A stretch of 64,000 nt of DNA from Salinibaculum litoreum (GTDB lineage: Archaea > Halobacteriota > Halobacteria > Halobacteriales > Haloarculaceae). Below are positions 1 through 64,000 of the stretch, one piece after another. Under the pieces are notes generated by a model. The model worked only from the letters and a program-made list of their open reading frames with translations, searched no databases and had not been told where the DNA came from. The first letter of the stretch is position 1. Each line of letters begins with the position of its first letter. Location: NCBI GenBank assembly GCA_009789175.1, contig CP046866.1, positions 1,426,001 through 1,490,000 of the forward strand. The letters run 5' to 3'. The translations under genes and the position numbers were made by a program.

Positions 1-827
1 TGGATGCGTCGGCAGACTTCGGTGATACGCTGTCGGTCGCGGTCGGAGCCGATGCTGGAGGGATGGAGCCAGACGTGGAAGATCCCGTCACGCTCGGCGG
101 CAGCGTCGAGGCCACGCTCGACGTGGCTGACTATGGGGTCACCGAAGACTGGCTGGACGAGCGCCCGCGTCATTCCCTGGAAACTGAACAGGTGCAGGGA
201 GGCAGGGATGTTCACGAGACCGTACTCGTCGACGGCCGGTGTCACGAGCTTCGGTGTCGGACTGCCGGCCGTCGCGGAGACGAGTTTGCGACGGCGGCCC
301 GCCGGTCGGGGGACGACGCCGCGATAGCAGTCGAATCCGGCATCGGCCAGTTCGCGGCGGTGGCCGACGTGGTTGCGCGGGAAGATGAACGAACGCAGGT
401 CGACACCGAGCGCTTCGGCGGCGTCCTCTGCGGCTCGAAGTTCGGCGCGGACCGTTTCGTCGGTCGTCCCCGGTGCGCCGAAATCGACGTGAGAAAAACT
501 GTGACTCGCAATTTCGTGGTCGGGTCGGGCTTGCTGGACAGCCTCGACGAGCCCGTTTCCGAAACGTACATCTGGCCGGTCGGCCCAGACACCGCGCTCG
601 CGCCGGAACCACGACGGTCCCAGCGGGTGGTCGGCGTGGTTCCCGTCACACTCCGAAAGCATGAGGTGCCCGACGATACCCCACGTCGCAGGCAGGTCGT
701 ACTGTGTCAGGATATCCAGCAGGTCACGCCAGCCCTGCCGGGCGTTGTCGATTCGGTCGGGCAGGTCTTCCAGGTCGTGAAACCCCCACCCCAGTTCCGC
801 GTCGACGGAAATTACGACAGTTCCCAT
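1..827 (-). CDS. Polysaccharide deacetylase (NodB-like), 3' end outside window
   Basis: The frame reads from an ATG at 827 without a stop to the left edge, so about 275 residues of an incomplete gene are visible. The N-terminus has the NodB motif-1 signature SVDAELGWG (Asp9 and Glu11), and the second metal motif is H109-SFS-H113 in ASHSFSHVDF. In this family these residues bind the metal that drives N- or O-deacetylation of polysaccharides. No signal peptide or membrane helix is visible, so it probably acts in the cytoplasm on a lipid-linked or nucleotide-linked sugar. It is the first gene downstream of a GNAT gene (285 nt gap) and has its own promoter element at 893-905. The substrate cannot be read from the sequence. 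Confidence 0.85.
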   Translation of the reverse strand, partial: MGTVVISVDAELGWGFHDLEDLPDRIDNARQGWRDLLDILTQYDLPATWGIVGHLMLSECDGNHADHPLGPSWFRRERGVWADRPDVRFGNGLVEAVQQARPDHEIASHSFSHVDFGAPGTTDETVRAELRAAEDAAEALGVDLRSFIFPRNHVGHRRELADAGFDCYRGVVPRPAGRRRKLVSATAGSPTPKLVTPAVDEYGLVNIPASLHLFSFQGMTRALVQPVFGDPIVSHVERGLDAAAERDGIFHVWLHPSSIGSDRDRQRITEVCRRI

Positions 828-892
828 CGGTACTCACCCTCACGGCGCATGTGTGTCACACTCGATTCCATACACCCCTCCCGGAGAGTGGA

Positions 893-905
893 GGGCTTTG
901 TTATG
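893..905 (-). promoter_or_regulatory. ATAACAAAGCC promoter-like element, copy 1
   Basis: Read toward the deacetylase gene the sequence is CATAACAAAGCCC, about 73 nt before the ATG at 827. It is followed by a short dyad, CTCTCCGGGAGGGG. The same core recurs before at least seven other genes or operons in this window, always in gene orientation. Confidence 0.55.
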
Positions 906-1111
906 TCCGTGTTATGTCGGTTATCCTGTATTGTCCGGCTGCACCCCTCACGCGGAAAGGCCACCTACCACAGGCTGTAGGGTGTTCCTACGGCCCCGCG
1001 AGAGTCAGCGCGCCGTGCGCAGACCCGGTTCGCGAGGTCGGTGTCACCTGCGGCTGGGTGTCGGTCTCTACCGGGCGAGTCAGGGTCAGTTTCCGCGCCC
1101 GAGACACGGTC

Positions 1112-2224
1112 TCACCAGGTATTTCGCTCGGCCAGAGAGAGGTTCCAGCTACCGGGGTCGGTGATGTCCATGCCGGCGACCTCCCAGTCCTCCTCGTCCG
1201 GGTCGACTCCGGTCGCGGGGCAGGTCACCAGCGTCGACGGCGAGACGAAGCGGCCCAGCGGGCTCGTATCGTCCATCCGGAAGCCCGCTCGGCCGTACAC
1301 ATCCTCCGGGAGTATCTGTCCGTCGACGACCAGTGTGTCGGCATTTCTGTGGTCGGCCACGACGGCAGCGACGAGGCGCTCGATGGCATCGGCTCGCCGC
1401 TCCGTTGCCGGCGGGTAGATATCAGTAAGCGCAACGACGTACTGGTCAGCGGTGTGACGTTCGCCGACGACGATGGCAGCGTAGGCCTCGTCCGAGCCAG
1501 TCAGGTAGGTGGCGTAGGACCACGCCGGGTTCTCGAAGCGCCAGGAGAGATACCGGGGGTCACGGAGTGCGTGAATCCCGCGTGGCCGGTCCTGTTTGGC
1601 CAGTGTCGCCAGCGTCGAGACCGGAATGCGGTCATAGCGTGTCACACGGTCGTCTGCGAGATGGTGGCGGTCGCGAATGCGGTTTCTGGTGCGCCAGGTC
1701 GTGCCCAGTAGCTTGGCCCAGAGCTTGGTCGTGAGGCCGGTGTCGTTGTCGAGCATCGCCGCGGGGCGCTGAACGCGGTAGGCAGTCGGAGCCTGCTGCA
1801 CCTGCCTCCAGCCCCGTTCGAGACTGCTCGAAAGCGTCGCGTCGTCTGGGAAGTTGAAAAAGAGTGCCGGCTCCCCGTCGGCGTAGGTGCGTTTGAGATG
1901 CTCTGTCGTCTGGGAGTAGAGGCCCTGACGACGGTGGTCAGGGTGAACCATCGCGTCTGCCGGCTGGAGAGCGAGCAGTTCCTCGTCACCGATACAGACC
2001 CGAAAGGCGATAGCGGGCTTGATTGCGACGACTGTCCCTTCCCTAGTTGCGACGGTCATCGGGACGTGGTCGATGTAGGGATTGTCCTCGTATTTCCAGG
2101 AAAACCAACTCCGTCCGTTCCCCCCGAAAATCTGCTCGTAGAGTGCGATGATGTCGTCCCTGTCTGTCGACTGATACCGACGTATCTCGTATTCACCCTC
2201 CACGGGGGAGACACTGCGAGCCAT
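1112..2224 (-). CDS. GNAT-family N-acyltransferase (two-domain)
   Basis: About 370 residues. The N-terminal half has the GNAT acetyl-CoA pyrophosphate loop in VHPDHRRQGLYSQ, and an EIRRY...DIIALY start typical of GNAT domains. The C-terminal half looks like a second, degenerate GNAT-like domain, as in haloarchaeal 370-400 residue acyltransferases of sugar clusters. I chose the ATG at 2224 (MARSVSPVEG) because the 27 residues before it are basic and unlike the family. The gene at 27511-28629 is a paralogue with the same layout (VHPGYRRQGLF). It probably acylates an amino sugar, but the substrate is inferred only from the neighbourhood of deacetylases and sugar enzymes. Confidence 0.8.
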   Translation of the reverse strand: MARSVSPVEGEYEIRRYQSTDRDDIIALYEQIFGGNGRSWFSWKYEDNPYIDHVPMTVATREGTVVAIKPAIAFRVCIGDEELLALQPADAMVHPDHRRQGLYSQTTEHLKRTYADGEPALFFNFPDDATLSSSLERGWRQVQQAPTAYRVQRPAAMLDNDTGLTTKLWAKLLGTTWRTRNRIRDRHHLADDRVTRYDRIPVSTLATLAKQDRPRGIHALRDPRYLSWRFENPAWSYATYLTGSDEAYAAIVVGERHTADQYVVALTDIYPPATERRADAIERLVAAVVADHRNADTLVVDGQILPEDVYGRAGFRMDDTSPLGRFVSPSTLVTCPATGVDPDEEDWEVAGMDITDPGSWNLSLAERNTW

Positions 2225-2436
2225 GTCCCGGGCCACCCGACGCCGTGGCTTAGTTACCCGGACCCTTCCCTCCAGTCTGGTGTCAGCCGAGTTCGGGTAG
2301 CCCACTCACTAACATATCGACTTTCTGTAACCGGCAGCCATCGCCGCGTTTCGGGCCCGGCCGCCGGCCTGTGCCACCGTCGTCACGGGGGCGTCCGTGA
2401 GCCCGCCAAAGCGTGTCGGCCCCCAGTGAGTGGGGG

Positions 2437-3819
2437 TCAGGGGAGGACACGCTGGACCCGGCGGTACACCGGATACAGTGACCGGTAGACGGCGTGTGGA
2501 GAGCGGCGAGCGACCCTGCGCAACAGGCGGTCCCGCAGTGGCGGATTCGACTGCGAGACGAGTCTGTCGATGTCGGCATCGGCCAGCCAGGCGAAGAAGT
2601 CATCAGCCCCCGGGAACGCAAGCGGGGATGTCTGCGGCGCTGCTGCCTGCAGGTCCTCCCACATGAAGCGCTCGTCGGCGGCGAGAATCCATCGCCCCGA
2701 TTCGAGTCCGTCGCGGATATCGGGGAACGTCTCCGCAGTGACCTCGTAGCCGTGGTCGGTCGGGTCGATGCCCGCGATGACCAGCCCCACGATGGTCCGA
2801 TAGCATTTCTCACAGGTGTTGCAGTTCCCGCCGCGTCCGGAGTCGTCCGTGCAGGTCCGTATCTGCAGGTCTGGGTCGACCTCGCGGATGAACTCCGCAA
2901 TAGACCCGATTTTGTCCTGTCGAGTCATGTCGTACCCGTCGTGGTTGGCAGCCGTCCCCGACCAGCGCACGTTGTTGTCGATGCTCGGATGCGACCCCCA
3001 GGGTTCCTCGAAGGCGTCACTGTGGGTGGCTGCGATGTGTAGCGTGTCGATTCCACGCTCGAAGCAAAGCGGCGCACACAGCCCCAGCAGTCCCAGCCCG
3101 TGGCCGACGGCGCTGTACCAGCTGCCGCCGATGTGGGGTTTGAACTGGGCATTCAGGAGGACGGTATCGAGAACGGAGAGCATGTTCGACCGGAGGAAGG
3201 CGGTCTCACAGCCGTGGCGGTCCGCGAAGCGACTGATGTGCTGGCTGGCACGCTCCCAGGTTTCGCCCGCGGCGAGGACCCACCCCTGGATACTGACCAG
3301 AAGCGGCGCTTGGTCCTGGTGGCGGATGTACGAGGCCAGCGAGTCGACGCCGCCGCTGAACAGCAACGCAGTGGACTCCTGCAGAGACGCTTTCTCGGGA
3401 CCGCGGCCGATGGTCGCTCTCGGTTGGCAGCCGGCGGGAGCCGGCGTTCGCTCGCAGTGAATCTCGCCCCCGTCCATGAATGCCGGATAGAGTCCTTTCA
3501 GGGACTCGCGGACCCGGTGGAGGGCGACCAGAAACTCCGGGTCGACCGACTCGACGGTGACAGCAGCACCGCAGGCCCAGGCGACGGGACAGACCTGTGC
3601 GAGCGCCGGGACGACCAGGATTTCCTCCGGGACGGCGTCGATGGAGCAGGGATACTCGAACCGGAACGAGTCCTCTGCGAAAAAGCGTTCAACGTGACCG
3701 GTCGCGGAGAAGTCAGTTGTCAGCGTCCTCCCGTCGACAGTGACGCGGTCGATCGACACACACCCACCGGGGGCATCGGTGATAGCACCGTCATCGGGCG
3801 AAGACTGTATCTCGGCCAT
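2437..3819 (-). CDS. PP-loop (N-type ATP pyrophosphatase) protein, QueC-like
   Basis: 460 residues. The ATP-PPase signature SGGVDS lies at residues 155-160 after a hydrophobic strand (ALLF). A cluster of cysteines, C323, C333, C336 and C339 (GNCNTCEKCY), looks like the zinc site of QueC-type enzymes. The N-terminal 140 residues match no domain I recognise and the C-terminal 90 residues are variable. PP-loop enzymes adenylate a carboxyl, amide or carbonyl oxygen before attack by ammonia or sulfur. The protein is twice the length of QueC, and its place beside diacetamido-sugar genes suggests amidation or a similar change of a surface sugar. It lacks the early CxxC layout expected of the WbpG sugar amidotransferase. 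Class confident, substrate unknown. Confidence 0.8.
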   Translation of the reverse strand: MAEIQSSPDDGAITDAPGGCVSIDRVTVDGRTLTTDFSATGHVERFFAEDSFRFEYPCSIDAVPEEILVVPALAQVCPVAWACGAAVTVESVDPEFLVALHRVRESLKGLYPAFMDGGEIHCERTPAPAGCQPRATIGRGPEKASLQESTALLFSGGVDSLASYIRHQDQAPLLVSIQGWVLAAGETWERASQHISRFADRHGCETAFLRSNMLSVLDTVLLNAQFKPHIGGSWYSAVGHGLGLLGLCAPLCFERGIDTLHIAATHSDAFEEPWGSHPSIDNNVRWSGTAANHDGYDMTRQDKIGSIAEFIREVDPDLQIRTCTDDSGRGGNCNTCEKCYRTIVGLVIAGIDPTDHGYEVTAETFPDIRDGLESGRWILAADERFMWEDLQAAAPQTSPLAFPGADDFFAWLADADIDRLVSQSNPPLRDRLLRRVARRSPHAVYRSLYPVYRRVQRVLP

Positions 3820-4025
3820 CGGCTCCCGGTCACGTTGGGGGCGTGATAGTAATGTGTCCCGTACCCCGTGTGTCCGCGTGAAATGGCTACGGTCGCGTGG
3901 TTCGGACAGGGAGCAGAACCGCTGTCTTGCATATAATATACGGTTATGTGGAGTTCGGAGAGATTTCGGTTCTGAACAGTCTCAGCAGTTTAATCACGTC
4001 TCGTTCGGAGTGAGGAGCGCATTAC

Positions 4026-5648
4026 ATGCCACCAGACAGAGCCACCCTGACAGTACTGGTCGGTGCCCTCCTGGTCGCGAGTGCGACATTCGCGGTAGCA
4101 GGGCAAGTCGAAACACAGGCTGGAAACGACTCCCAGCCGACCGACGAGACACCGGAGACAGAAGAGAACATGACGACTGAGCCGGGCGACGCCACGGACG
4201 ACGACGGTGCGTCTGAACCCGGCGACAACATGACCGAGGAGGGAGACGAACCCATCACGACAGGAGAGAACGACACAGCCGGAGAGGGCGACAACGTCAC
4301 CGAAGAGGAAGGTAACGTCACCGAAGAAGAGGGCAACGTCAGCGAGGAGCCCGGGACGGCGGCCATGGACCGAGGAAAGCTGACGCTCAGCTCCCTCTCG
4401 GCTCCGGAGACGGCGTCGCCTGGCGAAACGGTGACCGTCCAGGCCGTCATCGAGAACACGGGCGACGAGCACGTAACTGAGTCCGTCGAGTTCCGACTCG
4501 GTGGCCAGGTGCTCGACCGCCAGTCGGTCTCGCTTGCTCCAAACGAGCAACAGACCGTGACCTTCGAGGCGAACACCTCCGGGCTTGACACCGGGGAGTA
4601 CACCCACGGTGTCTTCACCGAGCAGGACGGGCTGCTCGCGACGCTGAACGTGACCGAGCCGTTCACCGTCGAGGAGCTCTCGGCACCCGAAAGCGCCACG
4701 AGCGGTGAGAACATCACCGTCGAGGCGACCGTCACCAACCCCGGAGACATGAACGCGACCGAACGCGTCACCTACCGGTTCTCCGGCGGCACCATCGCCG
4801 AGGAGAACGTCACGCTCGACCCCGGCGAGTCCGAGACCATCACCGAGAACGTCACTCTCGATGGGGTCGCCAACGGGACCTACACCCACGGCGTCCTCGC
4901 GCGTGACAACGGCCAGCTCGCCGAAATCGAGGTCACTGACGGCAACGTCTCCACGGCCGGTGCGGAGGTCAGCTTCAGCGAGCAGGAATCGGACGGGAGC
5001 TTCGTCGTGGTCGATGAGGTCACCGTTCCCAACGGCGGCTTCGTCGCCATCCACAACCAGAGCCTGTTGATGGGTGACGTGACCGGCAGCGTCGTCGGTG
5101 TCTCCGAGAAGCTCGAACCCGGCACCCACGAGAACGTGGTTGTCCACCTCTATGACTTCCCCGGGAGTCCCGACGCCGAAGGGCTCGAGGAAGAGGAGTT
5201 ACTCATCGCGATGCCACACCTCGACGATAACGGCAACGGGCTCTACGACTTCGTCCGGAGCGACGCCGAGACCGACGGGCCATACCTCGCCGACGGGTCC
5301 GTCGTCGTCGACAGCGCGAACATGAGCATCAACGAGAGTATGAGCGGCCCGCCGACCGAGATGCCGGGCGACGGTGCACCCGGTGATGAGACGCCCGGCG
5401 AGGGCGTCGGTGAACCTGGCGACGGCGACGGTGTTGGCGGTCCCGACGACGGCACCCCCGAAGAAGAGACGACGCCCGGCGACAACGAGACGACCGAGGC
5501 AGGCGAGACGATGGAAGAGGGCGCACCGAGCGACGAGACGCCCAGCAGCGGTGACACGGGTAGCGGACCGCAGGAGCCGGTAGCGACCGACACGCCCGAG
5601 GACACCAACGGAACGAACGAGACCGACAGCACAGCAACACCAGTGTAA
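4026..5648 (+). CDS. Secreted acidic glycoprotein-like protein with two CARDB-like domains and DUF7282
   Basis: 540 residues. A Sec-type signal (residues about 5-26, hydrophobic TVLVGALLVASATFAVAG) is followed by an acidic Thr/Glu/Asn linker. Two repeated Ig-like CARDB domains start LSAPETASPGETVTV and LSAPESATSGENITV, and each ends in GEYTHGV or GTYTHGV. A DUF7282-like domain follows (about 310-430: FVAIHNQ, MPHLDDNGNGLYDF), then a Pro/Gly/Glu/Thr tail. Many N-x-S/T sequons (NVT, NMT, NET, NDT) make it a good N-glycosylation acceptor. There is no C-terminal membrane helix or PGF anchor, so it is probably released or held non-covalently. A TATA-like GTTTAATC lies about 38 nt before the ATG. 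Confidence 0.85.
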   Translation: MPPDRATLTVLVGALLVASATFAVAGQVETQAGNDSQPTDETPETEENMTTEPGDATDDDGASEPGDNMTEEGDEPITTGENDTAGEGDNVTEEEGNVTEEEGNVSEEPGTAAMDRGKLTLSSLSAPETASPGETVTVQAVIENTGDEHVTESVEFRLGGQVLDRQSVSLAPNEQQTVTFEANTSGLDTGEYTHGVFTEQDGLLATLNVTEPFTVEELSAPESATSGENITVEATVTNPGDMNATERVTYRFSGGTIAEENVTLDPGESETITENVTLDGVANGTYTHGVLARDNGQLAEIEVTDGNVSTAGAEVSFSEQESDGSFVVVDEVTVPNGGFVAIHNQSLLMGDVTGSVVGVSEKLEPGTHENVVVHLYDFPGSPDAEGLEEEELLIAMPHLDDNGNGLYDFVRSDAETDGPYLADGSVVVDSANMSINESMSGPPTEMPGDGAPGDETPGEGVGEPGDGDGVGGPDDGTPEEETTPGDNETTEAGETMEEGAPSDETPSSGDTGSGPQEPVATDTPEDTNGTNETDSTATPV

Positions 5649-5670
5649 CCCGTCCCGTTTTGTAGCGGTC

Positions 5671-5684
5671 ACGCTCTCTTTTTT
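5671..5684 (+). terminator. T-run terminator
   Basis: ACGCTCTC runs into six T residues about 25 nt after the stop of the secreted protein gene. This fits archaeal intrinsic termination at oligo-T. Confidence 0.5.
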
Positions 5685-5755
5685 GTACCTGTTCCGCAGT
5701 CGTGGGTCCGTCCCGCGGTCACCAGAGCGGACACCAAACGTAAAGAGAGCCGGAG

Positions 5756-6736
5756 TCAGTGGCGCTGCAGACTGGCGACGGCAGCGTCGTCGTGCTCACA
5801 GGCCAGAGCGTCGAGGTCACGGGCCAACCGGAGCGCACGCAGGCCGTCCTCGCCAGTCACGGCCGGCGTCTGTCCCTCGCGGACGGTGTCGAGGAAGGCA
5901 TCGATTTCGCGCTCCAGGGGCTCCCCGCTGTCGACGGCCGGGCGTTCGACGAGACTCTCGTGCCGGAAGCGCACGTCGCCGTCCTGTTGGACGTACTCGG
6001 GCACCGACTGTCGGTGGACACGGACGGACTGGTCGGCGTAGTCGACGACGACCCGACACTCCTCGGCGGTAATCGAAAGCGTCCGGACCTTCTGCTGGGT
6101 GACGCGGCTGGCGGTAAATTGGCCGACAATACCGTCGTCGAAACGGACCGTCGCCGTCGCGTAGTCCCCGCCTCTGATACCGGTTGCCGCCACGTCCTCG
6201 ACGGAGCCCTCGGTCATCGCAAGAGCCACATCGAGGTCGTGAATCATCAGATCCAGCACGACGCTGTCCGAGATGGTCCGGTCGACAGGCGGACCGAGGC
6301 GGTGAGCGTCGACGGCGATGACGTTCAGGTCCTCGATGAGACCCAGTGTCGTCTGGACGGCCGGATTGAACCGCTCGACGTGGCCGACTTGCAGGGTGAC
6401 CCCGGCATCGCGTGCGCGCTGGATGAGCTCCTCGCCGTGTGGTGGTCGCGCGACGAGTGGCTTCTCGACGAGGACGTTCACGCCGGCGTCGATGGCGTCG
6501 CCGGCCACCTGGTAGTGGAACTCCGTAGGTACAGCAACGGAGACGACATCGACGCCGGCGAGTAACCGCTCCAGCGGGAGTTCGTCGGTATCGTGCTGGC
6601 GGGCGACTGATTGGGCACGCTTGCGGTCCGCATCGGAGACACCGACCAGTTCCACGTCCCGATTTTCGGCGTAGATACGGGCGTGGTGAGTGCCCATCGC
6701 CCCAGTTCCGACGACGCCCGCACGTAGCTTACTCAT
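5756..6736 (-). CDS. Gfo/Idh/MocA dehydrogenase, probable UDP-GlcNAc(A) 3-dehydrogenase (WbpB/WlbA-like)
   Basis: 326 residues. A Rossmann fold starts at GVVGTGAMGTHHARIY, the conserved EKP is at 91-93 (VLVEKPL), GHVERFNP is at 118-125, and His166-Asp167 lies in MIHDLDVAL. The GHxERFNP stretch is typical of the WlbA/WbpB type, which oxidises C3 of UDP-GlcNAc uronate to the 3-keto sugar. It overlaps the aminotransferase gene by 8 nt in the three-gene operon 8422-5756. That gives the pathway order 3-oxidation, 3-amination, 3-N-acetylation. The exact nucleotide sugar is inferred from this gene set. Confidence 0.85.
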   Translation of the reverse strand: MSKLRAGVVGTGAMGTHHARIYAENRDVELVGVSDADRKRAQSVARQHDTDELPLERLLAGVDVVSVAVPTEFHYQVAGDAIDAGVNVLVEKPLVARPPHGEELIQRARDAGVTLQVGHVERFNPAVQTTLGLIEDLNVIAVDAHRLGPPVDRTISDSVVLDLMIHDLDVALAMTEGSVEDVAATGIRGGDYATATVRFDDGIVGQFTASRVTQQKVRTLSITAEECRVVVDYADQSVRVHRQSVPEYVQQDGDVRFRHESLVERPAVDSGEPLEREIDAFLDTVREGQTPAVTGEDGLRALRLARDLDALACEHDDAAVASLQRH

Positions 6737-7844
6737 CGTTCACCACGTACTCGACGGCGGTCGCAACCGTCCGGATATCCTCTGCCGAGAGGTTGGGGTG
6801 GACGGGCAAGGAGAGCACTTCCTCGGCGGCACGTTCGGCCTCGGGCAGCGTCGCGGTCACGTCGTCGTAGGGCGGCAGTTTGTGGATGGGCGTCGGGTAG
6901 TACACCCCGGTATCGATACCGAACTCGTCGAGGCGGTCGCGTATCCGCTCGCGATTCCGACAGCGAATGGTGTACTGGTGGAAGACGTGTCGACGCCCCT
7001 CGGGGATAGTCGGGACGACGAGCCCGGCATCGGACAGGCGATGGGAGAGGACGCGCCCGTTGACGCGGCGAGCAGCAGTGTACTCGGGCAGGCGGTCGAG
7101 CTGTCCCAGTCCGATGGCGGCCGCGAGGTTCGTCATCCGGAAGTTGTGCCCCAGCCGTTCGTACTGGCTGCCATCGTCGACGGCACGGCCGTGATTGACA
7201 AAGGAGGCAGCCCGGTCGGCGACCGCCTCGTCGTCGGTGACGACCATCCCTCCCTCGCCGGTGGTCATATTCTTCGTCGGGTAAAACGAGAAGGCCGCGG
7301 CGTCACCGAAGGAACCGACAGGCCGGTCGTTGACGGTCGCACCGTGGGCCTGAGCGCAGTCCTCGATAAGTGCGGCGTCGTACTCCTCGGCCAGTGCCTG
7401 AAACGCCTCCACGTCCGCTGGGAGGCCATAGAGGTGGACGACGAGTATCGCATCGACCGCCCCGTCCCAGGCCTCGATGGTCGTTCTGGCGGCATCGGGG
7501 TCTAAGTTGTACGTCCGCGGGTCGATATCGGCGAAGACGACCTCCGCACCGCAGTGGCGGACTGCGTTGGCCGTCGCGACGAAGGAAAACGGCGTCGTGA
7601 GGACCCTGTCGCCCTCGCCGATATCGAGCGCTTCCAGCGCCGCATGCAGGGCCGCGGTGCCGTTTGCCGTCGCGACGCCGTGGCCCACGTCACAGTAGTC
7701 CGAAAACCGCTCCTCGAATTCCCTGACCTCTTCGCCGTCGGCGAGCCGTCCGGCGTCGAGCACCGAGTGGACACGCTCCTTTTCCTCGGCAGTGATGTCG
7801 GGGTCGGCGATGGAGATATCCCTGCGGTGTTCACTCGTGGTCAT
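6729..7844 (-). CDS. DegT/DnrJ/EryC1/StrS aminotransferase (WbpE/WlbC-like)
   Basis: 371 residues, normal family length. The PLP-binding lysine is K191 in SFYPTKNMTTGEGG, preceded by the EDCAQAHGA stretch around residue 161. These fold-type I enzymes transfer an amino group, usually from glutamate, to a keto-sugar nucleotide. It sits between the acetyltransferase (4-nt overlap upstream) and the Gfo/Idh/MocA dehydrogenase (8-nt overlap downstream), so it is the expected 3-aminotransferase of a diamino-uronate pathway. Transcription is probably driven from the element at 8480-8491. Confidence 0.9.
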   Translation of the reverse strand: MTTSEHRRDISIADPDITAEEKERVHSVLDAGRLADGEEVREFEERFSDYCDVGHGVATANGTAALHAALEALDIGEGDRVLTTPFSFVATANAVRHCGAEVVFADIDPRTYNLDPDAARTTIEAWDGAVDAILVVHLYGLPADVEAFQALAEEYDAALIEDCAQAHGATVNDRPVGSFGDAAAFSFYPTKNMTTGEGGMVVTDDEAVADRAASFVNHGRAVDDGSQYERLGHNFRMTNLAAAIGLGQLDRLPEYTAARRVNGRVLSHRLSDAGLVVPTIPEGRRHVFHQYTIRCRNRERIRDRLDEFGIDTGVYYPTPIHKLPPYDDVTATLPEAERAAEEVLSLPVHPNLSAEDIRTVATAVEYVVNDE

Positions 7845-8422
7845 GCGATACAGTTGCCCCCCACGAGCTGGTCCGGCAGGTCGCGGTGTTCGGCAGGCGT
7901 CCCGACCGCCAGCGTCTCCGGCGGGACATCCTCGGTGACGACGCTGCCGGCGGCGACGAACGAGCCCCGACCGACAGTCACCCCGGGAAGTATCGTCGCG
8001 TTCGCGCCCACGGACACGTGGTCTTCGAGCGTTGCCCCCTCCAGACTCCCGTCGGTCCGGATGGGGTAGGCGTCGTTCGTGATGACGGCATGCGGGCCGA
8101 GAAACACCTCGTTGCCCAGTTCCGACCCCGGCGGAACGTACGCTCCGGTCTGGAGGCTGACGTGTGAGCCGAGGGTGACCTGCCCGTCGATGACGGCGTT
8201 GGTGCCGACGGTCACATCGTCGCCCGCAGTCGTCGCTTCCCTGACGACGGCGCCATGTCCTGTGGTGAACTCCGCACCGATTTCTACGCCACCGTAGATG
8301 ATAGCCCCAGACCGGATTGTCGCGTTCTCACCGATGATTGTCCATTCGTCCTCGTCGGCCTGGTGACCGACAGTCGCTCCCGCGGAGACGAAGCTCCCGT
8401 CCCCAATCTGTGTGTGTGACAT
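7841..8422 (-). CDS. Hexapeptide-repeat sugar N-acetyltransferase (WbpD/WlbB-like)
   Basis: 193 residues made almost wholly of left-handed beta-helix hexapeptides (GDGSFVSAGATVG, GVEIGAEFTTGHGAVV, LGSHVSLQTGAYVPPG). The family acetylates the 3-amino group of UDP-2-acetamido-3-amino uronates using acetyl-CoA; H57-like residues in the TTGHGAVV turn may serve as the base. It is the first gene of the operon, and its stop overlaps the next start (ATGA). The leader is about 36 nt if the element at 8480-8491 sets transcription. Family certain; the exact acceptor is inferred from the neighbours. Confidence 0.88.
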   Translation of the reverse strand: MSHTQIGDGSFVSAGATVGHQADEDEWTIIGENATIRSGAIIYGGVEIGAEFTTGHGAVVREATTAGDDVTVGTNAVIDGQVTLGSHVSLQTGAYVPPGSELGNEVFLGPHAVITNDAYPIRTDGSLEGATLEDHVSVGANATILPGVTVGRGSFVAAGSVVTEDVPPETLAVGTPAEHRDLPDQLVGGNCIA

Positions 8423-8924
8423 TGTTCGAATCTGCGCCGAGGGTGACCCGACGTATCACGCGACCCCTGCGGGAGTGGCGGCTTTGTTATAGACGGGCTT
8501 GCAGACGGTACAGTGCGTGTTACAATCCGGGAAGTGTCAGTGCCGGGACTGAGAGGGGCCAAGAAAGGAAATGTCACGCCCGGCAGGAGTCATCCGGGGG
8601 TGACGCGGCTGGGTGTCAGGCAGTCGCCCCAGGGGTGGCAATCGGTGTGGGGTGGGCGAAATGCGTTCGCGGTCAGGGTCGCGTCCCGGGAGCGTCGCGT
8701 GACGTGACCCGTGACAGGTGTGGGCGACCGCCACCGGCACTTCGGCGCATATACACATAATCGTTCTTACCAATAAACTACGGTTGCAGGCAGTTATCCG
8801 TGGACTGTCGGCCAGACAGTCAGGGAGCGTTGGTGGTCAGTCCCGGTGTACCAACTGGAAAATTACCCTTACGGCTGGTATGGACAGCCTGTCACAGACG
8901 TGGTTCCGTCGTGGGGCAATCGTA
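8423..8924. other. Intergenic region, 502 nt
   Basis: I see no convincing gene. The left part holds the promoter element for the 8422-5756 operon. A lower-GC stretch around 8745-8880 (CACATAATCG, ACCAATAAAC, GGAAAATTACCC) could hold a promoter or terminator signals. Short open frames here have no recognisable content. Confidence 0.5.
8480..8491 (-). promoter_or_regulatory. ATAACAAAGCC promoter-like element, copy 2
   Basis: Read toward the operon the sequence is TATAACAAAGCC, centred 64 nt before the ATG at 8422. Downstream bases GCCACTCCCGCAGGGG resemble those after copy 1. Confidence 0.55.
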
Positions 8925-9371
8925 TCAGGCCTCGTCGGTCAGTTCGGCCCGCTGTAGCGCAAGCCGGAGGTGTGGGAGAGCGACGACAGTCTTCTTTGTC
9001 TCGCGAACGATCTGGTTTTTTTCGTCGAAGGCAACGAGGCCACTCTCGTCCAGACGCGGGCAGGCTGTCTGGAGGAGTTCGGTCGATACCCGCCCCCGGA
9101 ACTCGGCGGGACTGAACGACTCCGGCGGCTCGGTGTGAGCGACGACGTACTCGACGAGTTCGTAACAGGGGACCGGCCGGCCGGCGAGCAGGAGGTAGGT
9201 CAACACGAACCGGTTGCGGGCGTTCGAGAGCGCATCGAACAGTTCGTCAGTCGAGACCGTTGCCTCGGGCCGTTCCTGAATATCGTCGCGGCCGACTTCC
9301 ACGTCGGTCAGGTCGGGGAGCGGCCACCCGTTCCCGCCAGGCCCCTCGGACGGTGGCTGGTCGTGGCTCAT
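8925..9371 (-). CDS. DUF7344 winged-helix protein
   Basis: 148 residues. The core ELFDALSNARNRFVLTYLL, then YELVEYVVAH and a late QTACPRLDESGLVAFDE, matches the haloarchaeal DUF7344 winged-helix fold, normally one or two wings that bind DNA. The N-terminal 35 residues are Pro/Gly-rich and probably disordered. It is 61 nt downstream of the GAF/bat regulator on the same strand and may be cotranscribed. Three more DUF7344 genes lie within 8 kb. Target genes are unknown. Confidence 0.8.
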   Translation of the reverse strand: MSHDQPPSEGPGGNGWPLPDLTDVEVGRDDIQERPEATVSTDELFDALSNARNRFVLTYLLLAGRPVPCYELVEYVVAHTEPPESFSPAEFRGRVSTELLQTACPRLDESGLVAFDEKNQIVRETKKTVVALPHLRLALQRAELTDEA

Positions 9372-9432
9372 AGCTGGGAGTCCACCCCCGGAACGGCGGC
9401 ATCGGTTACGGACGTGAACCCTGCACCCATTG

Positions 9433-10656
9433 TCATTCTTCCACCGCCGTCTGGATGACTTTCCTGAGTCCGTCCCGGAGGTGCTGATGGAACGTCGACG
9501 CGGAGATATCGAGCGTCTGTGCGAGTTCCTGGCCCGTCTGTCGCCTGGGTCGCTCGAAGAACCCGCCGGACAGTGCGACCTCCAGCACCGTCTGCTGTTT
9601 GCCGGTCAACCCGGCACGTTCCAGCAGGGCCTCCCCGTTGTGCCCGGACGGGGGGGTCGTCACCTGTCGCTTCGCGAGACAGTCGACGGAGGGGTACTGC
9701 TCCTGGAACTCCCGGAGTATCTCGGTCCCCGTCGGACCCCCCTGGACGGTGAGCCGCAGCCGGTCGGGCGTCGCGACGGCCGCCGTGACTGCCACGCCCG
9801 AGGCGGCAAACGTCGCCAGCGGTGAGGACGCGGGCACGCCCAGTTCGACGGTGCAGGTCTCCGACCCGCGGTGGGCGACGGTCCCGCTGTCGGCTATCTC
9901 ACTTCCCGTGGCATCCGACAGGGACAGGTCGGGGTCGGGAACCGTGACGTGGAGTTGCGCGCCATCGGGCTGGGGCAGCATCCGTTCGAGTTCGACCGTC
10001 GCCTCACAGACGTTTGCCAGCCGGGTCAGCCCCGTCGGCGTCGACTCGTGGGAGAGTGCGAGGACGACCTCGATTTCACCGTCAGCGACCAGAAGCGTCT
10101 GCGAGACACAGGCATCGAGCGCGTGGCCAGCGAGTCGCCCGACATCGGCGAGTGCGCTCCGTTCTGGTCCGGTGAGCCCCTCGTCGCGACGGGTCGCAAC
10201 GACTGCCATCCCGCAGGGCAGCCCCTGCGATTGCAGGGGAACGCGTCCGGCGGTCACCCGCGGGATATCGACGCCGGCCGTGTCGGCGACAGACGTGACA
10301 ACGGGCTCGGGAATGGTCGTAACCCGCCCGCCCGCATCGAAGCCGTTCTTGTTCGATTTCGCCATCGCTAGCTTCCCGAGGACGCGCACCAGCCCATCGT
10401 CGCCGACCGCGGCAGTCGGGTCGCTGTTCAGCCGGTTGCCGACCCAGACACCGGTGTACCGCCCGGTCGCGGCGAGCGTGTCGACGAGTGTCGTCTGCAG
10501 CCGTCCGGGGTCCTGTCCGTCGGCCAGGCGCAACGCAACGTCCCTGACGAGCGTATCGAGTGGTGTCCCGTCAACTCGGCCCGTACGCTCGGCCGAGGTC
10601 GGTTCGTCGGGTTCGCCGACGCCGGAGCCGCCTTCACTGTGTCCCACGAGCATCAC
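9433..10656 (-). CDS. Bacterio-opsin activator (bat)-type regulator with GAF-like sensor
   Basis: 407 residues. Residues about 30-180 form a GAF-like domain (TLVDTLAATGRYTGVWVG ... MAVVATRRDEGLTGPERSALADVGRL). A bat-associated ligand domain follows, and a C-terminal HTH-10 helix-turn-helix ends the protein (LTGKQQTVLEVALSGGFF ... TGQELAQTLDISASTFHQHL). Such proteins sense a small molecule or redox state and activate transcription. It lies directly downstream of the membrane hydrolase-like gene on the same strand (6-nt gap to 10663). The start is the first of two ATGs. Regulatory partners are not visible. Confidence 0.88.
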   Translation of the reverse strand: MMLVGHSEGGSGVGEPDEPTSAERTGRVDGTPLDTLVRDVALRLADGQDPGRLQTTLVDTLAATGRYTGVWVGNRLNSDPTAAVGDDGLVRVLGKLAMAKSNKNGFDAGGRVTTIPEPVVTSVADTAGVDIPRVTAGRVPLQSQGLPCGMAVVATRRDEGLTGPERSALADVGRLAGHALDACVSQTLLVADGEIEVVLALSHESTPTGLTRLANVCEATVELERMLPQPDGAQLHVTVPDPDLSLSDATGSEIADSGTVAHRGSETCTVELGVPASSPLATFAASGVAVTAAVATPDRLRLTVQGGPTGTEILREFQEQYPSVDCLAKRQVTTPPSGHNGEALLERAGLTGKQQTVLEVALSGGFFERPRRQTGQELAQTLDISASTFHQHLRDGLRKVIQTAVEE

Positions 10657-10662
10657 CTCCAG

Positions 10663-11235
10663 CTATCCGCCCCTGACCCATCGTCGAACGGGCCAGCGCG
10701 CTCCCGGGAGACCGTCGGCGAACCAGCGAAGCGCTGCCGTGCCGACGAGCAGGGCTTCGAGCAGCAAGTAGAGCTGTCCCCGGGGCGTCGAGAGGAAGCC
10801 GAGGAAGTTCCCGGCAAGGTGGCGCACGTGTGCTATCACACTCACTGTACTCTGGTCGGCGGCGGGAACGACCGGCCAGAGCAGAAAGCTCAGTCGGATG
10901 TCGCCACCGAGCAAGAGCGGGTAGACGATATCGCCGGGCAGATGCACGAGATAGCCAATCGTGAACGCGATGCCAACGGCCCGGTTGTCCGTGAGGAACG
11001 CGAGGGCCAAGACGAGTCCGGAGAGGGGGATGGCGACGAGAAGCGAGTGCCCCAGCGAGTATCCCGAGGGGAGTATCGTCGTCCCCCAGCCGAGTGGTTT
11101 GTCGATGAGGTCGGGTACCTGCGTGCCGATGACGAGCGCGATGGCATCGGCACGGCCGGGCCGTTGCCCACCAAGACGGCGGGCGACCACCGAATAGACC
11201 AGATAACCGAAGGCGAGGTGTTCCCAGGGCCACAC
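10663..11235 (-). CDS. Membrane-bound metal-dependent hydrolase-like protein (YdjM/LexA-binding family)
   Basis: 190 residues. The start WPWEHLAFGYLVYSV with the early EH, the TQVPDLIDKPLGWG stretch and GYSLGHSLLVA match the PF04307 family of small membrane proteins once described as metal-dependent hydrolases. Four or so membrane helices are visible. I chose the GTG at 11235 because GGAGG lies 8 nt upstream and homologues begin at this WPWEH; an upstream ATG at 11298 would add 21 atypical residues. The bat regulator follows on the same strand. The biochemical activity of the family is not established. Confidence 0.8.
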   Translation of the reverse strand: MWPWEHLAFGYLVYSVVARRLGGQRPGRADAIALVIGTQVPDLIDKPLGWGTTILPSGYSLGHSLLVAIPLSGLVLALAFLTDNRAVGIAFTIGYLVHLPGDIVYPLLLGGDIRLSFLLWPVVPAADQSTVSVIAHVRHLAGNFLGFLSTPRGQLYLLLEALLVGTAALRWFADGLPGARWPVRRWVRGG

Positions 11236-11606
11236 GACTACGACCTCCGGAGGGAGTGACCGGATGTAGCAACCGGACCGGCCCGGCTCACCGACCACTC
11301 CACGCGCGAAATATCAGGCATCTCCATGGCTCGTATTCCGTACAGCGGTATGCATTGTTATTGTGCGCTTGTGGCTTCTCAGCACGGAGTCACGGGCAGA
11401 TAGAGAACCATTATTCACCGTTTAGAAAGCCTTACCCGGCGGATTACTGCTGAACCGACGAAATGGATATAAATCGCAACGAAGAGATAGCGAAATGCAG
11501 GTAGCTGGCGTCGGGTGCGGGCGGCGGTCCCGGGAACGTCAGCCACGACGCTGTGGAAATCCACCATGAGCCAGCCCAACCACCCCCGAGACAGGAGTAT
11601 TGTCAC
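11236..11606. other. Divergent intergenic region, 371 nt
   Basis: It separates the membrane hydrolase-like gene (minus) from a winged-helix gene (plus). A TATA-like GATATAAATC lies near 11467, about 130 nt before the plus-strand ATG. On the minus strand CAATAACAATG near 11355 is a weak match to the YRTAACAAA element. No gene seen. Confidence 0.45.
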
Positions 11607-11882
11607 ATGAGTGTCGACTGGGACGATATCAGTTTCGTCATTAGTTCGCGGTACCGCGTCGCATCGCTGCGACGGCTTGCACAGGGGCCCGCGACGCCCT
11701 CCCAGATTGCAGCCGATGAGGATGTCGGCATCGCTCACGTCTCTCGGGCCTTGCAGGCACTGCGGGACCACGAACTCGTCGAGCTACTCGTCTCGGACCA
11801 CCGGAAGAAAGGACGCGTATACGGTCTCACCGACGATGGAGAAGCGACCTGGGAGACGATAGACGACGAGGGGCTCGCGTAG
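11607..11882 (+). CDS. Winged helix-turn-helix transcriptional regulator
   Basis: 91 residues from the ATG at 11607 (MSVDWDDISFVISSRY), with ACAGGAG 9 nt upstream. Residues about 12-85 form a compact winged helix: YRVASLRRLAQGPATPSQIA, then ISHVSRAL-like recognition helix (IAHVSRALQAL), then wing KKGRVYGLTDDG. It resembles haloarchaeal ArsR/MarR-type single-domain repressors. The gene ends tail-to-tail against a DUF7344 gene with no spacer. An upstream in-frame start at 11553 would add 18 residues not expected in the family. Confidence 0.82.
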   Translation: MSVDWDDISFVISSRYRVASLRRLAQGPATPSQIAADEDVGIAHVSRALQALRDHELVELLVSDHRKKGRVYGLTDDGEATWETIDDEGLA

Positions 11883-12248
11883 TTACGGTTCTTCCGTGGC
11901 GTCGAGGCAACGACCGAGCACGTCGTCGGTCCCACAAAGCGTCACGTGGCCTACGTCCGTCGCGTACTGGACGAGACCGGCTTCTTCCAGTGCAGGCAGA
12001 TGATTGCGCTGTAAATCGAGATACACGGCGCGCAGGCGGGCTTGTGAAACTGTGCGTGCCCCGCTGTCGGTCTCCTTGCTGGCGACTGCCTGTGCCAGTT
12101 CCGTCAACTGACAGGCACCGCTCTCCCGTAAGAACGCGAGAAGATATCGCCGCCGTGAATCATCGAGCAAGTCACCACGGTCCACGGAATCATCTGTCGA
12201 GGCATCGTCATCGCCCGCAATCCGTCGATTTCGCCGCTGTCCGCCCAT
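11883..12248 (-). CDS. DUF7344 winged-helix protein
   Basis: 121 residues. A charged N-terminus precedes the winged helix (LLDDSRRRYLLAFLRESG, LTELAQAVASKE, then RLRAVYLDLQRNHLPALEEAGLVQY). The layout SRRRYLL...LPxLxEAGLV is the DUF7344 core. The element TATAACAAAATA at 12271-12282 is centred 28 nt before the ATG, so the transcript is probably leaderless. Unlike the two larger paralogues in this window it has no membrane helices. Confidence 0.82.
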   Translation of the reverse strand: MGGQRRNRRIAGDDDASTDDSVDRGDLLDDSRRRYLLAFLRESGACQLTELAQAVASKETDSGARTVSQARLRAVYLDLQRNHLPALEEAGLVQYATDVGHVTLCGTDDVLGRCLDATEEP

Positions 12249-12270
12249 ATCCGTGGGGTCGGGGTGGTAC

Positions 12271-12282
12271 TATTTTGTTATA
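12271..12282 (-). promoter_or_regulatory. TAACAAA promoter-like element, copy 3 (leaderless spacing)
   Basis: Read toward the DUF7344 gene the sequence is TATAACAAAATA, centred 28 nt before the ATG at 12248. This is the spacing expected of a TATA element for a leaderless transcript. Confidence 0.6.
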
Positions 12283-12419
12283 CTTCTCCTACAGGCGCTG
12301 ACCGAGATAAGCGTCCAGGATTTCACTGACCGGTCGGCAACCGGTAATCCTGTCCTGCAGAGTATTCACCTGACATAAGCGCCAAATTACTATCCGGTAA
12401 AGCGGACTCGTGAGGAGTG

Positions 12420-12542
12420 ATGGCGCAACACCTGTCCGATAACGAACTGGAGCGTATCAGCGAGTTCGCAAACACACCGAGTTACAAGCGCTCGCCCGAG
12501 CAGCTCCTTCCCGAAGAAGAGTTCGACGAAGTCGAAGCCTGA
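12420..12542 (+). CDS. Small acidic protein, 40 residues
   Basis: A short frame starts with ATG at 12420 (MAQHLSDNELERISEFANTP) and ends in a Glu-rich tail at TGA 12540-12542. A strong ribosome-binding site, GTGAGGAG, lies just before the start, and an AT-rich CAAATTACTATCC lies about 35 nt upstream. The amino-acid content (14 acidic residues of 40) is typical of haloarchaeal proteins. It lies tail-to-tail with the DUF7344 membrane gene, 5 nt apart. I do not recognise the family. Support is the RBS, the promoter-like bases and the composition. Confidence 0.6.
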   Translation: MAQHLSDNELERISEFANTPSYKRSPEQLLPEEEFDEVEA

Positions 12543-12547
12543 AAGGC

Positions 12548-13102
12548 CTATTCCTCGTTCGTTCCGCCGCGCTGAAGTTCCGATGGAACGGACTGTTTGC
12601 TCCGCAGGCGGTCGGCGAGATGTGCCAGTGCCAAGACTGCGAACAGACCGACGACGAAGACCGCCACGACGCTCTCAGAGAGGGCGTCAAACAGCCAGAC
12701 GCCGGCCAGCGTCGCAGCGAGCAACGCGCTGCCGAGAATTGACAGCCCGACGTAGAGATATGGCCACTGGATGCCGTCCTCGTCTTCGAGGTAATTGTCG
12801 AGTAGCTCCGCACGCCGCGTCAGCTCGACCATGCCACTGTCGGGGTCGTAATCGACGACGTCAGCCTCGTCCAGTTTCGGCACGTGGGTCTGGTACAGCG
12901 AGACGTAGACGCGCTTTCGCTCCTGTGCAGTCAGCCCGTCACGGTCAACGTCGTTCTCCCAGGCGGCGACGTGTTCGGCGAGTTCGATCAGTTCCACCGG
13001 CCCACCCTCCTTTCGCAGGTGGTACAGCAGATATCTACGGCGGGGGCTACTCAGTATCTCGAAGACATCGTCCTGTGTGAGTTCTGTATCACTTATCGAC
13101 AT
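12548..13102 (-). CDS. DUF7344 winged-helix protein with two C-terminal membrane helices
   Basis: 184 residues. The N-terminal winged helix (DDVFEILSSPRRRYLLYHL, LIELAEHVAAWEN, ERKRVYVSLYQTHVPKLDEA) is followed by two hydrophobic helices (about 115-135 and 140-162). The same layout occurs at 15512-16129. A membrane-bound winged helix could act as a one-component sensor or tether DNA to the membrane, which is inference. The element CGTAACAAAGAC lies about 80 nt upstream. Confidence 0.85.
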   Translation of the reverse strand: MSISDTELTQDDVFEILSSPRRRYLLYHLRKEGGPVELIELAEHVAAWENDVDRDGLTAQERKRVYVSLYQTHVPKLDEADVVDYDPDSGMVELTRRAELLDNYLEDEDGIQWPYLYVGLSILGSALLAATLAGVWLFDALSESVVAVFVVGLFAVLALAHLADRLRSKQSVPSELQRGGTNEE

Positions 13103-13434
13103 CTGGTATGTCCATCTCTCCCACGTATCGGTTCCGCGTCGCTGCGCCTAGTGCGAACCAACAATTCACGGGGTCTGTCTTTGTTACGGCCCAGTTACTT
13201 CCGGGATAGGACACGGGGTGGCAAATCAGAGACACGTCCCGTCTCGCGGTTTCGACCCCGAAACGAGGGTTGTACATCACCGCCACACCGTGTACGCACG
13301 TTCTACTACCCGCAACCGGGGGATAACTAAACGGGGCTGGTCGGTACCGGACGCCGGATGATGCCACAGGACAGCGACCGTCTCAGACGATATCGCCGGA
13401 GAGCCGACAGCGGACAGCCCCAGGAGTGGAGACG
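13103..13434. other. Divergent intergenic region, 332 nt
   Basis: It separates the DUF7344 membrane gene (minus) from the UDP-sugar dehydrogenase (plus) and contains element copy 4 at 13177-13188. No gene is visible. AGGAG at 13422-13426 is the ribosome-binding site of the dehydrogenase. Confidence 0.5.
13177..13188 (-). promoter_or_regulatory. TAACAAAG promoter-like element, copy 4
   Basis: Read toward the DUF7344 membrane gene the sequence is CGTAACAAAGAC, centred 80 nt before its ATG at 13102. Confidence 0.5.
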
Positions 13435-14784
13435 ATGAGCCAGCAGGGGACCTCTGTGAAACTCTACGACCGGGCCGGCAAGCAACGCCAGCGCCGGTTC
13501 CGCGAGGGAGAGGTGCCGGTTGCCGTCTACGGCCTGGGGAAGATGGGACTGCCACTGGCGGCCGTCTACGCGGAGACGACCGGCAACGTCACCGGTGTAG
13601 ATATCGACGAGACTGTCGTCGACCGCATCGAAGCCGGCGAGTGTCCAGTGGCGAACGAACCCGGGCTGGCCCCGCTGACCGAACGGCTCGTCGAGGAGGG
13701 GAAACTGACAGCCACGACCGATGGCCAGGAGGCCGCACGTGACGCGACCGTCCACGTCGTCATCGTCCCCACGGAGATACGGGACGGCGGGACAGTCGAC
13801 CTCCGGGCACTCGAGAGCGCAGTGGGGACAATCGCCACGGGACTCGACCCCGGGGATATCGTCATCGTCGAGTCCACCGTGCCGCCGGGGACGACCGCGG
13901 ACGTGGTCGCGCCGACGCTGGCGGCCGAAAGCGGGCTCGATAGGTCGGCGTTCGGCGTCGCTTTCTGTCCGGAACGAACCGCGAGCGGACGCGCACTGGA
14001 GGACGTGCGCGGTGCCTATCCGAAGGTCGTCGGCGGCGTCGACGACGAGAGTACGGCCGTCGCCGAGTTGCTCTACGAGGCGGTGACGGCAAACGAGGTG
14101 GTTCCCGTCAGCGACGCGACGACGGCGGAGTGCGTGAAAGTCTTCGAGGGGGTCTACCGCGACGTAAACATCGCACTGGCAAACGAGCTAGCGACGATGG
14201 CCGACGAACTCGGCATCGACGTCCGCGAGGCAATCGAAGTCGCCAACGGCCAGCCCTACTGTGACATCCATGCCCCCGGTCCGGGGGTCGGCGGTCACTG
14301 CATCCCGTACTACCCATACTTCCTCATCAGCGAGTACGACACCGCCACTCCCCTCATGGAAACGGCCCGGACCGTCAACGACGAGATGGCAGCCGTAACC
14401 GTCGACCGACTGGGCCAGGAACTGGCTGCCGAGGGAACCGACCTCGACGGCGCACGCGTGGCGTTGCTCGGTGTGGCCTACCGCCCCGGAGTCGACGAGA
14501 CGCGCGCAGCGCCGGCCCGTCGCATCGATACGCTGCTGCAGGACCGGGGTGCGGAGACGGTGGCCGTCGACCCGGTCTGTTCGGACCTCTCGATGTTGGC
14601 GGCGACTGAAATCGACATGGATGACCTGCCGGAGCAGCATCTCGACGCCGCTATCCTCGTCACGGCACACGAGGCGTTCGGGCGTCTCGACTGGGACGAA
14701 GTCGCAGAACTGCTGATAGATACCCGGGCAGTCGTCGACGGGTCGACAGTCGACGGCCGTGTGTACACGCTTGGCGGTAGTTAG
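13435..14784 (+). CDS. UDP-N-acetylglucosamine/mannosamine 6-dehydrogenase (WbpA/WecC-type)
   Basis: 449 residues. The Rossmann GxGxxG is in VYGLGKMGLPLAAVYAE, the middle domain has the conserved ANELA/ECVKVFEGVYRD stretch, and the catalytic cysteine is C289 in GVGGHCIPYYPYFL. These NAD-dependent enzymes oxidise C6 of a UDP-N-acetylhexosamine twice to the uronate. I chose the ATG at 13435, 8 nt after AGGAG; the GTG at 13426 overlaps that site. It would supply the UDP-GlcNAcA used by the 5756-8422 operon, though it is 5 kb away and on the other strand. UDP-ManNAc remains an alternative substrate. Confidence 0.88.
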   Translation: MSQQGTSVKLYDRAGKQRQRRFREGEVPVAVYGLGKMGLPLAAVYAETTGNVTGVDIDETVVDRIEAGECPVANEPGLAPLTERLVEEGKLTATTDGQEAARDATVHVVIVPTEIRDGGTVDLRALESAVGTIATGLDPGDIVIVESTVPPGTTADVVAPTLAAESGLDRSAFGVAFCPERTASGRALEDVRGAYPKVVGGVDDESTAVAELLYEAVTANEVVPVSDATTAECVKVFEGVYRDVNIALANELATMADELGIDVREAIEVANGQPYCDIHAPGPGVGGHCIPYYPYFLISEYDTATPLMETARTVNDEMAAVTVDRLGQELAAEGTDLDGARVALLGVAYRPGVDETRAAPARRIDTLLQDRGAETVAVDPVCSDLSMLAATEIDMDDLPEQHLDAAILVTAHEAFGRLDWDEVAELLIDTRAVVDGSTVDGRVYTLGGS

Positions 14785-15077
14785 TTCGACTGTGTGACGA
14801 TCACTTCGCCGGAATTCCGGACGATGACAGTGTGACCGGCCATCAGAAAGCTGACTTCCGCTTCGATATCTGTCTCTGAGGCAGGCTCGAAAAGCCGTTC
14901 GAGTGCATCGGGGTCGATGACATCGTACACCCGGGTCCTGAGGTTTTCCACCGAGACCCCCTCGGCGCGTGCGACTGCTTTCGCGATAGTAACAACAAGC
15001 GATTCCCCTCCCTTCGGATCGTACGACGCGCGCTCAGTCCCCGGTGCCCGCGCGTCGGCTGTGGCATCTTTGTACAT
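14781..15077 (-). CDS. HalOD1 output-domain protein
   Basis: 98 residues. SLVVTIAKAVARAEGVSV, then DVIDPDALERLF and a C-terminal VSFLMAGHTVIVRNSGEVIV match the HalOD1 domain, a haloarchaeal module thought to be a signalling output. It is a stand-alone domain with a 25-residue polar N-terminus. It overlaps the end of the dehydrogenase gene by 4 nt tail-to-tail. Upstream is a 430-nt AT-rich gap that must hold its promoter. Confidence 0.8.
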   Translation of the reverse strand: MYKDATADARAPGTERASYDPKGGESLVVTIAKAVARAEGVSVENLRTRVYDVIDPDALERLFEPASETDIEAEVSFLMAGHTVIVRNSGEVIVTQSN

Positions 15078-15511
15078 GGTCCAAATGGCTCCCCAGCACT
15101 GAACTGGGCTACCAGCCGGTAGCGAAAGCAGGGATAAATAAGTTACTCCACAGTTCCGAATAGGAAAAGTGAATTATCGGATACCAGTACAAAGAACTCA
15201 ATAGACTAGTTATACAGCTGAAAATATCTTGTATGTTTTTCTAACCGCAGTACTGCAGTGGTTTAGGGCGAGTATTAGGAACAGTCTTACTAGCTAAAAG
15301 AAGTATTTTAGAAGCTACGTCGAGCTATTAATGACTTCCTACCATCCTGTTCGCTTCGCAACAACTAAGTGGCCAACCATTCCATTAGTCGATGCTGCAG
15401 TCGGGAAACAAGCCGCAGTAGAGGGGACCAGGGTCAGCGATAGTGGTGAAGAACCTACGATCGCTTACAGAGCGGCGGTAGTGTCTCTCTGTGGCGAGAA
15501 AAACCGAAAAT
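15078..15511. other. AT-rich intergenic region, 434 nt
   Basis: The bases from about 15130 to 15350 are much richer in A and T than anything nearby (GATAAATAAG, GAAAATATCTTG, AAGTATTTTAG, GAGCTATTAATG). It lies between the divergent HalOD1 (minus) and DUF7344 (plus) genes and may hold promoters, an unannotated RNA or a decayed insert. No convincing protein frame; the 84-residue frame at 15331-15585 lacks family content. Confidence 0.5.
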
Positions 15512-16129
15512 ATGAGCGCTACGCAACAGCAAACAAAGTCGAACGACGCAAGCTCACCGGGGTCACAATCGGTGTCCAGCAGTGAACAGTTACCACTCGA
15601 CCAGGTATTCGAAGTGTTGAAAAATAAACGCAGACGTGAGGTGTTGAAGTTCCTGCAGAATCGCGAAGGGAGCGTTTCGCTGAGCGACCTCGCCGAGCAC
15701 GTCGCCGCCATCGAGAACGACACGACCGTTCGGGCGCTGTCATCGAGCCAGCGCAAGCGCGTCTACGTCGGTCTCTATCAGTGCCATCTGCCGAAGATGG
15801 ACGATATGAACATCGTCGACTTCGACCAGAACCGTGGGCGAATAGAACTGGCCGAGAACGCCGACCAACTCGACGTGTATCTCGATCCGGATACCAGCAG
15901 TCCCTACTGGCACCAGTACTATGCTAGCACATCACTAGTTGGGACGGGGCTGTTCGCCCTCAGCTATCTCGGCGCATCGAGCTACGGTCTGACGCCGACG
16001 GTCGTACTTATCGCACTCTTGTTGGCGATATTCGCGGTCTCGGCACTGCATTACAGCGTCGAGCACGGACACCTCGACCATCTCCGGTCGAAAGTGTCGC
16101 CGGTCTCTCGCTCGCCTGTCGAACAGTAA
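15512..16129 (+). CDS. DUF7344 winged-helix protein with two C-terminal membrane helices
   Basis: 205 residues from the ATG at 15512; a GTG at 15491 would add seven. Ser/Gln-rich N-terminus, then winged helix (LDQVFEVLKNKRRREVLKFL, LSDLAEHVAAIEN, QRKRVYVGLYQCHLPKMDDM) and two membrane helices near 145-165 and 168-188. It is a paralogue of the 12548-13102 product. The plus-strand promoter must lie in the AT-rich region before it. The role is probably regulatory; the target is unknown. Confidence 0.83.
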   Translation: MSATQQQTKSNDASSPGSQSVSSSEQLPLDQVFEVLKNKRRREVLKFLQNREGSVSLSDLAEHVAAIENDTTVRALSSSQRKRVYVGLYQCHLPKMDDMNIVDFDQNRGRIELAENADQLDVYLDPDTSSPYWHQYYASTSLVGTGLFALSYLGASSYGLTPTVVLIALLLAIFAVSALHYSVEHGHLDHLRSKVSPVSRSPVEQ

Positions 16130-16196
16130 CGCCGCCGACGGCGGCACCGACTTTCATACCGGGCGAAAATGGAAATTCTCGGTGACGGACAGTCCT

Positions 16197-16379
16197 CTAG
16201 CGAATCGTCTGGAGGTCGACGAAGGAACCCTCAGTGGCGGTTATCCACGTCGACATCCGCTCGACTCCATCGGTCTGTGAAGGAAAGATAGTACACTGGT
16301 CGGGTCGCTCCTCGTACTTTTCGACGATTGCCTGTAGCGGTTGCCCACAGTCACGCATCTCGTTGCCGTGCTGGCTCAT
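16197..16379 (-). CDS. DUF7511 small protein
   Basis: 60 residues. The pattern DQCTIFP...ERMSTWITATEGSFVDLQTIR matches the haloarchaeal DUF7511 core (aromatic and acidic residues around a TWITA strand). These proteins are short, often lie near regulators and have no known function. It is flanked by the plus-strand DUF7344 gene and sulfatase-like gene. Confidence 0.72.
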   Translation of the reverse strand: MSQHGNEMRDCGQPLQAIVEKYEERPDQCTIFPSQTDGVERMSTWITATEGSFVDLQTIR

Positions 16380-16550
16380 ACTCGACCGCCCCCACGAATC
16401 CCCATCACTTTTCTATACACACCGTACTATCGGCCTATTGATATTTAGAGAGCGCATAGAGGGAGCGCTCACGGCAGTGGAACACGCGTTAATCGGTGTT
16501 TCCGGGCTAATGACCGTATACTCATGTGCTGCTGGGCGACGTGGTAGGTA

Positions 16551-17594
16551 ATGGGACTCCAACCAAGTCGATTCTACGACGACCTCCAGGGTCTGGAGGG
16601 CTGGAAGCGGAAAGCCCTATTTGCAGCCTATTACACGTACGTGGGTGCGTGGCTGACCGTCAGCACGCGCACGCGCTCGGGCACGAACGTCCTCACGAGA
16701 AACTGGGACCTGCTGGTCGTCCTCGACACCTGCCGGGTCGATGCACTGACTGCCGTGGCCGAGGAGTACGACTTCATCTCGTCCGTCGACTCGATATGGT
16801 CGGTCGGCAGCAGGTCCGACGAGTGGCTTTCACAGACTTTCGACCGGGAGTTCGACGAGACGATTGCGGAGACGGCCTACGTCTCTGCGAACCCGTACAC
16901 ACATGCCGTGTTCCACGAGGGGGACTACGCCCCGTCCGGTTTCCATCCCCCGGCGACGTGGCCTGCCTGGAATGTCGCCGATATCGACGACTTCGCCGTC
17001 TTTGATGAAGTCTGGCGCGGCGGAACTGACGATGACCTCGGCGTGTGCCCGCCCTCGACGGTCACCGACCGCGCCATCCGGGCCAGCAGGGAGGCCGACC
17101 CGGACCGACTCATCGTCCACTACATGCAGCCACACAGGCCCTACATCAGCGACCGTGTCGGGGAGTCCGAACGCGGTACTCGCGAGACGGGAGAGTCCGC
17201 TGCCGACGCGGACAACGAGACAGCAACCGAGTCCCGGCTGGACCCGAACACGAAGCCCTTCGCTGCACTCAAAGCGGGGATAATCGACCGTGACTCAGTC
17301 TGGAAACGATATCTCGATAACCTGCGCCTCGCCCTGGACAGCGTGGAGCGGCTGCTCGAGAACGTCGATGCCGACACGGCTGTCATCACTGCCGACCACG
17401 GTGAGGCCTTCGGCGAGTACGGTCTCTACGAACATCCCGTCGGCTGTCCGGTACCCTGGGTCAGGCGGGTCCCGTGGGTGGAGACGACTGCGACTGATAC
17501 CCGCGCCTCTGAACCCACGACAGAACCCACGGGTGACACGACGACAACTGACGAGGAGGTGACCGAACGGCTTGCGGACCTCGGATACCTCTGA
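16551..17594 (+). CDS. Alkaline-phosphatase-superfamily (sulfatase-like) protein
   Basis: 347 residues. The first metal-site strand is LLVVLDTCRVDALT (about 54-67). A central HYMQPHRPY gives the middle metal site and ITADHGEAFGEYGLYEHP the C-terminal one. The classical CxPSR sulfatase motif is absent, so a Ser or Thr may be the nucleophile (SVGSRSDEWL), as in phosphatase or phosphotransferase members. It ends in ERLADLGYL, common in haloarchaeal homologues from glycan clusters. No signal peptide is visible, suggesting a cytoplasmic role on sugar precursors or lipid-linked glycans. Substrate unknown. Confidence 0.8.
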   Translation: MGLQPSRFYDDLQGLEGWKRKALFAAYYTYVGAWLTVSTRTRSGTNVLTRNWDLLVVLDTCRVDALTAVAEEYDFISSVDSIWSVGSRSDEWLSQTFDREFDETIAETAYVSANPYTHAVFHEGDYAPSGFHPPATWPAWNVADIDDFAVFDEVWRGGTDDDLGVCPPSTVTDRAIRASREADPDRLIVHYMQPHRPYISDRVGESERGTRETGESAADADNETATESRLDPNTKPFAALKAGIIDRDSVWKRYLDNLRLALDSVERLLENVDADTAVITADHGEAFGEYGLYEHPVGCPVPWVRRVPWVETTATDTRASEPTTEPTGDTTTTDEEVTERLADLGYL

Positions 17595-17803
17595 AACGCC
17601 GCACAGCCGTCGGTAAGGACGCCCTACCACAGAGTAGGGAGGGCAAGTGCGCGCGAGTCTCGCTCGGTGGTCGAACCGAGGCAGCCAGCGGTAACCCTGT
17701 GACCAACTGGTATGTATCCCGTATCCAATTGCGGCGCATCGTCAGCAAATGCAGCACGCATCCTGACAGAACCATTATACGTGTAATCGTCTCCTACTCG
17801 TGT

Positions 17804-19693
17804 ATGCAGGCTGGCGAAGACGATGGTAAGAACCGATTGCTCAACCGACGAACATACCTCAAGGCGGCTGGAGTCACAGCACTTGCAGGGCTCGCAACAG
17901 GGACGGGCGCTGCGGACTCGACGTTGCCGAAGTCACTCGTCATCGAGACCAGTGACAGCGTGACCTACGAGTTCGCCGTCAGCGGAGATGTCGACGCTGT
18001 GGAGACGGTGGCGACGGTCACCGATACGGTCGAAAGTGGCTCGGTCAGCGGTGAAGTCTCGGACGGCACGGCTGCCTACCGGGTCTCCGGCGAACTCGAG
18101 TCGATCAACGTCGACGGAACGGCAACCGTCAACTACGGGGAAGAGGACGGACTGCTCCCCGACCCCGCAAACGAACTGGTCATCACCTCTCCGACGGAGG
18201 TCGACTACCAGTTCACCACCACCGGCGAGGTCCGCAAGCAACTCGACAACGGCAACCTCTCGGCGGAGGGGAACGACGATATCGTCCAGAACGACGATGG
18301 AACCTACACCGTCTCGGGCTACACCGGGAACGGCTACGGTGACACCTTCGTCTTCCGGGGCGACGTGGACTCCTTCAGCCCGATGGACGGGGAGTTCACA
18401 CTGACACTCAACGGCGAGGAAGTTTCGACGTATGACCTCACCGGGCAGGACCCCAAAAGCAGTCAGCTGGTCATCACTTCACCCACGGAAGTCGATTACC
18501 AGTTTACCACGACCGGTGGGGTCGAGAAGATGACCGACAACGGCAAACTGTCCTCGGAGGGCAATGACACGGTTACCCAGAACAGTGACGGGACCTACAC
18601 CGTCTCGGGCTACACCGGGAACGGCTACGGTGACTCCTACACGTTCCGTGGTGAGGTTACCTCCTTCAGTCCGATGTGGGGCGACTACTCGCTGATGCTC
18701 GATGGCGAACCGGTCTCGCCGTACGAGTTGACGGGGGAGGAACCGCCGAGTCAGGCATCCGCAGTCATCGGAGGGGGCGACGACTACGAGAACACTGTCG
18801 ACCCCTCCGATGCCGACGTGACCGTCAGTACGAAAGGCGAGTTCACGAAGGCGCTCGACTCCGCTTCTCCCGGCGACGTGATTTACGTCGACGGCGACGC
18901 GACGATAGAACTCGGCAGTACCGAGGTGACACTGCCCGAGGGAATCACGCTGGCCTCGAACCGGGGCATCGACGGGGCACCTGGTGGCCAGATTCGGACA
19001 AGCGACCACCCGTGGCCAATGATGACCGTCGAGGACGACGTCCGCGTGACGGGCGTCCGCATCGGCGGGGCCTACAACTCCTATGTCCAGTACACGGACG
19101 GCAAAATCGGGCTGGGCCTGGAAATCTACGGTGAGGGTGTCGAAGTCGACAACTGTGAGGTGTTCGGGTTCGCGTACGCGGCCATTCGCGCCCGGAACGA
19201 CACGCACGTCCACCACAACCACGTCCACCACAACCCGATGGGCGGCCTCGGCTACGGCGTGGCCTGCAACGACGGCCACCCGGTTATCGAGTACAACTAC
19301 ATGAACTACAACCGCCACAGCGTCGCATCCAGCGGCGACGGCGGGTACACCTGTGCGTACAACCACTTCGGCCCGGACACTATCGGCCACGTCATCGATG
19401 TCCACCGGCCCGGTGGCAAGACAATCGACATCCACCACAACACGGTCGAAGCACACGAGAAGGTCCAGAACTCGGAGACCGTCCCGGCCGTCGCCATCCG
19501 TGGCACGCCCGACGACGCAGCCACCATCCAGAAAAACTGGTTCTACAACGACAACCAGCCCAAGGCCACCCCCGACGGCTGGGACGACTCTGCCATCACG
19601 CAGGTCCACACCAGCGACTGGAACAGCGTCCGGTTCTCGGACAACAGCTACGGAAGCGGTACACCGGCCGCCGACATCGGCCACCCGCGGTAA
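17804..19693 (+). CDS. Tat-exported protein with tandem beta domains and a right-handed beta-helix
   Basis: 629 residues from the ATG at 17804; the TATA-like CATTATACG is about 28 nt upstream, so probably leaderless. A twin-arginine signal (LLNRRTYLKAAGVTALAGL) is followed by three related modules of about 95 residues. Modules 2 and 3 are close copies (ELVITSPTEVDYQFTTTG and QLVITSPTEVDYQFTTTG). The rest is a pectate-lyase-like beta-helix (GVRIGGAY, HVHHNHVHHN, IDIHHNTVEAH). It ends without an anchor. A hairpin terminator follows at 19781. It could be a surface polysaccharide lyase or a structural protein; the His- and Asn-rich coil positions resemble sugar lyases. Confidence 0.85.
   Translation: MQAGEDDGKNRLLNRRTYLKAAGVTALAGLATGTGAADSTLPKSLVIETSDSVTYEFAVSGDVDAVETVATVTDTVESGSVSGEVSDGTAAYRVSGELESINVDGTATVNYGEEDGLLPDPANELVITSPTEVDYQFTTTGEVRKQLDNGNLSAEGNDDIVQNDDGTYTVSGYTGNGYGDTFVFRGDVDSFSPMDGEFTLTLNGEEVSTYDLTGQDPKSSQLVITSPTEVDYQFTTTGGVEKMTDNGKLSSEGNDTVTQNSDGTYTVSGYTGNGYGDSYTFRGEVTSFSPMWGDYSLMLDGEPVSPYELTGEEPPSQASAVIGGGDDYENTVDPSDADVTVSTKGEFTKALDSASPGDVIYVDGDATIELGSTEVTLPEGITLASNRGIDGAPGGQIRTSDHPWPMMTVEDDVRVTGVRIGGAYNSYVQYTDGKIGLGLEIYGEGVEVDNCEVFGFAYAAIRARNDTHVHHNHVHHNPMGGLGYGVACNDGHPVIEYNYMNYNRHSVASSGDGGYTCAYNHFGPDTIGHVIDVHRPGGKTIDIHHNTVEAHEKVQNSETVPAVAIRGTPDDAATIQKNWFYNDNQPKATPDGWDDSAITQVHTSDWNSVRFSDNSYGSGTPAADIGHPR
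18176..18757 (+). repeat. Tandem 291-nt coding repeat
   Basis: Two copies start at 18176 and 18467, exactly 97 codons apart, within the beta-helix protein gene. The encoded stretches TVSGYTGNGYGD and SFSPM are shared. Synonymous differences are many, so the duplication is old. Confidence 0.8.
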
Positions 19694-19780
19694 CGGCACC
19701 TCCCGGACAGGGACCTGAAACGTCTCCGGACGTGAGTTGGCGTTACCGAATCGTTCACTGACTACGCAACGCATCACAGC

Positions 19781-19805
19781 GGGGCTCCATAACGCCCCTT
19801 TTTTT
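19781..19805 (+). terminator. Hairpin plus T-run terminator
   Basis: GGGGC (19781-19785) pairs with GCCCC (19794-19798) around an 8-nt loop, followed directly by seven T residues. It ends the 17804-19693 transcript. Confidence 0.65.
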
Positions 19806-19897
19806 GCCGTCTCACCCCGCCTATTGTCGACAACTACCACGGAGTGTAATGCTATCTGCCAACCTGGACCGCCAAATAACACATCGTTACTGTTGGT

Positions 19898-21349
19898 ATG
19901 ATAATAATAACAAACCGGGCTGGCAGCCCAGCGTCGGCTGTGACACGGAACCGGACCTACAGAAGCAGACGGCAAGTGTTGGGCGTCCTCGCCGCGGGCG
20001 GTACGATAGCGTTAGCCGGGTGTCCGAGTGACCAGGGAGATGGCTCGTCGAAGCCGCCCGTCGACGGCGACATCTCGGCTGTCAGCGGCGTGACCGAACG
20101 GGCACGGCCGGCGAACAGCGCATACGATACGGTCGTCGACGTGACCGAGGAGGGTGGAGACCCCACGGGCGAAGAGCCAGTGACGGACCTCGTCACGGAA
20201 CTCGCTGGCGATAACACACTCATCAAGTTTCCGGAGGGGACCTACCGCCTCGGAGCGCTGTGGCTGTCGGAACTCGACCAGTTCGGTCTCCGTGGGGTTG
20301 GCGAGTCACGGCCCCGACTCGTGCCGGCGGGGCCGGCCGAGCGACTCGGTGCGACCTGGCTGAAATTCGTTGATGTCGGAGCCTTCGAGTTCGAGTGGTT
20401 CACGTTTGACTTCGGTGAGGAAGGGTACGGTGGTCGGTTCCACCTGGCCGGACAGGACGACTTTCTCGTCCGGAAGGTTGCCGTCGACGGCCAGTATCCA
20501 CCGGGAGTTGGGGGGTTCCGGGTCGAAGTCCTCGATGAGGACAGCACTGGCGTCGTGGGTGACATCGTCGCCCGCGATGGCGCACCCGCACATGCCGGGT
20601 CGACGGGCATCTGGGTGGGCTACGGACACGCCGGGGACCTCTACGTGATGAACTGCAAGCTGGAGAACTTTCCGGACAACGGGCTCTATGCCTCCGCTCC
20701 TGGCTGGGAGGGCTCACGACCCACCGGCGACGGGGCGGTCCACGTTCGCGGCGGGGTGTACAAGAACAACAACATATCGAACGTCCGCCTGGGGTCGACA
20801 GCCTCCACTGCGAAAAACGTCCGCGTCGTCGCGGCGGATGTGCCGCCCTACGGCGATGCGCTCAACGTCCGCGGCATCCATCTCCGCACCGGCGGAGACC
20901 ACCTGATTGAGAACTGTGATATAGAACTACAGGAGAATGCCGGAGCCGGCTTCGGCGGAGTCGTCGTCCACGGCAACGCTGGCAGCGTGACCGTCCGTGA
21001 CACCCGGATTCAGGTCGACAGGGACGACGTTCCGGCAATCAACGTATTGCGACCGACCGAGCGGTTGCCCGGGCCGACCGTCGAGAACGTCACTATCGAG
21101 GGGTCGGCAGCCGCCGGCAATACCGTCGTCGTTCGAAACCGTCGGGAGACCACCATCGAGGAGTGTGACATCGTTCAGTCCGGCCCCGAACGTGATGGGC
21201 TCGTCCTCGATGACGTCGACGGAACGCTCTCCTCGTCACACATCAGCGTGACCGGTGACCCGATTGTCAACCGTGGCTCGACGATTACGCGACGAAACGT
21301 CCGGGTGTCCCCGAATGAGACTGTGCTGCGAGTCGACGACTCCGAGTGA
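19898..21349 (+). CDS. Tat lipoprotein with pectin-lyase-like beta-helix
   Basis: 483 residues. The twin-arginine signal RRQVLGVLAAGGTIALAGC ends in a lipobox cysteine, so the protein is likely lipid-anchored on the outer face of the membrane. The mature part is a right-handed beta-helix with repeated coils (GGVYKNNNISNVRLG, ENCDIELQENAGAGFGG, VTVRDTRIQV). AT-rich CAAATAACAC about 25 nt upstream may be its promoter, giving a leaderless transcript. It lies beside the other beta-helix protein, and the pair may bind, trim or organise surface polysaccharide. Catalytic residues cannot be assigned. Confidence 0.85.
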   Translation: MIIITNRAGSPASAVTRNRTYRSRRQVLGVLAAGGTIALAGCPSDQGDGSSKPPVDGDISAVSGVTERARPANSAYDTVVDVTEEGGDPTGEEPVTDLVTELAGDNTLIKFPEGTYRLGALWLSELDQFGLRGVGESRPRLVPAGPAERLGATWLKFVDVGAFEFEWFTFDFGEEGYGGRFHLAGQDDFLVRKVAVDGQYPPGVGGFRVEVLDEDSTGVVGDIVARDGAPAHAGSTGIWVGYGHAGDLYVMNCKLENFPDNGLYASAPGWEGSRPTGDGAVHVRGGVYKNNNISNVRLGSTASTAKNVRVVAADVPPYGDALNVRGIHLRTGGDHLIENCDIELQENAGAGFGGVVVHGNAGSVTVRDTRIQVDRDDVPAINVLRPTERLPGPTVENVTIEGSAAAGNTVVVRNRRETTIEECDIVQSGPERDGLVLDDVDGTLSSSHISVTGDPIVNRGSTITRRNVRVSPNETVLRVDDSE

Positions 21350-21358
21350 GTTCCAACG

Positions 21359-22282
21359 CTACGAATCGCTGTCGGTAGTCACCCACAGCCGCCGGATGGC
21401 GTCCTGGGGGTCGGGTTCGTCCGATGGCTCCTCCTCGTAGAGGAGATATTCGACACGGTCGACATCGGCAGTCGTCCCGGGGCCGGAGATGACGACCCGC
21501 TCGGGACCGGAGACCGAGACAGTCTCGCGCAATATCTCTGTCACTCCAGTCTCCGAGGAGTGTTGCCTGACGACGACGGTGTAGTTCGCTGGCTCCTCAG
21601 CATGGTGGTCGATAGCGACAGGTCGGGTGTCGTCCGGCCCGGCCCCGCCGTCCAGAGCGACCCCTCCCGCGCTCTCGTTGACGAGGTAGAACTCGGTACT
21701 CGCGGGGTCGTCAGTGCCGGCAGCGTACGCGACGCTTGCCCCTGCGATGGCGACACCGAGTACGGCTGTGGCCACCAGAAGCTGGCTGGACGACGACCGC
21801 GGCAGGACGGCCCCGACCGATGTGAGCGGGGCGAACCGGCGGTGGCTTGGGACACCTGCTCGCCGGACTGCGGCCACGACGGCGGCAACGATTGTAAGAC
21901 CGCCGAGTACGACGAGCGTCCGCGATGCGTCGATTCCCCACAGCGGGGACCCCGCGACACCGACGATGGGGACAGTCGCGAGGCTGACCGCGACGGACAG
22001 TGCGAGTCTGTCGAGCACGGGTGGTGCGCCGGTCGGGCGCGTCCTGTCCGGGGACTCCTTGGCCGCCCGTGCCGGGAACAGCGCGGCAAGCAGCGCATAA
22101 CCCGGCAGGAAACAGAACAGCGGGACGGCCACCAGCGCGTTCAGAACCGTCGGTGCGTCGAGTGGAGCCACCAGCAGTGCGATTGCTAACAGGGACACGA
22201 TACTCGTTATCTGAAGGTCGGCAGTGCCCGCAAGCAGGGTATCGTCCCGCTCCGAGGAGTGCCGAAAGGGGTCGCTGAACAT
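21359..22282 (-). CDS. DUF1616 membrane protein
   Basis: 307 residues. Four to five hydrophobic helices in the first 190 residues (SIVSLLAIALLVAPLDA, ALVAVPLFCFLPGYALL) are followed by an outside domain with an Ig-like look (YTVVVRQHSSETGVTEIL). The FLPGYAL stretch near the N-terminus is typical of DUF1616. Members occur in archaeal glycan clusters; their function is unknown. Element copy 5 lies 28 nt before the ATG, so the transcript is probably leaderless. The stop is 10 nt from the end of the plus-strand beta-helix gene. Confidence 0.85.
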   Translation of the reverse strand: MFSDPFRHSSERDDTLLAGTADLQITSIVSLLAIALLVAPLDAPTVLNALVAVPLFCFLPGYALLAALFPARAAKESPDRTRPTGAPPVLDRLALSVAVSLATVPIVGVAGSPLWGIDASRTLVVLGGLTIVAAVVAAVRRAGVPSHRRFAPLTSVGAVLPRSSSSQLLVATAVLGVAIAGASVAYAAGTDDPASTEFYLVNESAGGVALDGGAGPDDTRPVAIDHHAEEPANYTVVVRQHSSETGVTEILRETVSVSGPERVVISGPGTTADVDRVEYLLYEEEPSDEPDPQDAIRRLWVTTDSDS

Positions 22283-22304
22283 AATCTGTGATTACGTGAA
22301 CTGT

Positions 22305-22316
22305 GGTTTTGTTATA
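22305..22316 (-). promoter_or_regulatory. TAACAAA promoter-like element, copy 5 (leaderless spacing)
   Basis: Read toward the DUF1616 gene the sequence is TATAACAAAACC, centred 28 nt before its ATG at 22282. It lies in the 40-nt gap after the upstream membrane-protein gene. Confidence 0.65.
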
Positions 22317-22322
22317 GTGCAG

Positions 22323-24236
22323 TTACGCCGCCTCGGTACAGATGAGGACATCGCTGTTTGCGTACAGACGGTCCCGCTCCGTGGGACAGACCGTCTCCAG
22401 CGACAGTTGTGTCTTGACCGGTCCCGCCTCGCTCTCGGCAATCGGTGCGCCGCTGGACTGGTAGCGCCGGTAGACGACTGGCTCACCCGGTGTGGCGCCC
22501 CCGTCAGTGGTCACTAACTCGACCGGTGCCGCACCAGTCCGCTCGAAGACAGTCCGGTACGGGTGGTCCGTGTAGACCGTGTGCTCGGCGTGTTGGGCAC
22601 GGACGGTGTCGACGGCCGCGAGCTCGCTCTCCGAGTAGGCAAAGCGCTGGTAGTGGTCATCGAAGACCGGCTGGTCCGGCGTCCCCTTGTGAGCGATAAG
22701 CATCGCGCCCGGGAACACCGCCGCGATGAGCAAGATGCCGGCGACAGTCGCCGACCGAGGGAGCCGACGGAAGACGAACAGGCAACCGGCAGCAGCGACG
22801 ATTGCCATCGGTGCGTACATGAACCCGTACCAGCGACCGGGGACGAACGACCGGATACCCATCGCCGGCAGGCCCAGCGTGATAGTTAGCAAGACCACCG
22901 TCACTGTCGCGTAGGCGAGCGCGGGACGACCGATAGCACGGCGATGGAGCAAGGCGAGCAGACCCAGCAGGACCGCGAACAACAACAGGAAGAATCCGAC
23001 TGAGTCGAGGAAGGCGACACTGGTCGGGATGCTCGCAGCCTCGGCTCCGCCCCCACCGCTGTTACCAGCGAGGTTCAGGAAACCAAAGTCGGTCTGGATG
23101 GACCGCTGCAGGCTCTCGGCGATACCCGTGAGAAAGGAGCCGTCACGGTACGGCGTCTGTGACCAGGCGACGAGTATCAGCGCCAGTTCGAGGACGAACA
23201 GGCCCGTCATGTTGACCGGGCGCGCGTGCCCGTCGAACCAGCCGCCGCTGGTCTCGATGCCGACAACTCGGCTGATGACCTGGCCCACGACGCCGGCACC
23301 CAACACGACTGCGAGAACGAACGCCGACACCTGGTGGGTGACGACGATGGCGACGCTCAACAACACAGCGACAGCGTACAGCGGCCGCCGGTCGTCGGCG
23401 TAGAACAGCCGCGTCACGCAGTACAGAACCGCCAGGAAAAACAGCAGGCCGAGACTGGTCGGGATGATGTGAATCCCCCAGCGGACGACGTGGTCGCCGA
23501 CGGTGTACACCGCGAGGGCGAACAGCGACCACCGCACCGGAAGGACGTGCTGTGCGGCACCGTAGACGAAAAGCCCCATGAGCGGGAGTGTCAGCCCCAG
23601 CGAGAGATACAGCGCCGTCCGGAGTGAGATGCCGACGGCATCCGCAAACAGAACGACGAGCACGTGATACAGTGGTGCCATGTAATACTTCACGTCGGAG
23701 ATGGCGGCCAGCCTCCCGCTGTCACGGATGGCGGCCGCGTACTCCGTCAGGTGCGTCCAGCTATCGACCCCGACCAGTCCGGGCGTAGTCACGAGCGCTG
23801 CGACCCTGACCGCAATCGCAAACACGAGCACCTCCGCAACCACGACACCCGGCCGGAGTCCGTCGTCGCTGACGAGCAGTATCTGTCCCAGCAACACGGA
23901 ACCGATGACAGCAGCCAGGCCGAAAAACGGGACAGACCGTCCGCCGGTCGCTACAGCCACGGCCACGAGACTCCCGGAACCGAGGAACACGAGGCCGGCT
24001 GCGAGTAGCCCGGCCGTCGCCGGCAGCACGCCGACCAGACGGCGCGGGTGGCGCCGCCGGGCGAGCAGGTACAAAACCGAGGCTACCAGTATCATCGGCG
24101 GGATGACCACGACGAACAACTGCGAGGTGAGCAGTTGCAGCGGCAACAACAGCAGCCCCACCACGAAGCCCGCCACGGCTGCAGCCTTGTCGGGTTCGTC
24201 AACGGGGAGCCGTCCCTCAGCAGTCGTCTCAGGCAT
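22323..24236 (-). CDS. GT-C-like multi-pass membrane protein
   Basis: 637 residues with about 13 membrane helices and a C-terminal soluble domain of about 110 residues (from KGTPDQPVFDDHYQRFAYSE). An outside loop after helix 4 has GVDSWTHLTEYAAAI, an acidic early-loop motif as in GT-C glycosyltransferases. Ile/Val/Leu-rich helices include THQVSAFVLAVVLG. It likely transfers sugars from a lipid carrier outside the membrane, or acts as a polymerase. It overlaps the GT4 gene by 8 nt, so the two are cotranscribed. Assignment to a defined family is not secure. Confidence 0.72.
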   Translation of the reverse strand: MPETTAEGRLPVDEPDKAAAVAGFVVGLLLLPLQLLTSQLFVVVIPPMILVASVLYLLARRRHPRRLVGVLPATAGLLAAGLVFLGSGSLVAVAVATGGRSVPFFGLAAVIGSVLLGQILLVSDDGLRPGVVVAEVLVFAIAVRVAALVTTPGLVGVDSWTHLTEYAAAIRDSGRLAAISDVKYYMAPLYHVLVVLFADAVGISLRTALYLSLGLTLPLMGLFVYGAAQHVLPVRWSLFALAVYTVGDHVVRWGIHIIPTSLGLLFFLAVLYCVTRLFYADDRRPLYAVAVLLSVAIVVTHQVSAFVLAVVLGAGVVGQVISRVVGIETSGGWFDGHARPVNMTGLFVLELALILVAWSQTPYRDGSFLTGIAESLQRSIQTDFGFLNLAGNSGGGGAEAASIPTSVAFLDSVGFFLLLFAVLLGLLALLHRRAIGRPALAYATVTVVLLTITLGLPAMGIRSFVPGRWYGFMYAPMAIVAAAGCLFVFRRLPRSATVAGILLIAAVFPGAMLIAHKGTPDQPVFDDHYQRFAYSESELAAVDTVRAQHAEHTVYTDHPYRTVFERTGAAPVELVTTDGGATPGEPVVYRRYQSSGAPIAESEAGPVKTQLSLETVCPTERDRLYANSDVLICTEAA

Positions 24237-25167
24237 TGGCCCGCACCTCCAGCGGTTCCGCGAGGGCGCCCTCGTAGACCGACAGGAGTCGCTCGCGCAT
24301 CACATCCAGGCCGAGGTCCTGCACCTGCTCGCGACCCTCGCTCACCGGGGCATCCCGCACGATACTCGCGAGTCGGTCGGCGAGGGCGGCATCGGTCGAC
24401 TGGACACCGGAGTACGGAAGGGAGTCGGTGTACTCGGCAACGTCGCCGACATCGGTCGCGACGACCGGCGTGTTACACGCGAGTGCCTCCTTGACGGCAT
24501 TTGGTGACCCCTCGGTGTGTGAGGTCAACAGGAGCGCGTCGACGGCATTGAGATACTGCGGCATCTCGACGTGGTCGATGCCACTGACGACCCGGAGTCG
24601 GACCGGCCGGTCGACCCGCTCACGCACGCGGTCGACGACTCGCTGTGCGCGAGGGAAATTCTTGACTGCACGGTCCGGGTCGTACGGGAACAGTACGTCG
24701 ACGCCGTCCCGCGTCCAGCCGACGGCGTCCCTGGCTTGCCCACGGGGCAAAGGCCGGAACGTGTCGAGGTCCACGCCGTGTGGAATCACCTGTGCATCGC
24801 TGTCGAGTTGCTCGTTCATTTCCTGAGACATAACGATCACCTCAGATGCACGCGCAGCGCACCACGCGCTGAGTCGGGCGTACTCGCCGAGGAGGTCGGA
24901 TCCCCACAGCGAGACGACGACCGGTCGCCGTGGCTGGGCGAGTGCTGCGGGTGCCGTCAATCCATAGTTCGCGTGTACGAGGTCGTACGGCTCGGTTACA
25001 GCCGCCAGCACGGACTCGTAGAAGGCGAGGTAGTCCCGCCTGACTCGGCCACCATCGCGGTCCGGAACCGCGACGGTCGTACACTCGACGCCGGCCGACT
25101 CCAGTGCGTCGACCTGCTGGCGGAAAAACGGTGCGTCGTCGTTGGTAACGAGCATCAACACACGCAT
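24229..25167 (-). CDS. Glycosyltransferase family 4 (GT-B)
   Basis: 312 residues, somewhat short for the family. The N-terminal domain begins MRVLMLVTNDDAPFFRQQ, with DLVHANYGL and VSLWGSDLLG as the GT4-type sugar-acceptor loop. The C-terminal domain has TEGSPNAVKEALACNTPVV, the E-x7-E nucleotide-sugar site, followed by the ATDVGDVAEY turn. It retains the configuration of an NDP-sugar donor onto a lipid-linked acceptor at the cytoplasmic face. It is first in an operon with the GT-C-like gene; element copy 6 is centred about 90 nt upstream. Confidence 0.9.
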   Translation of the reverse strand: MRVLMLVTNDDAPFFRQQVDALESAGVECTTVAVPDRDGGRVRRDYLAFYESVLAAVTEPYDLVHANYGLTAPAALAQPRRPVVVSLWGSDLLGEYARLSAWCAARASEVIVMSQEMNEQLDSDAQVIPHGVDLDTFRPLPRGQARDAVGWTRDGVDVLFPYDPDRAVKNFPRAQRVVDRVRERVDRPVRLRVVSGIDHVEMPQYLNAVDALLLTSHTEGSPNAVKEALACNTPVVATDVGDVAEYTDSLPYSGVQSTDAALADRLASIVRDAPVSEGREQVQDLGLDVMRERLLSVYEGALAEPLEVRANA

Positions 25168-25251
25168 GTACCCACCTCGGTGCGGGCGCTCTCACCGGCG
25201 ATACCCCCGGTACCCGTTGAATGCCACATCACTCGCTGGTGACCGTTTCGG

Positions 25252-25263
25252 GGCTTTGTTATG
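25252..25263 (-). promoter_or_regulatory. ATAACAAAGCC promoter-like element, copy 6
   Basis: Read toward the glycosyltransferase operon the sequence is CATAACAAAGCC, centred 90 nt before the ATG at 25167. The 12 nt match copies 1 and 2. Confidence 0.55.
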
Positions 25264-25368
25264 ACTCTCATACGCCGACAAAGCAAGGCCAAAGGGAGCC
25301 GTGGCACCCAGGAACGAACGCGTAACCTGTCTATTACCATCAGGGTACCACTGGAGCGGTCACCAACG

Positions 25369-26145
25369 ATGCCAGCCGACTTCACGTACGAGACTTATAA
25401 AGCACTGCTCGAAGCCTGCAAGAGACAGGGCATCGAAACGCTCACCGTCCGTGAGTATCTCGCCGCCGAAGGCCTCCCCGACCGGTTCGTCATTCTCCGC
25501 CACGACGTGGACCGGAAGCCGGAGAACGCGCTCGATTTCGCTCGCATGGAAGCCGAGTACGATGCGACCAGTACGTACTACGTCAGGACAGTCGACGAGA
25601 CGTTCGACCCCTGGCTGCTCGACTCCCTGGAGTCGCTGGGCCACGAAGTGGGATACCACTACGAGGATGTCGACCGGACTGACGGCGACATCAAGGCAGC
25701 CCACCGCTCCTTCCAGCGACACCTCGCCCGGATGCGAGCCCACGTGACCGTCGACACTGTCTGTATGCACGGCAATCCGCTGACGCCACACGACAACCGG
25801 GATATGTGGGGAGAGATGCCGGACTTCGACCAGTACGACCTGCTCGGTGAGGCGTATCTGTCGGTCGATTTCACTGACGTGCTGTACTTTTCCGATACTG
25901 GCCGCACCTGGCGGGACGGCGCGCTCAAAATCAAAGACCACACCGTCGGTGAGGATGGCAAGGACGTACAGGTCGGCACGACGGCGGAGCTCATCGACCT
26001 GGTCCGCCGGCGGGAGGACAGCTACTGTCTGCTGACTCATCCCGACCGGTGGGCCGGGGGAACAGTCGAGTACGTCGCCGAAACCGCGTTCGACACGGCA
26101 AAAAACGTCGCCAAGTACGGACTCCATGTCGTCCCCTCCCGCTAG
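25369..26145 (+). CDS. Polysaccharide deacetylase-like protein
   Basis: 258 residues from the ATG at 25369 (MPADFTYETYKALL); the frame upstream to 25261 is atypical. The motif RHDVDRKPENAL (residues 44-55) is the metal-binding start of polysaccharide-deacetylase-like proteins. Later GHEVGYHYED and CMHGNPLTPHDNRDMW hold further histidines, and the protein ends with LLTHPDRWAGG. No signal is visible. It may remove acyl groups from sugar intermediates, like the first gene in this window, but belongs to a different subfamily. AT-rich CTATTACCAT lies about 35 nt upstream. Confidence 0.8.
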   Translation: MPADFTYETYKALLEACKRQGIETLTVREYLAAEGLPDRFVILRHDVDRKPENALDFARMEAEYDATSTYYVRTVDETFDPWLLDSLESLGHEVGYHYEDVDRTDGDIKAAHRSFQRHLARMRAHVTVDTVCMHGNPLTPHDNRDMWGEMPDFDQYDLLGEAYLSVDFTDVLYFSDTGRTWRDGALKIKDHTVGEDGKDVQVGTTAELIDLVRRREDSYCLLTHPDRWAGGTVEYVAETAFDTAKNVAKYGLHVVPSR

Positions 26146-26202
26146 CGGGCAGGGCCGGGTTCGTTCGTCACCGAACGGGAGTCTGCACGCCGTTCAGGGG
26201 TG

Positions 26203-26214
26203 CATAACAAACCC
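26203..26214 (+). promoter_or_regulatory. ATAACAAAC promoter-like element, copy 7
   Basis: CATAACAAACCC on the plus strand, about 190 nt before the DUF354 gene at 26401. It is the only plus-strand copy, and the next gene is also plus-strand. Confidence 0.45.
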
Positions 26215-26400
26215 TTCTTTCCCGCTGGCGATAACCATGCGTGACCACTGGCACGTCACGACGAGAGTCAAACTGGAGGCCGCAGACACTGCAACCTGGA
26301 AACCGGGACTCCGTTGCACACCGGTTGGAGGACTGGCGACCGACAATCGGGCCGTCGCAGGCCAGTCACGCCACGACCGGCGACCCGCCGGGGGGTCCTG

Positions 26401-27510
26401 ATGCGAGTGCTGTTCGACGTGAACCATCCGGCACACGTCCACCTGTTCAGGAACGCTATCGAGGCCCTTGCCGCCGACGGTCACGAGACGGTCGTCACCT
26501 CACGCGAGAAGGATGTCACGACGGCGTTACTCGACGCCTACGGCATCGACCATCGACCGCTGTCGGCCAGCGGCTCGGGACTCACCTCGCTGGCCACCGA
26601 GTGGACACGTCGTGAACTCCGGCTGCTTTCGGTGGTTCGGGAGACGGAACCGGACGTCATCGTCAGCCGGTTGAACCCACCTGCGGTCCACGTCGGAACG
26701 GTGACCCGGACGCCGAATATCGTCGTCAGAGACACGAAGATTCGCTCACCACAGCTCGAACGGCTGTATCACGCGATTACGTTCCCGTTCATCGACACCC
26801 TCTGTGCGCCGCCGGACTTTAGCGTCCCGGCCGGTGCCGACCACTACCCGCTGGACTATCAGGAACTCGCCTATCTCCACCCCAGCCGGTTCGACCCGGA
26901 CCCCGAACCACTGCGTACACACGGCATCGACCCGGACGAGCGGTACTTCCTGCTCCGGCTCTCGGGTGTAGACGCGTTTCACGATGTCGGCTTCAGCGGA
27001 GTTTCCGAGACCGGAATGAGAGAGTTGCTCACTTACCTCGACCGGCGTGGGACAGTGTACATCTCCAGTGAGACAGCACTGCCCGAGGCGTATCAGCAGT
27101 ACGAGCTGCAGTTTCCACCGGAGTTGATGCATCACCTGCTGTACTACGCTGCCCTGTACGTCGGCGACTCGGGAACGATGTCCACAGAGGCGGCGCTGCT
27201 CGGGACACCAGCAGTGCGGATGAACACCATGGTCGGCATCGACGAGGAACCCATCTTCCGGGAACTCGAGGCGGCCGGGCTACTGTACTCCTTTGCCGAG
27301 GAAGACGCCGCGATAGAGCAGGTCCGCTCGCTCGTGGAAACGGCCGACGAAAGCCAGTGGGAACACCGCCGCGACGAGTTTATCGCCGACAAACCGGATG
27401 TCACCGCGGAGTTGCTCCACGTTATTCAGGAGACGGTGCGCCCGGGACAAGACTGGCAACCAGATGAGGTGGGTAGCCAGTCACGACGACCAAAACGGCA
27501 CTCGGAGTGA
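26401..27510 (+). CDS. DUF354 GT-B-like protein
   Basis: 369 residues from the ATG at 26401, with GGGGGT upstream. The N-terminus MRVLFDVNHPAHVHLFRNA is the signature of DUF354 proteins, which have a UDP-glycosyltransferase-like GT-B fold. The C-terminal half has the conserved YVGDSGTMSTEAALLGTPAVR turn at the nucleotide-sugar end. The family sits in archaeal surface-glycan clusters; catalysis is not proven. The stop TGA abuts the GNAT start with no gap, so the pair is translated together. Confidence 0.88.
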   Translation: MRVLFDVNHPAHVHLFRNAIEALAADGHETVVTSREKDVTTALLDAYGIDHRPLSASGSGLTSLATEWTRRELRLLSVVRETEPDVIVSRLNPPAVHVGTVTRTPNIVVRDTKIRSPQLERLYHAITFPFIDTLCAPPDFSVPAGADHYPLDYQELAYLHPSRFDPDPEPLRTHGIDPDERYFLLRLSGVDAFHDVGFSGVSETGMRELLTYLDRRGTVYISSETALPEAYQQYELQFPPELMHHLLYYAALYVGDSGTMSTEAALLGTPAVRMNTMVGIDEEPIFRELEAAGLLYSFAEEDAAIEQVRSLVETADESQWEHRRDEFIADKPDVTAELLHVIQETVRPGQDWQPDEVGSQSRRPKRHSE

Positions 27511-28629
27511 ATGATGAGCCGGAACAGTCCACCGGAGCGTACGACAGCGGCGTATCAGAACGCTCTGCACGAGTTACTCGATGTCGGATTCGAGGGCTGG
27601 GGTGACGAGGCGTACTTCCGGTTCAAGTACACCGATTTCCCGGGGTATGACCCCGATGTACACGACTTCCTGGTCGAGCGTGACGGCGAGGTTGTCGCCG
27701 CCCGCCGAATATTCAGCAAGCACCTCGACGTGTCCGGTCGCGACCAGCCACGACCGGTCCACGTCCACGGAGGGGCCGTCGTGCATCCGGGCTACCGCCG
27801 TCAGGGACTGTTTACGGACCTCGTCGAGCGGGCCCGGACCGACAGCCGTCACGCCGGGTCACCGGTCGTCATGACGTTCAACCGCCGTGGCAAGATATCG
27901 ACCGAGGCACACATGCAGGACGAGTGGGAGTACCGGACGCTCCCGCTGCATATCCTGCCGCTCTCGCCGGGACGCCTCATCGAAGAACACGCGGAGCGGT
28001 GGCTTCCGGACGTGAAAGGTGTGAGTGTCGCAACCGGCGTAGCCAGGGCAACCACGCGGCTGGCAGCCCCCAGGTGGATGGTGGCCCGGGCAATCGAACT
28101 CGCCACCTCGGGCCACGTGACACGCCCGCTCGTTCGCTCGGCACAGCGACCGGTCCCCGACGACGGCATCACACTGCGACCGTACGCGACAGCGGACTGT
28201 GAGCGCGTGGTCGAACTCTTCGATGCGGAACTCGCTGCCTGGGACGTGGCGTTCGCACGCGGGCCGGACCAGATTCGCCACATGGTCGGGTACGACCACG
28301 GCGACGCAGTGGTCGCCGTCCGGGGGGAGACAGTCGTGGGATTCGCCTGCCTCGGGTTGATACACCAGCGCGACCAGACCGAGGCACGGGTGTTCGAACT
28401 CCTCTACGGCGACGAGACAGTGGGCGACCGCCTCCTCGAGTGGGTCGTGAAAACTGCACAGTCCCGGGATGCGGACGTCGTATCCCTCGTCCACGAGGAG
28501 CGACCGGGTCCGAACTGGGCGTCACTCCGGACCGACCTCGTGATGTGGGACCGGCTACAGGAGACGAGCACCGTGCCGCAGTTGCTCGCCAGTGGCGACT
28601 GGCGGATTACAGGCTACGACGTGGTGTAG
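27511..28629 (+). CDS. GNAT-family N-acyltransferase (two-domain)
   Basis: 372 residues; ATGs at 27511 and 27514 are both possible. The acetyl-CoA loop is in VHPGYRRQGLFTDLVERA. A second GNAT-like half follows (LRPYATADCERVVELFDAEL, VAVRGETVVGFACLG). It is a paralogue of the 1112-2224 product. It starts right after the DUF354 stop codon (operon). It is likely to acylate an amino group or amino acid on a sugar of the surface glycan. Confidence 0.85.
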   Translation: MMSRNSPPERTTAAYQNALHELLDVGFEGWGDEAYFRFKYTDFPGYDPDVHDFLVERDGEVVAARRIFSKHLDVSGRDQPRPVHVHGGAVVHPGYRRQGLFTDLVERARTDSRHAGSPVVMTFNRRGKISTEAHMQDEWEYRTLPLHILPLSPGRLIEEHAERWLPDVKGVSVATGVARATTRLAAPRWMVARAIELATSGHVTRPLVRSAQRPVPDDGITLRPYATADCERVVELFDAELAAWDVAFARGPDQIRHMVGYDHGDAVVAVRGETVVGFACLGLIHQRDQTEARVFELLYGDETVGDRLLEWVVKTAQSRDADVVSLVHEERPGPNWASLRTDLVMWDRLQETSTVPQLLASGDWRITGYDVV

Positions 28630-28662
28630 CAACAGGAGAGTCGCTTCTGGGCAGGTAGCGCC

Positions 28663-29289
28663 TCACGCCCCGCCAGTCGCAGACAACCCCTGCCAGTTCG
28701 AAAGCGCGTGCAGGTCGTAGCCGGGGATAGTCGGCACAGTGCCCAGCAGCGACCTGGGGACAACGCGGGTCGGACGGCGCATGTTCAACTCGAAGTAGAC
28801 ACCGGCCTCCCGGAGGGTGTCGAGAATCCGGTCGCGCTCGTCGTCAGTCAGCGCGAACTCACGCCGAACAGCATAGTCGAAGGGATGGGCCCACACGTCC
28901 ACTGCGGGGTTCTCAAGCATCCCAATCACGCTCTCGAGATACGCCTGCCGGGAGAACGAGCGGCCGTGGTACGCAGCGTATACCACGTCGGCACGGTCGA
29001 GTACCGCCTCGCTGGCGTCGAGTCGACCCTCGGTGTCGAGTACCGTCGCCTCACAGCCGACGACGCAATCGAGGTCGTAGTCCCTCGCCAGTCGCTCGAT
29101 GCGGTCGGCAAAGGTCACGAAGTCGTAGGTCGGCTCACGGCGGACGTGTTCGGCGAATCCGATTGCCGGAAAGTTCGCCTGCTCGGCCGCAGCCAGCAGG
29201 GTTTCAGGACCGTGTTCCCCGTCGGTCACGTCGGTGTGGACATGCCAGAGCCCGCTGTCGAGCAGTGCCGTGTCGAACGCGTCGCTCAT
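28663..29289 (-). CDS. PHP-domain phosphoesterase-like protein
   Basis: 208 residues. The metal motif begins H16-V-H18 in LWHVHTDVTDG, with GFAEHV, GCEATVL, a central HPFDYAV and the C-terminal GYDLHALSNW supplying further ligands. The PHP fold hydrolyses phosphoesters, such as sugar phosphates or histidinol phosphate. It is the last gene of a three-gene operon with ATP-grasp and PIG-L enzymes (4-nt overlap upstream). The combination suggests modification of an amino-sugar precursor; details are inferred. Confidence 0.85.
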   Translation of the reverse strand: MSDAFDTALLDSGLWHVHTDVTDGEHGPETLLAAAEQANFPAIGFAEHVRREPTYDFVTFADRIERLARDYDLDCVVGCEATVLDTEGRLDASEAVLDRADVVYAAYHGRSFSRQAYLESVIGMLENPAVDVWAHPFDYAVRREFALTDDERDRILDTLREAGVYFELNMRRPTRVVPRSLLGTVPTIPGYDLHALSNWQGLSATGGA

Positions 29290-30371
29290 CGGCTTCCCTG
29301 GCCCCCGATATCGTCGGTCACGCCATCGGAGACGCCCAGCCCGCCCCAGTACCGGTGAAAGCGCACGTCCCAGTCGGGGTCCATCGCCGGTACGTCTTCC
29401 CCGAGGGCGTCGCGAACTGCGGCGGCGATGACGTTCGCACCCGCGACCGTGCTCGTGACCATCGTCCCCTGAACCCGGGGGTTACACTCCAACAGACAGG
29501 GCTCGCCGTTCCTATCGACCTTGAACTGGAAGCCAAACGCCGCCTCCAGACCGAGGTCCGTGGCCAGCCTGTTGGTATGAGAGATGAGGGCTTCGTCCTC
29601 GACGGGTGTCGCGCCGAAACTGATGCCGGATTTCACCTGGTCCCGTCGCCGGGGCACGACTGTGGATTCGCCGTCGCCACCGGACGGACGAAAGGCATCG
29701 ACGGTATACTCCTCGCCAGGCAGGTACTCCATCACCAGCAACGCCGGGAACGACTCGCTCAGTACGTCGCGGACGCCCGAAAGCGTGGCATAGCGTCCGT
29801 CGGGTTTCTCCTCGTAGAATGCTCGCTTACGGTCGCGGGTCGCATCCAGAATCCGGACCCCGCGGCTCCCGTTCGAGACCGGCGGTTTCACCACTACTGG
29901 GTCCTCGGGATAGCCGAGACTGGTGGCCGCCCGCTGCAGCTCATCGCCGGTTTCGACCCGGACTGTCTCCGGCGTCGGCACGCCCGCCGACGTGGCGACA
30001 TCCGCCAGCCGCGCTTTGTCGTTCGCGAGTTCTATCGTCGCCCGGTCGCTGACGGCGACGGCTGCGCCGACTGCTTCGATCTGTTCTTGCGCGCCCGTGA
30101 GCACGGGCAGTTCCCGCGTCACCTGTGGGAGGACGACATCCACATCGGCGGCCGCACAGACCTCCAGCATCGCGGGGACGAACTCGTCGTCTTCGGCGAG
30201 TGGGACCTGGAAGAACTCGTCGGCGATGTACTGGCCGGCGTGGTCGGTGCGGGCGTCGGTGCCGACGATGGTCACGTCGGGAGCCGCTTTCCGAAGCGAG
30301 TGGCAGGTGCCGGGAAAGCCCGGTGCACCACAGCCGGTCACCAGGACCGTCGCCTCGCTCAGAGGACCCAT
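29286..30371 (-). CDS. ATP-grasp ligase (CarB-like), sugar-cluster type
   Basis: 361 residues from the ATG at 30371, with GAGGTGG 6 nt upstream. Rossmann-like N-terminus (ATVLVTGCGAPGFPG), ATP-grasp lid and loop (PVVVKPPVSNGSRGVRIL, VMEYLPGEEYTVDAF) and the Mg site at the end of the fold (LLECNPRVQGTMV). Such enzymes join a carboxylate to an amine via an acyl phosphate. The gene overlaps the PIG-L stop by 13 nt and is overlapped by the PHP gene. A likely role is adding an amino acid or carboxylate to the amine exposed by PIG-L, which is inference. Confidence 0.87.
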   Translation of the reverse strand: MGPLSEATVLVTGCGAPGFPGTCHSLRKAAPDVTIVGTDARTDHAGQYIADEFFQVPLAEDDEFVPAMLEVCAAADVDVVLPQVTRELPVLTGAQEQIEAVGAAVAVSDRATIELANDKARLADVATSAGVPTPETVRVETGDELQRAATSLGYPEDPVVVKPPVSNGSRGVRILDATRDRKRAFYEEKPDGRYATLSGVRDVLSESFPALLVMEYLPGEEYTVDAFRPSGGDGESTVVPRRRDQVKSGISFGATPVEDEALISHTNRLATDLGLEAAFGFQFKVDRNGEPCLLECNPRVQGTMVTSTVAGANVIAAAVRDALGEDVPAMDPDWDVRFHRYWGGLGVSDGVTDDIGGQGSR

Positions 30372-30991
30372 CGAACCACCTCGAAGGCCTCTGCGTACTC
30401 CGTGTCGGTCTGGAGACCGCGAACCGTCGCCAGCCCGCGGATGAACGACTCGGCAAAGTAGGGCCGGTCCCGTTCGAGTTGGCTGTCGTACTCCTGTAGC
30501 TGACGAATCTTCCACGTGATGTCCTCGTGTTGTAACGAGGTGAAGAGTTGCGTCTCGAAGGAGACGTGATTCCAGGGCTGCTCGTAGGAGATGATACTCG
30601 GCCCGCTTTTGAACGCACGGTGCATCTCGCGGGCCACGACGGCGTGGTCCTGGTGGGCATCCCCGAGGGAGGGCCCGATGACCAGGTCCGGGTCGATTTC
30701 GTCGCGGACCCGAATCAGCTCTTCCAGAATGTCCTGTCGACGTTCGTTGAACCGGCGGACAACGTAATCGAAGAGGTAGTACTCCGCCGGGTCGACGAGT
30801 TCCATGACGCTTTCGAACTCCGCTCTGAGTTGGCCCTGTTTGTCCTCGGAGAGTGATGCATCACACGAGGAGAAGGCGACGTAATGGATGTCGTGGCCCT
30901 GTCGCTGGAGCTTGTGTATCGTCCCGCCAGCACCGAGTTCGCTGTCGTCAGTGTGCGGGCTCAACACAAGCACGTCCATCGTCTCGCTCAT
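30359..30991 (-). CDS. PIG-L family N-deacetylase
   Basis: 210 residues, normal for PIG-L. The zinc site is in SPHTDDSELGAGG (His13, Asp15, Asp16) with the third ligand in GDAHQDHAVVAREMH. PIG-L enzymes remove N-acetyl from GlcNAc in lipid-linked or nucleotide sugars. First gene of the operon; element copy 8 is centred about 29 nt before the ATG, so probably leaderless. It would expose an amine for the downstream ATP-grasp ligase. Confidence 0.9.
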   Translation of the reverse strand: MSETMDVLVLSPHTDDSELGAGGTIHKLQRQGHDIHYVAFSSCDASLSEDKQGQLRAEFESVMELVDPAEYYLFDYVVRRFNERRQDILEELIRVRDEIDPDLVIGPSLGDAHQDHAVVAREMHRAFKSGPSIISYEQPWNHVSFETQLFTSLQHEDITWKIRQLQEYDSQLERDRPYFAESFIRGLATVRGLQTDTEYAEAFEVVRWVL

Positions 30992-31014
30992 CGACGCCCC
31001 GTTCCGGTCCCCCC

Positions 31015-31026
31015 CTGTTTGTTACG
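31015..31026 (-). promoter_or_regulatory. TAACAAAC promoter-like element, copy 8 (leaderless spacing)
   Basis: Read toward the PIG-L operon the sequence is CGTAACAAACAG, centred 29 nt before the ATG at 30991. Confidence 0.6.
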
Positions 31027-31069
31027 CGCCCCATACACGACCGGAAGGCAGTGATGAACACCGACCAAC

Positions 31070-32368
31070 TCAGGCATACCCGAGGTCCTCCAAGCGGTCA
31101 CGAGCCCTGTCCGAGACCTGCTGGTCGTCAGCATCGACCTCCCGTCTGTCGAGGTCCGCTACCAGCCCGGAGAGTCGCTCGGCCGGGTCCTCGTCAAACC
31201 GACCGATAGTCCGGAACCCGCGGGTATGAGTTTCGTGGGCCAGCGCCCCGCTGGGCTCGACGAACCCGTTCAGCGGGGCCCTCCGTTCCTCGAACGTCTC
31301 GGCGGGAACGTCCTTGCGGTCGAACTGTCCCTCGTGAAACGGGAGCAGACCGTGGTACTCGAACAGTGCCGGTGTCGGCTCAGGGTCACCGAGAAGGTCC
31401 TCGCCCCGTGAGTCCACGTCCAGTCCGGCCAGTGCAGCGACGGTCTGGTGGACGTCGAGCAGGCTCGTCACCCGGTGGTCGTACTCGGTAGCGATGTCGT
31501 CACCGCTTATGACCAGCGGGACGTGGACGAGTTCGGGCCACAGTCCGAAGGAGTGGTTCACCAGCCCGTGCTCCCCGAGCAGTTCCCCGTGGTCCGACAG
31601 CGTCACCACGTACTCGAAGTCATCGGTGAGGTCAGCGAATATCTCCCGGTAGCGTTCGGAGAGATAGTCGGCGGACGTGCGATAGCTGGCCCGAATCCGC
31701 GCGAGGTCAAGTGGCTCATCGGAGAAGGCATCTGCTGCCACGGCGATTATCGGGTCCCCGTCGTCGGGTGGGTGATACGGCGTGTGTGTCTCCATCAGGT
31801 TGACGAAGAGAAACTCGTCGTCCCCGAACTCCGTCCCGCGAATCCGGTCACGAACCGACCGTGCCCCGCCGTCGGCCTCCGAACGACGGTACAGCTCGAA
31901 TCCCTGCCTGAGCGAGCGCAGGGTGGCACAGTCCGTCCGGAGACACTGCCCGATTGCACGGGCGTACTTCTCGATTCCCGTCGCTGCGATGCCGTCGAAG
32001 GCGGCCCCCCAATCGAAGTCGTCTTCGCGGTATGCGTCGAGGCTGCTGTAGGTGACAAAGTCCTCAAAGCCACGGTCCCAGCCGTCGTAATAGCTCATTT
32101 GAGGGTTGGCGGTAAAGGCCCGCGTGTAGTGTCCGGCTGCCCGGAGCTGTTCGGCAAGCACTGGTTCGGGACAGTCAAGCATGGGCGAGTGGCCGTGGAC
32201 GCCGATTTCACTCGCGTACCGCCCCGTGAAAAGCGAGCCATGGACTGGCACCGTCCAGTGTGAGGGGGCATACGCACGGGTGAATCGTCTCCCCGGTAGC
32301 CAATCGAAGCTCTCGTAGAACGTGTCGTACCGGAGTGTATCCAGTACGACTACGGCGATGCTCGGCAT
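31070..32368 (-). CDS. Sulfatase-like (alkaline phosphatase superfamily) protein
   Basis: 432 residues. VVVLDTLRYDTF at the N-terminus gives the metal aspartates. The sulfatase motif position reads APSHWTVPVHGSLFTGRYA, with Ser/Thr instead of Cys, so a formylglycine sulfatase is unlikely and a phosphatase or phosphoglycerol-transferase type is favoured. The second metal site is VVTLSDHGELLGEHGLVNHS. The protein has no signal peptide. The promoter CTTTATAACC is about 28 nt before the ATG, so leaderless. It ends in RDRLEDLGYA like the product at 16551-17594. Confidence 0.85.
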   Translation of the reverse strand: MPSIAVVVLDTLRYDTFYESFDWLPGRRFTRAYAPSHWTVPVHGSLFTGRYASEIGVHGHSPMLDCPEPVLAEQLRAAGHYTRAFTANPQMSYYDGWDRGFEDFVTYSSLDAYREDDFDWGAAFDGIAATGIEKYARAIGQCLRTDCATLRSLRQGFELYRRSEADGGARSVRDRIRGTEFGDDEFLFVNLMETHTPYHPPDDGDPIIAVAADAFSDEPLDLARIRASYRTSADYLSERYREIFADLTDDFEYVVTLSDHGELLGEHGLVNHSFGLWPELVHVPLVISGDDIATEYDHRVTSLLDVHQTVAALAGLDVDSRGEDLLGDPEPTPALFEYHGLLPFHEGQFDRKDVPAETFEERRAPLNGFVEPSGALAHETHTRGFRTIGRFDEDPAERLSGLVADLDRREVDADDQQVSDRARDRLEDLGYA

Positions 32369-32555
32369 ACCTGCGACGGGCCGAGCGACTACTTGGTTAT
32401 AAAGCGGCTACTCGCGGACTATCCGGACATCCGACGCAGCTGTCGGGACAGGCGGGCACAGAGGAGACGACCGGAGACTACCACGGGCGAGAGTCTCACC
32501 CACCGAACTGGGTTTGCGTACGTCTCAGACGGCCCTATCGCTGTGGCGGTTTCGC

Positions 32556-33230
32556 TTACAGCGAGGAACTGAACGCATCCATCCCGGACTCCACGAGTTT
32601 GGCCTCGCCTTTCTGGAGATGCTCGCTCGCGGTGTTTGGTGCACAGCCGAGCTCGGCGGCGATATCCTCGTGGGTCGCTTGACGCGGCGTCTCGTAGTAG
32701 CCCAGTTCGAGCGCAACTTCCAGTGCCTCCCGCTGGCGCTCGCTGAGCGTGTTCGCCGGGTTCGCGCGGGCACTCGGGAACTGCCCGATCCCATCGACTG
32801 TGATGCTGACTGTCTCCGGAACCTCATCGAGCGTCGCCTGCAGGACATCCGAGTCGCCGACGACGTGGCCATGAATCAGTCCGTCGCGGTAGACCATCGG
32901 TCTCCGGATGACAAGCCCCGTCCGGTCGACAGCCTCGGCAGCACCGCCGAAAATCGGCACGGCCGCGTCTTGCAACTCGAGTTGCGCGTAAGAGATGGGG
33001 TCCTCGGTCGCCGAGAGGCGGACCGACTCGACGCCGTCGGTTTCCTCGCCCAGGGCAGCGAGTGGACCCACGTCGCCATCCACGGCGTAGAGGTGCGTTG
33101 AAATCGCCGATGCGCCGCGGTTCCAGTCGACCGCGCGGGCTTCGTATACGTCGGATGAGGCGAGTAGATACTCCAGAAAGGGCGGCGCGTGGTCCAGATC
33201 CGGACGCACCGTGATGCGGATGTGCTTCAT
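32556..33230 (-). CDS. Bat-type HTH-10 transcriptional regulator
   Basis: 224 residues from the ATG at 33230 (MKHIRITVRPDLDHAPP); the frame upstream is basic and atypical. The N-terminal 160 residues form the bat ligand-binding domain (VFVRP-like strands, PISYAQLELQDAAVP). The C-terminus has the HTH-10: SERQREALEVALELGYYE, THEDIAAELGCAPNTASEHL. It is a clear paralogue of the 58898-59557 product. It sits between the glycan region and the ribosomal operon and could govern either side. Confidence 0.85.
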   Translation of the reverse strand: MKHIRITVRPDLDHAPPFLEYLLASSDVYEARAVDWNRGASAISTHLYAVDGDVGPLAALGEETDGVESVRLSATEDPISYAQLELQDAAVPIFGGAAEAVDRTGLVIRRPMVYRDGLIHGHVVGDSDVLQATLDEVPETVSITVDGIGQFPSARANPANTLSERQREALEVALELGYYETPRQATHEDIAAELGCAPNTASEHLQKGEAKLVESGMDAFSSSL

Positions 33231-33307
33231 AGGTGGGATAGCAACGCGGGCGATTGTAAATCCAGTTCCGGACCGGACGCTGACCAGCACTGCGACCGCG
33301 CCGATTG

Positions 33308-34267
33308 TTATGGCGTTACGACCAGTTTCCCGACATACCCACCGGCCAGTACCTCACGTTGGGCCTGCGATGCCTCCTCGAAGCCGTACGTGTCCGCGAC
33401 GACAGCTGTCAGGTCGCCGCGTTCCAGCAGGCGAACGACACGCTGAAGCAGCGGTGTCCGGACCGGTCTGGCGTCCATCTGCACTGCCTGTACCGTGGCC
33501 TGCTTTTTATAGAGGGACACGCCGCTAGTCTCGGGGACGTGACCCATGATGGAGACGGTGTGTCCCCCCTCGGCCAGTACCTCGAAGTCGAGACCGAGGT
33601 ACTCCTCCAAACGGTGATCCAGGACTAGCTCGACACCATCACCCCCGGTCGCCGCCAGTGCGTCCTCGGCGAGTGTCTCACTCTCGTAGTCCAGCACCGT
33701 CGTCGCGCCGAGGTTGTGCACCCGTTCGCGGGCGGTCTTCGAGCCCGCCGTTGTGATGACATCGGCCCCGCTGGCCGATGCAATCTGGACGGCCGCGTGG
33801 CCGACGCCGCCGGATCCCCCGTGGACGAGTACGCGATCACCGGCCTTGATGCCGGCGACCTCCTCCAGAGCGGTCCAGGCTGTCGCACCGACGTTCCCGA
33901 TCGCACCGCCGGCCTCAAAAGAGACCTCCTCGGGCAAGTGAGCCAGTTTTGACTCCGGGACGGCGGCGTACTCCGCGAACGTACCGCCCTCGGCGCGGTC
34001 CATACCGGAGACAATGACACGGTCACCCTCCACGAAACGATCGACCGCCTCGCCAGTGCTGACGACGACACCGGCACCGTCGCCGCCGGGAGTCGATGGC
34101 AGGGATACCTCGCCGTACTCACCAGTTCGGAACAACACGTCGACTGGATTGACGCTGGCGGCCCGAATCTCGACGAGCGCTTCCCCGGCCGCGGGCGTCG
34201 GCCGTTCCACGTCATCGACTTGCAACACGTCGGCAGAACCGTACTCGTGGTAGCGAACGGCTCTCAT
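33308..34267 (-). CDS. Zinc-independent quinone oxidoreductase / MDR family enzyme
   Basis: 319 residues from the ATG at 34267. MDR pattern: MRAVRYHEYGSADVL, PVDVLFRTGEYG, GGDGAGVV, then the nucleotide site HGGSGGVGHAAVQIA. The zinc-ligand cysteines of alcohol dehydrogenases are absent, which fits the NADPH:quinone oxidoreductase branch. The frame runs 281 codons upstream of this ATG with non-family content, which I reject. It is the first gene after secY and is separated from it by 420 nt. Confidence 0.88.
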   Translation of the reverse strand: MRAVRYHEYGSADVLQVDDVERPTPAAGEALVEIRAASVNPVDVLFRTGEYGEVSLPSTPGGDGAGVVVSTGEAVDRFVEGDRVIVSGMDRAEGGTFAEYAAVPESKLAHLPEEVSFEAGGAIGNVGATAWTALEEVAGIKAGDRVLVHGGSGGVGHAAVQIASASGADVITTAGSKTARERVHNLGATTVLDYESETLAEDALAATGGDGVELVLDHRLEEYLGLDFEVLAEGGHTVSIMGHVPETSGVSLYKKQATVQAVQMDARPVRTPLLQRVVRLLERGDLTAVVADTYGFEEASQAQREVLAGGYVGKLVVTP

Positions 34268-34689
34268 CGCTATCTCACCCCTGCAGTCGATAGGAGCGTT
34301 TTTGCGGTTGTGGTGGTCTCGGTGGCGATTCCTCCTCGACAGCGTTGTGTGGACATCTCGTCCATCATTGCATCTGGATCGAGACTGGCTTGTCGGGTAG
34401 CGGTTCTGTGGAGTATGCTCTGTGGATTTATCTTCCGGCTTTACCTTACCGTCACAGTATCTCACTCCCGACCGTTCAGCCAACTGCGCTCTGCTATGGT
34501 CACTGTGGCGTTCACGTCTCTTTCCTCCAGGTGGACCGGCATCGCCAGCACGGACTGGTCGATACTCTCGCCACAGCACCCGCTCCGGTTGTGCAAGACA
34601 GTTCCTCGGCGGGGAATAGGCTGGACCGATAGCTCTCAACGAGCGCCGTTTAAAAATGAAGAGCGTGTCTGGACGGCGTGTCCGGCGTT
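34268..34689. other. Intergenic region after secY, 422 nt, with T-run
   Basis: It has lower GC than the flanks. On the minus strand TTTTT within CATTTTTAAACG (34650-34658) lies about 35 nt past the secY stop and may end the ribosomal operon. The start-side half probably carries the oxidoreductase promoter. No supported gene. Confidence 0.5.
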
Positions 34690-36156
34690 TTATCCGAACA
34701 TCTGGCGCATCATGGGATGCATCTCCATGAGCTGCTCCTCTGCGATTTCCTCGTAGAGTTTGTAGGTAATCGACACAGTCAGCAGCAAGCCAGTGCCTGT
34801 CACACCGCCGATGGTGCCAAGCATGTTCGCCGCCACCGCGAGCAGCCCCACCAGTGCGCCACCGATGACGGTGACCTGTGGGATGTACTGCTCTAAGACC
34901 CGCTCGATGGAGCGGACGTTCTGGCGGAACCCGGGAATCTGCATCCCCGAGTTGTGAATCTGCTGGGCCGTCGCATCCGGACCCATGTCCGTCGTCTCGA
35001 CCCAGAAGATGGCGAAGATTGCACCCCCGACAACCATGAACGTCAGGTCGACCCCGACGCGTAACATGATTTCCCAGGGTGCATTCCCACCACCGCCGCC
35101 GGCGAACCACATCCAGTCCTGTGGGTTCTGGATGGGAGCGAGGTAGTAGAACAGCCCGCCAGTGGGCTGGCCCTGCGAGTAACTCCCAAGCCAGCCTGGC
35201 ATACTCGCCAGTTGCGCGTTGAGGATGCGCCCGAGGAACTGGATGTTCGCCTGCAGTGCGCGGACGAGAATCATCGGCAGGACGCTCGCGTAGATGAGCT
35301 TCACGGGGAAGCGACCACGCGCGCCTTTCACCCGGGCGTTCGAGAGCGGAATCTCGACCCGGACGCTCTCGGCGTAGACGACGATGACGAAGATGGCAAG
35401 CGTCGTCAGAATCGGGATGAGTTGCCCGACACCGATGAGCAACGCCTCGATACCTTCAGGCGTGAGCAGCGGCGGAATCTGCTCGCGACCGAGGATGATG
35501 TCGAACCACGTGGGGATGATGCCACGGGCCTGCCCGAGACCGGGCACCGCGACCAGGCCACCGATGAGCCGCTGGGAGACACCGGCGATAATGAAGAGGC
35601 CGATACCGGAGCCGACCCCCCATTTGCTGATAACCTCGTCCATGTAGAGGAGGAGGATACCGCCGGCGAATATCTGGGCGAACAGCAACAGCTGGACACC
35701 CGTCAGTCCGATGCCAAGCGTCTGCGCGAGCGCCTGACTGGGCGGGAGGAACTGCCCTCCAAACACCATCGGTAGCCCCGTCAGGATACACATCACGATG
35801 ACCAGAAACTTCTGGAGTCCCTGGTAGAGCACCTGGTCACGCGGGTTGTTCTGCGTGTCCAGACCGAGCAGGTCGGCACCGCCGAGCAACTGGAGCACGA
35901 TGCTCGCCGTGACGATGGGGCCGATACCCAGTTGCAGCACCGACCCTGTCGAGCCGGCGATGACGGACCGGAAACGGCCGAAGACATCGCTCCCCTGGCC
36001 ACCGAGGCCAAAGAGGAAGACGTTGGTCAGGAAGAAATACAGCACCAGCACACCCGCTGTCCAGGCCAGCTTGCGCTTGAAGGGGACGTGCCCCTCCGGC
36101 CGGCGGACCGAGGGCATGCGAGTGAGTACCGGTTCGGCGGTGTCCTTCCAGCTCAT
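34690..36156 (-). CDS. secY: Preprotein translocase subunit SecY
   Basis: 488 residues with ten membrane helices. It begins MSWKDTAEPVLTRMPSVRRP and has the plug region (GSVLQLGIGPIVTASIVLQLL). It forms the channel with SecE and Sec61beta for co- and post-translational export. The insert after helix 6, WLGSYSQGQPTGGLFYYL, is typical of haloarchaeal SecY. Last gene of the S10/spc operon, its ATG 1 nt after the L15 stop. Confidence 0.97.
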   Translation of the reverse strand: MSWKDTAEPVLTRMPSVRRPEGHVPFKRKLAWTAGVLVLYFFLTNVFLFGLGGQGSDVFGRFRSVIAGSTGSVLQLGIGPIVTASIVLQLLGGADLLGLDTQNNPRDQVLYQGLQKFLVIVMCILTGLPMVFGGQFLPPSQALAQTLGIGLTGVQLLLFAQIFAGGILLLYMDEVISKWGVGSGIGLFIIAGVSQRLIGGLVAVPGLGQARGIIPTWFDIILGREQIPPLLTPEGIEALLIGVGQLIPILTTLAIFVIVVYAESVRVEIPLSNARVKGARGRFPVKLIYASVLPMILVRALQANIQFLGRILNAQLASMPGWLGSYSQGQPTGGLFYYLAPIQNPQDWMWFAGGGGGNAPWEIMLRVGVDLTFMVVGGAIFAIFWVETTDMGPDATAQQIHNSGMQIPGFRQNVRSIERVLEQYIPQVTVIGGALVGLLAVAANMLGTIGGVTGTGLLLTVSITYKLYEEIAEEQLMEMHPMMRQMFG

Positions 36157-36157
36157 G

Positions 36158-36637
36158 TTACTCCTCAGTGTTGTCGTCTGTCTCGTCGGCCGTCTCGGCG
36201 CGGTCGGACAGTTCTGCCGACCCGCCGGCTTCCGTCAGCTTACCACGGGCACCCGCGGTAAACGCGTCCGCCACGACCTCGAGTTCGTTGCGTACCTGAC
36301 CGTTGCCCAGGACCTTCACGGCGTCGGCCTCGTAGCCGTCCTCGGCAACGTCACGTGCGTCGATACGATAGCCGTCGCCGGTCTCCTCGGCGACGCCATC
36401 CGCTGCAAGCAGGGCAGCGTCTTCGTCGAGCTTCTGGACATCGACTTCGACGATGTCGTCTTTGACCTTCTCGGGTCGCGTGAATCCGTGCTTGCCAAGC
36501 GGGTCGTAGTTGTGGAACTCGTGTTTGTCACGACCGGCGTCACCGCGACCGCCACGGTGGCCGGCACCACGGCGGTTCTTGTGCGAACCGCCGCCGTGCG
36601 TGCGCGAGCCACGCTGTCGTTTCTTTTTGTTCGTCAT
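36158..36637 (-). CDS. rpl15: 50S ribosomal protein L15
   Basis: 159 residues from the ATG at 36637, which overlaps the L30 stop (TAATG). The archaeal N-terminus MTNKKKRQRGSRTHGGGSHK and the RRGAGHRGGRG loop bind 23S rRNA near the exit tunnel and central protuberance. The C-terminal 25 residues are acidic and rich in Glu and Asp. Cotranscribed with L30 and SecY. Confidence 0.95.
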   Translation of the reverse strand: MTNKKKRQRGSRTHGGGSHKNRRGAGHRGGRGDAGRDKHEFHNYDPLGKHGFTRPEKVKDDIVEVDVQKLDEDAALLAADGVAEETGDGYRIDARDVAEDGYEADAVKVLGNGQVRNELEVVADAFTAGARGKLTEAGGSAELSDRAETADETDDNTEE

Positions 36638-37101
36638 TATCGCATCGCCTCCAGCAGTGCGTCGATATCCTCGGTCCCGTGTGGCCCGAGTTCGCCGCCT
36701 TCCTTGACAGGGTGCTTGATGCCGTCGTGGCCGCCCCGTGGCGGGTGCAGCCGAAGCGTCGGCGACAGCCCTGCCTCCTGCAGCGTCGTCTCCTCGGCCA
36801 GCAGTGCCTCGGCGAGAGCCGAGATATCGTCGTAGTCGGTGTGCTCGGCGACCCATCCGTCGTCGATGTCGGCCTCACCCTCGTCGGGGTCGGCCCGGTT
36901 CGCGAGCAGGAGTTCGACCGTCTCCTGGCTGGGTTCGCCGTGGGCGACGTAGTCGTTGACCTTCGAGACCATCCCCGTGTAGGTGTCGGTCTCGGGCACG
37001 AACGTCGCGTGGTTCACCCGCGTGATGTTGAGCATCTCGAGGGTGTCCTGGATGTCACCGTGCATGTTCACGTTGCCACGAATCTGGACAAGCGCTTTCA
37101 T
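36637..37101 (-). CDS. rpl30: 50S ribosomal protein L30
   Basis: 154 residues, the long archaeal form. [21 protein letters not shown] is the L30 fold start; the extension contains HPPRGGHDGIKHP, the haloarchaeal rRNA-binding loop. It shares one base with the S5 stop and one with the L15 start. Confidence 0.95.
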   Translation of the reverse strand: MKALVQIRGNVNMHGDIQDTLEMLNITRVNHATFVPETDTYTGMVSKVNDYVAHGEPSQETVELLLANRADPDEGEADIDDGWVAEHTDYDDISALAEALLAEETTLQEAGLSPTLRLHPPRGGHDGIKHPVKEGGELGPHGTEDIDALLEAMR

Positions 37102-37739
37102 TACTCGATGACCTCCCGTTTCTCCCAGGTCTCCTGTGGGACGCGTGCCTCTGCCGTGTTTTGCAGAGCGTTGAACGTCGCCTTCGCGAAGTTGACCGTG
37201 GTTCGGGTGTTCCCCGACGAGCGGGTCCAGATGTCCTCGATACCGGCGAGTTCGAGTACCTTGCGGACGGTCTCCCCGCCAGCAAGGCCCAGCCCGCGCG
37301 GTGCCGGCTGAAGCTCGACCTCGACACTACCGGCCTTGCCCATGCTGCGCAGCGCGACCGTGTGGGCACGGCCACAGCCACATTCCCAGGACCCACAGCC
37401 CCGGGACACATCGATCAGGTTCATCTTCCCGATCTCGATGGCCTTCTGGATTGCACCGCCGACCTGGTCGTCGCGGCCCTCGGCGTAGCCGACGAGGCCG
37501 TCACGATTGCCCACGACGACGACACAGCGGAATTTCACCCGGCGCCCGGAGTCCGTCATGCGCTGGACCATGTTGATGTCCAGCACTTCGTCCTCCAGAC
37601 CGGGGACGAGCTGGTCTACGATTTCGGGTTCCTTCAGCGGCAGCCCGGCGTTCAGCGCCTCCTGCATCGAGTCGATCTCGCCGTCGGCGACCTTTTTGCC
37701 GAGCCGTGTCTGTGGTTCCCATCCGTTGTCAGCACTCAT
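37101..37739 (-). CDS. rps5: 30S ribosomal protein S5
   Basis: 212 residues. The double-stranded RNA-binding S5 domain begins [20 protein letters not shown], followed by the archaeal Cys-rich insert [13 protein letters not shown]5 lies at the mRNA entry site and supports decoding accuracy. It overlaps the L18 stop by 4 nt and the L30 start by 1 nt. Confidence 0.96.
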
Positions 37740-38296
37740 AGTTCGATGTCACCTTCCAGTAGCTCCTCCCGCATCTCGTCGAAGTGTGCGGGCAGTTCCG
37801 TGGCGTCGAAATCGCCGCTGTAGAGGCCGTCTTCCTGGTCGGCGTACTCGGCGATATGCTCGCCGCGTGTACGCGCCCAGTCAGCCAGCACGCTATCGTT
37901 GTGCGGGATTTCGAGGCCGGCATCAATTGCTCCTTCCTGTACTGCAAAGACCTTGCTCCCCGGCGTCGGGGAGTTCAGCCCGATGTCCAGCACTGCCTCC
38001 TCGACTCCTGCCTCGATGGCACGGAGTCCGGCGAGCAGGCCGGTGAGGTAGGCCGCTGGCATGTTCGACAGCGGGGCCTCCCAGCCGTACTCGCGTAGGT
38101 CTTTCGACTGTGCGGCAGCGATGGTCCGGTCGCCCTCGGGCCCGGTCGAGACCAGCTGCGCCCTGACCTGCCTGTTGCTCTTGCGAGCGACCAGGCGCGG
38201 CTTGCCGGATTTCAGCAGGCGCAACCGCTGATGGTAATCCGTACGGGCCTCGCGGCGACGCCGCATCGGCACCGTGTATCGTGGTCCACTTGCCAT
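37736..38296 (-). CDS. rpl18: 50S ribosomal protein L18
   Basis: 186 residues. [20 protein letters not shown] at the N-terminus and [20 protein letters not shown] give the 5S rRNA-binding start of the family; the fold ends in a long acidic helix. It binds 5S rRNA beside L5. The gene shares a base with L19e (ATAATG). Confidence 0.96.
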
Positions 38297-38745
38297 TATG
38301 TTTCACCGTAGTTGTCGTTGATGTACCGTTCGAGGTCCGCAACGGAGTCGAACTCGCCGCCACCTGCCTTGTCGTAGAGGTCGCGGTACGTCGACTTGTC
38401 GAGGTCGCCCTCGTCGCGGAGTTCGCGCAGGTACTCACGCTGTGCGCGAATGCTCGATTGCCAGTGCTCCTTGTCGTTCTGGCGACCACCGGCGGTCCCT
38501 CGTCGGGAGCCAGCGCCTTTCTGGTGGCCGTAGGAACGTTTCTTCTGCCGTTCACGGGCACGGCCACGCGAGTTGCCTTTCGGCTCCTCTGCGCGAATCG
38601 CACCCTCGTCGACGAGCTCGCGGATGTCCTCGCGGGTAATCGCTTCCGCGATGTCGCCCTGGGCGTCGGGGTCGAACCAGAGTTTGTTCTCCCCGACATC
38701 CAGCACGTCCGAAGCAAGTCGCTTCTGTGCACTCAGGTCAGTCAT
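38296..38745 (-). CDS. rpl19e: 50S ribosomal protein L19e
   Basis: 149 residues. It starts [20 protein letters not shown] and has the basic [20 protein letters not shown] helix with a long C-terminal helix. It has no bacterial counterpart and forms the rim of the tunnel exit with L3-side proteins. It overlaps the L32e stop by 8 nt. Confidence 0.96.
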
Positions 38746-39706
38746 TCACTTCGACCTCCTCGTAGGTTGGGTTCAGGACGCGGATGCCCTGTTCCTCTGC
38801 TTGCTCTTCGATGCGCTCGCGCTTGCGGGCACCGACCTTCGAGGCGATACGGACCGCTTCCGTGTCACCGTCGACGCCGTCGAGGTCGTCGACGTTGTGG
38901 ACGCGGACCTCCTCGAAGCCGGACGGGTGCAGGCCACGGACCGCCGTCGGCGAGCGATAGCCCGCGTCGACGGTGTCGCCTTTGCCTCTGATACCCTTCC
39001 GGAGCTTCGAAAGCTGGCCGCGGGGCCGCCGCCACGAGGTCCCCACACGCTTTTTCTTGTGGTGGTCCTGGCGGTTGAACGCCGGCTGGCGCTCGCGTTT
39101 GCGCTGCGTGAGCAGGCGCTCTGCTTCCTCACCGAGGTCGGGCGTCTTGTCGACCAGCCCGCGTGGCTGGAGTTCCGTCTCGACGTCTTCGGAGACTTCG
39201 GTCGTCTCCTCGTCCTCGACTTCCGCTTCGACATCTTCGGAGACTTCGAGGTCGCCGACATCGGCCTTGATGCGGGCCGCCAGCGCCATGCCGACACCGT
39301 CGACATCGGCAAGCTGGTCCTGGCTCGCACCTTTGATGTCCGCGACGGACTCGAAGCCGGCATCGCGCAGCGAGTCGGCCTTCGAATCGCCGACACCGCT
39401 GATGTCGGTCAGCTCCTCGATGTCGGGCTCCTCGTCGTCGGACTCGGCTTCGTCGGTGTCCTCGTCTTCGGGAGCCAGCTCTTCGACGTCTGCTTCGACG
39501 TCGTCGCTGACTTCGAGTTCGTCGACCTCGGCCTTCGCGCGTGCGGCGAGTGCCGTACTGACGCCCTCGACAGCTGCGAGCTGGTCCTGGGTTGCCGCGG
39601 CGACGTGTTCGCGGGTCTCGTAACCCGCATCACGGAGCGCCTCGGCAATCTCGTCGTCGACGCCGCCGATTGAGGTCAGTCCCTCTTCTGTGTCTTCGTC
39701 AGCCAT
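38738..39706 (-). CDS. rpl32e: 50S ribosomal protein L32e with duplicated N-terminal HhH extension
   Basis: 322 residues, clearly longer than the usual haloarchaeal L32e of roughly 240. The L32e core is at about 195-322 ([38 protein letters not shown]). The acidic extension before it has two helix-hairpin-helix modules, residues about 9-68 ([20 protein letters not shown]) and 95-160 ([20 protein letters not shown]), which share DQLA, ALAAR and DLEVS-type stretches. This is a tandem duplication. It may bind extra rRNA or DNA; function unknown. Confidence 0.95.
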
Positions 39707-40242
39707 CAGGCGTCACCTCGATTCGGTTTCTGCGTGATATAGACGCCGTCCTGGAAGACGCGAACGTCCTTGTCGGTCACGCGCGTGAGTTGTTCGATGT
39801 CCGCCGCGGTCTGGCCGACATCCTCGATGCTCGGTCCGCTAAGATGGACGAGTTCGCCGTCGATGTCGACCTCGGTGTCCCCGTGAATGTCGGTGCGCCG
39901 GGGCGCTTTCTCGCCGAGGAAGTTCTCGATGACGACCTCGTCGCCCTCCACGGCAACGTCCATCGGGAAGTGAGAGTAGAAGACTTCCATCTCGTACTCC
40001 CAGCCCTCCGTGACGCCGTGGAACATGTTGCGGACGTGGCTCTCGAAGGTGCCAAGCGTCGACATCGTCTTGGCGTCGTCCTCGTCACTCTCGATGGCGA
40101 CTGTGCCGTCTTCGACAGCGACGGACACGTCTGGATACCACAGCCGCCGGGTTACGGACCCGTTCGGTCCCTCTACTGTGAGGTCGAGATGGTCTATCTC
40201 TGCGCTCACGTTCTCGGGTAGTTCGAGTTCTGTTCGTGGCAT
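39706..40242 (-). CDS. rpl6: 50S ribosomal protein L6
   Basis: 178 residues, two-domain L6. N-terminal [19 protein letters not shown] is the first beta domain; the second follows [17 protein letters not shown]. It contacts the sarcin-ricin loop region and factors. It shares a base with the L32e start and is 2 nt downstream of the S8 stop. Confidence 0.96.
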
Positions 40243-40244
40243 TG

Positions 40245-40637
40245 TTAGTAGACGTATGCGATGACCTGGCCGCCGACGCCCTCCTCGCGGGCCTCGTAGT
40301 GGCTCATAACGCCACGTGAGGTGGTGACGACGAGTGTCCCGTAGTCACGGGCGGGGAGGTATCGCTTCTCCCACTTTTCGAACTCGTCGGCTCCTGCGGA
40401 GTAGCGCGGCTTGACCGGGCCACACTCGTTGATTGCTCCTTTCAGTTCGACCTCGAACTTGCCGGCCTTGCCGTCGTCGACGAACTGGAAGCCGTCGACG
40501 TACCCGCGGTCGTAGAAGACCTCGAGTACCGAGCCGATTTCGTTCGAGGCGGGCTCTACCGTCTGCTCGAGATGCCCGACGCTCTCGGCGTTATCGATCG
40601 TCGAGAGTGCGTTGGCGAGTGGGTCTGTTCCTGTCAT
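40245..40637 (-). CDS. rps8: 30S ribosomal protein S8
   Basis: 130 residues from the ATG at 40637, which overlaps the S14 stop by 4 nt; the frame open to 40691 lies inside S14. The typical core [14 protein letters not shown] and the C-terminal end [20 protein letters not shown] identify it. It binds helix 21 of 16S rRNA. Confidence 0.95.
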
Positions 40638-40825
40638 GAGTACTTCTTGAATCCCATGCTCCGGGACACCTCGCGGAAGCACTGCCGACACAGATAGATG
40701 TCGTACTTGCCGATCAGTCCCTGCTCGCGCCCGCAGCGCTGGCAGGACTGTAGCTGTCCCGTTCGTTTCGCGGCGTGCTCGCCGGTACGCTCCTGCTCGT
40801 CGTCCTCAGTTTCGCTCTCGCTCAT
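40634..40825 (-). CDS. rps14: 30S ribosomal protein S14 (zinc-binding)
   Basis: 63 residues. Two CxxC pairs (SCQRCG and LCRQCF) form the zinc site of the archaeal type, and the protein ends [10 protein letters not shown]. The first 22 residues are an acidic Glu-rich extension typical of halophiles. It overlaps both L5 and S8 by 4 nt. Confidence 0.95.
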
Positions 40826-41349
40826 TGGTCGACCTCCACGTCGAATGTCTCCTCGACGAACGCGACCGCGTCGTCAACGTTGAGACGGTGGGCAGAGGGA
40901 ATCGACCGCGAAGCCTTGTCTCGCTTGGCCACGCGATATCCCGGACGGACGAGGTTGACCGTCACGTCCAGCCCGTAGATGCCGATGGTCGGGTCGTACT
41001 CCTGGCTCGGGAAGTCGGTGTGTTCCTCGACTCCGAAGCTGAAGTTCCCCGTGTCGTCGAACTGCGACGACGACAGGTCCACCAGCGGCAGTGCCGTCTG
41101 GAGGAACTCCTCGGCTGCCTCGTCACGAAGCGTCGTCTTCGCGCCGATGGGGTCGCCCTCGCGGATGTTGAAGTCCATCTCCGTCTTCTGGGCGACCGTC
41201 CGGACCGGCTGTTGCTCCGTAATCTCGCCGAGGATTTCCTCGGCCTGTGCGAGCGGTTCCCCGCCCTGTCCGATACCCATGTGGACGACGACTTTCTCGA
41301 TACGCGGCTCGCGCATCTCGTGGAAACTCGAGTCGCTTTCCGAGCTCAT
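40822..41349 (-). CDS. rpl5: 50S ribosomal protein L5
   Basis: 175 residues. [19 protein letters not shown] starts the family fold and [20 protein letters not shown] the 5S-contacting loop. It sits on the central protuberance with 5S rRNA and L18 and contacts P-site tRNA. Overlaps neighbours by 4 nt. Confidence 0.96.
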
Positions 41350-42107
41350 TCGTCGTCACCTCCGTCGTCGGCGTCTGCCGATTCGTCGGCAGCGCCCGCG
41401 ATGAAGTTCTCGTCGATAACGACGATGTACTCCTCGACGGTCTCGAAGCTGCCCTCGTCGGCGACACCCGGAATGTCTTCCTGGGTCGCGATGACGTTGT
41501 TCTGGGCGGAGCCAGGCGTGACCTGGATTTCCTCGATACGGCCGATGTCGCCGGCGTGAGCGCCGTCGACGGCCGTCACCAGCGCACCCTCCTCGTAGGG
41601 GAAGTGCGCGACGATTTCGCCATCGTCGTTGGCCACGACCACGGAGTCACCGCCGTCGTAGTCGCTGCCCTCTTCGACGAGCAGCGTCTGCCCGTCGTGC
41701 AGGGTCAACTGGACCTGACCGCCGGAGATGTGCTGCTTGCCGATGATTTTGCCAAGCTTGGACTGGGCGCTGTCCGCCTCGATTTCCGTCAGGGACAGCC
41801 GACCGCCCTCACCGGGGAACACGCGGTAGTACTCCTCGCGTTCGGTGAACGCCAGGATGTCGAACATCCCGACCGGGCGCTCCTCGTCGGAGACCGGCTT
41901 TCCGTTGATGATGACGCTATCCTGGTCGAGCGCGTAGCGGGCTTCCTTCCGGGAGTCCGCGTAGCCGAGCACGTCCCGCAGGATGATGAGCAGGGGAACA
42001 CCTGCTTCGCCGTGCGGACCGGCATCGGCCTTGACTGTGAACGTCTCCGTCTTGCGCTCGACGGGCCAACTGTTCGGCACCGAGAGTCGTTTCTGATGTT
42101 TCGTCAT
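41346..42107 (-). CDS. rps4e: 30S ribosomal protein S4e
   Basis: 253 residues. [20 protein letters not shown], then the S4-like domain [20 protein letters not shown], the central KOW-type fold ([14 protein letters not shown]) and an acidic Asp/Glu tail. An archaeal/eukaryotic 16S-binding protein without a bacterial counterpart. It overlaps L24 and L5 by 4 nt each. Confidence 0.95.
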
Positions 42108-42466
42108 GCGCTATCCTCCTCCGATTCCAGGCGGGCCTGCCGCTCGTCGTCCGAGAGGTCCAGGCTGGTGACGCGGAGGTTGCTCGCGTCCAGCGGACGC
42201 GGGACCTCCTCGCCATCTGCCGTCTCCTGGGTGACTGTCTCGACGTGGACGACCTCCGCTCGGAGGTCGACGTTGACGACATCTTCCTCTTCGCCAGCGG
42301 AGTCGCCACGAAGGACCTCGACGGTGTCGCCCTCGTTGACGCGCACGTTGCGCTGTCCGTACTCCTCGCGGAGGTCCTCGGACAGCGTTGCGCGCACCTC
42401 GGAATGGCGCTCGTGCAGCGGGGCCTCGGCCTGCTGTTTGCGCTGTTTGCGTGGTTGTCGTGTCAT
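42104..42466 (-). CDS. rpl24: 50S ribosomal protein L24
   Basis: 120 residues. A basic N-terminus ([20 protein letters not shown]), then KOW motif [20 protein letters not shown], then an archaeal C-terminal strand. It starts 23S rRNA folding near the tunnel exit. It overlaps L14 and S4e by 4 nt. Confidence 0.96.
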
Positions 42467-42861
42467 ACTATCATCGTCGCCGTTGAGGCGATACTTCCGA
42501 ACCGCTCTGCGACCTCGCGTGCGATGGGGCCTTTGATTTCGGTCCCGCGCGGGTCCTCGTTCTCGTCGACGATGACCGCCGCGTTGTCCTCGAATTTGAC
42601 GCGGGTCCCGTCGGGCCGCCGGATGGGCTTGCGCTGTCGGATGACGACAGCTTCGAGCACCTGCCGGCGCATCTCGGGGGTCCCTTTGGTGACCGAGACG
42701 GTCACCTTGTCACCGAGTCCCGCCTTCGGGTGGCGGTTCTTGGTGCCGGAGTAGCCCGAGATACTGACAACCTTCACCTGGCGTGCGCCAGTGTTGTCAG
42801 CACAGTTGATGAGCGAGCCTTTCTCAAGGCCCTGCGTGACATCGGCGTTCAGCGCCTCCAT
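42463..42861 (-). CDS. rpl14: 50S ribosomal protein L14
   Basis: 132 residues. I chose the ATG at 42861 ([19 protein letters not shown]), which shares its A with the S17 stop; the GTG at 42864 lies in that stop region. [19 protein letters not shown] and [20 protein letters not shown] are L14 signatures. It sits at the intersubunit face. The 5-base GAGGAG-like site upstream supports this start. Confidence 0.96.
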
Positions 42862-43187
42862 CACTCCTCACCTCCTGCAATGCTCACCACGACGTGGCTT
42901 TTGGTCTTCGAGAGCGGTCGCGTCTCTGCTATCGTTACGTCGTCGCCGACCGAGAGGTCGAGACACGGCGGAGCGTGGGCTGGAACCCGGCTCCGGCGTT
43001 TCATCAGTCGGTCGTACTTGGGTACGTTCACGTCGTACTCCCGCTCGACGACGACGGTCTTGTCCATGTCTGTGGAGGCGACCTCACCTTCGAGGGTCTG
43101 CCCACGCACGGCGAGTGTGCCGTGGAACGGACAGTTCTCGTCGGAGCAGGTCTCCTCCGGCGTCTCTACGTTCAGTCCTAGCGCCAT
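42861..43187 (-). CDS. rps17: 30S ribosomal protein S17
   Basis: 108 residues. The archaeal start [19 protein letters not shown] carries two cysteines, and [20 protein letters not shown] is the OB-fold end. It binds 16S rRNA near the body platform. It overlaps the rnp1 stop by 10 nt and ends in the base shared with L14. Confidence 0.95.
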
Positions 43188-43474
43188 TTCGAATCACCTT
43201 GCTGTTCTGTTCGGCGTGCCGGCCGCGCGACCAGATTCTCGCCCTCGACGGTCACCACGTCGGTGCTCGCCGGGAGCGTGAACTCGAAGGTCGCCTCGGC
43301 CTTGGGGACGTGTGCCAACTCGCCGTCGACATCCACGCCCAGCGTCTGTGTTGTCTCCATAACGACCTCACCGCTGAGGCCGACCAGGTCGTCGTTGGAC
43401 GCCGAGACGACCTCGGTGTCCAGTCCGACCAGTTCGTGTCGCGGCAGCGTCTGCGGTGTCGGTGCCGTCGACAT
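43178..43474 (-). CDS. rnp1: Ribonuclease P protein component 1 (Rpp29)
   Basis: 98 residues from the ATG at 43474; a second ATG at 43477 is possible. The Sm-like Rpp29 fold shows [20 protein letters not shown] and [20 protein letters not shown]. It supports the RNase P RNA in removing tRNA 5' leaders. Its location in the S10/spc operon between L29 and S17 is standard for haloarchaea. It starts at the base that ends L29. Confidence 0.92.
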
Positions 43475-43689
43475 CATTCGGCCTCCGCAAGATCGCCTTC
43501 TTCTTGCTGGATGGTCTTGATGCGGGCAATCGTCCGCCGGAGTTCCTTGATACGGCCCGGATTGTCGGGCATCCCACCGGCTGCTTTGACTGCCTCGGCG
43601 TTCAGCAGTTCCGTCTCGAGGTCTTCGAGTTCCGACTCACGCTCTGCGGCCGTCATGTCCCGCAGTTCTTCGGGGTGCAGGATGGTCAT
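43474..43689 (-). CDS. rpl29: 50S ribosomal protein L29
   Basis: 71 residues, two-helix protein. It begins [20 protein letters not shown] and has the second-helix [20 protein letters not shown]. It is at the tunnel exit, where export and folding factors dock. It overlaps the S3 stop by 4 nt. Confidence 0.96.
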
Positions 43690-44636
43690 TCGTCATCACC
43701 CTCCTGCGTGTCCTCGGCGGCTGCTTCGTCGTCGTCCATCTCATCCATCAGCTCTTCTGCCTGCTCTTCGGTCTCCTCGTCGAGTTCCTCGTCGACATCT
43801 GCCGCGAGGTCGTCGAGTTCCTCTTCGACGTCTGCTTCGTCAGGCACGTCTGGGTCCTCGAACTCCTCGCTGGCTTCCTCGACGACTTCCTCTTCGACGA
43901 CATCTTCCTCGGCGTCTGCCCCGTCGGCTGCCGGCGGCGCGCCCGTCTCGGGTTCGGCGTCGTCGGCGTCTGCCTCGTCGGGTTCGCCGGAGAGCAGTTC
44001 TTCGACGCCCTCGGCTTCCTCGATGTAGTCTTCGACCTCGACATCCTCGTAGATCTCGAAGTCGTCGGGCAACTCGGCGTCCGGCGGGATGATTTTGACA
44101 TCCACACCGATGGTCCCGAGTTTCATCACTGCGGTACCCTGCCCGTGGTCGACGATTTCCTCCGCGGGCTCACCGTTGTGCTTGATGTAGCCGCGGTTGA
44201 ACTTCTCCACGCGCGAGCGTGCGCCTGTGACTTTGCCGGAGAGGACGATTTCGGCACCGAGTGCGCCCGACTCCATGATGCGGTCGATGGTCGTGTGACC
44301 TGCCTTCCGGAAGTACCAGCCGCGTTCGAGCGCGTTGGCAAGCCGGTCGGCGACGATGGCGGCGTTCAGGTCCGGTTCCTCGACTTCCTGGACGTCGACC
44401 TGTGGGTCTTCGAGGCCGAACTCCGTCTCCAGAGTGTCGGTGATTTTCCGGATGTTCTTCCCGCCTTTCCCGATGACCATCCCGGGTTTCTCGGCTTTGA
44501 GCACGATCTGGGTGCCCATCGGCGTCTTGGCGACTTCCATGCCGCCGTAGCCGGCGCGGCCGAGTTCATCCTGGAAGAACTCGTCAATCTGGGTGCGCTG
44601 CAGGCCGTTCTCGATGAACTGCTGTTCGTCGGCCAT
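43686..44636 (-). CDS. rps3: 30S ribosomal protein S3 with long acidic tail
   Basis: 316 residues. KH domain with [18 protein letters not shown] near residue 53, then the C-terminal S3 fold ([20 protein letters not shown]). Residues about 200-316 form a very long Glu/Asp tail. S3 helps mRNA entry and unwinding. It overlaps the L22 stop by 1 nt. The acidic tail is common in halophilic S3 and its length varies between species. Confidence 0.96.
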
Positions 44637-45097
44637 TATTCACCCGCCTCCGACAGGACGATTTCTACGTCGACTTCGGGGGTGTTCCACTCGGAGGCCC
44701 GCCCCATCGCCCGGGGCTGGCGTCCGCGCTGTTCGCCCACCTTGTGCGGTGCGACGTGTTTGATGACCATCGATTCGCCATCGAATCCCTGGTGGTCGGC
44801 GTTGCCGACCGCGTTCTCGATCAGATCGAGGAAGGCCTCGCTGGCCTTCTCGGGGTAACGGCCGGCGTCCCAGCCTTCGATGTCGTTACGGTGGCCGACA
44901 CCTGTGTTGTGCTGGCGGAACGGAACCGACCGGTCGCCATCGATGACGTCCTCGAGGTAGTCGACCGCCTCGTCGGCCGTCATGCCCTTGATCTCTCGGG
45001 AGATGGCCTTGCTGTGCTTGAGACTTATCTGACGCTCCCGGAGCATCGCTTTCGCCGTTGTGTCCGGGTCGACGTCGATTGAGTAGCTGATTCCCAT
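44636..45097 (-). CDS. rpl22: 50S ribosomal protein L22
   Basis: 153 residues. It begins MGISYSIDVDPDTTAKAMLR and has the tunnel-lining hairpin region VAPHKVGEQRGRQPRAMGRA. It spans from the surface into the exit tunnel. 3-nt gap to S19. Confidence 0.96.
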   Translation of the reverse strand: MGISYSIDVDPDTTAKAMLRERQISLKHSKAISREIKGMTADEAVDYLEDVIDGDRSVPFRQHNTGVGHRNDIEGWDAGRYPEKASEAFLDLIENAVGNADHQGFDGESMVIKHVAPHKVGEQRGRQPRAMGRASEWNTPEVDVEIVLSEAGE

Positions 45098-45100
45098 GAT

Positions 45101-45523
45101 TTACTTGAGGGGCACGAACTTCGAGGAGCGTGTCGCTCCGATGCCGGCCTGTCCGTGCTCGACATCCGACCGGGTGAGCTGGAACTCGCCGAGGTAGTGC
45201 CCGAGCATTTCGGGTTCGACCTCGACGCGTTCGAAGCTCTGGCCGTTGTGGACGGCAAACGTCAGCCCCACCATCTCCGGAACAATCGGCATGTCCCGGA
45301 GGTGTGTTCGGATGGGATTGTTCGCCGTCTCCTCCTCGCCGGCCTCGCGGGCCTCTTCGAGGAGCTTCTCGTGGTCGACGGACAGACCGCGTTTGATAGT
45401 TCGCCGCTGGCGTGCGGGGAGCAGTTCCGCGACTTCTTCGAGACTCATCTCCTGCAGCTCGTCGAGCGTGTAGCCACGGTAGGAGAACGCTCCCTCGTGA
45501 CCGATTTGATATTCAGAACTCAT
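45101..45523 (-). CDS. rps19: 30S ribosomal protein S19
   Basis: 140 residues. It has an archaeal N-terminal extension ([20 protein letters not shown]) and the core [20 protein letters not shown] with [10 protein letters not shown]. It lies in the 30S head near the A site. 4-nt overlap with L2. Confidence 0.96.
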
Positions 45524-46245
45524 TCTGAGTCACCACCGCGTCCGGTGCGCCGCGAGGAGATGTCGCCCACCTTGCGGCCCGGCGGGGCGTCCCGCGAAAT
45601 GGACTTTGGCTTGCCTGGGTGTTGCCGGCCACCGCCACCGAATGGGTGGTCGACGGCGTTCATCGCAACACCGCGGACGTTCGGCCACTTCGTCCCGCGG
45701 GCTTTCATTTTGTGGTACTTGTTGCCTGCCTTGACCATCGGCTTCTCGGTCCGGCCGCCACCGGCGACCACGCCGATGGTGGCCCGACACTGTGGGTCCA
45801 GACGGACCACGTCGTCGCTTGGCAACTGAACCACGGCGACGTTACGGTCGTGTGCCATCAGCGTCGCGTTGACGCCTGAGGCGCGTGCGAACTTCCCGCC
45901 GTCGCCCTGATTGGATTCGACGTTACAGATGGGCACACCCTCCGGAATCTCCGCGAGCGGGAGCGTGTTGCCCGGTTCGATTGCCGAGGAGACGCCGACC
46001 TGAATCGTGTCGCCCACGCCCACGCCTTCCGGCGCGAGCACGAGGCGCTGGTCGCCGTCCTCGAACTCGACAGCAGCGACAGGTGCCGAGCGGGCCGGGT
46101 CGTGTTCGATGTCGACCACGGTCCCGCTGACCACGTCGCCGTCCTCGACGTTACGGTGCGAGAGGTCTGCCTTGTAGCGGTGCGAGGGTGCCCGGAACGT
46201 GGGCGTCCCGCGACCGCGTCGTTGTCCCTGAATTCGTCGTCCCAT
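45520..46245 (-). CDS. rpl2: 50S ribosomal protein L2
   Basis: 241 residues. [20 protein letters not shown] at the start and the peptidyl-transferase-proximal [20 protein letters not shown] near the end include the conserved histidine of L2. It supports subunit joining and peptidyl transfer. Overlaps S19 by 4 nt, and is 2 nt from L23. Confidence 0.97.
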
Positions 46246-46247
46246 GG

Positions 46248-46499
46248 TCAGAACACCCCGATACGGCTTGCGATTTCCTGTGCGTCGTCGTCCTCGGAGA
46301 GGAGGACGGTGGCCTTCTTCTCTGCCTGCGGGGTCACCATCGTCGTCACGTTCTCGACGGTCACGTCGTACTGCTCTTCGATGTCCGACGCGATTTCGTT
46401 CTTGTTTGCGTCGATGTCGACGATGAACTGCATCTTGTTCTCGAAGTCCATCTTGTCGACAGCCTTCTCGGTGACGTGTGGGTGCTCGATGACGGTCAT
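46248..46499 (-). CDS. rpl23: 50S ribosomal protein L23
   Basis: 83 residues. MTVIEHPHVTEKAVDKMDFE and FIVDIDANKNEIASDIEEQY are the L23 fold. It sits at the exit site and binds SRP and SecY. 4-nt overlap with the L4 stop. Confidence 0.96.
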   Translation of the reverse strand: MTVIEHPHVTEKAVDKMDFENKMQFIVDIDANKNEIASDIEEQYDVTVENVTTMVTPQAEKKATVLLSEDDDAQEIASRIGVF

Positions 46500-47239
46500 C
46501 GGTCAGCCACCTCCTCGAGTGCGCTCTCGGTCCAGACGGTCAGTCGACCGCCCTCGCCACCGGGTGCGAGGTCCTCCGCGTTGACCTCGGCGGCAGTCGC
46601 CACGTCCGCGCCCGCAAGATTGCGTGCGCCACGTGACGGTTCCTCGCTGGTGACGAACAGAATCGACGACGGTCGGCGGTACTTCCGACCGCGGGTCGAC
46701 CCTTTCCCGGCCTTGATGCTCGCTTCGTCGGCGCGCTCGATATCCGCGCTGATGCCGAGTTCCTCCAGCACGTCCACGACCTCCTGGGTCTTGTGGACGT
46801 CCTCGAAGTCGTCGGAGACGACGACCGGAAGCTCGACATCGTCGTCGAACTCGTGGCCGCGCTCCGTGACGTACTCGGCGTCGGTGGTGGCCGCGATGGC
46901 CGACCGAATCGCCAGCTTGCGTTCCTTGTCGTTGATATCGAGCGAGCGGTCCTTCTCCTCTTTGGGCGGGTGGGCGCGCCGGCCACCGACGGCCTGCGGG
47001 ACGCGCCGGGCCTGGCCGTTCTCACGCGGGACGTGAGCCTGGCCACGGCCGCTTCCGAACGACTCCGCCGGTGTTCGAAGGCCGGCGTAGTCGTCGGACC
47101 CGTAGTCCTGTTTTCGGTTTGCCTGTGCGGCGAGCACTGCCTTCCGGATGAGGTCCGGTCGGTATGGGGTCTCGAAGACCTCTGGCAGGTCGACGTTCCC
47201 GTCTGTCTCGCCGTCCAGGTCGTGTACTGTTGCCTGCAT
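46496..47239 (-). CDS. rpl4: 50S ribosomal protein L4
   Basis: 247 residues. It starts MQATVHDLDGETDGNVDLPE and has the tunnel loop region (GSGRGQAHVPRENGQARRVP). The C-terminal globular part is the archaeal type with SILFVTSEEPSRGARNLAGA. Three-nt gap to L3. Confidence 0.96.
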   Translation of the reverse strand: MQATVHDLDGETDGNVDLPEVFETPYRPDLIRKAVLAAQANRKQDYGSDDYAGLRTPAESFGSGRGQAHVPRENGQARRVPQAVGGRRAHPPKEEKDRSLDINDKERKLAIRSAIAATTDAEYVTERGHEFDDDVELPVVVSDDFEDVHKTQEVVDVLEELGISADIERADEASIKAGKGSTRGRKYRRPSSILFVTSEEPSRGARNLAGADVATAAEVNAEDLAPGGEGGRLTVWTESALEEVADR

Positions 47240-47242
47240 AGT

Positions 47243-48253
47243 TTATCCCTGGTTCGACTCCTCAGATACGTAGCGTACCTCGGGGTCGAGGCGTGGCTGG
47301 TCGTTCGGACGCACTGCCGGGCGCAGGCGAACGAGCCGTTGCTCCGGTCCGGGCACCGAGCCCTTGACCAGTGTGTACGAGCCCTCAACCTCGCCGTAGT
47401 TGACGAAGCCACCGTCGACGGAGGCTCCCTCGTCGCCGAGGTCGATGAGGCGCTTGTTCAGTTCGGTACGCTGGTGGTAGCCGGTCTGCCCCTGCTGGGG
47501 GACCGTCGAGCGAACCCGCGATGGGTTCCACGGGCCAAGGTTGCCGATACGTCGCCGCCAACCCTGACGGGCGTGTTTGCCCTTCCGCTTTTGAACGCCC
47601 CATCGCTTGACGGGGCCCTGCGTACCCTTCCCCTTCGTGACGGCGGCCACGTCGGCGTACTCGCCGGCGCGGAACACGTCGGTCACGTCGTACTCGGCGT
47701 CGCCGAGGAGTTCCAGCCCGAATTCGAGCCGGTCTTCGATGGAGCCACCGCCGATGCGGTTCTCCATCACGTCGGGTTTGGTCTTGGGCACACCTTCGAG
47801 GCCGCCGGGGACAGTGTGCGTAATCGCACGGATGTCCGACAGCTTGCCCGAATGTAGTGCGTCTCGTAGCTGTTCCTCTGTGCCGCCGGCGTTGCCGTCT
47901 TCGGGAACGTCCAGAGCGCGGTCGAGTTCCGGGTGGAACTCGTCGGCCCAGACTTCCGTCAGCGGACGCTTGCCGTACGGCGTCTCTTCGTAGGCTCGCA
48001 GCGCAACGACCCGCATGGGTGGGGTCTCCAGCACTGTGACCGGAACGGTCTCCTCCATCCCCTCGCGTGGGGAATCGGGTTCGTCATTGATCATGACGAC
48101 GTGGCTCATCCCGGCCTTGTAGCCGGCAAAGCCCTGCAGTCCCGGCTGGCCCTCGTCGGCGGGCCAACTGTTGAACCGCGGCGTCTCCGAAGACGCGCGG
48201 GTGCGCGGGCCGAAGCCCAGCGAACCTTTTCGTGGTCTGCTTGGTTGTGGCAT
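47243..48253 (-). CDS. rpl3: 50S ribosomal protein L3
   Basis: 336 residues, the archaeal length. It starts MPQPSRPRKGSLGFGPRTRA and has the conserved W-rich part VKRWGVQKRKGKHARQGWRR. The central extension reaches the peptidyl-transferase centre. The first ribosomal gene in the operon, 4 nt after the SPOUT methyltransferase stop. Confidence 0.96.
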   Translation of the reverse strand: MPQPSRPRKGSLGFGPRTRASSETPRFNSWPADEGQPGLQGFAGYKAGMSHVVMINDEPDSPREGMEETVPVTVLETPPMRVVALRAYEETPYGKRPLTEVWADEFHPELDRALDVPEDGNAGGTEEQLRDALHSGKLSDIRAITHTVPGGLEGVPKTKPDVMENRIGGGSIEDRLEFGLELLGDAEYDVTDVFRAGEYADVAAVTKGKGTQGPVKRWGVQKRKGKHARQGWRRRIGNLGPWNPSRVRSTVPQQGQTGYHQRTELNKRLIDLGDEGASVDGGFVNYGEVEGSYTLVKGSVPGPEQRLVRLRPAVRPNDQPRLDPEVRYVSEESNQG

Positions 48254-48257
48254 TGTT

Positions 48258-49100
48258 TCACTCCGTGAGGGTTAGGCAAGCGAGCGTGGCGAACATCGCT
48301 TCTTCGGTGCGCACCACCTCGCTGCCCTGATTCGGAACCGTATTCAGCCAGAGGTCAAATCTGCCGTTCTCGCCGTGGCCTCCCGCGTCGTCGACATCGA
48401 CGCCCAGGATGGCGGGTAGCCCCCGCTCTGGTGCGCCAAAGGCGACGGTGTACTCGGCCTCGCCGTCCCGTCGGAAATCTCCGACAATCTGGCCGAGACG
48501 CGCGACGGTGAGCTCCTCGCCGTGCCGCGATGCGGCAACGGTGGTGCCCGAATCGTCACGCGCGAGCGCCGAATCAAGGTCCGCTACCTCGACTGCCGGT
48601 CCCGGTGGGGACTCGGCAACGAGTTTGGCGCGGACCGGTTCTCGCGAAGAGACCCTGACGGTGACACGCTCTCCCTCGCTCACCTCTATACCGGAGGGAG
48701 CGGGCAGGGAGATCGGGTGTTGCAGTCCGCAATTGACCCGGACGTGCCCATCAGCACCGACCTCGGTCACGATTCCCTGTCTTAACGACCCCGAACCCTC
48801 GGATCCGGAGCCGGTCTGTGAACGCACGCGGAGCGGCGGCAGGACGCCCGCGAACTCTAGTTCGTCCCGCTTATCCCACACCTCCTTTCGGAGGTAGGGG
48901 GGTGTCGCGGCGTACCGAAGTACGGTTTCGACGAACCCCTCGCCTCTCTTTGCTTCCCCGTCTGGGTCTGGGTAGACCACGAGTCGGTCCACCCGGAAGA
49001 CCGTGGCCGCACGGGCCACGTAACCGAGCTTGCGAGTTGCCTCGCGTGTGTCCTCGGCTTCCCTTGTGAGAGACGACGGCACGAGCACGCTGACAGTCAT
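48258..49100 (-). CDS. Putative RNA methyltransferase (SPOUT, DUF171 / C9orf114 family)
   Basis: 280 residues. MTVSVLVPSSLTREAEDTRE and the VFRVDRLVVYPDPDG strand begin a SPOUT fold with a central OB-fold-like insert (GIVTEVGADGHVRVNCGLQH). The knot end is VAFGAPERGLPAILG and FDLWLNTVPNQGSEVVRTEE, the SAM-binding loop of this family, which modifies rRNA or tRNA. It heads the ribosomal operon, as in other haloarchaea. The promoter element is at 49154-49168, with a short leader of about 33 nt. Confidence 0.88.
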   Translation of the reverse strand: MTVSVLVPSSLTREAEDTREATRKLGYVARAATVFRVDRLVVYPDPDGEAKRGEGFVETVLRYAATPPYLRKEVWDKRDELEFAGVLPPLRVRSQTGSGSEGSGSLRQGIVTEVGADGHVRVNCGLQHPISLPAPSGIEVSEGERVTVRVSSREPVRAKLVAESPPGPAVEVADLDSALARDDSGTTVAASRHGEELTVARLGQIVGDFRRDGEAEYTVAFGAPERGLPAILGVDVDDAGGHGENGRFDLWLNTVPNQGSEVVRTEEAMFATLACLTLTE

Positions 49101-49153
49101 GCCGTAACGCTTCCACGTCGCGCCACTAGACTGTGCCGATTAATCTCCATCCC

Positions 49154-49168
49154 GTACTTAAAAAGTAC
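49154..49168 (-). promoter_or_regulatory. Ribosomal operon promoter, symmetric TATA-like element
   Basis: GTACTTAAAAAGTAC has arms GTACTT and AAGTAC as inverted copies. Read from the minus strand it contains TTTTTAAGTA, about 60 nt before the SPOUT start, so transcription would start near 49133. The symmetric shape could also serve plus-strand transcription. Confidence 0.65.
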
Positions 49169-49298
49169 GCGCTTCACGCGCGCGCTGAGACGCGTTCACA
49201 TGGGACAGCAAAGTGCTCGACGGCCCCCTTACGAGTTTCACGCGCGTGCGGAGCACTGCATCGCATTGGGACTCCCAATCATGGTGTCTCAGACTATC

Positions 49299-49362
49299 GG
49301 CTATACGCCCATGACGACTTTCGGCACTCTGGGGTGCCGAATATCTTCACGAAGGTATAGCC
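49299..49362. ncRNA. Candidate structured RNA with outer stem and inner hairpins
   Basis: GGCTATAC (49299-49306) pairs perfectly with GTATAGCC (49355-49362). Inside, TTCGGCAC (49320-49327) pairs perfectly with GTGCCGAA (49334-49341) around a 6-nt loop, and CTTC/GAAG can form another small hairpin. Total 64 nt, resembling a three-way junction. No family is recognised; either strand could be the RNA. Confidence 0.4.
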
Positions 49363-49663
49363 AACAGTATCAGCCTGCACACCGTGCTGGCAGGGCGATG
49401 GAACACGGACGGCAGAACACAACACGTTTAAAACTGCGAACGGCAGTCATCGGCACTGTGAACCGGGAGTACTCTCCACACGACGCCGGAAGACAGGGAC
49501 GTGCATCCGCGGAGTCTCGTAGCCAGGCCACACACCAGCACAGCCACGACACGACAGACACCCCGGGTGGGGTCGACCCTGCATGCGGACGCCAGGCGAC
49601 TGCCGGGCGGGTCGTCCGGTGTCCCAGCGCGCCCTCCGAACCGACCAGCACCACAGGAGACAC

Positions 49664-49792
49664 ATGAGAAGCACGGTTTCCGAAATCGGGGTGTTCCTGT
49701 TCTACAACCCGTACATCCTGGGGTTGCTCGTCATCGTCGTGATGGTGGGGCTGCTGTATCTGTACGACCGGCTTATCGGCGGCGAAGCCTGA
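49664..49792 (+). CDS. Small single-helix membrane protein, 42 residues
   Basis: From the ATG at 49664 (MRSTVSEIGVFLFYNPYILG) with AGGAG 5 nt upstream. One hydrophobic helix (GLLVIVVMVGLLYLY, residues about 20-34) is followed by DRLIGGEA. A short N-terminal stretch and acidic end suggest an N-in or N-out single-pass protein. I do not recognise it. A longer frame begins at 49583, but the added 27 residues are Arg-rich and atypical. Confidence 0.6.
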   Translation: MRSTVSEIGVFLFYNPYILGLLVIVVMVGLLYLYDRLIGGEA

Positions 49793-49861
49793 TACCGAAA
49801 TCGACTACCTATTGGGTTTTCTCGCTCGCTTCACGCTCACGGCTCTGCCGTTCGCGCGGCG

Positions 49862-50077
49862 CTCGCGGTGCTTACTCTTCTCCCACCGCTTCCTCGACAA
49901 TCTCGATTTCCCCCTCACCACCTTTTTCCGGTTCGGGTGTGCTCGCGGGGCTCGCACACCGCTCACCGCAAAAACGTGGGCGAAAAAGACGGGACCTCAC
50001 TCCGTTCGGTCCCGCGAACCGCTCGCTTCGCTCGCGGATGCTACTCTCCCACCGCTTCCTCGACAATCTCGATTTCC
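49862..50077. repeat. Duplicated 3' end of the restriction-modification gene
   Basis: A 32-nt identical block encoding EIEIVEEAVG of the Type IIG protein occurs at 49880-49911 and at 50046-50077, 166 nt apart. The similarity continues to the left with short gaps through a stop codon and GCTCGCGG bases. The outer copy has no gene attached. Confidence 0.8.
50016..50041. repeat. Left inverted repeat of the Type IIG locus
   Basis: Outer GAACC, middle GCTCGCTTCGCTCGC, inner GGATGC. It is the inverse of 54383-54412 apart from two 2-nt gaps, and its inner end touches the stop codon of the restriction-modification gene. Related GC-rich dyads are common in haloarchaeal intergenic DNA. Confidence 0.6.
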
Positions 50078-53000
50078 TCGTCGGTCAGCCCGTAGAGGTC
50101 GTAGACGATTTCGTCGATGAGGTCGTCGGTGCGCTGAATCTTCTCGTCGAGTTCCGCCGCTCGCTCGACGGCCTCCCGATACCGTTCGAGATCGTCGGCC
50201 ACGTCGTCGGGGTCGGGAAGCGTGATGGCTTCCAGCCGGTCGACCAGCGAGTTCGTCTTCGTGGCCGTCTCTCGGAACCCGGCGAACCCACCGGCCTCCT
50301 CGACGGCGACCGGCACGAACGACTCCACGAGGTCGGCCTCTGTCTCGGAGAGGTCGGTCAATTCCATCGCGGGCATCGGCTCGGTTTCGGTATAGCCCCA
50401 CTGGTCGGTCTCGTAGGCGTCCTCGTCATCGGGCTTGTAGCGAACCGTGGCGTGGATGACGACGATGCTCTCGTCCTCGCGTTCGCACATCACGGTTCCG
50501 ACGCGGATGTTCTCGTAATCTTCTTTTGTGGCGGCCAGTTTCGTGTCGCCGACACCAGATGGGGGTTGGTAGATACCGATGTCGGTGAGCGCCGGGCCAT
50601 CGGAGTTGGGTTGGATGTAGTCGAAGAGGTCGAGATTTAGAGTTTCACGCCGCTCGTGGAGGTTGAGGGCGACATGTGCCAAGTCCGATAGGCGTTCACC
50701 TGGCGCTTCTTCTTCACTCTGAGTAACCATCTCGAATGTCGGTTCAGTACTGCGCTCGCTTTCAGGAGATGCGTCAGGGACGGGAAGTGGTGATAGATAC
50801 GAGGTCTTGAACCGACGGAAATCGCCCCGCAGGACAGGACTTGTGTGGTATATGAAGAACCACGTTGTCGTGCTATTCATGACAGCAAGCAAGTATTCGA
50901 GATTACGTTGCCCGTTTTGAGTTGGTACGATTCCATATGCCGTATCAGCGATGTAGATGCCGTCGCTGTCCATCGTGAACTCACTGCGCTGACAGACATC
51001 AGGGACGATGAGCTTCTGAGACTCGAACAGTTGTTTCTCGCGCGGGCACCAGAGTGCATACCACGCAGGATATTCCATATTTGCAGACCCTCGTGCACGA
51101 AGCCGCGACTCGAACTCAGACAGATAGCCGTAGGTTTCTGGGAAGTGGGATTCCAGCTTCTGTTCGGGCATCAGCCTCGACTCGCCATCTATGATTTCGT
51201 AGGGGTAAATGACAGCTTCAGCCGCATCCACGCCACCAAATCGCTCAATGTAATCTCCACGAAGGAGTGGCTTCACTAACTCTGATTCGAGTGTGTACTG
51301 ATTGCCATCTGCGGGACATTTGATTTCAACTGTGTCCTCACTCTGTGACAGAATTTCAACGAACAACACGTCATTGTCGCCAGAAACGATACCCTCGGAA
51401 AGAGACTGAGAGCGGTCGCCAATGGATTCCCCGGACTCACGTAGCGTGTCAAGAACTTGCCGTTCTCGTGGGCCTGTGAGTGCCCACTTATTGTCATCAA
51501 GCTCATCAATTTCAATCTCTACTCGTGGAGCGTTCTGTAGGCCATTCTGGTTCGCTTGCTCCACTTCCGCGTACTGGAGCCGTTGGTTGCCTTCCGTTAG
51601 TGTCAGAACACAAGTATAGGTCGTGACTCCCTCGAAGACCTGGTGACGCCCAAAGTCCGCGATTCCCCGGAGAAGTTGGTGCGACACCAGAAAGTCTCTG
51701 AGCGATTGCCCGGCTCCAGACTCGAAGAACTTGTTGGGTAGAATATACGACAGTCTTCCATTATCTGTTAGTGAGACGCCGTGTTCAACAAAAAGGGAAT
51801 AAATGTCGAATCGGCCCGATGAAGTCTCAAACTGCTCGGTCGCATAGTCCGCAAACTGTGGTGCTGAACGTCGAAGATTCTGTATCTTGACGTATGGAGG
51901 GTTCCCGATAACGGTGTCAAACCCAGCGTCTTCCCGCATCGTCCCGCCCTCCCTGTAGAAGACTTCGGGGAACGCCAGTTTCCAGTGGAAGAAGTCTTGC
52001 TCACCGGCTGTCGCCTGTGCGCTGTTGAACCAGTCTGTATCTTTGACGTTGCTCCACTCCTCCTCGTCCTCCAGTGCTTTCGCCATTCGCTCGTAGGCAC
52101 CGCCGGGTACATCAAGACCGAACCGCTCGGCGGTGTGAACGTTCGCCATTGCTACAAGCCTTCGGCGGAGTTCATCCTGCTCGATTTCCGCATACTTGCG
52201 TTTCATTTCCCGCACGTCCTCAACAGTCTCGTTCTCTATGTCGAGGAACTCACTGTAGATGTCCATCAGGCGCTCGATGGTCCCCTCGCGGGTCGCACCG
52301 AACTCCGCCAGTGAATACTGCTCGTCCTCGCCATTCGCATCGGATTCAAGTTCCTCGATGTCTTCGATGTCCGACCCCACGAGCGAGTTGCCCTGCTTGA
52401 AGTGGTGGTCGAGAAAGGCCAGCGGGCGGTCGGCGGCAAGCGTCTCCAGCCACATCGAGAGTTTGGCGAGTTCGACGGCCATCCCGTTGAGGTCCACGCC
52501 GTAGATGCACTCCTTGGCTATCTCGCGGCGGATGTGCTGTTCGTCGAAGGCCACGGGCATCTCCGATTCGGCCTCACGGACCTCGGCCATCACCTGCTCG
52601 GAAAGATAGCCCGTCGCCTTCGTCAGGAAGTGCCCGCTCCCCATCGCAGGGTCGAGGATGCGGAGGTCCGTCACCCGGCGGAAAAACGGCGTGATGTACT
52701 CCGGCGTCCCCGGTTCGAACCCCTGGTCTACGAGGTCCTCGCGTATCTCCTCGACCAGCGGCCCAACTGTCTCCTCGACGATGTAGGTTACCACGTAGTC
52801 GGGCGTGTAGTACGCACCCGTCGCCTTGCGCTCGCCCTCGTCGTTGACGACGTAGAGGCCGCCCTCGGGGACTGTCTCGACCGCCTCTGCGACGCTGACC
52901 TCGGTGGCGGGCTTCCAGACCTGGCCGCCGTCCTCTGTGACTGCTGCGTACTGCTCCGGTGCGATGCGGAACTGGTGTTCGAGCAGGCCCTCGTAGACGC

Positions 53001-54279
53001 TCCCGAGATGCCGCGTATCGAGGTCGGCGTAATCCGCCAGCACGTAGCGGCCCTCGTCGTTTTGCGTGGTTGAAAGCCGGTAAATGACCTCCGCGAGATA
53101 CTGGTTGCTCACCTCGTGCTCGGTCAGGAAGTCGTGGGCCTCGTGGTCGAACAGCCCACCGTTGTACGGCGGGATACCCAGCTCCTCCTCACCCTCGTCG
53201 ATGAGTCGGAACAGGTCTTCGAGCCGACTCCACATCGTCGTGGAGTACTCGCTGTATGCGTCCTCGAATCCCTGGTCGACCTCACCGATGGTGTCGTGAA
53301 TGTCCAGTCGAAGCTCGTCTAAACTGAAGTTCTGGTCGTACTCGTCCTGCGCTGATTGGTCCTCGGGATGGATGAGCCTGCGGGCTTCCGCATAGAGCAC
53401 GAACATGAGCCGATAGAGAAAGACGAGCGACTGCTCTTTGAGCTCGTCCAGTGCTGCCTCGTCGTCAGGGTCGATGTCGAGGTCGTCGTTGGTCTCGACG
53501 AAGCCCCGTCCGAGGACGCGAAGTGCGGTGAAGACGTTGTCCTGTAGATTCTCCCCGAGTTCCTGCGATGCGGTTTCGCTCTCGGACCACACCTCGTCGT
53601 GGAACGTCGTCCCACCGGATTCGTGAAATGCGGCCGGTCTGAAGAACACGTAGAAGTATTTGAACGCCTCCAGGTCACCCCGTTCGAGCAGTTCGGGTAA
53701 ATCGACCTCGTAGTACGTCTGGGTTTCGTAGTCGTTGGTGCCATAGAGCCGCCACTTGCGGCCGTTCGTGAGCACGCCCCACTGGATGTTCGACGGCGTG
53801 TTCTCCAGATAGTGTTTGGTCTGGTGGGAGGCATTGCGATAGGGGCGCTGTTCGCTGAACTGTACGTCGAAGGCGGCGTCCCACTGTTTGGCCTCGACTA
53901 AGCCGACGCCGTGCTCGAATAGGTCCGTCGTGTCCTCGGAATCGAGATAGACTTTGGCGGCCTCGCGGCGGTCGGTCGGCGATTCGAAGAGCAGTTCGTC
54001 GACGAACCCGCCGCCATCGGGGAGCGTCACCTCCTCTTGGGTACCGAACCCGAGCACGTCGAGCACTTCGTCTATCCAGTTGTCAATGAGTGCGTCCTCG
54101 CCGTAGCTCTCGACCAGTTCTCCCTCCAAGTCATACAGCGCCTGGAGCTCCGCCATCGTCTCCCGGGCCGAGTCCTCACAGTCCCACTCGTCGCGCTCCT
54201 GGACACGCTCGTCGAGATAATGCCCGGAAAACAGATTCGAGTTGACGTACGGTCGCGCAGAGAGAGTGGCCTGACTCAT
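50041..54279 (-). CDS. Type IIG restriction-modification-like enzyme (N6-adenine methyltransferase with nuclease domain)
   Basis: 1412 residues from the ATG at 54279; 11 upstream in-frame residues are rejected. The N-terminal third has a PD-(D/E)XK-like core ending in E129-A-K131 (GLVEAKQWD). The methyltransferase has SAM motif I DPAMGSGHF (from residue 543) and the catalytic NPPY at 793-796, with Eco57I-type YGVDLNGMAVELAKLSMWLE between. The C-terminal half (about 850-1200) is a target-recognition region. The 50700-52100 stretch is visibly less GC-rich. Such single-chain enzymes methylate and cut beyond a short site; a PglX-type methyltransferase of BREX is an alternative, but no other BREX gene lies here. 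Confidence 0.85.
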   Translation of the reverse strand: MSQATLSARPYVNSNLFSGHYLDERVQERDEWDCEDSARETMAELQALYDLEGELVESYGEDALIDNWIDEVLDVLGFGTQEEVTLPDGGGFVDELLFESPTDRREAAKVYLDSEDTTDLFEHGVGLVEAKQWDAAFDVQFSEQRPYRNASHQTKHYLENTPSNIQWGVLTNGRKWRLYGTNDYETQTYYEVDLPELLERGDLEAFKYFYVFFRPAAFHESGGTTFHDEVWSESETASQELGENLQDNVFTALRVLGRGFVETNDDLDIDPDDEAALDELKEQSLVFLYRLMFVLYAEARRLIHPEDQSAQDEYDQNFSLDELRLDIHDTIGEVDQGFEDAYSEYSTTMWSRLEDLFRLIDEGEEELGIPPYNGGLFDHEAHDFLTEHEVSNQYLAEVIYRLSTTQNDEGRYVLADYADLDTRHLGSVYEGLLEHQFRIAPEQYAAVTEDGGQVWKPATEVSVAEAVETVPEGGLYVVNDEGERKATGAYYTPDYVVTYIVEETVGPLVEEIREDLVDQGFEPGTPEYITPFFRRVTDLRILDPAMGSGHFLTKATGYLSEQVMAEVREAESEMPVAFDEQHIRREIAKECIYGVDLNGMAVELAKLSMWLETLAADRPLAFLDHHFKQGNSLVGSDIEDIEELESDANGEDEQYSLAEFGATREGTIERLMDIYSEFLDIENETVEDVREMKRKYAEIEQDELRRRLVAMANVHTAERFGLDVPGGAYERMAKALEDEEEWSNVKDTDWFNSAQATAGEQDFFHWKLAFPEVFYREGGTMREDAGFDTVIGNPPYVKIQNLRRSAPQFADYATEQFETSSGRFDIYSLFVEHGVSLTDNGRLSYILPNKFFESGAGQSLRDFLVSHQLLRGIADFGRHQVFEGVTTYTCVLTLTEGNQRLQYAEVEQANQNGLQNAPRVEIEIDELDDNKWALTGPRERQVLDTLRESGESIGDRSQSLSEGIVSGDNDVLFVEILSQSEDTVEIKCPADGNQYTLESELVKPLLRGDYIERFGGVDAAEAVIYPYEIIDGESRLMPEQKLESHFPETYGYLSEFESRLRARGSANMEYPAWYALWCPREKQLFESQKLIVPDVCQRSEFTMDSDGIYIADTAYGIVPTQNGQRNLEYLLAVMNSTTTWFFIYHTSPVLRGDFRRFKTSYLSPLPVPDASPESERSTEPTFEMVTQSEEEAPGERLSDLAHVALNLHERRETLNLDLFDYIQPNSDGPALTDIGIYQPPSGVGDTKLAATKEDYENIRVGTVMCEREDESIVVIHATVRYKPDDEDAYETDQWGYTETEPMPAMELTDLSETEADLVESFVPVAVEEAGGFAGFRETATKTNSLVDRLEAITLPDPDDVADDLERYREAVERAAELDEKIQRTDDLIDEIVYDLYGLTDEEIEIVEEAVGE

Positions 54280-54382
54280 TTGAGATACTCTACAGTGCAC
54301 CAGGGAACTCACATATAGGTGACGCCACGCGTGACAGGATATATTACTGTGATGTATTGGTGTGCAGTGTCTGCGCGGTCAA

Positions 54383-54412
54383 GCATCCGAGCGAGCGAAG
54401 CGAGCGAGGTTC
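54383..54412. repeat. Right inverted repeat of the Type IIG locus
   Basis: Inverse of the repeat at 50016-50041: from the outside in GAACC, TC, GCTCGCTTCGCTCGC, TC, GGATGC. It lies about 100 nt before the ATG of the gene and 116 nt from the tRNA-Gly gene. Confidence 0.6.
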
Positions 54413-54527
54413 ACTGCGAGCACTCTACCGAGCGCGAGCAGCCTTTTTCCCCAAGTTTTTGCGAGGAGTGGTTCCCCGCAGCGAGCCGCAGGCTCGCGAG
54501 GAAACCCGACGAAGTAAAAAGTGGTAG

Positions 54528-54598
54528 TGCGCTGGCCGAGATTTGAACTCGGGTTAGGACCGTGGCAGGGTCCTGTGATACCACTACACCACCAGCGC
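54528..54598 (-). tRNA. tRNA-Gly (anticodon GCC)
   Basis: Acceptor GCGCTGG pairs with CCAGCGC and the discriminator is A. The D arm is TGGTGTAGTGGTATCAC, the anticodon stem GGACC pairs with GGTCC around the loop CTGCCAC (anticodon GCC), and the T arm is CCGAG/TTCAAAT/CTCGG. Length 71, no encoded CCA and no intron. An oligo-T run (CTTTTTAC) lies about 10 nt downstream. It reads GGC/GGT codons. Confidence 0.95.
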
Positions 54599-54636
54599 TC
54601 ACTCGCACTGTGACTCGCAAACGTGTCGCGTTTGCT

Positions 54637-54648
54637 CACCACCAGCGC
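54637..54648 (-). repeat. Partial copy of the tRNA-Gly 5' end
   Basis: GCGCTGGTGGTG on the minus strand equals the first 12 nt of the tRNA gene, located 50 nt upstream of its 5' end. It may be a relic of an integration or duplication event. Confidence 0.5.
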
Positions 54649-54796
54649 GCCTTTCGTATTCCACAATGCGAGGATGATAGATAAAAGCGTTCCGAAACGG
54701 CTGTGCTTGGATGGGAAACCCTACCGCAGTCCCGTGATGAGCCGACTCTGAAACGGTCCCAACAGTATTCACACACAGTCGAGTAGCGACGCCGCC

Positions 54797-54970
54797 ATGT
54801 CGCTGATGGACCGAATCAAGACAACGCTCGGAGCCGACGAGCAAGAACAGCGCTTCAACTACTACTGTCGGGAGCGTGAGACGGAATTCGAGTCGCCGAA
54901 TCGAAGTCTCTCGGACGTGTCCTGTCCGGAGTGCGTCGCACGCGGGTCGCGGTCGCTGACAAAGCTGTAG
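54797..54970 (+). CDS. Small zinc-ribbon-like protein, 57 residues
   Basis: ATG at 54797 (MSLMDRIKTTLGADEQEQR), stop at 54970. The helix then FNYYC (Cys24) and later SCPEC (Cys43, Cys46) match the layout of short haloarchaeal zinc-ribbon proteins that read YYCxxC...CPxC. The second cysteine of the first knuckle is absent (CRERE), so zinc binding would be incomplete. No RBS is obvious. Function unknown. Confidence 0.6.
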   Translation: MSLMDRIKTTLGADEQEQRFNYYCRERETEFESPNRSLSDVSCPECVARGSRSLTKL

Positions 54971-55096
54971 AACAGAGCTAATCGCCGGTTCCACCTCAAC
55001 ACCGGTATACAACCGGTGACACCGGGAGAGGGCAGACGGTCCCGACCCGCGTGACAACCCCGGAGGCTTAGGATGGTCGGCGGCGTAGGCTGTGGT

Positions 55097-55411
55097 ATGA
55101 CGACCAGTGGATTCCTGACCGTCGCACCGCGCACCGAGGAGAGTATGGCACCGGAGATAGCCAAAGCCGTCGAGGCGCTCGAAGAAACAGGCGTTCGCTA
55201 CGAGACGACGGCGATGGGGACCTTACTCGAAGCTGAGGAGGCCGGGACTATCTTCGACGCCGCCCAGGCAGCGCATGATGCCGTCGACAGCGACCGCGTC
55301 GTCACGTTCCTCAAACTCGACGACAAGCGGGCGACCGATGCGCCGATGGACCGGAAAGTCGAGGCCGTCGAGGAAGAACTGGGCCGAGAACCAGTCGGCG
55401 GCCCGGAGTAA
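55097..55411 (+). CDS. MTH1187-family thiamine-binding protein
   Basis: 104 residues from the ATG at 55097 (MTTSGFLTVAPRTEESMAPE). The ferredoxin-like fold shows IAKAVEALEETGVRYETTAM, TLLEAEEAGTIFDAAQAAHD and LKLDDKRATDAPMDRKVE. Members of this family (COG0011) bind a thiamine-related ligand as dimers or tetramers. A longer start at 55073 adds eight atypical residues. It is upstream of mch on the same strand (70-nt gap). Confidence 0.87.
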   Translation: MTTSGFLTVAPRTEESMAPEIAKAVEALEETGVRYETTAMGTLLEAEEAGTIFDAAQAAHDAVDSDRVVTFLKLDDKRATDAPMDRKVEAVEEELGREPVGGPE

Positions 55412-55482
55412 GCCACGAGACGAGTGGTCCCGCAGCGTATCGACCTGAGGGTTCTTAAGTGAGACCGGCAGCAAAGCGGTGT

Positions 55483-56412
55483 ATGGAGAGTCTCAACCGG
55501 ATGGCCACCGAACTCGTCGACGAGGCCATCGACTTCGCCGACGAACTCACGATAGATGTCCACGCGCTAGAGGGTGATTCCGCCGTCCTCGATTTCGGCG
55601 TGGATGTACCCGGCGCGACGGAGGCCGGGCTCTTGCTCGCGGAGATTCAGACCGGCGGACTGGCAACCGTCCAGACACGGATGGACACCGTCGCCGGAGC
55701 GCCAACACCCCACGTCGAAGTAGCGACCGACCACCCTGCACTCGGCTTGCTCTGTGCCGGGAAGGCGGGCTGGGAGCTCAGCATCGGGGATTTCGAGGGG
55801 CTGGCGAGCGGGCCCGGCCGCGCACTCGTCGCCGAGGAGGACGTGTTCACACGGGTCGGCTACCGTGAGGACTTCGACTTCGCCGTACTGGGTGTCGAAA
55901 CCGACACGCTCCCCGACGAGGAGGTGGCAGCAGTCGTGGCGGAGGAGACTGGCGTTCCCGAGAGCGGGGTCTTCCTCGCGGCGTACTCGACGGCCTCGAT
56001 AACGGGCAGTGTCGTTGCCGCCGCCCGCGCTGGGGAACTCGCCACGTACCGCCTGACCGAACTGGGCTATGACCCGGTGGAGATTCTCTCCGTGAGCGGC
56101 TCCGCCCCGGTCGCCCCTGTGGCTGGCGACGAGGACACGGCGATGGCCCGGACCACCGACGCGCTCGCCTACGGCGGACAGGTCCACCTTACCGTCGAAG
56201 AACCGTTCGACCGCTTCGAAGAGGTGGCCTCGACGGCCGCCGACGAGTACGGCGAGCCCTTCGCGGACATCTTCGAGGGCGTGGACTGGGACCTCTCTGC
56301 GGTCCCCGTCGAGTGTTTCGCCCCGGCACAGGTGACCATCGATGTTCTCGGCGGCGATACCCACATCGTCGGCGAGACCCGCGAGGACATCCTCGCCGAG
56401 AGCTTCCACTGA
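55483..56412 (+). CDS. mch: Methenyltetrahydromethanopterin cyclohydrolase
   Basis: 309 residues from the ATG at 55483; TTCTTAAG lies about 28 nt upstream, giving a leaderless transcript. MESLNRMATELVDEAIDFAD, then ETGVPESGVFLAAYSTASIT, and LAYGGQVHLTVEEPFDRFEE, match Mch. It interconverts methenyl- and formyl-tetrahydromethanopterin or, in haloarchaea, the tetrahydrofolate counterpart in C1 metabolism. The stop codon shares a base with the next start (TGATG). Confidence 0.93.
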   Translation: MESLNRMATELVDEAIDFADELTIDVHALEGDSAVLDFGVDVPGATEAGLLLAEIQTGGLATVQTRMDTVAGAPTPHVEVATDHPALGLLCAGKAGWELSIGDFEGLASGPGRALVAEEDVFTRVGYREDFDFAVLGVETDTLPDEEVAAVVAEETGVPESGVFLAAYSTASITGSVVAAARAGELATYRLTELGYDPVEILSVSGSAPVAPVAGDEDTAMARTTDALAYGGQVHLTVEEPFDRFEEVASTAADEYGEPFADIFEGVDWDLSAVPVECFAPAQVTIDVLGGDTHIVGETREDILAESFH

Positions 56413-56894
56413 TGCGCATCAAGGTCATCCCCGAACCGGCAGACCGTGCCCTGCTGGCGGATGTCCGGGAGGCACTGCCGCTGGTTCCTGGAAGCGTCGA
56501 GGACTGCTGTACGCGCATCCGCGACCGGACGGCGATTCCCGCACGCGACGAGGCCCGGGAGTGGCTCACCTTCGCGGAGGCACTGGGGCTGGCTGCCGAA
56601 ACCCAACGCGGGTTCCACCGGGTCCGTGACCCGCCGGCGGACGATGCCCTCGAAACGGCGTTCGTCGAGCACGTCTTCGGCGTCGAAGAACTGCTGGATA
56701 CGCTTGATGAAAGCGACGAGCCGCTCACCCGGACAACTGGCTTCGACGGGCTTCGCGATAGCGTCCCCCGGTGGGAGCGCAACCGTTACAGCGACTGGGA
56801 GAGCGAGTGGCGCGACCGCGTCGGCCGGCTGCTCGCGTGGGGTGTCGAACTCGGCGTCTTCGCCGAGACAGAGGGTGGATACAGACGGGCGTAG
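56412..56894 (+). CDS. Haloarchaeal protein of unknown function, cotranscribed with mch
   Basis: 160 residues from the ATG at 56412. MRIKVIPEPADRALLADVRE, then WLTFAEALGLAAETQRGFHR and a C-terminal WRDRVGRLLAWGVELGVFAE. It looks like two linked small helical or winged-helix units. It starts one base before the Mch stop finishes, so it is translationally coupled with Mch and may act with it. No known domain can be assigned. Confidence 0.8.
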   Translation: MRIKVIPEPADRALLADVREALPLVPGSVEDCCTRIRDRTAIPARDEAREWLTFAEALGLAAETQRGFHRVRDPPADDALETAFVEHVFGVEELLDTLDESDEPLTRTTGFDGLRDSVPRWERNRYSDWESEWRDRVGRLLAWGVELGVFAETEGGYRRA

Positions 56895-56933
56895 CCGGCG
56901 ACTTTTTCGTTCCCGAGACCCTACGCTCGGGTG

Positions 56934-57608
56934 ATGGCAGTCTCCGTCGAGGCCGTCCTGTTCGACATCGACGACACCCTCTGTGAGTACGAGCGCCCCA
57001 GCGCGGAGTTGCTCCCGCTGGCGTTCGAGGACGTGGGTGTCGACCCCTTCATCACGCCTACGGAGTATATCGACCGCTACCGGGAGTTTACCGCCGAGAG
57101 CGACGATATGGCCGACCTCCGTGAACGGTGTTTCGCGACCATCGCTCGCGAGAAGGGATACGACCCGGCGGTCGGTCGAGCGGTCGCGCGGGCCTACGCC
57201 GACGAGCGCGACCACACGAAGGTCCGCCTGTATCCGGGTGCCCGAGACGCGCTGGAGCGTCTCGGTGACGAGTACCGCCTTGCGGCAGTCACCAACGGCG
57301 CCCCGGAGATGCAATCGGCCAAACTCGCCGCCGTGGACGTTGCAGACCACTTCGAGACGGTCGTCCACGCCGGATACGACGCGCCGGCGAAACCGGACCC
57401 GGAGCCGTTCTACGAAGCACTCGACTACCTCGGCACCGCACCCGAGCGGGCCGTCCACGTCGGGAACTCGCTGGCCTCGGACGTGGCCGGCGCGCACGCT
57501 GCCGGCGTTCGTGCGGCCTGGCTCGCCAACGGCGACACCGACCCCGACCCCGAGCCCCACTACGTACTGGGTTCGGTCGCAGAGCTGACGACGCCACCGT
57601 GGCGATAA
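56934..57608 (+). CDS. HAD-superfamily hydrolase
   Basis: 224 residues from the ATG at 56934; a GTG at 56931 is possible. The DxD motif is in VLFDIDDTLCEYERPS, the motif-II threonine in AAVTNGAPEMQSAK, and the motif-IV aspartate in VHVGNSLASDVAGAHAAGV. The cap has helix-rich content. It is a likely sugar- or nucleotide-phosphate phosphatase. It overlaps the convergent membrane-protein gene by 49 nt. Confidence 0.88.
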   Translation: MAVSVEAVLFDIDDTLCEYERPSAELLPLAFEDVGVDPFITPTEYIDRYREFTAESDDMADLRERCFATIAREKGYDPAVGRAVARAYADERDHTKVRLYPGARDALERLGDEYRLAAVTNGAPEMQSAKLAAVDVADHFETVVHAGYDAPAKPDPEPFYEALDYLGTAPERAVHVGNSLASDVAGAHAAGVRAAWLANGDTDPDPEPHYVLGSVAELTTPPWR

Positions 57609-58012
57609 CAGGCAACATACCACGTTGCGACGAGGGCAGCCAGCGCCGTCCCCAGCGTCGACCCGAGAGCAGTTGGGGTGAACGCCGCGTGTGTCGTCTG
57701 TGAGACGTGGTCTGGGTTCGTGACCACGAAATGTGCGACAGTCTCGACGATGGCACCAGTAAGAGCAGAGACGAGCACCAGCCACCCGCCGCTCCATCGT
57801 CGTCCCCGAACGAGTAGCCAACAGCCCGCGAGTGGCCCGACGAACAGGGTCCCGGTGGCGACGCCAAGCAGCCAGTCCGGTACCGGGACAGGGACGACAC
57901 CGTGAGCGACTCCGTGAGCAGTCGAGGCGAGCAGGTGGACGCCGACGGCAGCGAGGAGCCAGCTATCGGGTCCTGTCAACGATGGCTCCGGACACCGGCC
58001 ACGCTTACTCAT
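57560..58012 (-). CDS. Haloarchaeal four-helix membrane protein
   Basis: 150 residues from the ATG at 58012 (MSKRGRCPEPSLTGPDSWLL). Four hydrophobic helices: LLAAVGVHLLASTAHGV, WLLGVATGTLFVGPLAGCWL, GWLVLVSALTGAIVETVAHF, LGTALAALVATWYVACY. No recognised family. It overlaps the SDR gene by 8 nt at its start and the HAD gene by 49 nt at its end. Confidence 0.75.
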   Translation of the reverse strand: MSKRGRCPEPSLTGPDSWLLAAVGVHLLASTAHGVAHGVVPVPVPDWLLGVATGTLFVGPLAGCWLLVRGRRWSGGWLVLVSALTGAIVETVAHFVVTNPDHVSQTTHAAFTPTALGSTLGTALAALVATWYVACYRHGGVVSSATEPST

Positions 58013-58805
58013 GAGCGGGTTGTCCGGCAACAGAGGACTCCTCACTTCCCGACCGCACCGCGCGGTCGAGATACGCCGACCAACTGACAGTCCCCACGGC
58101 GCGGTCGGGACAGGTCACCTTCCCTGCCCGGAGGGCACGTGCGATGTCGCCTGGAATCGGGAGATGGATGGCTGGCCGGCGAAGGCCCCTGGCGTCACGG
58201 TAGGCCGCTGCAAGTTCGCCGGCAGTATGAACCGCCGGCCCGCCAGCGTCGGGGAGGCGACCGGCTGGTTCGTCGAGGTGCGCGAGGATAGTGTCGGCTA
58301 CGTCACCCGCATCTATCGGCTGTAGCGTCCAGGTTTTGGGGACGGGGACGACCGGGAGGCGAGCGAGCATATCCAGCATCTCGTGGACGAACTGGTGGAA
58401 CTGGGTCGCGCGAAGAATCGTCGACGGGACGGCACTGTCTTCGACCGCTCGCTCGGCAGCCAGTTTGTGCTTGTAGTAGGCGTAGGGTACGTCCTCGATA
58501 CCGACGATGGAGACGTAGAAGACGTGGTCGACGCCTGCCTCGTCTGCCGCAGCGAGCAGTCGCTCGGTCCCACGAACGTCGACGGCTTCGGAGTCGCCCT
58601 GCGGTGCTGTCGCCGTATGTACGACAGTATCGATGCCCTCGACCGCATCGCTGACGCCCGTCCCGCGTTCGAGGTCGAGTGCGGTCCACCGGGACCCGGT
58701 CGGCGGCGACCGCGATGCCAGCCGCAGGTCGTAGCCAGCCTCGTCGAGTCGCGGTCGAAGCGCCTGTCCCAGCGTCCCGGTCGCGCCCGTGAGTAGTATC
58801 GGCAT
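58005..58805 (-). CDS. NAD(P)-binding protein (NmrA-like atypical SDR)
   Basis: 266 residues. MPILLTGATGTLGQALRPRL carries the SDR glycine motif; GIDTVVHTATAPQGDSEAVD, VFYVSIVGIEDVPYAYYKHK (a YxxxK-like site) and ILRATQFHQFVHEMLDMLAR follow. These proteins use NAD(P)H or act as redox sensors. It is paired with the four-helix membrane protein. Its start and the start of the plus-strand regulator at 58898 share a 90-nt gap. Confidence 0.85.
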   Translation of the reverse strand: MPILLTGATGTLGQALRPRLDEAGYDLRLASRSPPTGSRWTALDLERGTGVSDAVEGIDTVVHTATAPQGDSEAVDVRGTERLLAAADEAGVDHVFYVSIVGIEDVPYAYYKHKLAAERAVEDSAVPSTILRATQFHQFVHEMLDMLARLPVVPVPKTWTLQPIDAGDVADTILAHLDEPAGRLPDAGGPAVHTAGELAAAYRDARGLRRPAIHLPIPGDIARALRAGKVTCPDRAVGTVSWSAYLDRAVRSGSEESSVAGQPAHE

Positions 58806-58897
58806 TGACTCAGGCAGGCAGTAGGCCGTGTAACGAGGTAGGTCGACTGCCGGATTCGTCTGTGGGGTTTAAGTCCGGCGGGGAGACACGCAGGCAC

Positions 58898-59557
58898 ATG
58901 CGCAGTGTGCGCGTCAGGCTGGACGCCGGCGGCCAGGAAGGCGAGGTGCATCCGATGTATGACCTGCTCGCCAATGCCGAGTTCATCGAGCGGGCGACGG
59001 CGCTCCAGTGGAGTTTCACCGACGAGGCACAGGCCATGCTCCACTACGTCGAGGGCGATGCCGAGGCCTTCCGGGCCGCGACTGCAAAGACCGCCGAAGT
59101 CATCGAGACCGAAATCGCTCCCGCAGGTGAGGATGCATTCTACGCCTTCATCAAAGGCGAAGCGACGGAGCGACTGAACGAACTCTTCGAGGCAATCGTC
59201 GCAGTGACGGCGATGCCTATCCCACCGGTCGAGTATCACACCGATGGAACAGTCTCGTTTACCATCGTCGGGCCGGGCGAGGAAATCCAGACTGCCATCG
59301 CGGCCGTTCCGGAGCCTGTCGCCGTCAGCGTCGAGGAGGTCGGCGGCATGCATGCCGTCCCCGGACTGGCCGAGACAGTGCTCACCTCGCGCCAGCGCGA
59401 GGCCCTCGATGCCGCCCTGGAGTTGGGCTACTACGACGTGCCACGCACGGCAACACACGAAGATGTCGCTACGGCACTCGGGTGTGCACCCAGCACCGCA
59501 GCAGAACACCTCAGGAAAGCGGAGTCGAACGTGCTACGGAACGTTCTCCTCAGGTGA
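58898..59557 (+). CDS. Bat-type HTH-10 transcriptional regulator
   Basis: 219 residues from the ATG at 58898; GTTTAAGT is about 30 nt upstream, so leaderless. N-terminal bat domain (MRSVRVRLDAGGQEGEVHPM, then QWSFTDEAQAMLHYVEGDAE), C-terminal HTH-10 (TSRQREALDAALELGYYDVP, THEDVATALGCAPSTAAEHL). It is a paralogue of the 32556-33230 product with the same layout. It probably controls divergent SDR transcription or its own. Confidence 0.85.
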   Translation: MRSVRVRLDAGGQEGEVHPMYDLLANAEFIERATALQWSFTDEAQAMLHYVEGDAEAFRAATAKTAEVIETEIAPAGEDAFYAFIKGEATERLNELFEAIVAVTAMPIPPVEYHTDGTVSFTIVGPGEEIQTAIAAVPEPVAVSVEEVGGMHAVPGLAETVLTSRQREALDAALELGYYDVPRTATHEDVATALGCAPSTAAEHLRKAESNVLRNVLLR

Positions 59558-59579
59558 GTCGGACCCTCGACGAGAAAGG

Positions 59580-61220
59580 TTATTCCACTCCGGTCACGTC
59601 GGTGACCGTCCCGACGCCTTTCGAACTCCCTTCACGGAAGACGAATCGCTGTCCCTCCTCGACGAGGTAGGGCCGGAACTTGAACCTGACGCGGGCGTTC
59701 CCGGAGTCCCCGGGGAGCAACTGGCCACCGTCGGGATAGAAGGCTGCGGCCTCGCTGACAGTTTCGAGATGGACGACCGGTTCATAGCCCGACCCGATGC
59801 GAGTCGGGTGGTTGAGCACCATCACCTCGGCCTCGAACTCCCGGACGGGGTCCGGGTCGGCCTCACGGGGGAGCAACACCATCCCACGCTTGATGGCGGC
59901 TTCGCTGACCCCTTTCAGCGCGATGCCGACGATGCGACCGGCGCTGGCCTCGTCGACGCGGTGATAGTGCATCTCGATAGACCGCACCTCGACCTCACAA
60001 AAGCGGCCATCCTGCATCGGTCCCAGAAGGAGTTCATCACCCGCTTCAACCTCTCCGGACTGGATGGTCCCGGAAGCGACAGCCCCGACGCCGGTGACGC
60101 TGTATGTGCGGTCGACGTACATCCGGAACTGGTCGGTTTCGGTGGTGCCCGCGGTCTTGGGCAGGCGCTCGAACAGTTCGTCGAGGGCGTCAAGCCCCTC
60201 GGTCGTAACCGCACTCGTCGTCACGACGGGGACGACCGTTTCGGAGATTTCCTCGATAGCGGCGTCGATACCGTGGCGCTCGACGCGCAGCGGCGTCTTG
60301 TCCACGTCCCGCAGCAGGCGCTCGACCTCCCGCTCGACTTCCCGCAGGCGCGTCTCTTCGACGAGGTCGGCTTTCGTGATGGCGACCATCGTGGGCAACT
60401 CCGTTGCCAGCAGGATACCCAGGTGTTCGCGGGTGGTCTTCGTCGGGCCGTCGTCGGCTGCCACGGTCAACAGGCCGTAGTCGAGTTTCTGCCCGACCAG
60501 CCCCCGGATGGTGGTCCGGAGCCACGGCTCGTGGCCCACAGTATCGACAAAGCTCACGAGACGGTCAGCCTCCTCGACGACGCGGGCGCGGTCGCCTTTC
60601 CGGTGGGGATTGTCCATCCGGACTGGTCCCTCGCCGTCGAAGCCATAGACCCCATACGAGAGGTCTGCAGAGAGTCCACGCTCGATTTCGTGGGGCTGGA
60701 CATCCAGAAAGCTCCGGGTGCCGCCCTGCCCGTCGTCGGCCTCGCCAGTGACCAGCGACCCCACGAGCGTGGACTTGCCGTGGTCGACGTGACCTGCTGT
60801 CCCGACGACGATATGCTCGTCGTCGGTCATCACCGTCCCCTCGGTGACGGTGGCAACGCCGACGAGACCTCCCTCGGTGCCGTCGGAATCGGTATCGGCG
60901 TGGCCGTCCTCGACGCCCCACGTCTGGACTTCCTCGATGTGTGCGCCAGCCTCCTCTGCGAGCAGCGAGAGGACATCCATCGATTCGGAGAACTCCGCCG
61001 GAGCGATGCCGGCGATGCCGCCGTCATCGGTGACACCAACCACGTAAGTGGCTTCGCCATCACCTGAGAGAACACGGTGGCGCAACTGGGCGGCGAGGCT
61101 CTCCCGTCGCCCGTCTGCGAGGTGGAGGTTTTTCGTGAGCCGCTCTTTGAACTCGACGCTGCCGCCCTCTGTTTCACCGCGCTCGATGGCGCGGCGCAGG
61201 ACGGCCCGGTCGGGGCTCAT
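59580..61220 (-). CDS. GTPBP1-type translational GTPase
   Basis: 546 residues. The N-terminal 135 residues are family-specific (SPDRAVLRRAIERGETEGGS). The G domain starts at GTAGHVDHGKSTLVGSL (from about 140), with DTVGHEPWLRTT (G3) and ITKADLVEETR (G4), followed by two EF-Tu-like beta-barrels (GAVASGTIQSGEVEAGDELL). Family members resemble EF-Tu and act on mRNA or ribosome quality control; archaeal function is not proven. CTTATGTC about 28 nt upstream suggests a leaderless transcript. Confidence 0.9.
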   Translation of the reverse strand: MSPDRAVLRRAIERGETEGGSVEFKERLTKNLHLADGRRESLAAQLRHRVLSGDGEATYVVGVTDDGGIAGIAPAEFSESMDVLSLLAEEAGAHIEEVQTWGVEDGHADTDSDGTEGGLVGVATVTEGTVMTDDEHIVVGTAGHVDHGKSTLVGSLVTGEADDGQGGTRSFLDVQPHEIERGLSADLSYGVYGFDGEGPVRMDNPHRKGDRARVVEEADRLVSFVDTVGHEPWLRTTIRGLVGQKLDYGLLTVAADDGPTKTTREHLGILLATELPTMVAITKADLVEETRLREVEREVERLLRDVDKTPLRVERHGIDAAIEEISETVVPVVTTSAVTTEGLDALDELFERLPKTAGTTETDQFRMYVDRTYSVTGVGAVASGTIQSGEVEAGDELLLGPMQDGRFCEVEVRSIEMHYHRVDEASAGRIVGIALKGVSEAAIKRGMVLLPREADPDPVREFEAEVMVLNHPTRIGSGYEPVVHLETVSEAAAFYPDGGQLLPGDSGNARVRFKFRPYLVEEGQRFVFREGSSKGVGTVTDVTGVE

Positions 61221-61453
61221 AGGCCAGCGTTACGGGCCACCAGACATAAGCTTTCCCCGGGTATGTTCCGTTCTCAGGCCCGAACACGGGCGTTCCAGAG
61301 ACGAACAATATAACCAGCAAAAACACATGTCATCCAAAGATATTTTGAAACCCAATAGTTCGGTTTTGGGGGCTATCACGCCCGATATGACAGCGGAACG
61401 TTTTTACAACTAAGCGGCAATAACTCGTTAGGTACGGTTCGGGAGGCCAAGGC

Positions 61454-62833
61454 ATGAATAATAACGCGCCCGGGGAGGCACGTGGGCACAGACAGTGGGA
61501 TGTGGCCGGTCAGCCGGACATCTATACAAGTCTAAAGCAATCCGAGGAACTCGACCATCTGGCGGTCTTTTATGACTCTCACGAGGAGCGTCTAGACGTA
61601 TCGCTCTCGTTCCTCCAATTGGGTCTTGCGAGAAACGAGCGGTGTCTCTACGCCAGAAGCGACCTGAAACGGCAGGAGATACTTGACGGGTTGGCGGCGC
61701 TAGGCGTTGATGTCGATACCGCCCTCTCAGAGGGACAACTCGACGTACTCCCTGCCGCTGAACTGTACTTCGAGGACGGGTTCGACCCCGACGAAATGGT
61801 ATCGAGGCTCATCGACGTGTTGACCGAAACGACAGCACGGGGCTATGACGGGTTGCGCATCGCGGGCGAGATTTCATGGCTCGAAGCTACCGACATCGAC
61901 CTCAAGGAGATTCTAGCCTACGAGACATCCTTCGACGCGACAGCACCAAACTTCGATTTCTGTGCGCTCTGTCAGTACGACCTTGACCGACTGTCCGACG
62001 AAGAGTTGCTCGGGGTAATGCAGGCCCACCGCCAGTTCGTCTATCGCAGGCGTCTCTGTGAAAATCCGCTTTACCAGGAGCCCGAGGAACCAAATGACCT
62101 GGTCGACCCGATACCGGACGCCGAGCGTGTCCTGGAGACGGCATATGACCTCACCGGCGCCCGTGATGCTATCGACCGCCGGGAGCAGCGTGTGGGCGTA
62201 CTCAATCGTGTCCTGCGGCACAACCTGCGCAACGACCTCAACGTTGTCCGCAGCCACGCCGAGTTGATGCGGGAGGCCAGCGACGACGCCGAGGTCGGAG
62301 AGAGCGCAGATGCGATTCTCGATGCGACGGACCGGCTGATGGACATTGCTGAGGAAGCAAAGCAAATCGAAAAATCGGTCGGAAACGGTGGCGATACCCG
62401 AGTCCCCATTGACCTCTCACGTGCTATCGAGGAGGCCGCTGCTCGCACGCGCACCCGCCATCCGGGCGTCGCCGTCGTGCGTGGCGTCGACGAGCCCACC
62501 TGGGTCGAATCCAGCGAGCAACTGGAGTTCGCACTCGCAGAGTTGTTCGAGGCGCTCGCCAGCATGGCCGACGACGGGGCGAAAATCCTCGTCGAAATCG
62601 ACGAGGCCTGTTCGACGGCCTCCCGTCGGTGTCTCGTGGTCCAGTGTGACGGAGCGGATCTCCCCAAATCGGAGGTACAAGCCCTCCTACAGGGTAAGGA
62701 AACGCAACTGTCTCACGGGAGCGGACTCGGACTCTGGCTGGTCAACTGGATTGTCGAACTCTCCGGTGGTAGCCTCTCGTTCCAGACGACAGACGACGAG
62801 GAGCGTGTCATGCTCGACCTCGTCGCCGTCTGA
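61454..62833 (+). CDS. MEDS-domain histidine kinase with degenerate ATP-binding N-box
   Basis: 459 residues. Residues about 30-205 form the MEDS (methanogen/methylotroph, DcmR sensory) domain. The H-box is RHNLRNDLNV with His256. The catalytic domain has the G2 box HGSGLGLWLV (421-430), but the N-box is LEFALAELFEALASM, where the usual Asn are absent, and the G1 box is reduced (CDGADLP). It may bind ATP poorly or act as a signalling scaffold. No response regulator is adjacent. Confidence 0.85.
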   Translation: MNNNAPGEARGHRQWDVAGQPDIYTSLKQSEELDHLAVFYDSHEERLDVSLSFLQLGLARNERCLYARSDLKRQEILDGLAALGVDVDTALSEGQLDVLPAAELYFEDGFDPDEMVSRLIDVLTETTARGYDGLRIAGEISWLEATDIDLKEILAYETSFDATAPNFDFCALCQYDLDRLSDEELLGVMQAHRQFVYRRRLCENPLYQEPEEPNDLVDPIPDAERVLETAYDLTGARDAIDRREQRVGVLNRVLRHNLRNDLNVVRSHAELMREASDDAEVGESADAILDATDRLMDIAEEAKQIEKSVGNGGDTRVPIDLSRAIEEAAARTRTRHPGVAVVRGVDEPTWVESSEQLEFALAELFEALASMADDGAKILVEIDEACSTASRRCLVVQCDGADLPKSEVQALLQGKETQLSHGSGLGLWLVNWIVELSGGSLSFQTTDDEERVMLDLVAV

Positions 62834-62848
62834 CCGGCGAGCCAGATT

Positions 62849-63544
62849 CTACAGTGGCGTCGCGAACTGCTCGACCGCTTCCAGGAACCCATCAGCATAG
62901 GCTGCCTCTGTCACGTACTCGGCAGCAGCACGGACCTGCTCGTCAGCGTTGGCGACGGCGACACCTCTGCCCGCCACCTCGAAGGTAGGGGCATCGTTTT
63001 CCGAGTCGCCAACAGCCAGAAAATCAGCCGGCGTCAGGTCCAGTTCCGTCGCTACTGCTTCCAGTCCCTTGCCCTTGTCCACGTCCGGCGAGACGACGTG
63101 GTAGGCAAAGCCAGTGTCGAGAACGACCATCCCGTGGTCGGTGGCAATCTCCTCGAGCGGGGACAGCGGCATGTCACGGCTCACGGCCAGTTCCGTCTCC
63201 CGCCAGCGGTTGACAAGGTCGGCTGCCCCCCAGCCCAGTTCGTACCCACGCTCGCGGTACTCGGTTGCGACTGCTTCCGCCGCTGTACGGTCGCCGACGA
63301 TAGAGAGGGTGTCGCGGCCAGCCAGCGCCACCCCGCCGTTTTCCGCGACGACATACTGTGCCATCCCGAGAAACTCACAGAGAGCAACGGGATAGGGCAT
63401 CGCCTTGCCCGTGGCGACGACGACCGGCGTCGGCCAGGAACGAAGCACTGCCATGACGCGGGGGTCCAGCGCGCGCTGGTCGTCTGTCAGCGTGCCGTCG
63501 ATGTCGACCACGAGCGGCGGCGCGTCCTCGGGTACGGTGACCAT
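62849..63544 (-). CDS. HAD phosphoglycolate-phosphatase-like (TA1205 type)
   Basis: 231 residues from the ATG at 63544. The DxD is in VVDIDGTLTDDQRALDPRV (Asp14, Asp16), the cap follows PTPVVVATGKAMPYPVAL, and the C-terminal aspartates are in DFLAVGDSENDAPTFEVAG. This subgroup hydrolyses phosphoglycolate or related sugar phosphates. The frame upstream of 63544 is long but has no family content. Its stop is 15 nt from the kinase end. Confidence 0.88.
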   Translation of the reverse strand: MVTVPEDAPPLVVDIDGTLTDDQRALDPRVMAVLRSWPTPVVVATGKAMPYPVALCEFLGMAQYVVAENGGVALAGRDTLSIVGDRTAAEAVATEYRERGYELGWGAADLVNRWRETELAVSRDMPLSPLEEIATDHGMVVLDTGFAYHVVSPDVDKGKGLEAVATELDLTPADFLAVGDSENDAPTFEVAGRGVAVANADEQVRAAAEYVTEAAYADGFLEAVEQFATPL

Positions 63545-63575
63545 ACCCGGTCGTCGGTGCGGTGAGCCTTCCCGG

Positions 63576-64000
63576 TTACGTCTCGTTGAGCACTTCGTAG
63601 GCTTCCTGAACGCGTTTGAACTCCTCTTCGTCGCCGCTGTCGGCATCCGGGTGGACCTCCTTGATACGCTCGCGGTAGGCCCGCCTGACCGCACTGTCGT
63701 CGGCATCCGGTGAGACACCGAGGACCTGCGATGCCTGACGGACGCTCTGTCGGGACTGCTGGACACCGCCGCGGGCCTGTTGCTGGCGACGCCGTTGTTC
63801 CTGACGGACCCGCTGTCGGCGGGCACGCTGGCGCTGTTCCTGTCGGGGGGGAGTCCACTCCTCTCGGGGGCCGGCACCGAACCCGCCGCGGTCACTCTGA
63901 CGACGCCGCTGTGCTCGGTTGACAGCCGCCCGGCGCTCGACACCGCGATACATGCGAGCGAGCAACCGCCCGCTGGCCTGGTAGTACAGACCGTATGCGA
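63576..64000 (-). CDS. C-terminal J-domain protein, 5' end outside window
   Basis: The frame is open from 63576 to the right edge. The visible part begins YGLYYQASGRLLARMYRGVE, followed by a Gln/Arg-rich linker, and ends with a J domain: QVLGVSPDADDSAVRRAYRE, HPDADSGDEEEFKRVQEAYE. The HPD loop is intact, so it should stimulate a DnaK-type ATPase. The TTG at 63965 is a possible start, but the uninterrupted frame and helix-like YGLYYQASG suggest a longer protein with an N-terminal membrane part. Confidence 0.8.
   Translation of the reverse strand, partial: AYGLYYQASGRLLARMYRGVERRAAVNRAQRRRQSDRGGFGAGPREEWTPPRQEQRQRARRQRVRQEQRRRQQQARGGVQQSRQSVRQASQVLGVSPDADDSAVRRAYRERIKEVHPDADSGDEEEFKRVQEAYEVLNET

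Follow-up and report, generated by a model that had tools for sequence, protein, structure and literature searches.

A conserved PIG-L, ATP-grasp and PHP gene trio in archaea and its possible role in decorating amino sugars of surface glycans

Three neighboring minus-strand genes of Salinibaculum litoreum, encoding a PIG-L-fold de-N-acetylase, an ATP-grasp ligase and a PHP-family phosphoesterase, recur together in distant archaea and apparently represent a conserved module that has so far not been described. They are located in a 64,000-nucleotide stretch of the chromosome of this haloarchaeon, all of which was analyzed and which is called the window here. The trio is a variation of a known way of decorating glycans, by a ligase plus a phosphatase; among the open-licence papers searched, none was found to name both PIG-L and ATP-grasp. 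We tentatively propose, with a probability somewhat short of even, that the trio acts as one module decorating an amino sugar of a surface glycan (probably a 2,3-diamino sugar or the corresponding uronic acid), which would be deacetylated, ligated to a phosphorylated acid and then dephosphorylated. Three loosely annotated enzymes thereby become a single testable module across archaea and a candidate route by which archaea might link amino acids, or acids of other kinds, to the sugars of their surface. A PHP or HAD gene beside such an ATP-grasp gene could serve as a genome marker for amide-decorated glycans.

The gene trio and its proteins

The first gene of the trio (positions 30,359–30,991, minus strand, as for the other two) encodes the PIG-L protein of 210 amino acids (PF02585). 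The middle gene (29,286–30,371) has an ATG start and encodes an ATP-grasp ligase of the CPS-like/PylC-like kind with 361 amino acids (PF15632), and the last gene (28,663–29,289) encodes the metal-dependent PHP phosphoesterase of 208 amino acids (PF02811). The minus-strand reading frames agree with the gene order and the overlaps of 13 nt (30,359–30,371) and 4 nt (ATGA, 29,286–29,289) given in a preliminary description of this DNA. Spurious frames overlapping by chance were rejected as an explanation, since all three proteins exceed the curated Pfam cut-offs. In four distant archaea (L144–L147), an ATG permits a PIG-L/ATP-grasp overlap of identical length, and the 4-nt overlap of the ATP-grasp and PHP genes is also present in loci L077, L079, L127, L128, L144, L145, and L147. 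A sulfatase-like gene (31,070–32,368, minus strand) located 78 nt upstream of the PIG-L gene may be part of the same operon. Its product, which has a relative with 57% identity in locus L033, carries a Thr (SHWTVPVHGSLFTGR) at the sulfatase Cys/Ser position, as is also the case for phosphotransferases in the alkaline phosphatase superfamily.

The PIG-L protein matched PF02585 with an E-value of 5e-18 and 66.3 bits (curated cut-off 28.2). Its zinc site, composed of His-x-Asp-Asp and a distal Asp-x-His-x-Asp-His, is present and the residues H13, D15, D16, D111, H113, D115, and H116 were invariant in six sequences, so that the zinc and base residues (H13, D15, D16, H116) are retained. The nearest solved relatives are diacetylchitobiose deacetylase and BshB-type enzymes; the protein is not a BshB1 equivalog (TIGR04001, 46.7 bits versus a cut-off of 182.5) and also scores below the MshB equivalog cut-off. 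Judged from its sequence, a function as amino-sugar deacetylase is plausible and is predicted here; the hydratase 5cgz, which has the PIG-L fold as well, counts against regarding this role as assured.

The ATP-grasp protein matched PF15632 (ATPgrasp_Ter; 8.8e-30, 103.6 bits versus a cut-off of 29.1), CPSase_L_D2 and PylC-like_N, and also PRK12767 (“carbamoyl phosphate synthase-like”; 2e-38). Its AlphaFold model (pLDDT 73, with the last 27 C-terminal residues unreliable) superposed best on 2pn1 (Z 27.5, rmsd 2.8 across 288 residues), followed by biotin carboxylases, PylC (4ffr, Z 24.6) and PurK. The Pfam models above their cut-offs and the structural match both place the protein in the ATP-grasp fold. 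The closest structure, 2pn1, carries no known function. PylC, the 3-methylornithine-L-lysine ligase, and PRK12767/2pn1 are alike in fold and domain layout, and a PylC-like N domain was found in the trio ligase. PylC differs, however, in serving pyrrolysine synthesis, and the trio ligase is not its equivalog, as it scores under the NCBIfam equivalog cut-offs (TIGR03909, 32.2 bits versus 248.3). A role as candidate amide ligase is nevertheless plausible from the model, the relation to the amino-acid ligase PylC being one of resemblance only. Residues Q282, E295, and N297 lie in conserved alignment columns with the spacing of the Mg ligands of carbamoyl-phosphate synthase, and would fit as the predicted Mg-binding set.

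Biotin carboxylase, PurK and carbamoyl-phosphate synthase were among the top hits in the structural and profile comparisons and the Mg-binding residues suit the latter enzyme, which would also be in line with a carboxylase or carbamoylating enzyme forming an N-carboxy or carbamoyl product instead of an organic-acid amide. We consider this improbable, as PylC-type amide ligases have the same fold and the recurring phosphatase partner described below would be left unexplained. A role in a tellurium (Ter) operon, suggested by the name ATPgrasp_Ter, was set aside: no ter genes were noticed on viewing the neighborhoods, without a model search, and a literature search gave nothing applicable. In two archaea, a distant second ATP-grasp paralogue is encoded a few kb away from the trio (L145, 13,942–15,147; L147, 13,087–14,250).

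The PHP protein matched PF02811 with an E-value of 1.3e-10 and 42.3 bits (cut-off 26.4). Its metal-binding motifs are complete, with H16, H18, H48, E80, H108, H135, D192, and H194 being invariant in seven sequences. The model (pLDDT 86) resembled the PHP domain of PolX (Z 20.1), YcdX (Z 18.1) and histidinol-phosphate phosphatase (Z 16.1). With these proteins it has the fold and the metal-binding residues in common, but it differs from them in belonging to a stand-alone subfamily tied to ATP-grasp. The possibility that it is a fragment of the DNA polymerase PolX was rejected, given the stand-alone gene with a product of 208 amino acids and the wide E-value gap to PolX-type matches; among the weaker matches listed for 392 Halobacteriales genomes, almost all were located in frames of about 580 amino acids or longer, the length of PolX. 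A further, weaker match (G461, E-value 3.8e-29), which has neither ATP-grasp nor PIG-L beside it, was set outside the subfamily.

Recurrence of the trio and exchange of the phosphatase

With the PHP subfamily defined at E < 1e-60, members were found in four of the 392 Halobacteriales genomes, all four of which have the trio. Halorarius halobius also has it, a GTDB scan revealed all three genes in Methanothrix and Methanomassiliicoccus, too, as well as one Thermoplasmatota contig that stops inside the PHP gene, and a phylum-level search yielded the further loci L144–L147 and L150. A restriction of the trio to the source genome was rejected on the basis of these distant archaea. ATP-grasp and PIG-L genes adjoin the PHP gene in all 12 subfamily members with intact context, a count that omits the truncated contigs L129, L148, and L149; co-occurrence in archaea, which the preliminary description had named as a check, was thus confirmed. 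Because all four Halobacteriales PHP genomes and all 12 intact contexts hold the trio, its linkage is more than chance. The order PIG-L, ATP-grasp, PHP was found in eight of these trios and the order PHP, ATP-grasp, PIG-L in three (L040, L078, L150), whereas the PIG-L gene is convergent in L128. One trio is located on a plasmid, and that of Natronorubrum halalkaliphilum stands away from glycan genes.

The ATP-grasp gene could be traced into 44 loci, in which the phosphatase partner was PHP (13 loci), HAD (21 loci) or none (10 loci, one of them being L129, a truncated contig holding a partial PHP gene). A pairing of ATP-grasp with one of the two phosphatases, as in the Campylobacter-type system discussed below, was therefore present in 34 of the 44 loci, and PHP and HAD together in none of them. 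In six loci containing PIG-L, ATP-grasp and HAD genes (L041–L045, L124), HAD takes the place of PHP. This swap, the strongest clue to the mechanism, indicates that the pathway needs phosphate removal, whichever fold performs it. The ATP-grasp orthologues without PIG-L include 15 with HAD only and 8 with neither; 14 of the 15 HAD loci are in clusters carrying a polysaccharide-deacetylase-like gene, whose product might fill the role of PIG-L. In Sinorhizobium medicae, the PHP gene precedes the ATP-grasp gene and overlaps it by 4 nt. This pair, next to sulfate-activation genes (L130, 8,258–9,987, directly following cysD-nodQ-cysQ) and without PIG-L, possibly decorates a bacterial sulfated glycan.

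As PIG-L is absent from many ATP-grasp loci and the phosphatase can be swapped, ligase and phosphatase form the core of the module, to which a deacetylase is often, though not always, added. The “unusual combination” of the preliminary description therefore needs to be reworded, since the pairing of ligase and phosphatase is recurrent. In the ATP-grasp tree, which has several long branches and is uncertain in its deep placement, the trios appear in separate places. The state with both PIG-L and PHP needs five changes, at least four of which are forced by well-supported branches; the association was therefore kept or rebuilt more than once.

Two further arrangements of the ATP-grasp gene were observed. 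In L110 (7,990–9,937), it forms a divergent pair with a HAD gene, and no glycan genes were recognized immediately around it. On plasmid pHME505 of Haloferax mediterranei (L131, 9,396–15,062) and in L115–L120, an orthologous ATP-grasp gene is accompanied by genes for an acyltransferase, two nucleotide-sugar dehydrogenases and a DUF354 protein, without phosphatase and PIG-L.

The glycan region and the candidate substrate

That the trio belongs to a glycan cluster, as first described, was borne out by the gene content of the window, which besides glycosyltransferases includes genes for a UDP-GlcNAc 3-dehydrogenase-like protein, an aminotransferase and an acetyltransferase (5,756–8,422, minus strand; NF040723, WbpE-like and NeuD/QdtC-like, respectively) and for a nucleotide-sugar 6-dehydrogenase for uronic acid formation (13,435–14,784, plus strand). 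The first of these proteins matched NF040723 with 1.9e-69, under the curated cut-off; the 6-dehydrogenase scored above the cut-off of TIGR03026, with UDP-ManNAc dehydrogenase as the closest equivalog. Together, these four genes are what the synthesis of a 2,3-diacetamido uronic acid would be expected to require. Those at 5,756–8,422 likely supply the diamino sugar substrate, and the 6-dehydrogenase likely contributes to substrate supply as well. A glycosyltransferase-like DUF354 gene (26,401–27,510, plus strand; PF04007, 3.7e-12) is a likely partner of the trio, as six of the 11 other trio loci (L040, L078, L144, L145, L147, L150) have a DUF354 gene at a distance of at most 1.5 kb from ATP-grasp. 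Another gene of the window (25,369–26,145, plus strand) encodes a polysaccharide-deacetylase-like protein in which RHDVD and HEVGYH motifs were recognized by eye, with no Pfam match; distant relatives of it occur in ATP-grasp/HAD clusters.

Amino-sugar and uronic-acid genes repeatedly adjoin the trio. Relatives of the UDP-GlcNAc 3-dehydrogenase were found in 10 of 11 genomes with the PHP subfamily compared to 107 of 197 background genomes; the enrichment is modest and takes no account of relatedness among the genomes. This enrichment suggests that the substrate of the trio is a diamino sugar or diamino-uronic acid, the identity of the sugar being a guess. UDP-GlcNAc alone, which the preliminary description had put forward as the sugar for enzyme assays, may hence be the wrong choice. 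A strict reliance of the trio on the 3-dehydrogenase pathway was not upheld, because Halorarius halobius, the exception among these genomes, has the trio without a relative of that enzyme.

The ribosomal spc operon borders the glycan region (window positions 1–34,300). In G142, the one further genome found for this genus, SecY is followed by unrelated genes, and the region is therefore a variable island. This variability and the presence of one trio on a plasmid would be in accord with a mere co-location of genes from separate pathways in mobile glycan islands. We regard such a co-location as very improbable in view of the overlapping frames, the two opposite gene orders, the conservation in distant archaea, the isolated Natronorubrum trio and the swapped phosphatases. 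The assignment of the three genes to one pathway is instead well supported, by recurrence in distant archaea, opposite gene orders, translational overlaps and the exchange of PHP and HAD.

A possible pathway for amide decoration

In the proposed pathway, PIG-L would strip the N-acetyl group from the sugar and leave a free amine, which the presence of PIG-L makes the natural acceptor. The ATP-grasp enzyme would turn a carboxylic acid, probably itself phosphorylated (a phospho-amino acid or phospho-hydroxy acid), into an acyl phosphate and then into an amide with the sugar amine. Finally, PHP would take the phosphate off the ligated group, a role that HAD would play in the sister loci. The genes, their families, the conserved active-site residues, the linkage and the phosphatase exchange are observations, from which we infer the order of the steps, the sugar, the acid and the position of the phosphate on the incoming group. 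The order of deacetylation, ligation and dephosphorylation suggested earlier is plausible and its last two steps have a precedent in Campylobacter jejuni; the substrates are our conjecture.

In C. jejuni capsule amidation, (S)-serinol-phosphate is attached to GlcA by a ligase with ATP-grasp fold (Cj1438C/HS19.11C), and the phosphate is then taken off by a HAD phosphatase (Cj1435/HS19.09) ahead of chain growth (PMC13276843, PMC11800379). As proposed for the trio, this system combines an amide ligase of this fold with a phosphatase, acts on a surface polysaccharide and attaches the phosphorylated group first. By this analogy, the trio might ligate a phosphorylated partner and then dephosphorylate it. 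The C. jejuni ligase differs in being a TupA-like ATP-grasp protein fused to GT2 and in amidating the carboxylate of GlcA with serinol phosphate rather than a sugar amine, the likeness being one of fold and role; neither PIG-L nor PHP is reported in the steps described there. An archaeal parallel is the Methanococcus N-glycan, which contains a threonine amide at C6 of a (3-modified) ManNAcA beside GlcNAc3NAcA and whose attaching enzyme is given as unidentified in a review (PMC2952790). It resembles our proposal in chemistry, since an amino acid is joined through an amide to a surface sugar of an archaeon, and 2,3-diacetamido uronic acids are made alongside.

A broader reading, which we consider doubtful yet worth stating, is a hitherto undescribed archaeal acyl-exchange pathway in which the N-acetyl group of a diamino(-uronic) sugar is exchanged via ATP-grasp for a phosphorylated acid that is then dephosphorylated. 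The phosphatase (PHP or HAD) would have been replaced several times, and amide-decorated surface sugars would have gone chemically unseen.

Alternatively, the ATP-grasp enzyme might join a phosphorylated amine, such as an amino alcohol phosphate or amino acid phosphate, to the carboxylate of a uronic acid, giving a C6 amide that is trimmed by the phosphatase, while PIG-L separately deacetylates the same sugar. Direct biochemical precedent for a ligase and a phosphatase acting on a uronate comes from C. jejuni (PMC13276843), and the Methanococcus threonine amide is located at C6 as well (PMC2952790). Uronic-acid dehydrogenase genes are found near many ATP-grasp genes, including seven of the seven Haloferax-type loci without phosphatase and deacetylase (L115–L120, L131). 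Moreover, since ATP-grasp orthologues occur without PIG-L (with HAD only, with neither, and in Sinorhizobium), PIG-L is not necessarily the source of the amine, and the existence of ligase and phosphatase pairs without PIG-L keeps the C6 amide a serious rival. We nevertheless judge it rather unlikely: it leaves the strict linkage of the PHP trio with the deacetylase as a same-sugar coincidence, and several trio loci have no dehydrogenase gene inside about 8 kb.

The proposed amine decoration also recalls the synthesis of bacillithiol and mycothiol, in which a PIG-L deacetylase (BshB, MshB) is likewise followed by a ligase. These pathways use ligases and substrates different from those proposed here for the trio. 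A soluble mycothiol- or bacillithiol-like metabolite as product of the trio would be consistent with the resemblance of its PIG-L to BshB and, weakly, to MshB, with the isolated position of the Natronorubrum trio, and with the presence of a glycosyltransferase, a phosphatase, PIG-L, a ligase and a GNAT protein, the five activities of mycothiol synthesis, all encoded at 24–31 kb of the window. We assign little likelihood to such a product: to our knowledge, the ligases of the known thiol pathways are not of the ATP-grasp type of the trio, and most trio loci are located in sugar-nucleotide or glycan clusters without an adjacent GNAT gene.
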